Shown in pieces: positions 1 to 37,185 of a stretch of 37,185 nucleotides of DNA (position 1 is its first letter; each line of letters starts with the position of its first letter). Below the pieces are notes generated by a model, which made no database searches, had not been told where the DNA came from, and worked only from the letters and a program-made list of their open reading frames with translations. Source of the stretch: an uncultured Lachnospiraceae bacterium (lineage in GTDB: Bacteria > Bacillota > Clostridia > Lachnospirales > Lachnospiraceae); assembly GCA_944384015.1 (NCBI GenBank), contig CALWRT010000158.1, forward strand, positions 1-37,185. Direction: 5' to 3'. Both the position numbers and the translations under genes were made by a program.

Positions 1-197
1 TAATATGTCAAAGCGGAATTAAGGGAGCGTACAAATTGGATATCCGAAGAATCATACGAGAAGAGGGAGAAGAAGACATCTGCGTGGAAGAGATGGAAGA
101 GGAGAAGAGAAGGAGAGTCACAGAACAATGGAAACTCCAGCTAATGGAAGCGGCTGGATATGAACCATGTTCCGGAGAGAATGCATGCCCGCCGTAA
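1..197 (+). CDS. 3' end of an unrecognised gene (partial, enters from the left)
   Basis: An open frame runs from the window edge (first whole codon at 3) to TAA at 195-197, about 64 codons without a stop. Codon choice (many GAG, GAA, AAG, ATC) looks coding. The peptide is highly charged: a Glu/Arg/Lys-rich, probably helical stretch with the segment REEGEEDICVEEMEEEKRRR, then a Cys-containing tail ending ACPP. I do not recognise the family. The stop codon lies in the loop of a small hairpin (185-190 with 198-203), and the gene converges on tRNA-Val. The true start is outside the window; a TTG at 36 preceded by AAGGGA could also start a short ORF. Confidence 0.45.
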   Translation, partial: ICQSGIKGAYKLDIRRIIREEGEEDICVEEMEEEKRRRVTEQWKLQLMEAAGYEPCSGENACPP

Positions 198-209
198 GGG
201 CATAAAAAA

Positions 210-283
210 TGGAAGCAATGGGGCTCGAACCCATGACCTCTCGCGTGTGAGGCGAACGCTCATCCCGGCTGAGCTATGCTTCC
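210..283 (-). tRNA. tRNA-Val (anticodon CAC)
   Basis: On the minus strand a complete 74-nt cloverleaf can be drawn. The acceptor stem is GGAAGCA pairing TGCTTCC with discriminator A. The D arm is GCTC..GAGC. The anticodon stem is TTCGC/GCGAG around the loop CTCACAC, giving anticodon CAC (valine, codon GTG). The T arm is ATGGG TTCGAGC CCCAT. No CCA is encoded. Six T residues (209 to 204) follow the discriminator base directly, so the tRNA itself may act as the hairpin of its own intrinsic terminator. Confidence 0.95.
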
Positions 284-291
284 ATGCGTCT

Positions 292-320
292 ATTATAGCG
301 CTGACCATTAAGAAATTCAA
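292..320 (-). promoter_or_regulatory. Sigma-A promoter of tRNA-Val
   Basis: Read on the minus strand: -35 TTGAAT (320-315), a 17-bp spacer and a perfect -10 TATAAT (297-292). Transcription would start about 286-284, just before the first base of the tRNA at 283. Spacing and distance are those expected of a stable-RNA promoter. Confidence 0.8.
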
Positions 321-394
321 GTTTTTTTTACAGGACCGTTACAGCACTTGTAAAAGTTTATCCAGCGTCCTTCGAAAAGCCGCCCCTGCAGCGC

Positions 395-1336
395 TCATTT
401 CGCAGCCTTCTGCCGCAAGGTCATCCAGTCCGGGCAGGTAACCCGTTTGCCGTCACAATACTGAGTAAGGATCGGCTGCCTGACATTGGGGCGGGACAGA
501 TAATCGGAAAATAGTTCATCCACAACCAGGGAGATGGAATCGTAGACATTTCTTCCCGGTATCCATTTGTGGTCAAAGGCTGTGGAAGAGGTGATTGTGA
601 AATTATAACCTTTGTTCCGGTACCATTCTGTGTAGACACGGTTCAGGGTAAAGGAGAGGATAGCAAGAACGTTGGCGCGGATAGCGGCCTCCGGCCATGT
701 GGCGTATATTTCGCTGGACGCCACATTTTTAATATAATCTTTGTAGGGTACATAGTAATCTCTGGCAGAACTGTCGGAGGGAGGACCGTCATGAACGACA
801 ATCGTCTCCGGAACTACCACTCTGCTCAGAACGATTTCTCCGCTTTCGTCTATTGGCTTGATCTCACTCTCCGCAATTTTCGGGGGATAGTCTCCGTAGA
901 GTGTGTGCGGGCCAATGACATAGACGGAAGGCTGTGCCTGAGGAGCCAGGGGAGTGAGCCTGGCGTCGTAGATGGCGGTGACATCCGGCAGAATCTCAAC
1001 GCCGGAGGCTGTCAGCGGTTCATATCCTTCTGCCTGGATAACAAGCGTATATTCCGAGTAGGGCTGGGAACTCTCCGGCTGCAGGCTGTATTCCAAAGGC
1101 GGGGATGACAGGCGTACAGTATCTGTACGGCCGTCCGGACCAGTAGATATTTCCTCCAGGACCGACGAAGGATCTCCGGTATAGCTGATGGAGACAGAGG
1201 CTCCCTCTATTGGCAGTCCCCGGTCAGCAGAACGTACGTAGATACGAAGATAGCCATAGTAAGAGGCTTCCTCTTCCTGCAGGATATGCAGTCTTTTAGA
1301 AGAGCCGGAAGGGAGATAGATGGTAGTTGGCTTCAT
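395..1336 (-). CDS. SpoIID/LytB-domain protein with N-terminal Ig-like (carboxypeptidase-regulatory) domain
   Basis: 313 aa. Start chosen at 1336, where GGAGGT lies 4 nt upstream; the frame is open further upstream but without a site. Residues about 30-130 resemble a carboxypeptidase-regulatory-like beta domain (GLPIEGASVSI, GPDGRTD, YTLVIQAEGYEPL). Residues about 195-305 resemble the SpoIID/LytB fold: VPYKDYIKNVASSEIYATWP followed by AIRANVLAILSFTLNR. SpoIID itself is a lytic transglycosylase that trims peptidoglycan during spore engulfment; related domains occur in many clostridial envelope proteins. No signal peptide is visible. The protein stops soon after the conserved CDGKRVTCPDWM segment, where relatives I remember continue (W-G-S then a peptidoglycan-binding region), so it may be C-terminally truncated. 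Catalytic competence is uncertain. Confidence 0.75.
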   Translation of the reverse strand: MKPTTIYLPSGSSKRLHILQEEEASYYGYLRIYVRSADRGLPIEGASVSISYTGDPSSVLEEISTGPDGRTDTVRLSSPPLEYSLQPESSQPYSEYTLVIQAEGYEPLTASGVEILPDVTAIYDARLTPLAPQAQPSVYVIGPHTLYGDYPPKIAESEIKPIDESGEIVLSRVVVPETIVVHDGPPSDSSARDYYVPYKDYIKNVASSEIYATWPEAAIRANVLAILSFTLNRVYTEWYRNKGYNFTITSSTAFDHKWIPGRNVYDSISLVVDELFSDYLSRPNVRQPILTQYCDGKRVTCPDWMTLRQKAAK

Positions 1337-1404
1337 GAATACCTCCAGATTGGAACGATTATTATTAAGATATGCCGAATAGATGAAGAAGTGAAAGCAA
1401 ATAG

Positions 1405-1428
1405 AAAAAGGCAGGCCATCTGCCTGCC
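1405..1428 (-). terminator. Intrinsic terminator of the small membrane protein gene
   Basis: On the minus strand GGCAGG (1428-1423) pairs with CCTGCC (1415-1410) across a 7-nt loop and is followed by TTTTT (1409-1405). It lies 79 bp past the stop of the 67-aa gene and upstream of the SpoIID-like gene, so the two minus-strand genes are probably separate transcripts. Confidence 0.7.
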
Positions 1429-1506
1429 CGAAGATTTCTGTACGGAGCTGTTGCTGATCGGACGCAGAAACATCCCTGATTAGGAGGAAAATCAAAAATG
1501 AGGCAA

Positions 1507-1710
1507 TTAATACGGCTCGCTGTCTTGATAAGCGGTGATCTCTCCAGAAGAGACGGTGTCTGCACTTGTGTGGGTAAGCGAAAACGAGTAGGCAACACCC
1601 ATGACGGTGATGGCTAACACGCTGATGCCCACAATAATATAGTTGATGAAGTTGTGATGATCCTGATATACGATGTAACGATCCTTCTTAGAATAATGTA
1701 CTCTTGCCAT
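1507..1710 (-). CDS. Small single-pass membrane protein of unknown function
   Basis: 67 aa. Start ATG at 1710 is preceded by GGAGGT with suitable spacing. Residues 1-21 are basic and polar (MARVHYSKKDRYIVYQDHHN), residues about 22-44 form one hydrophobic transmembrane helix, and the last about 22 residues are Ser/Thr/acidic. The positive-inside rule suggests a cytoplasmic N-terminus and an exposed C-terminal tail. I do not recognise the family. It lies divergent from gltX across a 368-bp intergenic region and has its own terminator at 1405-1428. It is accepted as real because of the ribosome binding site, the clean membrane topology and the terminator; its role is unknown. Confidence 0.7.
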   Translation of the reverse strand: MARVHYSKKDRYIVYQDHHNFINYIIVGISVLAITVMGVAYSFSLTHTSADTVSSGEITAYQDSEPY

Positions 1711-1921
1711 TCCATACCTCCAGACTTGCCGATATGAAGTATATTTATGCAGCCGTTCAGTCCGCCGGCTTCACTGCCGCATATTCGAACTGCGGATACA
1801 ACCCGCACTGCTGTAATCTTATGCTTTACTGTTATAAGTGTACCAAAAAGTTTCAAAAAGTATGTTAAGTTAATTGAATTATTTCCTTAAAAAATGATTA
1901 AGATTTTGAATAGGAGCATAC

Positions 1922-1951
1922 TTGTCAAAATCGAACGCCCTGGTATATAAT
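1922..1951 (+). promoter_or_regulatory. Sigma-A promoter of gltX (and the helicase)
   Basis: -35 TTGTCA (1922-1927), 18-bp spacer, -10 TATAAT (1946-1951). The leader to the gltX start is about 120 nt and contains a 7-bp inverted repeat (GCCTGCC 1996-2002 with GGCAGGC 2040-2046). No T-box signature (AGGGTGGNACCGCG type) is present, so tRNA-sensing attenuation is not supported. The rest of 1711-1921 is AT-rich with nothing else I can name. Confidence 0.75.
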
Positions 1952-2078
1952 AGAAAGGCTTACTATAGAGCCCAGTCTCAAAGCAGAGGCGCATGGCCTG
2001 CCTGCGGACCGGGTCTTTTATTCGCTGCGGTGCCTCCTTGGCAGGCATGAAGGCTACAAGGAAATGGAGATTGATAAA

Positions 2079-3533
2079 ATGGCTAGAGTCAGAACAAGAT
2101 TTGCGCCGAGCCCTACGGGACGGATGCATGTAGGAAACTTAAGGACTGCCCTGTATACGTACCTGATCGCCAAACATGAGGGCGGAGATTTTATTCTGAG
2201 AATTGAAGATACTGATCAGGAGCGCTTCCAAGACGGAGCGCTGGAGATCATTTACCGCACACTCCAGGAGACGGGGCTGATCCACGATGAGGGGCCAGAT
2301 AAGGACGGAGGCGTAGGCCCTTACATCCAGAGTGAGAGGAGTGCCCAGGGACTGTATATGAAATATGCTAGGCAGCTCATCGAACAGGGCGATGCCTATT
2401 ACTGCTTCTGCAGCAAGGAGCGTCTGGAATCTATGAAACAAACTGTGGCAGGCAAAGAGATTGTCGTCTATGACAAGCACTGTCTCCATCTGTCCAAGGA
2501 AGAAGTGCAGAAGAAGCTGGACGCGGGCGAACCTTACGTTATCCGCATGAATATGCCGACAGAGGGAACGACCACCTTCCACGATATTATCTACGGGGAT
2601 ATCACAGTGAACAATGAGGAGCTGGACGATATGATCCTGATTAAGTCTGACGGCTTCCCTACTTATAATTTCGCTAATGTCATAGATGACCATTTGATGG
2701 GAATCACCCATGTGGTGAGAGGGAATGAGTATCTGTCCTCAGCGCCGAAATATAACAGGCTCTATGAGGCCTTCGGCTGGGAGATTCCTCAGTATATTCA
2801 CTGTCCTTTAATCACGAACGAGGAGCATAAGAAGCTGAGCAAGCGCAGCGGCCACTCATCCTATGAAGATTTGATTGCCCAGGGATTCGTGTCCGAAGCA
2901 GTGGTGAATTATGTGGCGCTGCTTGGATGGAGCCCGGCAGAGGACCGGGAGATTTATTCGCTGGCTGAGCTGGTGGAAGCGTTCGACTATCGAAGAATTA
3001 ACAAATCTCCGGCAGTTTTTGACATGGTGAAGCTGAGATGGATGAATGGAGAGTACCTGAAGGCGATGGATTTTGACCGTTTCTATGAGATGGCTGAGCC
3101 ATATATCCGCCAAATCATTACAAAAGACCTGGATCTTCGGAAGATTGCGGAGATGGTGAAGACGAGAATCGAGGTATTCCCGGACATTGCGGGACATATT
3201 GATTTCTTTGAGAAGCTGCCCGAATACGATACCAGCATGTACGCCCACAAGAAGATGAAGACGACGAAGGAGAGCGCCCTTACCGTGCTGAAGGAAGTGC
3301 TGCCGGTTCTGGAGGAACAGGAAGATTATTCCAACGATGCTCTCTATGGCAGGCTGCTGGAATTTGTAAAGGAGAAGGGCTATAAGAACGGTTATGTCAT
3401 GTGGCCGATCCGTACAGCCTTGTCAGGCAAGCAGATGACGCCTGCCGGAGCGACAGAGATACTGGAAGTGCTGGGCAAGGAGGAATCTCTTGCACGTATC
3501 CGCAGAGGAATCGCGCTGTTGGAGGAAGAGTGA
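2079..3533 (+). CDS. gltX: Glutamyl-tRNA synthetase
   Basis: 484 aa, full length for bacterial GluRS. It ligates glutamate to tRNA-Glu in the cytoplasm; in Firmicutes lacking GlnRS the same enzyme usually also charges tRNA-Gln with Glu for later amidation (established for the group, not shown here). The class I signatures are present: [19 protein letters not shown] carries the HIGH-like HVGN at residues 17-20, and [11 protein letters not shown] carries the KMSKS-like KLSKR near residue 255. [12 protein letters not shown] is the usual GluRS motif. Start 2079 is preferred over ATG 2064 because GGAG lies 9 nt before it and family members begin about here, whereas 2064 has its site only 2 nt upstream. 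The stop overlaps the next gene (GTGA at 3530-3533), indicating co-transcription with the helicase. Confidence 0.97.
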
Positions 3534-5377
3534 CAGGAAAGTTCTGGAATCACATGAATGAAGCGCAGAAGAAGGCGGCGGCCCACGGGAGGGGGCCGCT
3601 GCTAGTGCTTGCTGGGCCCGGATCCGGGAAGACCCTTGTCATCACCTCCCGGACAAAATATCTGATTGAGGAATGCCAGGTGCCGCCGGAACATATTCTG
3701 GTCATTACCTTTACGAAGGCGGCAGCTGTCTCTATGCGTGAGCGGTTCTATGGGCTTATGAGAGGAAAGCGTCCGCCAGTGACGTTCGGCACCTTTCATG
3801 CCGTCTTTTTCCAAATCTTGAAACACGCCTACGGGTATACGGCAGACGCGGTGGCCCGGGAAGAGCAGAAGTGCCAGTTCATCCGGGAAACGGCAAAGAA
3901 GCTGGGGATAGACGCCCCGGACGAGGCGGAATTTATTCGTGGAATGTTAGGTGAGATCAGCTATGTCAAAAATGAGGGGATAGAGCCGGAACATTGTCTG
4001 TCCTCCAGCTGTCCGAGAGAGGTGTTCCCGCGGTTTTTCCGGGAATATGACAGGCGAATGAAGGCAGAAGGGCTGCTGGACTTCGATGATATGCTCATCT
4101 ACTGCCGTGAACTGCTTACGGAGAGGAAGGACATCCTCGGAGCGTGGCAGCAGAAATACCGCTATATTTTAGTGGATGAGTTCCAAGATGCAAATTCCGT
4201 CCAATATGAGATTGTTCGGATGCTGGCCGGGCCGTCCGGGAACCTGTTCCTTGTGGGGGACGACGATCAGTCGATTTACCGATTCCGGGGAGCCAATCCC
4301 AAGCTGATGAGACAGTTCACAGAAGACTATCCGGAGGCGGGGACCGTGCTGCTGGATATCAATTACCGTTCCGGGGCAGATATATTGGAGAAGTCGTCCA
4401 ATCTGATATCTCATAATCGCGACCGGTTTAAGAAACAGATTCGTCCGTACAGGGAGACAAGTATTCCTGTGCAGATCCATTCTTTTCCCGATGTGGCGAA
4501 GGAGAACGAGTTTCTTCTGCAGAATATCAAGGAAAAACATGAGGCGGGCATTTCCTACCGGGAGCTGGCAGTGCTCTTTCGTACCAATATTCAGCCGAGG
4601 CAGTTGCTGGAGAAGCTGATGGCACATCATATCCCTTTTCGCGTGCGGGATGGGCTGCCGGATATATACAGCCATTTTATTGCCCGTAACCTGATAGCAT
4701 ACATTCGGCTTGGGATGGGGGAGCGAAGCCGGGATCTGTTCCTTGCCGTCATGAACAGGCCCAACCGCTACATCAGCCGGGAGGCTGTGGATAAGCCGCG
4801 CATATTCTTCGCTGATCTGCTGAATTATTACAGCGGGAAAAAGTGGATGGAAGAGCGGATCCATGCATTTGAAGAGGACGTGGGCTGTCTGGAAGGTATG
4901 ACGCCTTATACAGCTGTCCACTATATTCGCAAAGTAATTGGATATGAAGCTTATCTGAAAGAATATGCGAAGGAGCGGGGGATAAACCAAGAAGAACTGC
5001 TGGATATACTGGAGGAACTGCAGGAGGCTGCCAAGGAATATACTTCCTATGAAGCATGGTTTTTCCATATTGAAGACTATAAGAGGGAGTGGTCTGGGCA
5101 GATGGAACAGCTTGCTGTGGATCGGGAGGCGGTACAGCTGATGACGATGCATTCATCCAAAGGCTTGGAGTTTGGTACGGTGTATATCACGGAGGCGAAT
5201 GAAGGGCTAAATCCCTATAAGAGGTCTGTCACGGAGGAAGAGATAGAAGAAGAGAGGAGGCTCTTCTATGTGGCGATGACGAGAACAAAGGATGAACTGC
5301 ACATCTGTACTGTTCAGGAGCGGTGTGGGAGACGTTCGCAGCCTTCCCGCTTCCTGGGGGAACTGGCCGAAGAATAA
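3530..5377 (+). CDS. UvrD/PcrA-type superfamily 1 DNA helicase (short form)
   Basis: 615 aa from GTG 3530, chosen because GGAGG lies just upstream and the codon overlaps the gltX stop; ATG 3554 is an alternative (607 aa). All SF1A motifs are visible: Walker A AGPGSGKT (residues 29-36), motif Ia [14 protein letters not shown], motif II DEFQD near residue 217, motif [16 protein letters not shown], motif IV NYRS, motif [12 protein letters not shown] and motif [19 protein letters not shown]. It should unwind DNA 3'-5' with ATP, in repair or replication-conflict removal. It is about 100 residues shorter than PcrA and lacks the long C-terminal extension, so it is probably one of the accessory UvrD/Rep-like helicases of Clostridia rather than PcrA itself. 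A strong hairpin (5383-5433) follows its stop. Confidence 0.9.
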
Positions 5378-5382
5378 GAGCC

Positions 5383-5433
5383 GCAGGCCTGCGGGGGATT
5401 CTCATGTTGTTACAGAATCCTCTGCAGGCCTGC
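5383..5433. terminator. Long hairpin between convergent genes, probable bidirectional terminator
   Basis: Arms of 20 nt (5383-5402 and 5414-5433) pair with two mismatches around an 11-nt loop. Each outer end is itself the palindrome GCAGGCCTGC. It sits between the helicase stop (5377) and the convergent DUF1292 stop (5465). Neither side has a clean T-run, so intrinsic termination is inferred from position and stem strength; an mRNA 3'-end stabiliser is the alternative. Confidence 0.55.
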
Positions 5434-5464
5434 GCTTGTACAGGAACAATAGGCTTCTCCCATA

Positions 5465-5791
5465 TTAGTCGTCCAGATCAGCGAACAGCTCGTCATATTC
5501 GGCGCTGTCCAGCAGTTCATCGAAGGCGTCGGCGACAATATCGTATTCGTCGTCAGACTCAATGTTGTCTAGGATTGGGCTGCCTTCCTCGTCCTCAGAA
5601 TAGCGATAGAGGTATACGTCATCTTCTTCTTCATCCTGCTGATCCATAGGGAGAAGGGCAATATACATTTGATCGTGAGCCGGGAAAATAGCGAGGACGT
5701 CGCACTCCAGCTCTGTGCCGTCATCCAGGCTTAAGGTGACGGTCATGTCGATGTCTTCCGTCTCCAGATTGTTGTATGGATTTTCACTCAT
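5465..5791 (-). CDS. DUF1292 family protein
   Basis: 108 aa, very acidic (Asp/Glu-rich C-terminal half). The core TVTLSLDDGTELECDVLAIF, followed by YIALLPMD and then DVYLYRYSED, matches the DUF1292 (YrzB-like) family of small Firmicutes proteins with an unknown biochemical role. In many Firmicutes this family sits near the yrrK/yrrL and alaS genes; here it is isolated and convergent to the helicase. The start at 5791 is fixed by CCGGAGG seven to eight nt upstream. That ribosome binding site is one arm of a 10-bp inverted repeat (5800-5844), which suggests control of translation or transcription. Confidence 0.88.
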   Translation of the reverse strand: MSENPYNNLETEDIDMTVTLSLDDGTELECDVLAIFPAHDQMYIALLPMDQQDEEEDDVYLYRYSEDEEGSPILDNIESDDEYDIVADAFDELLDSAEYDELFADLDD

Positions 5792-5799
5792 ATTTATAA

Positions 5800-5844
5800 C
5801 CTCCGGTATGTACTATTTACACACAACATATCATATACCGGAGG
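5800..5844. promoter_or_regulatory. Inverted repeat containing the ribosome binding site of the DUF1292 gene
   Basis: CCTCCGGTAT (5800-5809) and ATACCGGAGG (5835-5844) form a perfect 10-bp inverted repeat separated by 25 bp. On the minus strand the downstream arm is the Shine-Dalgarno sequence of the DUF1292 gene. On the plus strand the other arm supplies GGAGG seven to eight nt before a 23-codon ORF at 5853. A candidate minus-strand promoter (-35 TTGCAA 5853-5848, 17-bp spacer, -10 TATGTT 5830-5825) lies across it. If that promoter is used, only one arm is transcribed and the repeat would be a DNA operator. If transcription starts further upstream, the RNA would hide the ribosome binding site. 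Confidence 0.6.
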
Positions 5845-5852
5845 GTTTTGCA

Positions 5853-5924
5853 ATGAGAGATTTACGGTGTGCGAGCGTCCGTTTGCGGCAGGGAAGCAGC
5901 AAGTCAGAAGTGATAAATATTTAG
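5853..5924 (+). CDS. Possible 23-aa small ORF (doubtful)
   Basis: ATG at 5853 to TAG at 5922-5924, preceded by GGAGGG at good spacing. The peptide MRDLRCASVRLRQGSSKSEV is basic and Ser/Arg-rich and I do not recognise it. The ribosome binding site is shared, through the inverted repeat, with the divergent DUF1292 gene, so it may be a chance by-product of that palindrome. No promoter is clear upstream on this strand. Confidence 0.2.
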   Translation: MRDLRCASVRLRQGSSKSEVINI

Positions 5925-5928
5925 GAGG

Positions 5929-5956
5929 TTGACTTTGCCGGAAAATGAAATAAAAT
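5929..5956 (+). promoter_or_regulatory. Sigma-A promoter of the aminotransferase gene
   Basis: -35 TTGACT (5929-5934), 16-bp spacer, -10 TAAAAT (5951-5956). The transcript would start near 5963 and have a leader of about 70 nt with GC-rich self-complementary stretches (GCGCCGGC, GCGGCCGC). Confidence 0.6.
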
Positions 5957-6035
5957 AGGAGAGAGGATAAGTGGCGCCGGCCTGTTCTTCTTCTATGACC
6001 GCGGCCGCCGGCAGCCGGAAAGGATGTTGAATATT

Positions 6036-7208
6036 ATGCAGATCAGGTTCGCGAAACGGATGGACTCTTTTCAGAGCAGCATTTTCACCGTTCTGAATGA
6101 GCGCAAGAGAAAGCTTGCAGGGGAGGGGCGCAGGATGTACGACCTCTCCATCGGGACGCCGGATTTCCGGCCAAGCCCTCATGTGATGGATGCTCTCATT
6201 GAGTCGGCCAAGCAGCCAGAGAATTATAAATATTCCATTGCGGAGCGGCCCCAGCTGTTGGATGCCGTCTGCAGCTTCTACCGCAGGAGGTTTCAAGTAG
6301 AACTAAGCCCGCAGGAGGTAATGGCTTTGAACGGTTCCCAGGAAGGGATGGCACATATCTGCCTGGCTTTGTGCGACCCAGGGGATATTGTGTTGGCGCC
6401 AAATCCAGGATATCCTATTTTTGAGGTGGGACCGTATCTGTGCGGGGCAAAGATCGTGACCTATCCACTTTACCGTGAGAATCATTTCCTGCCCCGTTTT
6501 ACAGATATCCCAGAAGATGTGGCGCGGAAGGCGAAAATGATGATCGTCTCTTATCCGCTGAATCCGGTCTGCGCCTCCGCGCCGGACAGCTTCTATAAGG
6601 AGCTGATCGCCTTTGCCCAAAAATATGAGATTATCATTGTCCATGATAATGCTTATGCAGAGATTATCTACAATCGAGAGGGAACGTCATTTCTCAAGTT
6701 TGAAGGGGCCAAGGAAGTGGGTGTGGAATTCTATTCTCTGTCCAAATCCTTTGACTTAACCGGAGCGCGGATTTCTTTTGCGCTTGGAAATGAAGAGATT
6801 ATCCGCAAATTCCGCACTGTACGGTCTCAGATTGATTATGGGGTCTTCTATCCAGTGCAGGATGCGGCGATTGCTGCCCTGACAGGGGACTTTTCAGAGG
6901 TAGAGAGACAGAGGGAAGAGTACGCGAAGCGTAATACTGCTCTGTGTCAAGGACTTCGGGACATCGGCTGGGACGTTCCAGACAGCGAGGGGACGATGTT
7001 CGTCTGGGCGCCGATCCCAAGTCATTTCAAGAATTCAGAAGAATTCGCTATGGAGCTAATGGATCGAACCGGCGTGATTGTTGTGCCGGGAAGCGCTTTC
7101 GGCAGTCTGGGAGAAGGCTTCGTGCGCATGGCGCTCATTATGGATGTGCCCAAAATTCAAGAGATGCTTCAGGTGATAGATAAGAGCAGCATTCTGCGGG
7201 GGCACTGA
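6036..7208 (+). CDS. Class I/II PLP-dependent aminotransferase (DapL/AspC-like fold)
   Basis: 390 aa from ATG 6036 (MQIRFAKRMDSFQSSIF); ATG 6024 would add four residues but has AAAGG directly abutting it. Fold-type I signatures: IGTPDF (substrate loop, about 40), NGSQEG (about 100), HDNAY with Asp204 and Tyr207 contacting the cofactor, and SLSKSF with the Schiff-base Lys237. The usual SYPNNPTGA is SYPLNPVCA here; such NPV variants occur in a clostridial group related to LL-diaminopimelate aminotransferases. The amino donor cannot be read from sequence; diaminopimelate, aspartate or an aromatic/branched amino acid are all possible. It has its own promoter (5929-5956) and is followed 87 bp later by a CsoR-type regulator. 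Confidence 0.9.
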   Translation: MQIRFAKRMDSFQSSIFTVLNERKRKLAGEGRRMYDLSIGTPDFRPSPHVMDALIESAKQPENYKYSIAERPQLLDAVCSFYRRRFQVELSPQEVMALNGSQEGMAHICLALCDPGDIVLAPNPGYPIFEVGPYLCGAKIVTYPLYRENHFLPRFTDIPEDVARKAKMMIVSYPLNPVCASAPDSFYKELIAFAQKYEIIIVHDNAYAEIIYNREGTSFLKFEGAKEVGVEFYSLSKSFDLTGARISFALGNEEIIRKFRTVRSQIDYGVFYPVQDAAIAALTGDFSEVERQREEYAKRNTALCQGLRDIGWDVPDSEGTMFVWAPIPSHFKNSEEFAMELMDRTGVIVVPGSAFGSLGEGFVRMALIMDVPKIQEMLQVIDKSSILRGH

Positions 7209-7295
7209 CATCTGTCGGGGATATTGCGGTTATAGGAAACATTGATTGTTTTGCAGGGCTCTTTTGAGAAGGAGTGAAACTAAAGGAGTGTATAC

Positions 7296-7583
7296 ATGAG
7301 TGAAGAGAAAGTGAAGCACAGAGAGGGGAAGGAATATGCAGAGCTGGTTAAGCGTCTGAACCGGATAGAGGGACAGGTTCGCGGCGTACGCAAGATGGTA
7401 GAGGAAGAGCGCTACTGTGTGGATATCCTAACCCAGGTATCCGCAATCCAGTCTGCCCTGAACAGCTTCAACCGGATTCTGTTGTCTCAGCACATTAAGA
7501 GCTGTGTCGTTCACGACATTCGGGAAGGGGACGATACGGTGGTGGACGAGCTGTGCGAGACCATTCAGAAGTTGATGAAATGA
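7296..7583 (+). CDS. CsoR/FrmR-family metal-sensing repressor
   Basis: 95 aa, all-helical DUF156 protein. LVKRLNRIEGQVRGVRKMVE (helix 1) precedes Cys41 in RYCVDIL and the His66-x3-Cys70 pair in QHIKSC. This Cys-His-Cys arrangement, with spacings of 25 and 4, is that of Cu(I)-sensing CsoR, so copper is the likeliest ligand; other family members sense Ni, formaldehyde or persulfide. The family binds DNA as a tetramer and is released by ligand. AAAGGAG lies about 7 nt before the start. No copper ATPase or chaperone is next to it, so its target is elsewhere or is the flanking genes. The 99 bp to the Nudix gene contain a GC-rich inverted repeat but no classical CsoR operator I can identify. Confidence 0.9.
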   Translation: MSEEKVKHREGKEYAELVKRLNRIEGQVRGVRKMVEEERYCVDILTQVSAIQSALNSFNRILLSQHIKSCVVHDIREGDDTVVDELCETIQKLMK

Positions 7584-7682
7584 TACCAGGGTCAAACAGC
7601 ATGCGCCGCGCTGTGCACGGCGGCGGTGAGAAGGTTGCTTGACCTGCCGGAATAGGAAGAGAAAGGGGCAGCAAACGAATAG

Positions 7683-8279
7683 ATGGAAGAGAAAGACAGA
7701 AGACGTATGCCTTCCGGGCAAGGGCTTAAACTGCTGTCGATGGAGAAGACGAGAGACAGCCGCTATCTGAAGAATTATACGTTAACTTACGAGAACCTGG
7801 CCGGCAGAGAAAAACAGTATGAGATTGTGAGCAGACATGAGCTGTCGGGGCCGGAGGATTTAGGGCGGCGCTCTTCAGGAGTGTCTATTGTGGCGTACTC
7901 GGAAGATATGGAGAAGATGCTTCTTCTCCGGGAGTTCCGTATGGGGGTAAACGCCTATGTCATCAACAATGCGGCCGGGATGCGCAGGCCGGAAGAGTCA
8001 ATAGAGGAATGTATCCGCCGGGAATTATATGAGGAGACCGGGCTGTCGGTTAAAAAAATATTACACATCCTTCCGCCGGCTTATGCGGCGGTGGCACTGA
8101 CAGATTCCAGCACGAATACAGCCTTTGTTGTGGCTGAAGGAGAGATCTCTTATCATACGTCGGAAAATGAAGATATCTGCGCGCGATTTTATACGAAGGA
8201 AGAAGTGAAAGAGCTGCTTCGCACAGAGATGTTCAGCGCGCGGACACAAATAGCGGCATACCTGTTCTGTTCCATGTGA
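7683..8279 (+). CDS. Nudix hydrolase (ADP-ribose pyrophosphatase-like)
   Basis: 198 aa. A perfect Nudix box G-x5-E-x7-R-E-L-x-E-E-x-G-L spans residues 99-121 (GMRRPEE, then REL and YEETGL), providing the Mg-binding glutamates. The N-terminal part (YTLTYENLAGREKQYEIVSR, VSIVAYSEDMEKMLLLREFR) matches ADP-ribose and related nucleoside-diphosphate sugar hydrolases. The substrate is inferred only. The start at 7683 is uncertain because its nearest AAAGGGG is about 15 nt upstream; ATG 7707 and 7740 are later options. The last codons form the left arm of the terminator at 8253-8303. Confidence 0.88.
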   Translation: MEEKDRRRMPSGQGLKLLSMEKTRDSRYLKNYTLTYENLAGREKQYEIVSRHELSGPEDLGRRSSGVSIVAYSEDMEKMLLLREFRMGVNAYVINNAAGMRRPEESIEECIRRELYEETGLSVKKILHILPPAYAAVALTDSSTNTAFVVAEGEISYHTSENEDICARFYTKEEVKELLRTEMFSARTQIAAYLFCSM

Positions 8280-8303
8280 GCAGAATAGGTATGCCGCTGT
8301 TTT
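8253..8303 (+). terminator. Intrinsic terminator overlapping the Nudix stop codon
   Basis: A 17-nt arm (8253-8269) pairs with 8281-8297 with a single G-T wobble. The TGA stop lies in the loop and TGTTTTA follows. A weaker second hairpin (ATTCTGC..GCAGAAT then TTTT, about 8311-8364) follows; the two may also serve the convergent SGNH gene. Confidence 0.8.
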
Positions 8304-8394
8304 ATAGGGAAATTCTGCCGGAGGGGCTGTTCTGCAGAGAATCCTGCAAAGCAGAATTTTTATGTAGGGGCAAGTGTTCGTTTTGCATGTATCC

Positions 8395-9369
8395 TCATGT
8401 GATCCCGCGGGTCATCAGGTAGTCTTTCCAGAGCTGATAGTACTGGGCCTTTAAATGTACTTGGTCAGAGGTGTAGTCAGGAATCAGATAGCCCTCCGGG
8501 GAACAGACAACCTCATTGGGATCCAGCCAGAAGATGGCATGGCTGTCGGCAAGCTGGCTGAGGGCTTCATTTCTTGCCTGAATATTTGTATTGTTGAAAA
8601 TTGGATCGGAGGCGTCCTTCTCCTGACCTACGCGCATAATAGCTTGGAGGAACAGAACGGAGTCAGGGGCCAGCTCCCGTATGCGTTCCAGGACTGACCG
8701 GTATTCCTCTGAGAAGCTCTCTGTCGTACCCCTTCCCAGCTCATTGATCCCAAGCATGATATAAATTTTCCCAAAAGAGCGTTCACAGAGAAGCTCCTCC
8801 AGCGTTTTGGATGTGCCGTCTGCCATTGTAAGGGAAACTGGCTCGTAAAATAAGTCATAGATAGAGAGAGAAGTCTTGGCAAAGAAGACGGTATTATCAG
8901 AGAATCCCCCATATTCCATCATGCCGACTGTTCGCGAATCACCGATGAACAAAGCGTCCTCAAAATAGGACTCATCCACCTGGGTAAAAGAGCGGGGAAG
9001 CACCTCCTGTTGGACCTCCTCTTCTTGCTGAAAATTGTCATCTGTGGAGCTGCCGGCCGATGAAAGGTCTTCCTGGGTGTGTTCAGATGATAGATTTCCA
9101 GACGGCGGGACAGTATCATTGCCGGGAGATGACTGGGCCTGCGGGGAATCGGATGAAGTGTCCTCGGTTGTTATATTGGAATGGAGAATCTCCCAGGGGT
9201 AGATTCCGTCATGGATTCCCTGAAAAACACGTGCTAGGGAAGGAACAGGACTACCCTGCGCGGAGTAGGAGGCGTATAAAGTATCCCCTCCCATGATTCC
9301 GATAAGTGTAAAGATGGCTGCTGTAGCCAGAAGCAGGAACAGCAGCGGGTATTTTCTAATGTTTCGCAT
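8395..9369 (-). CDS. Membrane-anchored SGNH/GDSL hydrolase, partner of the MBOAT protein
   Basis: 324 aa. One N-terminal transmembrane helix (residues 8-27), a Ser/Thr/Glu-rich linker (about 65-130), then an extracellular SGNH domain: block I FIGDSRTVG with Ser145, block III LGINELG with Asn209, and block V SDQVHL with Asp302 and His305. The fold covers esterases and O-acetyltransferases. Directly after an MBOAT gene (14-bp gap) it most likely completes transfer of an acyl group to a surface polymer, as in AlgJ/AlgX, PatB or DltD-type partners; the polymer is unknown. Start 9369 is preceded by AGAGGA. The frame extends upstream through the MBOAT gene, but that part is a shadow. Block II Gly is not obvious. 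Confidence 0.85.
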   Translation of the reverse strand: MRNIRKYPLLFLLLATAAIFTLIGIMGGDTLYASYSAQGSPVPSLARVFQGIHDGIYPWEILHSNITTEDTSSDSPQAQSSPGNDTVPPSGNLSSEHTQEDLSSAGSSTDDNFQQEEEVQQEVLPRSFTQVDESYFEDALFIGDSRTVGMMEYGGFSDNTVFFAKTSLSIYDLFYEPVSLTMADGTSKTLEELLCERSFGKIYIMLGINELGRGTTESFSEEYRSVLERIRELAPDSVLFLQAIMRVGQEKDASDPIFNNTNIQARNEALSQLADSHAIFWLDPNEVVCSPEGYLIPDYTSDQVHLKAQYYQLWKDYLMTRGIT

Positions 9370-9383
9370 ATAAATCTCATCCT

Positions 9384-10769
9384 CTAAAACTGAAAATATA
9401 AAAATGGATTCCCGGACACATTGGATATCTGATAGACAGACAGCCAGAACAGGGCGAGCAGGATGAAGAGAAACCAGGTTTGCCTGCGGAACCGCCGGTA
9501 CAGGTCGGATAGTATGGGCAGGCAGCACAGACAGCCTGCAAGCAGCAGCCAGCCATACATGGACAGATACCGCTGGAAGTCGCCGGGATCTACAACGGCG
9601 CTGCCGGTCCCGAAGAAAGGAAAAAGCCGGGTAAAATATAAACCGAGCTGTCTTAGATCTGTGATGGCAAACAGCACCCATGTCAGCGGGACGACAGCCA
9701 GCACATATAAATGGGAGAGAAGCCGGCGGCGACGGAGCACTTTTCCGAGGAAGAATTTTTCCAGCATAATCAGGACGCCAAGGACAAGGCCCCACAGAAG
9801 GAAATTGGCGGTTCCGCCGTGCCAGAGGCCGGTGAGCAGCCATACAAGCAGGAGATTCCTGGCAGTCAAGGCGCCGGAACCACGTCCTCCGCCAAGAGGA
9901 ATGTATACATAGTCTCGGAACCAGCTTCCCAGGGTGATATGCCAGCGTCTCCAGAACTCGCCTATGGAACGGGAGGCATAGGGATGCCGGAAATTTTCTA
10001 TATAAGGGTATCCGAGCATTAGGCCGATGCCTCCGGCCATCAGAGAATAACCGGCAAAATCCAAATAGAGCTGGAGGGAGTAGGCAAAAGCGCCCAGCCA
10101 CGCAAGTGGGGAGGAAATGCTTTCGTAGCCGATGACTGACAGCTGATTCCACAGAAGGCCGATACGATCTGCGAGGAGCACTTTGGAGGCGAGGCCGAGA
10201 ATCAGGAGACGAAGACCTTCCTCAAAAGAAGCGGCAGCCGCCTTCGGGCGGCCAAGCCCGCTTGAAGCGTCGGCATAGCGCATGATGGGGCCGGATGTAA
10301 TCTGTGGAAAGAAGCAGACATAAGCGCCGAAACGTATAAAGGAGTTTTCCGGAGGAATCGTCCCATAAAAGACGTCTGCCTGGTAGGAAATCAACTTGAA
10401 GGTAAAAAAGCTGATTCCGACGGGAAGGGCAGTCATAGCCCCTGCCAGAACGGCTGCTTTGCACACAGCCAAGAGCAGGATATCAAGAGCCGCTGCAAGG
10501 GCGAGGAACATCCTCCGCCTGAGAGATGCGGCTCTGCCAAGACGCAGTCCAAGCCAATAATTGACTGCGGTGCAGAGGCATAGCAGAAGCACATAACGGG
10601 GCTGAGCGCATCCGTATAGGAAAAGGCTTCCTATGAGCAGGACGCCGTTTCGGTAAGATATCGGCACTATGTAATAGACCGCCAGAAAAGCGGGGAGAAA
10701 CCAAAACAGAAATTCCAGGCTGCCGAAGACGAGGCTGTTTGGCGTCAGTAAGTTTTGTAAAAATGTCAT
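9384..10769 (-). CDS. MBOAT-family membrane-bound O-acyltransferase (AlgI/DltB-like)
   Basis: 461 aa with about ten to twelve hydrophobic helices. Signatures: PVGISFFTFKLISYQADV (117-134), FFPQITSGPIMRY (153-165), GEFWRRWHITLGSWFRDYVY (270-289) and LLTGLWHGG with the family's catalytic His317. MBOAT proteins move acyl groups, usually acetyl or D-alanyl, across the membrane to wall teichoic acid, alginate, cellulose or peptidoglycan. No dltA/dltC or polysaccharide genes are adjacent, so an acetyl group on a cell-surface glycan is the best guess. AAGGA lies about 9 nt upstream of ATG 10769. It is first in a two-gene operon with the SGNH hydrolase and has a promoter candidate at 10877-10849. Confidence 0.93.
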   Translation of the reverse strand: MTFLQNLLTPNSLVFGSLEFLFWFLPAFLAVYYIVPISYRNGVLLIGSLFLYGCAQPRYVLLLCLCTAVNYWLGLRLGRAASLRRRMFLALAAALDILLLAVCKAAVLAGAMTALPVGISFFTFKLISYQADVFYGTIPPENSFIRFGAYVCFFPQITSGPIMRYADASSGLGRPKAAAASFEEGLRLLILGLASKVLLADRIGLLWNQLSVIGYESISSPLAWLGAFAYSLQLYLDFAGYSLMAGGIGLMLGYPYIENFRHPYASRSIGEFWRRWHITLGSWFRDYVYIPLGGGRGSGALTARNLLLVWLLTGLWHGGTANFLLWGLVLGVLIMLEKFFLGKVLRRRRLLSHLYVLAVVPLTWVLFAITDLRQLGLYFTRLFPFFGTGSAVVDPGDFQRYLSMYGWLLLAGCLCCLPILSDLYRRFRRQTWFLFILLALFWLSVYQISNVSGNPFLYFQF

Positions 10770-10848
10770 AATCTTCTGTCCTTATCATCAATATGCAGGC
10801 ACCGGCTGATGGGAATAATCCGGCGGGCCGGCTTGCTGTCCGCGATAT

Positions 10849-10877
10849 AGTATACGTTATTTTTATGCAGGTGAAAA
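10849..10877 (-). promoter_or_regulatory. Promoter candidate of the MBOAT-SGNH operon
   Basis: On the minus strand: -35 TTTTCA (10877-10872, weak), 17-bp spacer, -10 TATACT (10854-10849). The leader of about 75 nt contains a GC-rich near-palindrome (10820-10832 region). Confidence 0.5.
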
Positions 10878-10973
10878 GGACATTTGCGGAGCTTTATGGA
10901 AATTTAAGATTGCCGTAAAATAAATGAAATACATGAGACGATTTTGCGAAGTCGGGAGCTCGCTCGATGCGGA

Positions 10974-10997
10974 TACCCCGCTGATTACAGCGGGGTA
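10974..10997 (-). terminator. Hairpin after the cytidylate-kinase-like gene, probable terminator
   Basis: TACCCCGCTG (10974-10983) pairs perfectly with 10988-10997 around a 4-nt loop, a few bases past the stop of the minus-strand kinase gene. No T-run follows, so it may work with Rho or protect the mRNA end. Confidence 0.5.
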
Positions 10998-11002
10998 ATC
11001 TC

Positions 11003-11587
11003 CTACATCTCCTGCTTCAGCTTGATGGCATATTCCAACAGGGAAACTGTTCCGTCCACTCCTAGGAGGGAGCTGTTGATCATCATATCCATGTATTCAG
11101 AATCCCCCCATTTGTGGTCCGTGTAATATTGATAGTAAGTTCTGCGGTTCTTATCTGTTTTCTGAATGATTTTGCGCACGAGATCAGGATCTTTGAGGCT
11201 GTGGCGCGCCATAATTTTTTGGATTTTGTATTCCATATCGGCGTAGATGAAGACACGGATACAATTTGCTGCGCCGGTAAGAATATAATCGGCACAGCGT
11301 CCAACAATGACGCAGGATTCTCTTGCTGCGATCTCAAGGATCACTTCTCGCTGATAGGAATAGAGGCGGTCGTTGATGCTGGCCTGCTCAAATCCGTTAA
11401 AGAATGGGCTCCCCGCCACCTCATCAGCTCCCTTCAGCACATCGGCATGGATACCGCTCTTCTTAGCCGCCAACTCAATCAGCTCTTTATCGTAGAAGGA
11501 GATGCCAAGCTTAGATGCCAGCTTCTCGCCGATCTCCCTTCCGCCGCTGCCGAATTCCCGACCGATGGTAATTGCTACTTTCTGCAT
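11003..11587 (-). CDS. Cytidylate-kinase-like P-loop protein
   Basis: 194 aa from ATG 11587, with GGGGG 8 nt upstream. MQKVAITIGREFGSGGREIG carries the P-loop (GREFGSGG), followed by KLGISFYDKELIELAAKKSG, SCVIVGRCADYIL and the Arg-rich YYTDHKWGD end. This matches the 'cytidylate kinase-like' family (Pfam Cytidylate_kin2), which is widespread in Clostridia and distinct from true Cmk. The family is expected to bind ATP and phosphorylate a nucleotide or similar substrate, but the substrate is not established. It stands alone, divergent from tRNA-Glu. A minus-strand TATAAT at 11706-11701 with a poor -35 could be its promoter. Confidence 0.85.
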   Translation of the reverse strand: MQKVAITIGREFGSGGREIGEKLASKLGISFYDKELIELAAKKSGIHADVLKGADEVAGSPFFNGFEQASINDRLYSYQREVILEIAARESCVIVGRCADYILTGAANCIRVFIYADMEYKIQKIMARHSLKDPDLVRKIIQKTDKNRRTYYQYYTDHKWGDSEYMDMMINSSLLGVDGTVSLLEYAIKLKQEM

Positions 11588-11794
11588 GAACAAAACCCCC
11601 TTTAGTGCGTTATTGTCACTTTGATCTCTTTTGCTCTCCTATGATGTCCGATTGCTTTGCACAGTGTGTTTCCGCAATCATCGCAACGATTCTCAATATG
11701 ATTATATCAAATAATCTAATAAAAAGAAAGAAAAAACCGAAATATTTAGAAAATACTGAAAGGCGTGTCGAAAAAAAAGACTTTAAAAAAACGC

Positions 11795-11823
11795 TTGCAA
11801 TTCTGAACAATTTGAGATATTAT
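11795..11823 (+). promoter_or_regulatory. Sigma-A promoter of tRNA-Glu
   Basis: -35 TTGCAA (11795-11800), 17-bp spacer, -10 TATTAT (11818-11823), about 19 bp before the tRNA. The preceding 100 bp are very A/T-rich with A-tracts, which could act as an UP element. Confidence 0.75.
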
Positions 11824-11842
11824 AAACGAGTCGAACAGATAC

Positions 11843-11914
11843 GGCTCGTTGGTCAAGCGGTTAAGACGCCGCCCTCTCACGGCGGAAACAGGGGTTCGAT
11901 TCCCCTACGAGCTG
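11843..11914 (+). tRNA. tRNA-Glu (anticodon CTC)
   Basis: A 72-nt cloverleaf: acceptor GGCTCGT with ACGAGCT (terminal G-U), D arm with GGTCAAGCGGTTAAG, anticodon stem CCGCC/GGCGG around loop CTCTCAC (anticodon CTC, codon GAG), T arm AGGGG TTCGATT CCCCT, discriminator G. No CCA is encoded. It reads the G-ending glutamate codon, which is very common in the neighbouring genes. Confidence 0.95.
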
Positions 11915-12039
11915 CTCAGTATTTGATAGAATGCGCGCGGAGTCAAAAGCATAAATTTATATGGCGTTTGTTTTAGAAGCTGCAGAGGAGATACCTATGC
12001 GGCTTATTTTTTGCGGAATAGAAAATTCGCTGTTCTTAT

Positions 12040-12072
12040 GCGGCCGTTTTCTTAGGAAGAGAAAACGGCCGC
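12040..12072. repeat. Perfect 12-bp inverted repeat in a region without a convincing gene
   Basis: GCGGCCGTTTTC (12040-12051) and GAAAACGGCCGC (12061-12072) enclose a 9-nt loop. It lies about 125 bp after tRNA-Glu, in the 508-bp stretch 11915-12422 that has no convincing gene. No T-run follows on either side. It may terminate the tRNA transcript or be part of a small RNA. A 52-codon ORF (11997-12155) with GAGGAG upstream spans it, but its composition does not look coding. Confidence 0.55.
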
Positions 12073-12196
12073 AAGTTTCCTGTGTCCGTCTCATGCAAAG
12101 GGGATGGCTGTATTTTGGTTCTCTTTTTATTCGGCTAAGTGTAAAAAAATATTAATATCTTTGCCAACAAATAGTTATGTTTCTCCGAAAAAAATA

Positions 12197-12205
12197 TGCT
12201 ATAGT
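12197..12205 (+). promoter_or_regulatory. Extended -10 promoter upstream of the lipoprotein gene
   Basis: TGC-TATAGT (12197-12205) is an extended -10 element; no good -35 is seen at 16-18 bp. Transcription from about 12212 would give a leader of about 210 nt before the GerMN lipoprotein. Confidence 0.45.
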
Positions 12206-12211
12206 AAAAGA

Positions 12212-12400
12212 AAAATAGATTTGCCTTTTGCCAGAAGCCCTACGGGGGAAGCACGCGAGTTTGGGAAGGAAAGTTCTGCGCCCTGCGCAGCAAAAATCAG
12301 CGCGGGAAACGTTAGAAAATATTATGATGTTTCCTAGGTATAGATAAAGATAATATCTGATAAAGGCAGTATCGAAACGGATATGTCTGCCGAGCAGGCA
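12212..12400 (+). ncRNA. Candidate structured leader or small RNA, family not recognised
   Basis: The roughly 210-nt leader before the lipoprotein gene is GC-rich in its first half, unlike the AT-rich flanks, and has several pairings. CTGCGC (12276-12281) pairs with GCGCAG (12285-12290). Overlapping and mutually exclusive with it, CCC-t-GCGC (12281-12288) pairs with GCGCGGG (12300-12306). GGAAAC (12305-12310) pairs with GTTTCC (12329-12334). A purine-rich stretch GGGGGAAGCACGCGAG (12244-12259) is unpaired or in a tertiary motif. It does not match the consensus cores of TPP, FMN, SAM-I, cobalamin, glycine, c-di-GMP-I or ydaO riboswitches as I remember them. Function and boundaries are inferred. 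Confidence 0.4.
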
Positions 12401-12422
12401 TCCGGATGAGGAGGAATTATGA

Positions 12423-13616
12423 ATGAGCAGATGGAGAATGAAGAGAATAGCAGCCCTGGCGCTGGCGCTGCTCCTGATGTGCGGGTTGGCTGCCTGCGCG
12501 TCTGGGACAGAAGAAGAGGCCGGCAGTGCGCAGGCTTTTTCTGAGAATTCTCAGGAAGATACCGTGACAGAAGAGGCGGCGGAGGAGGAAAATAGCATGG
12601 GGACGGCTTCTCAGACGGAAGAGACATCCTCTGGAACAGAAGAGAGCGGCCCAAAGCAGGTGAATATTTATTACAGCAATGAGATGGCCGATGGGCTGGA
12701 AGTGACGAAGGTGGAGATGGAGAATATTACGCCGGAGCTCCTGATCTCCAACTTGGCAACTTATAACATTGTCCCGAAGGATACGAGGGTGAACCAGGCG
12801 GAAGTCACAGACGAGGACGGCGTATCGGTGCTGCTGCTGGACCTGTCGCAGGAATTCGGCAATTACGTGGCCACGATGGGGACTTCTGGAGAGTACGTGA
12901 TTATGGGGGCGCTGACGAATACGTTCTTGGATGCCTACAGCGCTGACCGGCTGCGGCTGACAGTAGACGGGAAGGTGCTGGAGACGGGACATACCGTCTA
13001 TGACTGGGACATGGAGAGAAGCAGGATGACTTCTTATGGAATACAGACGATAGAAGAGAAGGATGGAGACATCTCACTGTCCTATCCAGAGCTGTACAAC
13101 ATGAGAGACACGATTGTCCAGGATGAGTGGAATCAGGTCTTTGCGGAGTATGCCAGACAGAATGCGAAGAATTTAAGCGAAGGAACATCCCTGACACTCA
13201 CTTATGAAGCGGCCACATCTACAGAGGAACTGCTGAGCATCGTATATCGGGTAGAGGTGTCCGAGCCGGGTGCGGCACATCCATACCGCTATATTGAGAC
13301 CTTTAACATAGATATGATGAATGGGCAGATGATACGACTGACGGATTATCTGTCTGCTGCTCAGGTGGTGGAGTGCCTGACACAGACAATGAATTTTGAA
13401 CCGGTGAATACGCAGATTAGCAAAGAGGAGATTGAAGACTACCTTGGCATGTATCCCGAGGAGCTCACGGAAGAATATTTCTCCAACTTTGATTTGAACG
13501 CGGCGGATCCGTCGGCAGTGCCTTACGGCTACTCCTATAAGAAGGAAGACCATGTGGTAGTGTGTCTGGAAGTACCGCATGCCCTCGGGGATTTCGTAGA
13601 ATTGATGATGTCATGA
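12423..13616 (+). CDS. GerMN-domain lipoprotein
   Basis: 397 aa. The signal peptide MSRWRMKRIAALALALLLMC ends in the lipobox LAAC (Cys25), so it should be lipid-anchored outside the membrane. An acidic Ser/Thr/Glu linker (about 28-75) leads to a GerMN-type domain (about 80-195: ELLISNLATYNIVPKDTRV, LLLDLSQEFGNY, VIMGALTNTFLDAY). A C-terminal half (about 205-397: YPELYNMRDTIVQDEWNQVF, VVVCLEVPHALGDFVEL) resembles DUF3298/RsiV-like extracellular domains. GerMN was first described in the sporulation/germination lipoprotein GerM, but many vegetative proteins carry it, and its ligand is unknown. The start is set by GAGGAGG 8 nt upstream. It is monocistronic, with a terminator at 13732-13780. Confidence 0.85.
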   Translation: MSRWRMKRIAALALALLLMCGLAACASGTEEEAGSAQAFSENSQEDTVTEEAAEEENSMGTASQTEETSSGTEESGPKQVNIYYSNEMADGLEVTKVEMENITPELLISNLATYNIVPKDTRVNQAEVTDEDGVSVLLLDLSQEFGNYVATMGTSGEYVIMGALTNTFLDAYSADRLRLTVDGKVLETGHTVYDWDMERSRMTSYGIQTIEEKDGDISLSYPELYNMRDTIVQDEWNQVFAEYARQNAKNLSEGTSLTLTYEAATSTEELLSIVYRVEVSEPGAAHPYRYIETFNIDMMNGQMIRLTDYLSAAQVVECLTQTMNFEPVNTQISKEEIEDYLGMYPEELTEEYFSNFDLNAADPSAVPYGYSYKKEDHVVVCLEVPHALGDFVELMMS

Positions 13617-13731
13617 GACAAGCGGCAAAAGATCATGAGATTTATGCCTCTATGAAATGCAAGGCAATCCGTGTTTCGTGCTGATTTGTCGGGCAGATCG
13701 TATCATAATACAGGGACGGACTGAATAAGCG

Positions 13732-13780
13732 GCGCCTCCCGATGCCGCGCATTGCGCAGCATCGGGAGGTGCTGTTTGTT
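13732..13780 (+). terminator. Intrinsic terminator downstream of the GerMN lipoprotein
   Basis: GCGCCTCCCGATGC (13732-13745) pairs over 14 bp with 13759-13772 (one G-U), around a 13-nt loop, followed by TGTTTGTT. It lies about 115 bp past the stop; the bases between hold nothing I can name. Confidence 0.85.
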
Positions 13781-13859
13781 CTGCCGTATTGTGGAGATTC
13801 ATATGGCTTGCCTGAGAAAAGCTATATAACAGAAAAACCATTCCGGGACAGTGATGAGG

Positions 13860-13889
13860 TTGACTTTCCAGCGCTGTTTTGTGTATGAT
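13860..13889 (+). promoter_or_regulatory. Sigma-A promoter of the topoisomerase pair
   Basis: -35 TTGACT (13860-13865), 18-bp spacer, -10 TATGAT (13884-13889). Start of transcription about 13896, leader about 60 nt. Confidence 0.75.
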
Positions 13890-13891
13890 AA

Positions 13892-15880
<1,989 letters not shown>

Positions 15881-15925
15881 GAAGCTCTGCTTTCATCAGA
15901 GTTTCTTTAGAAGAGAGGTTAGAGA

Positions 15926-18163
15926 ATGGAAGAACAGATCATCAGAACAGAGTATTCTGAGGTTATGCAGAAGTCCTACATTGATTATGCTATGAGCGTC
16001 ATCATATCCAGAGCGCTGCCGGACGTGCGGGACGGATTGAAGCCGGTTCAGAGAAGAACGCTGTACGACATGTACGAGCTTGGCATACGCTATGACAGGC
16101 CTTACCGTAAATGCGCCCGTATCGTGGGGGATACGATGGGCAAGTACCATCCGCATGGGGACAGCTCCATCTACGAAGCCCTCGTCGTGATGGCCCAGGA
16201 ATTTAAAAAAGGGCAGGTGCTGGTAGACGGCCACGGCAATTTTGGTTCCATTGAAGGCGACGGAGCCGCGGCTATGCGTTATACGGAGGCAAGGCTGGAG
16301 AAAATCACCCAGGAAGTATTTCTAAGCGATCTGGACAAAGACGTGGTGGATTTTGTGCCGAATTTCGACGAGACAGAGAAGGAACCGTCTGTGCTGCCAG
16401 TACGCATTCCCAACTTGCTGGTGAATGGCTCTGACGGGATTGCTGTCGGTATGGCCACCAGTATACCTCCGCACAATCTGGGAGAAGTGATCGACGCGTC
16501 TATCGCCTATATGGAGAATGGGGATATCACAACAGAAGAGCTGATGAACTATGTTCAAGGACCGGATTTCCCCACGGGGGGAATCGTGGTGAATAAGGAA
16601 GACCTGGCGGATATTTACCGGCAGGGGACAGGCAAGATTAAGATCCGCGGGAAGGTGGAGATCGAGCAGGACAAGGGAGGTAAGAGCCGTCTTGTGATCA
16701 CGCAGATCCCGTACCCCATGATCGGGGCCAATATCGGTAAATTCCTGAACGATGTGTGTGCCCTTGTGGAGTCTAAGAAGACGACGGATATCGTGGACAT
16801 CTCCAATCAGTCTTCCAAGGAAGGGATTCGTATCGTGCTGGAATTGAAGCGGAATGCCGATGTAGATAATCTGATCAGCCTTCTCTATAAGAAGACGAGG
16901 CTGGAAGATACCTTTGGCGTGAACATGCTGGCGGTGGCCGACGGCAGGCCGCAGACCCTGGGGCTCAAGGAGATCATCCGGCATCACGTGGATTTCCGTT
17001 TTGAAATTGCCGGTAGAAAATATGAGACGCTGCTGCGCAAGGAGCGTGAGAAGAAGGAGATCCAGGAAGGCCTGATCAGGGCTGTGGATGTGATCGACGT
17101 TATTATTGAGATCCTGAGAGGAAGCAAGAACATTGCCCAGGCAAAGGAGTGTCTGATAACGGGCAAGACAGAGGGGATCCGCTTCCGCACGAAGAGTTCC
17201 CAGAAAATCGCGAATGGGCTGCATTTTACAGAGCGTCAGGCCTCCGCGATACTGGAGATGAGGCTGTACCGGCTGATTGGACTGGAGATCGACACTCTCC
17301 AGAAAGAACATAGGGAGACGCTGAAGAAGATCGCCTGGTACGAAGACATTCTGAACAACTATGAGACGATGGCAGGCGTGATCAAAGAGGACTTGATGGC
17401 AATTAAGAAGGAATATGCCAGACCGAGAAAGACGTCTGTCATCCAGGCTGAAGAGATCATCTATGAGGAGAAAGAACCTCAGGAGCTGCCTCTTGTCGTT
17501 CTGATAGACCGGTTCTCCTATATGAAGAGTATGGATCCTTCTGTCTATGAACGCAATAAAGAGGCGGCAGACACAGAGAGCCGTTATATTCTCCGCTGTA
17601 TGAGCACAGACAAGGTCGCCCTGTTCACAGACACGGGAAGAGTGCATGCGGTGAAAGCGAAGGATATTCCTTATGGAAAGTTCCGGGATAAGGGAGTGCC
17701 GGCAGACAACGTGAGCAATTATGACAGCACGGCAGAACAAATGATCTATGCTGCTCCTATGGAAGAACTGAAAAGCAGTCTTCTGCTCTTCGTGACAGGA
17801 CAGGGGATGTGCAAGCTTACCCAGGGCAGTGAATTCGACGTACAGAAGAGGACGATTGCCGCCACAAAGCTGGCAGAAGGCGATAAGCTCTCCAGCGTGC
17901 AGAAATATGACGGACAGGGTCAAGTTGTCCTGCGTACCAGGGAGGAAGTATTCCTGAAGTTTTCTGCGCAGGAGATCCCAAAGATGAAGAGGGCGGCTGT
18001 GGGCGTGAGGGGCATTCGCCTGGATAAGGATGACCAGGTGACGGAGGCCTACCTGCTCCTGCCCGGAACGGATGTGACGGTGGACAATGGAGAGAAGACA
18101 GTCGCGCTGAACCGGCTGAAGCTCGCCAAGAGGGACGGCAAAGGAGTTAGGCACAGGAAGTAG
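15926..18163 (+). CDS. parC: Type IIA DNA topoisomerase A subunit (ParC/GyrA)
   Basis: 745 aa, start preceded by AGAGAGG. It carries the breakage-reunion domain with YAMSVIISRALPDVRDGLKP, the helix HPHGDSSIYEALVVMAQ and the catalytic Tyr119 in AAMRYTEARL. The quinolone-determining positions read Ser80 and Glu84, the wild-type pair in E. coli ParC. The coiled-coil/tower region (about 330-500) is followed by a beta-pinwheel C-terminal domain (about 530-745: RCMSTDKVALFTDTGRVHAV, LLLFVTGQGMCKLTQ). No QRRGGKG-type GyrA-box, which gyrase needs to wrap DNA and supercoil, is visible. It should therefore decatenate or relax rather than supercoil. It forms an operon with the B subunit; a palindromic element begins 7 bp after its stop. 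Confidence 0.9.
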   Translation: MEEQIIRTEYSEVMQKSYIDYAMSVIISRALPDVRDGLKPVQRRTLYDMYELGIRYDRPYRKCARIVGDTMGKYHPHGDSSIYEALVVMAQEFKKGQVLVDGHGNFGSIEGDGAAAMRYTEARLEKITQEVFLSDLDKDVVDFVPNFDETEKEPSVLPVRIPNLLVNGSDGIAVGMATSIPPHNLGEVIDASIAYMENGDITTEELMNYVQGPDFPTGGIVVNKEDLADIYRQGTGKIKIRGKVEIEQDKGGKSRLVITQIPYPMIGANIGKFLNDVCALVESKKTTDIVDISNQSSKEGIRIVLELKRNADVDNLISLLYKKTRLEDTFGVNMLAVADGRPQTLGLKEIIRHHVDFRFEIAGRKYETLLRKEREKKEIQEGLIRAVDVIDVIIEILRGSKNIAQAKECLITGKTEGIRFRTKSSQKIANGLHFTERQASAILEMRLYRLIGLEIDTLQKEHRETLKKIAWYEDILNNYETMAGVIKEDLMAIKKEYARPRKTSVIQAEEIIYEEKEPQELPLVVLIDRFSYMKSMDPSVYERNKEAADTESRYILRCMSTDKVALFTDTGRVHAVKAKDIPYGKFRDKGVPADNVSNYDSTAEQMIYAAPMEELKSSLLLFVTGQGMCKLTQGSEFDVQKRTIAATKLAEGDKLSSVQKYDGQGQVVLRTREEVFLKFSAQEIPKMKRAAVGVRGIRLDKDDQVTEAYLLLPGTDVTVDNGEKTVALNRLKLAKRDGKGVRHRK

Positions 18164-18169
18164 GCGGAG

Positions 18170-18365
18170 GTTACGATTCACAGCCATCCCACCCGCATGC
18201 GCACCCGTCGCCTCTTCGAGGCTCCAGTCTCGCGCCTAGCGGTGCTAAAGCTGCTCATGTGGTTTGGGTGACTGCTTCACAGTCCTGATTCAGAAGGAAC
18301 AGCCCACGCTTACGTGCAAGCACGACGCATTGGTTGTTCCTTCTGAATCGGCTGTGAATCGTAAC
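18170..18365. repeat. Nested palindromic intergenic element (196 bp)
   Basis: Outer arms GTTACGATTCACAGCC (18170-18185) and 18350-18365 are a perfect 16-bp inverted repeat marking both ends. Inner arms GATTCAGAAGGAAC (18287-18300) and 18336-18349 are a perfect 14-bp inverted repeat whose right arm abuts the outer right arm. The interior has small hairpins (GCCTC..GAGGC near 18211, GACTG..CAGTC near 18271, CGTGC..GCACG near 18313) and a partial pairing of 18187-18198 with 18258-18270. There is no ORF of note. It looks like a non-autonomous mobile or REP/MITE-like repeat, or an elaborate 3' RNA structure of the topoisomerase transcript. Confidence 0.7.
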
Positions 18366-18394
18366 AGGCAGAGAAAAATATTTTTCAAAAAGCC

Positions 18395-18423
18395 TTGCAA
18401 TCAGGAAACAAGAGTGCTACAAT
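18395..18423 (+). promoter_or_regulatory. Sigma-A promoter of the rimP-nusA-infB operon
   Basis: -35 TTGCAA (18395-18400), 17-bp spacer, -10 TACAAT (18418-18423). Transcription from about 18430 gives a leader of about 86 nt with the hairpin at 18455-18478. Confidence 0.8.
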
Positions 18424-18454
18424 AATGAAGAATTATTGATAGAAGATACTAGTT

Positions 18455-18478
18455 GAGAGTGGACGCGAGTCCACTCTC
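18455..18478 (+). promoter_or_regulatory. Leader hairpin of the rimP operon
   Basis: GAGAGTGGA (18455-18463) pairs perfectly with TCCACTCTC (18470-18478) around the 6-nt loop CGCGAG. Only a weak T-rich run (ATTGCTTGTT) follows. NusA is encoded downstream and controls its own operon by attenuation in E. coli, so a NusA-responsive pause or attenuator is plausible; this is inference. Confidence 0.55.
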
Positions 18479-18515
18479 ATTGCTTGTTAAGAGAAGAAGC
18501 AAAGGAGGTGGGCCT

Positions 18516-18980
18516 GTGACAAAACGGGAGACATATGAGAAAAAGGCAGAAGAGCTGATTATGCCGCTGATCGAAGAGCATCAGTTTGAACTGGTAGACA
18601 TGGAGTATGTGAAGGAAGGTGCGAACTGGTATCTGAGGGCGTATATCGATAAGCCAGGAGGAATCAATGTGGACGACTGTGAAGTGATCAGCCGGGCATT
18701 TTCCGACCTGCTGGACAGGGATGATTTCATTGAGGACTCGTATATACTGGAAGTCAGCTCCCCGGGGCTTGGACGTCCGCTGAAGAAGGATAAGGACTTT
18801 CAGAGAAGTCTTGGCGAGGAAGTGGAAGTGCGCCTATACCGCCCGCGAAACCATCAGAAGGAATTCCGGGGAATTTTGAAGGCGTGGGACGCCAAGACGG
18901 TGACGGTGGATATGTCAGGCGAGGAACTCGTGCTGGAGCGGGGAGATATCGCGTTGATAAGACTTGCATTTGATTTTTAA
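18516..18980 (+). CDS. rimP: Ribosome maturation factor RimP
   Basis: 154 aa from GTG 18516, preceded by AAAGGAGGTG at ideal spacing. The frame continues upstream through the leader hairpin but lacks any site there. Conserved RimP segments: LVDMEYVKEGANWYLRAYID, GINVDDCEVISRAFSDLLD, YILEVSSPGLGRPLKK (the family hallmark SSPGLxRPL) and a C-terminal Sm-like barrel with FRGILKAWDAKTVTV. It assists assembly of the 30S head with S19, S9 and others in the cytoplasm. First gene of the conserved nusA-infB operon, 32 bp before nusA. Confidence 0.96.
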   Translation: MTKRETYEKKAEELIMPLIEEHQFELVDMEYVKEGANWYLRAYIDKPGGINVDDCEVISRAFSDLLDRDDFIEDSYILEVSSPGLGRPLKKDKDFQRSLGEEVEVRLYRPRNHQKEFRGILKAWDAKTVTVDMSGEELVLERGDIALIRLAFDF

Positions 18981-19012
18981 TTGTACAGGATGTTTTAGGA
19001 GGATAGCACATC

Positions 19013-20194
19013 ATGAATAATGAATTAATGGAAGCGCTGGATATACTGGAAAAAGAGAAAAATATCAGCAAAGATACGCTGCTGGAGGCAATTGAAAATT
19101 CTCTGATTACCGCTTGCAAGAACCACTTCGGCAAGTCGGATAATATCAAGGTATATATTAACCGGGATACCGGTGATTTTGCAGTATACGCGCAGAAGAC
19201 CGTGGTGGATCAGGTAGAGGACGATGTGACCCAGATCAGCCTGGAGAAAGCGAAGATGATGGACTCCAAGTACGAGCTGGGGGACACGGTGAATGTGGAA
19301 GTGAAATCCAAAGAATTCGGACGGATCGCCACCCAGAACGCCAAGAATGTCATCCTGCAGAAAATACGGGAAGAGGAGCGCAAGGCGCTGTTCAACCAGT
19401 ATTACGGCAAGGAGAGGGATGTGGTGACCGGGATTGTGCAAAGATATAATGGGCGCAATGTCAGTATCAACCTGGGCAATGTGGATGCCGTGTTAAGTGA
19501 GAATGAGCAGGTGAAGGGCGAAGTGTTCCGGCCGACGGAGCGCATCAAAGTCTATATCCTGGAAGTGAAGGATACCACGAAGGGACCGAAGATTCTCGTC
19601 TCCAGGACACACCCGGAGCTGGTGAAACGTCTGTTTGAATCAGAAGTCACAGAAGTGCGGGACGGCACGGTGGAGATCAAAAGCATTGCGAGGGAAGCGG
19701 GATCCAGGACAAAGATTGCCGTGTATTCCCACGACCCGGATGTGGATCCGGTGGGGGCTTGTGTCGGGATGAACGGGGCGCGTGTGAACGCGATTGTCAA
19801 TGAGCTGCGGGGAGAGAAGATTGACATTATCAACTGGAGCGACAATCCGGCAATTTTAATTGAGAATGCCCTGAGCCCAGCCAAGGTAGTGTTCGTGATG
19901 GCAGACGATGAGGAGAAGACGGCGAAGGTGGTTGTCCCGGATTACCAGCTTTCCCTGGCCATCGGAAAAGAAGGACAGAACGCCAGGCTGGCAGCCAGAC
20001 TGACAGGATTTAAGATTGATATCAAGAGCGAGACCCAGGCCAAAGAGATCGAAGGGTTCATGGAAGAGTTTGACGCTGACGAAGAATACGAGGCCTATGA
20101 AGATTATGACGGCTACGACAGCTATGAAGAAGGGTATGACGGGGAAGCCAAAGAGGAAGAGGCAGAGTATTCGGAAGATGACGTACAGGAGTGA
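19013..20194 (+). CDS. nusA: Transcription termination/antitermination factor NusA
   Basis: 393 aa; AGGAGGATAG precedes the start. The N-terminal RNA-polymerase-binding domain (1-125: [33 protein letters not shown]) is followed by S1 (about 130-200: [20 protein letters not shown]), KH1 ([20 protein letters not shown]) and KH2 ([20 protein letters not shown]). It binds RNA polymerase and nascent RNA, enhancing pausing and termination. It ends in a very acidic tail of about 45 residues rich in Glu, Asp and Tyr, instead of the acidic-repeat domains of E. coli NusA, as is usual in Firmicutes. Its TGA overlaps the earliest possible ylxR start. Confidence 0.97.
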
Positions 20195-20199
20195 TCAGA

Positions 20200-20478
20200 T
20201 TGGGTGCAGTGAGAAAAGTCCCGATGCGCCAGTGTACGGGATGTCAGGAAATGAGAAATAAGAAGGAGATGCTGAGGGTACTTCGAACCGCGCAGGAAGG
20301 AATCGTCCTGGATGCGACAGGCAAGAAGAACGGCAGGGGAGCTTATCTGTGCAGAAATCCCCAGTGCCTGGAGAAAGCGATTAAGAATAAGGGATTGGAG
20401 CGGTCTTTGAAGGTGAAGATCCCTGAGGAAGTCTATGATACGCTGAAGAAGGAGCTGAGTTTGCTGGATGAGGAATAA
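20200..20478 (+). CDS. ylxR: YlxR (DUF448) RNA-binding protein, RnpM-type
   Basis: About 92 aa. The core KVPMRQCTGCQEMRNKKEML, KKNGRGAYLCRNPQCLEKAI and the basic C-terminal helix define YlxR. In B. subtilis the protein (RnpM) binds the RNase P RNA and modulates RNase P. The start is uncertain: TTG 20200 has CAGGAG 8 nt upstream and is preferred; GTG 20191 overlaps the nusA stop but has no spacing to its site; GTG 20209 is also possible. It lies in the conserved slot between nusA and ylxQ and overlaps ylxQ by 11 bp, so translation is probably coupled. Confidence 0.9.
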   Translation: MGAVRKVPMRQCTGCQEMRNKKEMLRVLRTAQEGIVLDATGKKNGRGAYLCRNPQCLEKAIKNKGLERSLKVKIPEEVYDTLKKELSLLDEE

Positions 20479-20815
20479 AGCTTTGTCTCTGCTGGGAATC
20501 GCAGCCAAGGCCGGGAGCATTGTAAGCGGAGAGTTCTCTGTGGATAAGGCAGGGCATGAAGGGAAGGCCGCTCTCGTGGTCGTCGCGTCGGATGCTTCCG
20601 ATAACACGAAGAAGAAGTTTTCAGATATGTGTACTTATTATAGGGTGCCTATACAGATATACGCCGATAAAGATATGCTCGGACATTCCATCGGAAAGAG
20701 TTTCCGCGCCGCTGCAGCGGTGACGGATGCGGGGCTGGCCGGAGCTATTTTGAAGCTGCTGGAGGAAGACTGCAGGATAGGAGGTAATGAGCATGGCAAA
20801 AATGAGGGTGCATGA
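20468..20815 (+). CDS. ylxQ: L7Ae/L30e-family ribosomal-like protein YlxQ
   Basis: 115 aa. The L7Ae fold signature appears in [37 protein letters not shown] and [20 protein letters not shown]. Members bind kink-turn RNA; the YlxQ branch in the nusA-infB operon is conserved but not essential in B. subtilis and its RNA target is not established. It overlaps ylxR by 11 bp and infB by 23 bp, and its 3' end carries the infB ribosome binding site AGGAGGT. Confidence 0.92.
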
Positions 20816-23609
20816 ATTGGCAAAACAGCTGGATATATCCAATCGGGAGATGATTCAGATGCTTGCCGATCAGAAGATTGAAGTGAAGAGCCATATGAGC
20901 ACGCTGACGGACGATCAGGTGGAGCAGATTATGGCTTCCAGGAATAAGAAGGAGATTCCAACGGAGACAGTAAGAGAAAACGGAAAGGAAAGAAGAGATA
21001 CGAATCATATGAAAGAGACGAATGGAAATGGACAGCCGACAAGACCAGAGGGGCAGCCGGTCAGGAAGAAGAAATATATATCCGTGTACAATCCGCAGAA
21101 CAGCCGCAGTAATCTGAAGCCTCCTCTCGGGATACGTAATTCTGCCAACCGGAGCGGCGCCGCCCGCGCGCAGGACGGAGAGGTGAAGAAGGGTCTGAAG
21201 CCCGAAGGGGCTAGAGTACGCCCCGCGTCCGAGCCGTCAAAAGAGGCAGCGGCGAAGACAGATATCCAGGCCCAGGCAAATCAGAATCCGGTGAAGAAGG
21301 AAGCTCAGGCTCCGGCGCGGAGCACGGCAGAACGGCCGGCGGAAAGGACAACGGCAAGAACAGAACGCTCCGGCGATAAGGGCCAAGTTAAGACAGACCG
21401 CCCTGGAGACAGAGGAGCGTCCAGAGGGGAACGTTTTGGCGATCGGAATTTTGCGGGTAGGACAGACCGCCCTGGAGACAGGGGTGCATCCAGAGGGGAA
21501 CGCTTTGGCGACCGGAATTTTGCAGGTCGGTCGGATCGTCCCGGAGACAGGGGCGCGTCCAGAGGGGAACGCTCGGGAGACAGAAGCTTTTCAGGCCGCG
21601 GTTTGGACCGCAGAGGAGGCATGGGCGCAAGAGGTATGGCGGATGACCGTGCAGCCCTGGACCGTGCGGCGATGGATCACGCCAATGCAGAGCGGGCCAA
21701 CAGTGAGAAGAGGGCATATAAAGAGCAGGCAAAGAAGGAACGCCAGAATCGGGAGCGCAAGGAAGCCGAGAGGGATACGCTGAAGCAGATCAAGAACACA
21801 AAGCCCAAGAAAGGAAGCTTTATTCAGCCTAAGACGGAGGAGAAGAAAGAAGATGAGATCCGCACGATTATTCTTCCGGAAGTGCTCACGATCAAGGAGC
21901 TGGCTGACGCAATTAAGATACAGCCGGCGGCTATTGTGAAGAAGCTGTTCCTGCAGGGAATTGTCGCGACAGTAAACCAGGAGATTTCTTACGAGAAGGC
22001 AGAAGAAATTGCTCTGGAGTATAATTGCATCGCAGAGCCGGAACAGAAAGTGGATGTCATCGAAGAGCTCCTGAAAGAGGAAGAAGAGGATGAATCCAAA
22101 ATGGTTCCGAGACCGCCGGTCGTCTGTGTGATGGGGCATGTAGACCACGGCAAGACTTCCCTTCTGGACGCGATCCGCAATACCAATGTGATTGGCGGGG
22201 AGGCTGGCGGAATTACCCAGCATATCGGTGCCTCTGTTATCAAATACAATGGACAGAAAATTACATTTTTGGATACGCCGGGACATGAGGCGTTTACAGC
22301 TATGCGCATGCGCGGGGCCAATTCCACAGATATCGCCATCCTTGTGGTGGCTGCGGATGACGGAGTAATGCCTCAGACGGTGGAGGCCATCAGCCATGCG
22401 AAGGCTGCGGGAATTGAGATTATTGTAGCGATCAACAAAATCGATAAACCCAGCGCCAACATTGACCGAGTAAAGCAGGAGCTTGCAGAATATGAACTGA
22501 TTCCGGAAGACTGGGGCGGAAGCACGATTTTTGTGCCGGTATCTGCTAAGACGCATGAGGGGATTGATACCTTGCTGGAGATGGTTCTTCTGACGGCAGA
22601 AATGCATGAGCTGAAGGCTAACCCGAAGAGGGCTGCCCGGGGACTTGTCATTGAGGCGCAGCTGGACAAAGGGAAGGGACCTGTGGCCACTGTTCTTGTC
22701 CAGAAGGGAACGCTCCATGTGGGAGACCCGATTGCCGCCGGGTCCTGCCATGGAAAAGTGCGCGCGATGATGGACGACAAGGGAAGACGTGTGAAAGAAG
22801 CAGGACCTTCCACACCGGTAGAGATTCTGGGATTGTCGGATGTTCCCAACGCCGGAGAAATCTTTGTGTCTACGAAGACGGAGAAGGAAGCGAGAAGCTT
22901 TGCAGAGACCTTCATCTCCGAAGGAAGAGAGAAGCTGCTGGAAGAGACGAAATCGAGAATGTCGCTGGACGATCTATTCAGCCAGATCCAGGCGGGCAAT
23001 GTAAAAGAATTGAACATTATTGTCAAGGCTGATGTACAGGGCTCCGTAGAAGCCATTCGTCAGAGCCTTGTGAAACTGTCCAACGAAGAGGTTGTGGTGA
23101 AGATCATTCACGGCGGCGTCGGCGCGGTGAACGAGTCCGACGTAACGCTGGCTTCCGCTTCTAACGCAATTATTATCGGATTTAACGTAAGGCCGGATGC
23201 GACAGCGAAAGCGATCGCAGAGAGAGAGAATGTAGATATCCGCTTGTACCGGGTGATCTATAATGCCATTGAAGACGTAGAGGCGGCAATGAAAGGGATG
23301 CTGGATCCGATTTTTGAGGAGAAGGTTATCGGCCATGCAGAGGTGCGTCAGCTGTTCAAAGCCTCTGGTGTGGGCACGATTGCCGGTTCCTATGTGCTGG
23401 ATGGATATTTCCAGAGAAATTGCCTTGTGCGTATCAGCAGAGAAGGAACGCAGATTTACGAAGGCTCCCTTGCTTCCTTGAAGCGGTTTAAGGATGATGT
23501 AAAAGAAGTAAAGGCAGGCTATGAGTGCGGCTTTGTATTTGACAAGTTCAACGACCTTCAGGAATTAGACCAGGTAGAGGCTTATATTATGGAGGAAGTG
23601 CCTAGGTAA
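20793..23609 (+). CDS. infB: Translation initiation factor IF-2
   Basis: 938 aa from ATG 20793 (AGGAGGT 7 nt upstream; ATG 20787 is too close). The short N-terminal helical domain [20 protein letters not shown] is followed by a long disordered basic/acidic linker (about 50-350) containing three 23-residue [13 protein letters not shown] repeats, then a second IF2N domain. The G domain carries [12 protein letters not shown] (G1), [11 protein letters not shown] (G3) and NKID (G4). Domains II-IV end in [20 protein letters not shown]. It binds GTP and fMet-tRNA and joins ribosomal subunits. The linker length and its Gly/Arg/Asp repeats are species-specific. Its stop overlaps the rbfA start. Confidence 0.97.
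21393..21599 (+). repeat. Three 69-bp in-frame tandem repeats inside infB
   Basis: Three copies (21393-21461, 21462-21530, 21531-21599) each encode 23 residues of the form [TS][25 protein letters not shown]. The first two copies are identical in protein; the third has Phe/Ser, Asn/Ser and Ala/Ser changes. Partial related units ([10 protein letters not shown] upstream, [11 protein letters not shown] downstream) flank them. Copy number is likely to vary between strains. Confidence 0.9.
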
Positions 23610-23965
23610 TGAGGAAGAACAGTATTAAAAACACAAGAATTAATACAGAAGTGATGAGAGAACTCTCCAACATTATCCAGGGAGAGATCAAAGATCCGAG
23701 AATTCATCCGATGACCACCGTGGTGGCGGTGACGGTGGCTCCGGATCTGAAGAGCTGCCGGGCTTATATCAGCGTCCTGGGCAGCGAAGAAGAACAGAAG
23801 GCCACTCTGGAGGGCCTAAGAAGCGCGGAAGGATATATCCGCCGGGAGCTTGCCAGAACAGTCAATCTGCGCAATACCCCGGAGATCCATTTTGTATTGG
23901 ATCAGTCAATTGAGTACGGCGTGCATATGAGCCGTCTGATTGACGAGGTAAATGACAACAATTGA
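23609..23965 (+). CDS. rbfA: 30S ribosome-binding factor RbfA
   Basis: 118 aa. It starts inside the infB stop (TAATG), so translation is coupled. The KH-like fold is recognisable from RINTEVMRELSNIIQGEIKD, CRAYISVLGSEEEQ, GYIRRELARTVNLRNTPEIH and the end FVLDQSIEYGVHMSRLIDEV. It binds the 16S 5' domain during 30S maturation and cold adaptation. Operon order infB-rbfA-nrnA-truB is the usual Firmicutes one. Confidence 0.96.
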   Translation: MRKNSIKNTRINTEVMRELSNIIQGEIKDPRIHPMTTVVAVTVAPDLKSCRAYISVLGSEEEQKATLEGLRSAEGYIRRELARTVNLRNTPEIHFVLDQSIEYGVHMSRLIDEVNDNN

Positions 23966-23983
23966 AAAGAGAGCAGGTAGAGG

Positions 23984-24979
23984 ATGAGGAATATTACGAA
24001 ACTGACAGACTGCCTGCAGGACATCCGGACAGTGGCCATCACAGGCCATATCCGTCCTGATGGTGACTGCATAGGGGCCTGCATGGCATTTTGGCATTAT
24101 CTGAAGGACAATTTTCCGCAGATAGAGGCAAAGGTATATCTGGAGTCCGTTCCGGAGAGATTTCAGTATATTCCGGGGACGGAAGAGATTGCCTGCAAGG
24201 CGGACGACAGAGAGTTCGACTTATTTGCGGCAATGGACTGCAGCGATACGGATCGCTTCGCGCCGTTCATCCGTTATTATCAGACGGCAGGCAAGAGACT
24301 GTGCATTGACCACCATATAAGCAACCAAGGGATCGGAGATTATTACTGTATTGAACCGGGGAAGAGCTCTTCCTGCGAGGTATTGTTCGGGCTTATGGAA
24401 GAAGATGAGATCAGCTGTCCGGCGGCGACGGCCCTCTATACGGGAATTATCCATGATACTGGGGTGTTCCAGTATTCAAATACAACCCCGAACACGATGC
24501 GCGTTGCAGCGGCCCTGATGGAAAAAGGGGTAGATTTTTCTCTGATCATCGAAGACAGCTTCTATAAGAAGACGTATCTTCAGAACCAGATACTGGGAAG
24601 GGCCCTGCTGGAGAGTATGTTGATCTGTGACCAGAAGGTGATTGTGAGTGCCATACGCCGGAAGGATATGGACTTCTATGGGATTGGGCCAGAAGACCTT
24701 GAAGGAATAGTCAGCCAGCTCCGATTGACGAAGGGAGTAGAGGTGGCGATTTTCCTGTATGAGACAGCCATTGCGGAGTATAAAGTGAGCATGCGTTCCA
24801 ACTCGTTGGTGGATGTAAGCAAAATTGCTGTATTTTATGGCGGGGGCGGCCATATGCGTGCTGCCGGCTGTACCATGCAGGGAATGATGCACGATGTGGT
24901 GAATAACCTTACCAGGCATATATGCAGGCAGCTGGAGAAGAGCGCCCAAGAGACAGCTGGACATAAGCCGGAGGAATAG
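23984..24979 (+). CDS. nrnA: Bifunctional oligoribonuclease / pAp phosphatase NrnA (DHH/DHHA1)
   Basis: 331 aa. DHH-superfamily metal ligands: HIRPDGDCIGA (motif I, with the His and the DGD Asp residues), AMDCSDTDR (motif II), LCIDHHISNQG (the DHH motif) and HDTGVFQYSNT (motif IV). The DHHA1 substrate domain has GGGGHMRAAGC near the C-terminus. The family degrades 2-5-nt RNAs, including pGpG from c-di-GMP, and removes the 3' phosphate from pAp in the cytoplasm with Mn. AGG lies 6 nt before the start. It sits between rbfA (18 bp) and truB (1 bp) in one operon. Confidence 0.94.
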   Translation: MRNITKLTDCLQDIRTVAITGHIRPDGDCIGACMAFWHYLKDNFPQIEAKVYLESVPERFQYIPGTEEIACKADDREFDLFAAMDCSDTDRFAPFIRYYQTAGKRLCIDHHISNQGIGDYYCIEPGKSSSCEVLFGLMEEDEISCPAATALYTGIIHDTGVFQYSNTTPNTMRVAAALMEKGVDFSLIIEDSFYKKTYLQNQILGRALLESMLICDQKVIVSAIRRKDMDFYGIGPEDLEGIVSQLRLTKGVEVAIFLYETAIAEYKVSMRSNSLVDVSKIAVFYGGGGHMRAAGCTMQGMMHDVVNNLTRHICRQLEKSAQETAGHKPEE

Positions 24980-24980
24980 A

Positions 24981-25883
24981 ATGCGCAGCGGAATGATCAA
25001 TGTATATAAGGAGAAGGGATATACTTCCTTCGACGTGGTGGCAAAACTGCGCGGCATATTGAAGGAGCGGCGGATTGGGCATACCGGAACCCTTGATCCT
25101 GATGCGGAGGGAGTCCTTCCTGTCTGTTTGGGCAAGGGAACAAAGCTGTGCGGGATGCTGACGGACGAGGACAAAGAGTATGAGACTGTTCTGCTTCTCG
25201 GCCGTGTAACCGACACCCAGGACATCAGCGGGAAGATCTTGGAAGAGCGTCAGGTAGAGCTGGATGAGATGGGTGTGATTGAGGCAGTTCATTCCTTCGA
25301 GGGGGAGTACAGCCAGATACCGCCGATGTATTCAGCCCTGAAAGTTTGCGGGAAGAAGCTCTATGAGCTGGCCCGGGAAGGCAGGACTGTGGAGCGCAGC
25401 CCGAGAAAGGTGCAGATTTTCTCCATTGAGATAGAGGACATCTGTCTCCCCAGAGTCCGGATGAAGGTGCGCTGCTCAAAGGGAACTTATATTCGTACGC
25501 TGTGCGAAGATATCGGAAGAAAATTGGGCTGCGGAGGCTGCATGGAAGAGCTGGTGCGCACGCGGGTGGGCAGCTTTTGCCTGGAGGGTGCCAGAACACT
25601 CTCACAAATCGAGAAGCTGGAAAAAGACGGAAGAGAGAAGGACTTCTTAATGCCGGTGGAGAGAGCCTTTGATGCCTGTCCGGCCTTCATGGTGAAGAAA
25701 AAGTTTGAGAAGGCGGCAAGGAACGGCAACAAGCTGGAATTGGGCTGGCTGGAGGCTATGGACGGACGAAAGCCAGACGGGGGTCAGGTGTGTATTTTTC
25801 TAGAGAACCATACCTTTGTGGGCGTCTATCAGATGGAGAAAGCGGGGATTTACCGCCCAGTCCGTATATTTTATGAAGGATAG
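24981..25883 (+). CDS. truB: tRNA pseudouridine(55) synthase TruB
   Basis: 300 aa. INVYKEKGYTSFDVV and RRIGHTGTLDPDAEGVLPVC contain the catalytic Asp39 in GTLDP. YSALKVCGKKLYELAREG and CSKGTYIRTLCEDIG are the other hallmarks. It makes pseudouridine 55 in the T loop of tRNAs. GGAGGAA in the end of nrnA serves as the ribosome binding site. The C-terminal region (about 225-300) looks like a short PUA-type extension. Confidence 0.96.
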   Translation: MRSGMINVYKEKGYTSFDVVAKLRGILKERRIGHTGTLDPDAEGVLPVCLGKGTKLCGMLTDEDKEYETVLLLGRVTDTQDISGKILEERQVELDEMGVIEAVHSFEGEYSQIPPMYSALKVCGKKLYELAREGRTVERSPRKVQIFSIEIEDICLPRVRMKVRCSKGTYIRTLCEDIGRKLGCGGCMEELVRTRVGSFCLEGARTLSQIEKLEKDGREKDFLMPVERAFDACPAFMVKKKFEKAARNGNKLELGWLEAMDGRKPDGGQVCIFLENHTFVGVYQMEKAGIYRPVRIFYEG

Positions 25884-25952
25884 GCCTGCCGCTTGGCTTG
25901 CTGCCTGCGGAAATAAATGACAATGGCGCCTCAGGCGCCGGTGGAGGAAGAC

Positions 25953-26900
25953 ATGGAATACTGGAAAGGCATTACGGATTTTCGTATTGAGGAGCCGTCG
26001 GCAGTATCAATCGGAAAATTTGACGGGCTCCATGTAGGGCATCAAAAGCTGATAAGCCGTCTGTGGGATAAGAAGCAATATGGATGCAGCACGGTGGTTT
26101 TTACCTTTGACGTACCGCCGGGCAGCCGGCTTACCGGCAAGAAAATGCAGACGCTTGTAACGAATGCAGAACGATGCCAGATGCTGGAAAAGGCGGGGAT
26201 CGATTACCTGATTGAATGCCCGTTTGTACCGGAGGTGGCATCAATGGAGCCGGAGGATTTTATCGAGGATGTGCTTGTTGGAAGGCTGAATGCGAAATAT
26301 ATTGTTGTGGGTACAGACTGCGGCTTCGGGCATAAGAGGCGGGGAAATTGCCAGCTGCTGCAGGAGCTGGCGCCTAAGTACGGATATGAAGTGGAAGTGG
26401 TGGAGAAGGTTCAGTACAAGGGGCGTGATATCAGCAGCACCTATGTGCGGGAAGAGATCGGCATGGGCAATATGGAGTTCGCAAATTTTCTGCTCGGGTA
26501 CCCATACAGCGTGGCGGGAACCGTACTCCACGGAAATCATATCGGCGCCAGCAAGCTGGATATGCCTACGGCCAATATTGTGCCTCCTGCTGAGAAGCTG
26601 CTGCCGCCCAATGGCGTATATGCCACGAGGACGTTTGCTCAAGGGCGTTGGTATGAGGGCGTGAGCAATATCGGCATGAAGCCCACCGTGGGCGGGGATC
26701 AAAAGGGGATTGAGACCTATCTCTTTGATTTTTACGGCGAACTGTACGGCAGAGAGATCCGAGTGGAGCTATACGCCTATGAGCGGCCGGAGATGAAATT
26801 TTGTTCGCTGGAAGAATTGAAGGACAGAATGCATAAGGATATGGAATTTGCAAAAAGCTATTTTTTACAGCACAGCAAGATGAACGGACAGAGAAATTGA
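25953..26900 (+). CDS. ribF: Bifunctional riboflavin kinase / FAD synthetase
   Basis: 315 aa from ATG 25953, where GGAGG lies 5 nt upstream; ATG 25917 would add 12 residues encoded over a GC palindrome. The N-terminal FMN adenylyltransferase (nucleotidyltransferase fold) has AVSIGKFDGLHVGHQKLI and GTDCGFGHKRRGN with ISSTYVREEI. The C-terminal flavokinase has MPTANIVPPAEKLLPPNGVY, VSNIGMKPTVGG and ETYLFDFYGELYGREIRVEL. It converts riboflavin to FMN and FAD. GGCGCC-TCA-GGCGCC just upstream could form a tight hairpin near the ribosome binding site. No FMN riboswitch core is present. Confidence 0.95.
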   Translation: MEYWKGITDFRIEEPSAVSIGKFDGLHVGHQKLISRLWDKKQYGCSTVVFTFDVPPGSRLTGKKMQTLVTNAERCQMLEKAGIDYLIECPFVPEVASMEPEDFIEDVLVGRLNAKYIVVGTDCGFGHKRRGNCQLLQELAPKYGYEVEVVEKVQYKGRDISSTYVREEIGMGNMEFANFLLGYPYSVAGTVLHGNHIGASKLDMPTANIVPPAEKLLPPNGVYATRTFAQGRWYEGVSNIGMKPTVGGDQKGIETYLFDFYGELYGREIRVELYAYERPEMKFCSLEELKDRMHKDMEFAKSYFLQHSKMNGQRN

Positions 26901-26938
26901 GATAAATAAGTCGTCTGTACATCGGATAAGGAGATAGC

Positions 26939-28567
26939 ATGGGCATGGATATCGTATTATCATTGATAGGAGGTCTTGGCTTTTTCCTATACGGGATGAA
27001 GCTGATGAGCGACGGGTTGGAAAAAGCGGCAGGAGCAAAGCTGCGGGGGATTCTGGCGTTTTTTACAGAAAACCGCCTGCTGGGGACGCTGGTCGGCATG
27101 GTTTTCTGCGCGATCATCCAGTCTTCCAGCGCTACGACGGTAATGGTTGTCAGCTTTGTTAATTCCGGGCTGATGAGCCTGAATCAGGCGGCCGGGGTGA
27201 TCATGGGAGCCAATATCGGAACGACGATTACATCCCAGCTTGTGGCCTTTAACCTCTCTGAGGTGGCGCCGCTTTTCCTTATCGCCGGTGTGATTATGGT
27301 GCAGTTTCTCAAAAGACCGATGGTCAATAAGATCGGGGAGGTTGTCCTTGGCTTCGGAGTGCTGTTTATGGGCCTGAGTATTATGGCAGACAGCATGTCC
27401 ACTCTGAAGGAAGTGCCGATCATTGTCAGCGCTCTGGCGTCTCTGCGAAACCCGCTGCTGGCAATTTTTATGGGGTTTGTTATTACGGCTGTGATCCAGA
27501 GTTCCTCCGTCACAGTGAGTATTTTGCTCCTGATGGCCCAGCAGGGACTGCTGGGACTTGGAATTTGCTTCTATATCATTCTTGGGTGCAATATCGGGGC
27601 ATGTACGTCAGCTCTTCTGGCCAGCCTCAGCGGACGCAAGGAGGCAAAGCGGGCGGCTATGATCCATTTCCTGTTTAATGTGATCGGCACACTGATTATG
27701 GTAGCTGTGCTTTTTGTGGGAAGTGGCTGGCTGGAGACGATGTTTATGGAGATATCCGGCGGAGATATTGGCCGGGCAGTGGCCAATGCTCATACGCTGT
27801 TTAAAGTCTTTCAGGTGATTGTGCTCTTCCCGTTCTCCGGGTGGATAGTTAAACTGACTTACCTGGTTGTGCCGGGAGAGGATCAGTCTGCGGAAGGTCA
27901 GTATGAGCTGTGCTATATTGGAAAGAAGAATATTTTTTCACCGGCCACGGCAGTTGTGGAGGTGACGAGAGAACTGGAGCGGATGGCTGAGATGGCTGCC
28001 CAGAATCTCAACAGGGGAATGCAGTGCCTGATTACTTTGGATGAAAGTGAGATCGACGAGGTATACCGGACGGAGAAATATATTGATTATCTGAATCGGG
28101 CCATCACCGATTATCTTGTAAAAGTGAGCCAGATGACCATACCGGTGGACGATGCCAAGAGCATCGGCGGTCTGTTCCATGTGGTGAATGATATTGAGCG
28201 GATCGGGGACCATGCGGAAAATATGGCCGACGGAGCCAAAATGCGTATATCTGAGAATTTATTCTTCAGCAGCGCTGCAGAGAAGGAAATGGAGCAGATG
28301 CTGGACAAGGTTCTGACAATACTGAGCTTTTCCATTGATATGTTTTCCCACAATAACCGGGAGCATCTGGATGAGATATTGGAACTGGAGAATGATATTG
28401 ACGATATGGAGCGCAGTCTTCAGCAGTCCCATGTGGACAGGCTGACTAGGAATGAATGTACGCCTGGCGCCGGAATGATTTTCTCTGATGTCATATCCGG
28501 ATTAGAGCGCGTGGCAGACCATGCGACGAATATCGCTTTTTCTATTCTGGAAGAAGATCCCGAGTGA
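26939..28567 (+). CDS. Na+/phosphate cotransporter family protein with C-terminal PhoU domain
   Basis: 542 aa. The N-terminal half (1-310) has about nine transmembrane helices in two inverted repeats, each with the NaPi-II hallmark: QSSSATTVMVVSFVNSG and QSSSVTVSILLLMA, plus GANIGTTIT and GCNIGACTSA. The cytoplasmic C-terminal part (about 335-542) has PhoU-like helices with the metal-ligand style motifs VVNDIERIGDHAENM and LERVADHATNI. Such fusions import phosphate with sodium or modulate phosphate or metabolite export; direction is not known from sequence. GGAG lies 5 nt before ATG. It starts 38 bp after ribF and could be co-transcribed with it. Confidence 0.93.
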   Translation: MGMDIVLSLIGGLGFFLYGMKLMSDGLEKAAGAKLRGILAFFTENRLLGTLVGMVFCAIIQSSSATTVMVVSFVNSGLMSLNQAAGVIMGANIGTTITSQLVAFNLSEVAPLFLIAGVIMVQFLKRPMVNKIGEVVLGFGVLFMGLSIMADSMSTLKEVPIIVSALASLRNPLLAIFMGFVITAVIQSSSVTVSILLLMAQQGLLGLGICFYIILGCNIGACTSALLASLSGRKEAKRAAMIHFLFNVIGTLIMVAVLFVGSGWLETMFMEISGGDIGRAVANAHTLFKVFQVIVLFPFSGWIVKLTYLVVPGEDQSAEGQYELCYIGKKNIFSPATAVVEVTRELERMAEMAAQNLNRGMQCLITLDESEIDEVYRTEKYIDYLNRAITDYLVKVSQMTIPVDDAKSIGGLFHVVNDIERIGDHAENMADGAKMRISENLFFSSAAEKEMEQMLDKVLTILSFSIDMFSHNNREHLDEILELENDIDDMERSLQQSHVDRLTRNECTPGAGMIFSDVISGLERVADHATNIAFSILEEDPE

Positions 28568-28586
28568 ACAGCGGGAAAAGCTTGTC

Positions 28587-28615
28587 TTGACAAAAATATA
28601 CCAATTTAATATAAT
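28587..28615 (+). promoter_or_regulatory. Perfect-consensus sigma-A promoter of the NlpC/P60 gene
   Basis: TTGACA (28587-28592), exactly 17 bp, TATAAT (28610-28615), all 12 bases matching consensus. Just downstream the 11-bp sequence ATGTAATATTT occurs twice (about 28619-28640). A second TTGACA follows at about 28642. Such a strong promoter with a repeated operator-like motif over the start site suggests repression or another regulator. Confidence 0.85.
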
Positions 28616-28683
28616 AAAAATGTAATATTTATGTAATATTTTTGACAATTTGTGAAATGTTTGCATTTGTCTTGGAGGAACAT

Positions 28684-29712
28684 ATGAGAAGAAGTCGTAG
28701 GATGCTTTGTATGCTGTCAGCAGGGGTTATGCTGTATTCTTCTATTCCGCTGACGGCCTCAGCCAGCAATTTGAGCGTGGGGTTTTCCGCGGCGATGGAT
28801 GAATTGGTAGAGAATAAATCGGCGGATGAAGCTGCGCAGCTGATCGAAGAGGCGCTGAATCCAGTGGCAGAGACCTATGGATATACGAATCTGGGGGTGG
28901 CTAACGTCCAGAATCATCTCAATATACGCAAGGAGCCCAGCGAGACAGGCGAGCTTGTGGGAACAATGCCGAAGAACAGCGGGTGCGAGATATTAGAGAC
29001 GACGGAGGATGGATGGGCGAAGATTCAGTCCGGCAAAGTAGAGGGCTATGTGAGTATGGAATATCTGCTGACCGGGGACGAGGCCTACGCGAGAGCAGAC
29101 GAAGCGAAAAATACGGTAGCTACCGTGAATACAACGACCCTGAAGGTACGTTTTGAGCCGAGTACAGAGTCTAAAGTGCTCACCCTCGTGCCAATCGGCG
29201 AGGAATTGCTGGTGGATGAGGAGATGGACGGCTGGGTGAAGGTAAGCATTGACAGCGACGAAGGATATGTGTCTACCGACTATGTGGATATTTCTGTAGA
29301 ACTGCCAAAGGCGTCTACCATGTCTGAACTGCAGGCGGGCAACGGCGTGTCCAGTACGAGAGCTTCCTTGGTAGCATACGCGAAGCAGTTCATCGGCAAT
29401 CCGTATGTATGGGGCGGCACAAGCTTGACAAACGGGGCAGACTGTTCTGGTTTTGTCCTGAGTATTTATAAGAAGTACGGCATTAGCCTGCCGCATCATT
29501 CCGGAACCCAGGCGAATTACGGAAGAAGAATCAAAGCCTCCGAGGCTCAGCCGGGCGACTTGTTCTTCTATGGCAGCAACGGGACGATCAATCATGTGGC
29601 AATTTACATAGGCAATGGCCAGGTGGTGCATGCCAGCTCGGCGAGGACGGGTATTAAGATATCCAACGCTTATTACCGCACGCCGATCTGCGTGACTTCC
29701 CTATTGGATTAA
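28684..29712 (+). CDS. Secreted NlpC/P60 peptidoglycan endopeptidase with two SH3b domains
   Basis: 342 aa from ATG 28684 (GGAGG 5 nt upstream). The signal peptide ends at TASAS (about residue 28). SH3b domain 1 spans about 70-127 (NHLNIRKEPSETGELVG, WAKIQSGKVEGYVS), and SH3b domain 2 about 146-203 (TTLKVRFEPSTESKVL, WVKVSIDSDEGYVS). The NlpC/P60 domain (about 225-342) has the triad candidates Cys254 in NGADCSGFV, His304 in NHVAIYIG and His316 in VVHASS. It should cut D-Glu to diaminopimelate bonds of wall peptides during growth or division. It has a perfect promoter of its own. The 3' side has a hairpin (29744-29751 with 29764-29771) without a T-run. Confidence 0.94.
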   Translation: MRRSRRMLCMLSAGVMLYSSIPLTASASNLSVGFSAAMDELVENKSADEAAQLIEEALNPVAETYGYTNLGVANVQNHLNIRKEPSETGELVGTMPKNSGCEILETTEDGWAKIQSGKVEGYVSMEYLLTGDEAYARADEAKNTVATVNTTTLKVRFEPSTESKVLTLVPIGEELLVDEEMDGWVKVSIDSDEGYVSTDYVDISVELPKASTMSELQAGNGVSSTRASLVAYAKQFIGNPYVWGGTSLTNGADCSGFVLSIYKKYGISLPHHSGTQANYGRRIKASEAQPGDLFFYGSNGTINHVAIYIGNGQVVHASSARTGIKISNAYYRTPICVTSLLD

Positions 29713-29785
29713 GATTACTGTTTACGGCTTTTATTTTGCGAGACATTTAGACGTATTTATGCATCTAAATGCCGAGAATTGCGTA

Positions 29786-29814
29786 TTTACAAACAGACAT
29801 TCTTATGATAAACT
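29786..29814 (+). promoter_or_regulatory. Promoter candidate of rpsO
   Basis: -35 TTTACA (29786-29791), 17-bp spacer, -10 TAAACT (29809-29814); an overlapping TATGAT (29804-29809) is an alternative -10. Transcription near 29821 gives a leader of about 90 nt that holds the structure at 29832-29878. Confidence 0.6.
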
Positions 29815-29831
29815 ATGTTAGTATGGATTCA

Positions 29832-29878
29832 GCCAATATTCGGAATCTGGAGACTCCGACCGATTCTTAATATACGGC
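29832..29878 (+). promoter_or_regulatory. Structured rpsO leader, candidate S15 autoregulatory site
   Basis: GCC (29832-29834) pairs with GGC (29876-29878), ATATT (29836-29840) with AATAT (29869-29873), and GAATC (29843-29847) with GATTC (29862-29866), with internal loops and the apex TGGAGACTCCGACC. S15 represses its own mRNA through unrelated leader structures in several bacterial groups. This hairpin ends about 13 nt before the Shine-Dalgarno AAGGAGG. The assignment is by position and structure only. Confidence 0.5.
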
Positions 29879-29909
29879 GGTTGACAAGAATTTAAGGAGG
29901 AATGAATGA

Positions 29910-30176
29910 ATGATTGCAAAGGACAAGAAGCAGGCTATCATAGCTGAGTATGGAAGGACAGAGGGCGATACGGGCTCTCCGGAGGTTCAGGTTGCGATCC
30001 TGACCGCAAGGATCCAGGAGCTGACAGACCACCTCAAGGATCACCCGAAGGATCACCATTCCAGAAGAGGGCTTTTGAAGATGGTTGGACAGAGAAGAGG
30101 GTTGCTGTCTTATCTGAAGAAGACGGATATTGAAAGATACCGTTCCTTAATTGAGCGTTTAGGACTCAGGAAATAA
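29910..30176 (+). CDS. rpsO: 30S ribosomal protein S15
   Basis: 88 aa, exactly the family length. [40 protein letters not shown] and [20 protein letters not shown] are diagnostic. It binds the 16S rRNA three-way junction early in 30S assembly. AAGGAGG lies 9 nt before the start. It is followed by a terminator (30190-30219) and then pnp, the usual rpsO-pnp order. Confidence 0.98.
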
Positions 30177-30189
30177 TGATTGTACTGGA

Positions 30190-30219
30190 AGGGCGGAGAA
30201 GAATCTCCGCCCTGTATTT
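30190..30219 (+). terminator. Intrinsic terminator-like hairpin between rpsO and pnp
   Basis: AGGGCGGAGA (30190-30199) pairs perfectly with 30204-30213 around loop AGAA, followed by GTATTTG. The T-run is short, so read-through into pnp is likely, as in other bacteria where the genes are partly co-transcribed. Confidence 0.75.
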
Positions 30220-30256
30220 GCATCTGGCAGTATTGGTTTTATAGGCGGAAGAAGCC

Positions 30257-30308
30257 CCGAGACCACTGAAAAGAGCTGCGGGAACCGCGTCCTTTTCAGT
30301 AGTTTCGG
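30257..30308 (+). promoter_or_regulatory. Long stem-loop in the pnp leader
   Basis: A 17-nt arm (30257-30273) pairs with 30292-30308 with two mismatches; the apical part carries GCGG-GAA-CCGC. It ends 52 nt before the pnp start. In E. coli a comparable leader stem is cut by RNase III and then PNPase degrades its own message; a similar autogenous control is inferred here. No separate pnp promoter is evident. Confidence 0.6.
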
Positions 30309-30359
30309 TATCTTCTGCCATAAGCAATAAACAAATATAAAGAAAAGGAGATACAGAAT

Positions 30360-32489
30360 ATGTACAAAAGTTTTTCTATGGAACTGGCAGGACGTACGCT
30401 GACTGTTGACATCGGAAGAGTGGCAGCTCAGGCAAATGGGGCAGCTTTTATGCATTATGGAGATACCACTGTGCTCTCTACGGCTACGTCATCGGATAAG
30501 CCTAGAGATGGCATTGACTTCTTCCCGCTGAGCGTGGAGTATGAGGAGAAGATGTATGCCGTAGGCAAGATTCCGGGAGGCTTTAATAAGAGAGAAGGAA
30601 AGGCGTCGGAACATGCGATCTTAACCTCCCGCGTCATTGACCGCCCAATGCGTCCGCTCTTCCCGAAGGATTATCGGAACGATGTGACGCTGAACAATAT
30701 GGTAATGTCCGTGGATCCGTCCTGTCCTCCGGAGGTGACGGCAATGCTCGGTTCCGCGATCGCCACATGCATCTCGGATATACCCTTCGACGGCCCATGC
30801 GCGATGAGCCAGGTGGGGCTGATTGACGGGGAATTCGTCTTCAACCCTGGATATGAGCAGGATAAGCTTTCGGATCTGCACCTGACGGTGGCATCCACCA
30901 GGGAGAAGGTCATCATGATCGAGGCGGGAGCCAACGAGATTCCCGAGGAGAAGATGATTGAGGCTATCTATAAAGCCCATGAACTAAATCAGGAGATCAT
31001 CCGGTTTATTGATAAAATTGTGGCGGAATGCGGAAAAGAGAAACATACCTATGAGAGCTGTGCAGTGCCGGAGGAGCTTTTTGACGCTATCCGCAAGATC
31101 GTACCTCCCGAAGAGATGGAAGAGGCTGTCTTCACAGATGTGAAGCAGGTGCGGGAGGAGAACATCCGGGCTATTACAGAGAAGCTGGAGGAAGCCTTCG
31201 CTGACAAGGAAGAATGGCTGGCTGTTCTCGGCGAGGCCGTATACCAGTATCAGAAAAAGACCGTGCGCAAGATGATCTTAAAGGATCACAAGCGCCCGGA
31301 CGGAAGGGCAATCAACCAGATCCGCCCTCTTGCCGCAGAAGTAGATATTATTCCCCGGGTACATGGTTCCGCTATGTTCACAAGAGGACAGACACAGATC
31401 TGTACGGTTACTACGCTGGCGCCGCTGTCTGATGCCCAGAGATTGGACGGACTGGATGAGACGACAACATCCAAGAGATATATGCATCACTATAACTTCC
31501 CCTCCTATTCCGTAGGAGAGACGAAGCCTTCCAGAGGGCCGGGAAGAAGGGAGATCGGCCATGGGGCCCTGGCTGAGAGGGCGCTGCTGCCGGTGCTTCC
31601 CAGTGAGGAAGAATTTCCTTATGCCATTCGTACGGTATCTGAGACATTTGAGTCCAACGGCTCTACTTCCCAGGCAAGTATTTGCGCCTCTACCATGTCT
31701 CTGATGGCTGCCGGCGTCCCGATTAAGAAGCAGGTGGCGGGTATTTCCACTGGTCTTGTGACGGGTGACAGTGACGATGATTATATTGTACTGACCGATA
31801 TTCAGGGATTGGAGGACTTCTTCGGGGATATGGACTTCAAGGTGGCAGGAACCCATGAGGGAATCACCGCCATCCAGATGGATATTAAGATCCACGGGCT
31901 GACCAGGCCGATTGTAGAGGAGGCCATTGCCCGCACAAAAGAGGCGAGAGAATATATCCTCAACGAGATTATGACGCCTTGTATCGCTGAGCCGAGAAAA
32001 GAGGTCAGCAAATATGCGCCGAAGATCATTCAGATGCAGATTGACCCTCAGAAGATCGGCGATGTGGTGGGACAGAGAGGCAAGACGATTAATGCGATTA
32101 TTGAGCAGACCGGTGTACAGATTGACATTGAGGACGATGGTTCTGTCTCTATCTGTGGCACTGACAAGGAGATGATGGACAAGGCGAAGGAGCTTATCAC
32201 CATCATAGTCACAGACTTTGAGGCCGGACAGATCCTGAAGGGAACCGTTGTGAGCATCAAAGAGTTCGGCGCCTTCATTGAATTCGCGCCTGGCAAAGAG
32301 GGAATGGTGCACATCTCCAAGATCTGCAAGGACAGAATCAACCGGGTGGAGGATGTCTTAACCCTGGGGGATAAAGTGACGGTTGTATGCCTGGGCAAAG
32401 ATAAGATGGGAAGGATCAGCTTCTCTATGAAGGATGTAGGGAAGGCGATTGGCAAGAACGATAAAGAGAAAGTTCAGAAACAGGATTAA
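30360..32489 (+). CDS. pnp: Polyribonucleotide nucleotidyltransferase (PNPase)
   Basis: 709 aa, full length. Two RNase PH domains (about 5-215 and 310-540) flank a helical linker: GDTTVLSTATSSDKPRDGID, PGGFNKREGKASEHAILTSR, FTRGQTQICTVTTLAPLSDA, and the active-site region GLVTGDSDDDYIVLTDIQGL with DMDFKVAGTHEGITAIQMD. KH (IGDVVGQRGKTINAIIEQTG) and S1 (GTVVSIKEFGAFIEFAPGKE) domains follow. It degrades RNA 3'-5' using phosphate, as a trimer and in the degradosome. AAGGAG lies 10 nt before the start. Confidence 0.98.
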   Translation: MYKSFSMELAGRTLTVDIGRVAAQANGAAFMHYGDTTVLSTATSSDKPRDGIDFFPLSVEYEEKMYAVGKIPGGFNKREGKASEHAILTSRVIDRPMRPLFPKDYRNDVTLNNMVMSVDPSCPPEVTAMLGSAIATCISDIPFDGPCAMSQVGLIDGEFVFNPGYEQDKLSDLHLTVASTREKVIMIEAGANEIPEEKMIEAIYKAHELNQEIIRFIDKIVAECGKEKHTYESCAVPEELFDAIRKIVPPEEMEEAVFTDVKQVREENIRAITEKLEEAFADKEEWLAVLGEAVYQYQKKTVRKMILKDHKRPDGRAINQIRPLAAEVDIIPRVHGSAMFTRGQTQICTVTTLAPLSDAQRLDGLDETTTSKRYMHHYNFPSYSVGETKPSRGPGRREIGHGALAERALLPVLPSEEEFPYAIRTVSETFESNGSTSQASICASTMSLMAAGVPIKKQVAGISTGLVTGDSDDDYIVLTDIQGLEDFFGDMDFKVAGTHEGITAIQMDIKIHGLTRPIVEEAIARTKEAREYILNEIMTPCIAEPRKEVSKYAPKIIQMQIDPQKIGDVVGQRGKTINAIIEQTGVQIDIEDDGSVSICGTDKEMMDKAKELITIIVTDFEAGQILKGTVVSIKEFGAFIEFAPGKEGMVHISKICKDRINRVEDVLTLGDKVTVVCLGKDKMGRISFSMKDVGKAIGKNDKEKVQKQD

Positions 32490-32510
32490 AGATCCTGCTT
32501 AAGAGGAAAG

Positions 32511-32559
32511 GAAGAGGGTATCCCCAAAGTCATGAAATGACTTGAGGGATACCCTCTTC
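32511..32559. terminator. Strong two-part hairpin between convergent pnp and the glycyl-radical gene
   Basis: GAAGAGGGTATCCC (32511-32524) pairs perfectly with 32546-32559, and the apical part holds a second stem AAGTCAT-GAA-ATGACTT. No long T-run on either side; position between convergent stops suggests a shared terminator or RNA end-protector. Confidence 0.65.
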
Positions 32560-32608
32560 TCATAAATTCCGCGAAACATCTGTATGATGGAACAGAGGCG
32601 GGATCATA

Positions 32609-32851
32609 TCACATGGATTCGTGCATTGTCCTGGAAATAACTTCGTCCTGCTGTTCTTTAGTAAGTTTGATAAAGTTGACTGCATACCCCGATACACGGA
32701 TGGTAAGCTGAGGATATTTCTCTGGATGAGCTTGTGCGTCCAGCAAGGTTTCACGGTTGAGGACATTGACATTCAAGTGATGTCCGCCCTTCACGGCATA
32801 ACCGTCCAGTAAGCCTACTAAGTTGTCGATCTGTGTCTGCGTTGCTGCCAT
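32609..32851 (-). CDS. Stand-alone glycyl-radical domain protein (GrcA/YfiD-like)
   Basis: 80 aa from ATG 32851 (GGGAG 9 nt upstream). It consists almost only of the C-terminal domain of pyruvate formate-lyase: [20 protein letters not shown], then the glycyl-radical loop [10 protein letters not shown] with Gly55 as radical site, and [15 protein letters not shown]. coli GrcA (127 aa) uses such a domain to replace the oxygen-cleaved C-terminus of PFL, after activation by PflA. By analogy this protein could repair PFL or another glycyl-radical enzyme. No PFL or activase gene is adjacent. Its promoter (32939-32911) is followed by a palindrome at about +3 to +21, hinting at redox or oxygen control. 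Confidence 0.88.
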
Positions 32852-32882
32852 AAATAAGACTCCCTTCTTGCTCATTGTATAA

Positions 32883-32901
32883 AATAGTAATAATTACTAT
32901 T
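32883..32901. promoter_or_regulatory. Palindromic operator candidate at the start site of the glycyl-radical gene
   Basis: AATAGTAA (32883-32890) and TTACTATT (32894-32901) form a perfect 8-bp inverted repeat with a 3-bp spacer, just downstream of the predicted transcription start (about 32904). It does not match the Fnr (TTGAT-N4-ATCAA) or Rex consensus. Confidence 0.5.
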
Positions 32902-32910
32902 CCTATATAT

Positions 32911-32939
32911 ACTGTAGCACTTTCCTAGAAAATTGTAAA
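32911..32939 (-). promoter_or_regulatory. Promoter of the glycyl-radical protein gene
   Basis: On the minus strand: -35 TTTACA (32939-32934), 17-bp spacer, -10 TACAGT (32916-32911). Predicted leader about 53 nt. Confidence 0.65.
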
Positions 32940-33022
32940 TAGGGACTAGGTATTTTTTTCGGTACATATGATTTTAGAGGGATGATTTGGACGAAGTTTA
33001 TCCGCGAACCGTTCGGATTTAC

Positions 33023-33052
33023 TTTACCAATAAGTGCATATCATGATATACT
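33023..33052 (+). promoter_or_regulatory. Promoter candidate of xth
   Basis: -35 TTTACC (33023-33028), 18-bp spacer, -10 TATACT (33047-33052). It would give a leader of about 165 nt that includes the two hairpins at 33125-33191. Confidence 0.55.
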
Positions 33053-33124
33053 ATAGCATAGATACCGGGAATGCTGAATGTTTTGCGGGATTATGAAAGC
33101 GTATGGCACGGAACAATCTGTTTG

Positions 33125-33191
33125 GCGCCGTTTGTCCGAATATCCGGCGCGCAGGCATGCGTCCGGAAGAATGCAAGCTTACGCATGCCTG
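33125..33191 (+). promoter_or_regulatory. Two consecutive hairpins in the xth leader
   Basis: GCGCCG (33125-33130) pairs with CGGCGC (33145-33150). CAGGCATGCGT (33152-33162) pairs perfectly with ACGCATGCCTG (33181-33191) over an 18-nt loop. The second ends about 22 nt before the ribosome binding site. Neither is followed by a T-run. The frame of xth stays open through this region, but no ribosome binding site supports an earlier start. Confidence 0.5.
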
Positions 33192-33224
33192 AAGGGACAT
33201 TGGGATGATGGAAGAGGTGAACTT

Positions 33225-33977
33225 ATGAAATTGATATCATGGAATGTAAATGGTCTGCGTGCCTGTGTTCAGAAGGGCTTCATGGAGTACTTTCACCAGG
33301 CTGACGCAGACATTTTCTGTATACAGGAGACCAAGCTGCAGGCAGGGCAAATTGATTTAGAGCTGCCCGGATACCGTCAATATTGGAATTATGCCCGTAA
33401 GAAGGGGTATTCCGGGACAGCGATGTTCACGAAGGAGGAACCTTTGTCTGTGACGATGGGGATTGGTATAGAGGAACATGATCAGGAAGGCCGTGTGATT
33501 ACGGCAGAATTTCCGGAATATTATGTAATTACAGTATATACGCCCAATTCTCAGGATGGGCTGGCCAGGCTGCCCTACCGGATGGACTGGGAAGATGAAT
33601 TCCTGGCCTATCTAAAAAAACTGGAGAAGGAGAAGCCTGTTATATTCTGCGGGGATCTCAATGTGGCTCATAAAGAGATTGATTTGAAGAATCCGAAGAC
33701 GAACCGCAAGAACGCGGGCTTTACTGATGAGGAACGGGCCAAGTTTTCTCATCTGCTGGAGTCTGGCTTTATTGATACTTTCCGGTATTTTTATCCGGAC
33801 AAGGAACAGATTTATTCCTGGTGGTCTTACCGCTTCAAGGCGCGGGAGAAAAATGCCGGCTGGCGTATTGACTATTTCTGCGTATCGAACTGTCTGAAGG
33901 ATAGACTGGAAAGAGCTGCAATCCACACAGAGGTATATGGATCTGACCACTGTCCGGTGGAACTTGTGCTTCGCTGA
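33225..33977 (+). CDS. xth: Exodeoxyribonuclease III (AP endonuclease, ExoA/Xth type)
   Basis: 250 aa from ATG 33225 (GAGGTG 6-8 nt upstream). EEP-fold motifs: [14 protein letters not shown] (Asn metal ligand region), [13 protein letters not shown] (Glu metal ligand), [12 protein letters not shown] (Tyr/Asn), [14 protein letters not shown] (catalytic Asp and Asn), [11 protein letters not shown] and the terminal GSDHCPVEL (Asp-His pair). It cuts DNA 5' of abasic sites and has 3' repair activities in base-excision repair. It stands 45 bp before the GH13-like gene and may be co-transcribed with it. Confidence 0.95.
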
Positions 33978-34022
33978 GCGGATTGTGGATCAAGGCTACA
34001 ACAAGGACGGAGGGATGTGCCC

Positions 34023-35906
34023 ATGAAAAAAGAGGAAGCTGATCGATGGGAGCTTAAGCCGGGTGTTCCTGCCCCTATGGGAGTAACCAGAAGGGGAGAT
34101 TCCGTGAATATATGCGTGCAGGCACCGATGGGGCAGACATGTATCTTGAATTTATACAGACCTGGCCAGAATGTTCCAGAGGCGCGTATTGCCTTCACGG
34201 AGGAAAACAGGTTTGGCAATTTGTGCTTTATAAGCGTGATTGGATGCCCAATTGAGGAATATGAATATACATTTACAATTGGCGAGAAGGAAGTGTGTGA
34301 CCCTTATGCCAGAAGAATTGTGGGAAGGGAAGTCTATGGAAGTGTTCCGGCACATGTGAGGGGACGCTTCCTGCAGGAAAAATATGACTGGGAAGGGGAT
34401 GTCCGCCCGAATATCCCATATGAAGATCTCATCCTCTATGGGCTGCATGTGCGGGGATTTACAAAGGATGCGTCTTCTAGGGCAGACAGCCGTGGGACCT
34501 TCCTCGGGATTATTGAACGAATATCCTATATGAAGGAGCTGGGAGTTAATGGAATTGAACTAATGCCGGCCTATGAATTCCCAGAGCTTACTCCCTATCC
34601 GGTGAGTTCTATGGCGCATTTCGTGCGCTCGGAAGATCTGGAACATCACTATAAGAGAAACTTCTGGGGATATGGACCGGGGGAATATTTTGCGCCGAAG
34701 GCAGGCTATGGAGCTGGGGAAGACCCGGTAAGAGAATTCAAGGAAATGGTGAAGGCTCTCCACAGGAACGGAATAGAGGTCATCATGGAATTCTATTTTC
34801 CAGACCGGACAGATGCAGGACTCATACTAGATGTGCTTCGATACTGGGTGGAGGAATACCATATCGACGGCGTGCATGTGAGCGGCTATGGACTTCCTAT
34901 CACTCTGATCGCGAGAGACGCCCTCCTGGCTGGAACAAAGATTTTTGCCGAGAGTTTCCCGATAGAAGAGATCTATGAGGGAGGGCGCGTTCCATGGCGG
35001 AAAAATCTCGCAGAGTACAATGACGGATTTCAGGCAGATCTGAGAAGATTTCTGAGGGGGGATGACGGCCAGGTGGGAAGCTTGGCCTACCGGATTAGGA
35101 AAAACCCCGCGCAGGAAGCGGTTGTGAATTATGCTGCCGGCCATAACGGGTTTACCCTGATGGATATGGTGAGCTTCGAGGTTAAGCATAATGAAGAGAA
35201 TCGGGAAGACAACCGGGATGGGACAGATTACAATTATAGTTTTAACTGTGGGGAAGAGGGGAAGAGCCGCAGGAAGAAGGTCAATGACCTTCGGGCAAGG
35301 CAGATGAGGAATGCCCTGCTGACCCTGTTCCTGAGCCAGGGAATCCCGATGCTGACAGCAGGGGATGAATGCTGCAATTCTCAGAATGGGAATAACAACC
35401 CATACTGTCTGGATAATGAAATTTCTTGGGTAAACTGGAACACTTCCAAGGCGGCAGAGGAGATGAGAAAATTTGTCAAGGCGCTGATTGCTTTTCGTAA
35501 AAGGCATCGTGTCTTTTGCCAGAGAGAGGAGCTTCGGGGGACAGATTACCGTGCCAGCGGATTCCCGGATATCTCCTTTCACGGGAAAAACGCCTGGTAT
35601 CCGCAGATGGATGGAAGCTGCAGGCAGCTGGGGGTGATGTATGGCCCTGGATGGGCGGAAGGGACGGCGGAAGAACCGGATTTTTATTATGTGGCGTACA
35701 ATATGTATACGGACAGGCAGGAATTCGCACTGCCGAATTTGCCGAAAGGTTATGCCTGGTATATAAAGGCTGACACTGGGATGACCGGAAGCGACGTGTT
35801 TTATGAGGAGGAGGAAGAAGTCTGCCTGAACGGCTGCAAGACGCTGTCTGTGGAAGGAAGGACCATTATGGTGCTGCAGGGCAGGAGAAGAGAGGCGGGA
35901 CATTGA
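34023..35906 (+). CDS. GlgX-like glycogen-debranching family protein with degenerate GH13 active site
   Basis: 627 aa from ATG 34023 (GGAGGG 8 nt upstream). An N-terminal CBM48-like region (about 10-110) precedes a GH13 barrel resembling GlgX/TreX isoamylases: LHVRGFTKDASSRADSRGTF, NGIELMPAYEFPE, NFWGYGPGEYFAPKAGYG, AGDECCNSQNGNNNPYCLDN and ISWVNW. The catalytic regions have changed. Region I reads EFYFPDR instead of DVVxNHT. Region II reads DGVHVSG, with Ser287 where the Asp nucleophile belongs and His285 in place of Arg. Region IV reads GHNGF, with Asn375 instead of Asp. Only the region III Glu310 (FAESF) remains. The loop between regions I and II is also much shorter than in GlgX. It is probably not a glycosidase; glycogen binding or scaffolding is a guess. 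The frame is intact and its stop overlaps the TraX-like start. Confidence 0.88.
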   Translation: MKKEEADRWELKPGVPAPMGVTRRGDSVNICVQAPMGQTCILNLYRPGQNVPEARIAFTEENRFGNLCFISVIGCPIEEYEYTFTIGEKEVCDPYARRIVGREVYGSVPAHVRGRFLQEKYDWEGDVRPNIPYEDLILYGLHVRGFTKDASSRADSRGTFLGIIERISYMKELGVNGIELMPAYEFPELTPYPVSSMAHFVRSEDLEHHYKRNFWGYGPGEYFAPKAGYGAGEDPVREFKEMVKALHRNGIEVIMEFYFPDRTDAGLILDVLRYWVEEYHIDGVHVSGYGLPITLIARDALLAGTKIFAESFPIEEIYEGGRVPWRKNLAEYNDGFQADLRRFLRGDDGQVGSLAYRIRKNPAQEAVVNYAAGHNGFTLMDMVSFEVKHNEENREDNRDGTDYNYSFNCGEEGKSRRKKVNDLRARQMRNALLTLFLSQGIPMLTAGDECCNSQNGNNNPYCLDNEISWVNWNTSKAAEEMRKFVKALIAFRKRHRVFCQREELRGTDYRASGFPDISFHGKNAWYPQMDGSCRQLGVMYGPGWAEGTAEEPDFYYVAYNMYTDRQEFALPNLPKGYAWYIKADTGMTGSDVFYEEEEEVCLNGCKTLSVEGRTIMVLQGRRREAGH

Positions 35907-36565
35907 GAATGGAACATGACAGAGGAAGATTTCTCAGCAGCTTTGCCTTGAAGATATTGGCATTAAGCACTATGGTGATCGATCATGTGGGCGCAGTTCT
36001 GTTCCCGGAATATTTGTGGCTGCGTTGCATCGGAAGGCTGTCCTTTCCGATTTTTGCCTTTTTGCTGGCGGAGGGATACCGGCACACGAGAGATGTGAAC
36101 GCATACCTAAGAAGGCTGCTGCTGTTTGCCGTCATTTCGGAGCCCTGCTTTGATCTTGCTTTTTACGGCAGGCTGTTCTATCCTTATGGGCAGAATATCT
36201 TTTTTACGCTAGGGATTTCCTTGTTCGCGCTGGACCATCTCCAACAGGGAAGAAGCAGATATGGAAGAGCGGCATGGCTGCTGGCTGCTGTGTTAGCTGC
36301 GGAACTGCTCCATACAGATTATGGATTTGCAGGAGTGCTGATGGTGCTGGCTTTCTATTTCTTCAGGAGCAATTTGCCGCTTATGACAGCGGCCGTCTGC
36401 TTCATCAACATTGTTCTGATGGGCTGGATCCAAAGTTTCGGAGCGGTATCTATGATTCCGGTGGCTCTGTATAATGGAAGAAAAGGATACAGCATGAAGT
36501 ATTTTTTCTATGCGTTTTATCCTCTTCATCTGCTCATCCTGGCCTGGATACGGGCGGCTGCGTAA
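35903..36565 (+). CDS. TraX-family integral membrane protein
   Basis: 220 aa. TTG 35903 overlaps the previous stop and has AGAGG at 7-nt spacing; ATG 35909 is an alternative. About six to seven hydrophobic helices. The start FLSSFALKILALSTMVIDHV, then IGRLSFPIFAFLLAEGYRHT and RRLLLFAVISEPCFDLAFYG, and the end FFYAFYPLHLLILAWIR, match the TraX family. TraX of the F plasmid acetylates pilin; chromosomal relatives in Firmicutes are acyltransferase-like membrane proteins of unknown substrate. The conserved His in VIDHVG and the YPLH near the end are family features. Co-transcribed with the GH13-like gene by overlap. Confidence 0.88.
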   Translation: MRMEHDRGRFLSSFALKILALSTMVIDHVGAVLFPEYLWLRCIGRLSFPIFAFLLAEGYRHTRDVNAYLRRLLLFAVISEPCFDLAFYGRLFYPYGQNIFFTLGISLFALDHLQQGRSRYGRAAWLLAAVLAAELLHTDYGFAGVLMVLAFYFFRSNLPLMTAAVCFINIVLMGWIQSFGAVSMIPVALYNGRKGYSMKYFFYAFYPLHLLILAWIRAAA

Positions 36566-36631
36566 TACTTCGGCCTGTCGGCTTTATCGCTGCGCCGCGG
36601 TTCTACAAACGACATATGGGGGTTAGACATT

Positions 36632-37185
36632 ATGAGGCCATGGGCACATTTTAAGACGATCACAAGGCATAAGATGCTCGTTATGAAATATTGTTTTCAG
36701 GTGGGGCTGTACCGTCAAGGGCTTCTACACGACCTGTCCAAATACTCCCCCTCGGAGTTCTGGGCAGGGGCAAAATATTATCAGGGGGTGGAGAGCCCCA
36801 ATAATATGGAGCGGAGGATGACGGGAGTGTCCAAAGCCTGGCTGCACCATAAGGGAAGAAATAAACATCATTTTGAGTATTGGATTGATTATGGATTGGA
36901 GAAGGGAAGCGCAATGACGGGGATGAAGATGCCCCTGCGCTATGCGGTGGAAATGTTTCTGGACCGGGTGGCGGCAGGGCAAATCTATAACGGCAAGGCG
37001 TTTCGTCGGGAGGATCCATTGAAATATTATGAGAAAGGGTGCGGGAAATATATTATGCACCCCAAGACAAGAGAATTGCTGGAATTTTTGCTTCACCTGT
37101 ATGCCCAAAAAGGACAAAAAGCAGCATTTCAGTATGTAAAAAGAGAAATTTTGGCGAAAAATAACTGGAGGGGATATAATAATTC
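36632..37185 (+). CDS. DUF5662 family protein (partial, runs off the right edge)
   Basis: 184 codons are open from ATG 36632 to the window end with no stop, so the 3' end is outside. GGGGG lies about 10 nt upstream. The sequence is typical of DUF5662: MRPWAHFKTITRHKMLVMKY, GLLHDLSKYSPSEFWAGAKY, YYQGVESPNN, KAWLHHKGRNKHHFEYW and MPLRYAVEMFLDRVAAGQIY. The spaced His and Asp residues (HDLSK, HHKGRNKHH, FLDR) look like a metal-binding helical protein of HD-like character, but no activity is established. It follows the TraX-like gene by 66 bp in the same direction. Confidence 0.85.
   Translation, partial: MRPWAHFKTITRHKMLVMKYCFQVGLYRQGLLHDLSKYSPSEFWAGAKYYQGVESPNNMERRMTGVSKAWLHHKGRNKHHFEYWIDYGLEKGSAMTGMKMPLRYAVEMFLDRVAAGQIYNGKAFRREDPLKYYEKGCGKYIMHPKTRELLEFLLHLYAQKGQKAAFQYVKREILAKNNWRGYNN

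Follow-up and report, generated by a model that had tools for sequence, protein, structure and literature searches.

The closest described systems are the bacterial GlgX/TreX/isoamylase enzymes (GH13_11), plant and algal ISA1, and plant ISA2, an isoamylase of the same group. The glucan-binding element known as the border lobe was defined in maize ISA1, together with four missense sites, R504, N561, W578 and N628, of which W578 touches glucan at secondary binding site 2 (SBS2) (PMC12510319). ISA2 was recognized as non-catalytic by the replacement, across the lineage, of at least four of five catalytic residues including the nucleophile; the SBS2 sequence is missing from it, and it keeps SBS1 instead (PMC12510319). 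Why plants retain a non-catalytic isoamylase was stated in the same work as not understood (PMC12510319). Such proteins are thus already known in plants, and we found no description of a bacterial GlgX-like pseudo-enzyme in the literature searched.

We analyzed a 37,185-nucleotide stretch of DNA from an uncultured Lachnospiraceae bacterium, hereafter called the window. It carries at positions 34023..35906 of the plus strand a coding sequence for a full-length GlgX/isoamylase homologue of 627 aa plus stop, with a frame that is open throughout. We refer to the product as pseudo-GlgX. A Shine-Dalgarno-like ggaggg (34009..34014, plus strand), 8 nt upstream of the ATG at 34023, favors this start over an alternative in-frame GTG at 34017. 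The protein scored 340.4 bits against the NCBIfam GlgX model TIGR02100, below the equivalog cut-off of 640.9 bits, and its 140.9 bits against TIGR02104 missed the cut-off for type I pullulanase (GH13_14; 504.5 bits). When the profile of its clade was compared with that of active GlgX (hhalign), the alignment extended over 605 columns with a probability of 100. AlphaFold2, supplied with 65 clade members, predicted a complete fold with confidence (pLDDT 91.1, pTM 0.92). The best structural match of this model was rice ISA1 (Z 47.2, 2.1 Å over 577 residues), and Streptomyces GlgX gave a Z of 46.6; by sequence and by predicted fold, plant ISA1 was the nearest solved structure. The layout of GlgX/isoamylase enzymes is thus kept, as the original prediction had proposed from the sequence of the window, and the fold prediction that it had called for points to an intact protein. 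A CBM48 module was recognized in only 4 of 65 pseudo members.

Alignment with active GlgX placed the GH13 motif residues D-N-H/R-D/E/H-D at E256, P260, D261/H285, S287/E310/H374, N375 of the window protein. Six of these eight residues are lost, the Asp nucleophile among them, and E310 and H374 are kept. Region I reads EFYFPDR (residues 256-262; 34788..34808, plus strand, as are all features of the gene given below) in place of DVVxNHT. Region II reads DGVHVSG (residues 282-288; 34866..34886), with His285 for Arg and Ser287 for the Asp nucleophile. Glu310, at the acid/base position of region III (34950..34952), is retained, and in region IV, GHNGF, the His of the pair His374-Asn375 (35142..35147) is retained and the Asp is gone. 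The alignment therefore agrees with the original reading of regions I, II and IV, which had also held that only Glu310 survives; Glu310 is indeed kept, but it is not alone, as His374 of region IV is kept too. Relative to active GlgX, about 44 residues are deleted after region I. The short loop between regions I and II, first seen in this single protein, turned out to be general: the Asp positions of the two regions are 29-30 residues apart in all pseudo members, versus 71-76 in active GlgX. In GH13 enzymes, the segment between regions I and II is the portion that holds domain B. The alignment revealed no catalytic Asp elsewhere in the active site.

The same loss is found across a family-wide group. 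All 21 pseudo-type proteins aligned from the window's genome and same-family genomes lacked the catalytic machinery. The full comparison set contained 93 different pseudo members along with 49 active homologues (loci of the window's family, a named-genome collection and later additions), from organisms that include Lachnospiraceae, Roseburia, Butyrivibrio, Acetatifactor and Velocimicrobium. Retention of the motif residues was strictly bimodal, with 8 of 8 in every one of the 49 active proteins and 0-3 of 8 in every one of the 93 pseudo members. The nucleophile Asp was present in 1 of the 93 and the acid/base Glu in 21, but never both together; the former position is occupied by N/M/K/V/L/S, the latter by E/Y/D/N/T. 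As 93 relatives share the loss and the 49 active homologues are all complete, the loss of the motifs is not a matter of chance.

In a maximum-likelihood tree built with the catalytic motif columns left out, 65 pseudo proteins formed one side of a single branch (SH-aLRT 100), with the 39 intact enzymes all on the opposite side. The tip branches of the pseudo clade were longer than those of active GlgX. Placing the clade within the Clostridia GlgX group was not rejected, nor was placing it elsewhere (AU p 0.24 and 0.21). The tree thus recovered a Lachnospiraceae clade with shared losses, for which the original prediction had proposed to look, and it is single, deep and family-wide. Relatives with intact residues, which would have pointed to a recent dying copy, were not found among the pseudo members, all 93 of which lack the machinery. 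The window's genome contains a second, divergent pseudo-GlgX on contig C91, about 40% identical to the window copy (locus L039, 7-2169, minus strand; also L159), which falls in a different pseudo subclade. A subgroup of shorter proteins (L150-L156), with open frames of 568-614 aa, shows a break in the family profile match around region III, suggesting that these proteins were shortened further near that region.

The pseudo-GlgX gene is under strong purifying selection, some three times weaker than that acting on the enzyme. Synonymous sites were unsaturated in two pairs, which gave dN/dS values of 0.083 (L122/L123) and 0.056 (L128/L129); between the window gene and its nearest relative they were saturated. 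In the L128/L129 species pair GlgX itself gave 0.020, so that the pseudo-GlgX value is about 2.8 times higher. The reading frame is open in nearly all of the 93 pseudo members, and an alignment of 65 pseudo sequences contains 30 invariant columns. Neither mark of a pseudogene, a broken frame or relaxed selection, is therefore seen. The original argument that an intact frame does not look like simple decay, together with the dN/dS analysis that it had proposed, is thus extended from one gene to a 93-member clade; a recent dying copy was ruled out by the clade, its breadth and dN/dS.

We located the remaining constraint by comparing the mean majority-residue frequency of pseudo and active proteins. 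It fell from 0.91 in active to 0.55 in pseudo proteins in region I, from 0.93 to 0.56 in region II, from 0.90 to 0.38 in region III and from 0.90 to 0.62 in region IV. In contrast, it was 0.75 in both groups in the border lobe (residues 379-415), 0.73 in pseudo versus 0.79 in active proteins in the GDE-GNNN segment (residues 441-472), and higher in pseudo than in active proteins in the C-domain (residues 500-535; 0.52 versus 0.41). The collapse of conservation is thus confined to the surroundings of the former active site, and the non-catalytic motifs are as well kept as had been noted from the window protein.

The four maize ISA1 sites were transferred to the rice ISA1 chain as R493, N550, W567 and N617 (a constant offset of 11, with all four letters matching), and by alignment from there to R341, N390, F407 and N457 of the window protein. 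Arg341, the R504 equivalent of the border lobe, lies at 35043..35045. The border-lobe segment, with N390 and F407 as the equivalents of N561 and W578, occupies 35157..35267, and the invariant GNNN motif (residues 456-459), which includes the N628 equivalent, 35388..35399. The R341, N390 and N457 equivalents are R, N and N in 93 of 93 pseudo members; at the W578-equivalent position, W is found in 80 of 93 and F in 6, including Phe407 of the window. In the C-domain, the segment at 35544..35630 contains the clade-specific residues D508, D516 and R534, and a further conserved clade-specific residue, Y544, lies beyond it. Together, these four residues could form a new contact surface.

On balance, we favor the view that the product is a catalytically dead isoamylase acting as a non-catalytic, cytoplasmic alpha-glucan-binding protein. 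Such a protein probably binds glycogen rather than cutting it. Glucan binding is favored because the border lobe is conserved. Several points count against this view. The border lobe could serve folding, its function in active isoamylases is bound up with catalysis, and the SBS2 tryptophan is replaced by Phe407 in the window protein. CBM48 is recognized in few members, and, as described below, glycogen genes do not adjoin pseudo-GlgX and glgA also occurs in genera without it. The ancestor would have been a GH13_11 debranching enzyme whose active site and domain-B loop disappeared a single time, either prior to the diversification of the Lachnospiraceae or in its early phase. Afterwards the protein may have been kept for what remained, i.e., a rigid fold, a conserved C-domain and the conserved border lobe that contacts glucan. 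It would bind glycogen chains through border-lobe and C-domain sites, and it would organize or regulate glycogen turnover, either by scaffolding the glycogen enzymes or by modulating access to branches, in much the way of plant ISA2. Selection for a non-hydrolytic role, the core of the original prediction, is supported by the clade, the purifying selection and the predicted fold; glycogen binding, scaffolding and regulation are the candidate roles.

The distribution of the protein bears on whether it might need a partner. We searched 200 genomes of Lachnospiraceae, a major family of gut bacteria, one per genus, with the clade profile at E <= 1e-60. Matches were obtained in 164 genera, three of which (G007, G067 and G072) contain true GlgX only, leaving 161 of 200 with the pseudo-protein. 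Eight borderline cases with split matches and frames of unusual length, short or long, were inspected by sequence, and all proved to be pseudo. The pseudo-protein is thus commoner than true GlgX, which was called by score (from about 600 bits upward, or as split fragments) in 58 of the 200 genera. In an order-wide sample, it was present in 20 of 22 genomes of Lachnospiraceae and in none of the 174 genomes sampled from other families, and the best matches retrieved from those families (L140-L149) all had intact motifs. The glycogen synthesis gene glgA was found in 194 of 200 genera, which counts in favor of a glycogen-linked role. These include 35 of the 39 genera without pseudo-protein, so the latter is not needed for glycogen synthesis. 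As glgA is near-universal in the Lachnospiraceae, its phylogenetic profile was uninformative as a functional clue. No association of the pseudo-protein with type I pullulanase or GDE_C was found in the 200 genera (Fisher p 0.68 and 0.36).

A role as obligate partner, in which the protein would form a hetero-oligomer with the catalytic GlgX of the cell and tune its activity or targeting, is the strongest alternative, though we regard it as unlikely. It has a precedent in plant ISA2, a partner of catalytic isoamylase (PMC12510319, PMC12892837). The window's genome, alongside its two pseudo copies, has one intact GlgX (contig C9; 658 bits, motifs 8/8), and the pseudo-protein is present in 55 of 58 GlgX-bearing genera compared with 106 of the 142 that lack GlgX (Fisher p 0.0007, ignoring shared ancestry). 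However, 106 of the 161 pseudo-bearing genera lack GlgX at the score threshold applied, showing that a partnership with GlgX cannot be universal. GlgX could be one of several partners, or a partner in some genera.

The genes around pseudo-GlgX offer another angle. In the window, an exonuclease III-like gene of the Exo_endo_phos family (PF03372; 33078..33977, plus strand) ends 45 nt upstream of pseudo-GlgX, and a gene for a TraX-family membrane protein (PF05857; 35909..36565, plus strand) starts 2 nt past its stop. Given these gaps, the three head-to-tail genes (33078-36565) probably form one operon. Glycogen genes adjoining pseudo-GlgX were found neither in the window nor in 45 other loci. Neighbors at the other loci are DUF5662, UvrD-like helicase, GltX, DUF1292, TraX and exonuclease III. 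Among loci L040-L111, 23 of 45 have DUF5662 (PF18907) immediately 3' of pseudo-GlgX, some 2 kb beyond its start and on the same strand every time. In one locus (L017, 1399-3837), the pseudo-GlgX frame runs in-frame into an Ogt-like C-terminal domain resembling O6-methylguanine-DNA methyltransferase, with a PCHRVVG motif spotted by eye; fusion partners were uninformative as a functional clue, this extension being the only case. DNA-repair genes (exonuclease III, UvrD-like helicase, MutS/MutL-like) are frequent near the pseudo-GlgX of relatives.

These surroundings could mean that the fold was recruited outside glycogen metabolism, for example to sense a nucleotide or a protein in connection with the DNA-repair neighbors. 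Exonuclease III adjoins pseudo-GlgX in the window and seven other loci, a UvrD-like helicase lies near it in 20 of 45, the Ogt-like fusion is of the same kind, and glycogen genes never adjoin in the clusters found. Moreover, the scaffold is able to accommodate an allosteric ligand, as Streptomyces venezuelae GlgX binds c-di-GMP (PMC9530166); the ExR(X)6R pattern of that binding site was absent from the Streptomyces homologue of our set (L086). Nevertheless, the neighbors vary between subclades and look like housekeeping synteny, and the conserved portions of the protein are those that touch glucan in ISA1. We therefore consider a role away from glycogen rather improbable.

That the protein is still an enzyme, debranching or otherwise acting on glucan, with catalysis moved to other residues, is very improbable because the old pocket contains no acidic residue conserved in the pseudo clade. 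The invariant acidic residues (D282, D381, E395, D399, E412, D448 and E449) are common to active enzymes and non-catalytic there, and the clade-specific D508 and D516 sit in the C-domain. The predicted intact fold speaks for this possibility, as does the observation that 75 of the 161 pseudo-bearing genera have no recognized GlgX, type I pullulanase (TIGR02104) or GDE_C, although 74 of them have glgA. However, other GH13 enzymes, such as the neopullulanase/cyclomaltodextrinase-like ones present in the window's genome, could cleave alpha-1,6 bonds. Finally, a functionless, decaying gene, to which the faster evolution relative to GlgX and the longer tip branches might point, is practically excluded by open frames in nearly all members, dN/dS far below 1, the 30 invariant columns and retention in 161 of 200 genera.

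The dead isoamylase that we favor has probably been mislabeled before. Butyrivibrio hungatei MB2003 carries glgX2, a 648-aa GH13 protein without CBM48 annotated as a glycogen debranching enzyme, and glgX1, of 726 aa with CBM48 (PMC5716241); the glgX2 transcript was listed as up-regulated in pectin monoculture (log2 3.27) (PMC6344614). In length, in the absence of CBM48 from glgX2 and in their coexistence in one genome, the two resemble the pseudo/true pair. Matched by length and domain call, glgX2 is thus probably a pseudo-GlgX labeled as an enzyme, and the second glgX homologue of Blautia obeum (PMC10395257) is possibly another case. Annotations that call the pseudo-protein a debranching enzyme are probably wrong. 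Genes of this kind are probably counted as glgX in gut and rumen genomes, whose glycogen-degrading capacity would then be over-called. A deep bacterial clade spread over many species, often without a recognized active isoamylase, also provides a clean system for testing what such proteins do. In the 74 genera that have glgA and no recognized GlgX, type I pullulanase or GDE_C, the question of the debranching enzyme becomes directly testable.

Compared with the bacterial enzymes, represented by S. venezuelae GlgX (7u3b), Sulfolobus solfataricus TreX (2vnc) and Escherichia coli GlgX (2wsk), the pseudo-protein shares full-length homology, the border-lobe motifs and, by prediction, the same three-domain fold (Z 43-47), but it has lost the nucleophile, its motifs I-IV are rewritten and about 44 residues fewer separate regions I and II. 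The border lobe is also common to the pseudo-protein and plant and algal ISA1, as is the SBS2 tryptophan for most members of the clade; unlike the pseudo-protein, ISA1 is catalytic, with intact residues and a longer loop between regions I and II. Like plant ISA2 (chain C of rice 9j6x and of Arabidopsis 9xvi), the pseudo-protein is a GH13_11 isoamylase whose catalytic residues were lost lineage-wide while selection was retained (for ISA2, PMC12510319), and the loss is in substance of the ISA2 type, with no more than 3 of the 8 motif residues remaining and the nucleophile in 1 of 93 members. In contrast to ISA2, the border-lobe positions are kept in 93 of 93 pseudo members and the SBS2 Trp in 80 of 93, and the pseudo-clade profile scores ISA2 at 237 bits versus 440 bits for ISA1. 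Furthermore, plant ISA2 acts with ISA1, whereas most pseudo-bearing genera lack GlgX. Its origin is likely independent of plant ISA2, the tree being one without plant sequences. We tentatively propose, with less assurance than for glucan binding itself, that this dead isoamylase may be a near-universal, non-enzymatic part of the glycogen system of the family, acting alone or with non-GlgX partners, and an independent prokaryotic counterpart of ISA2 that has kept the opposite glucan-binding surface. The best reading of the comparison is that pseudo-GlgX is convergent with plant ISA2 and yet distinct from it.
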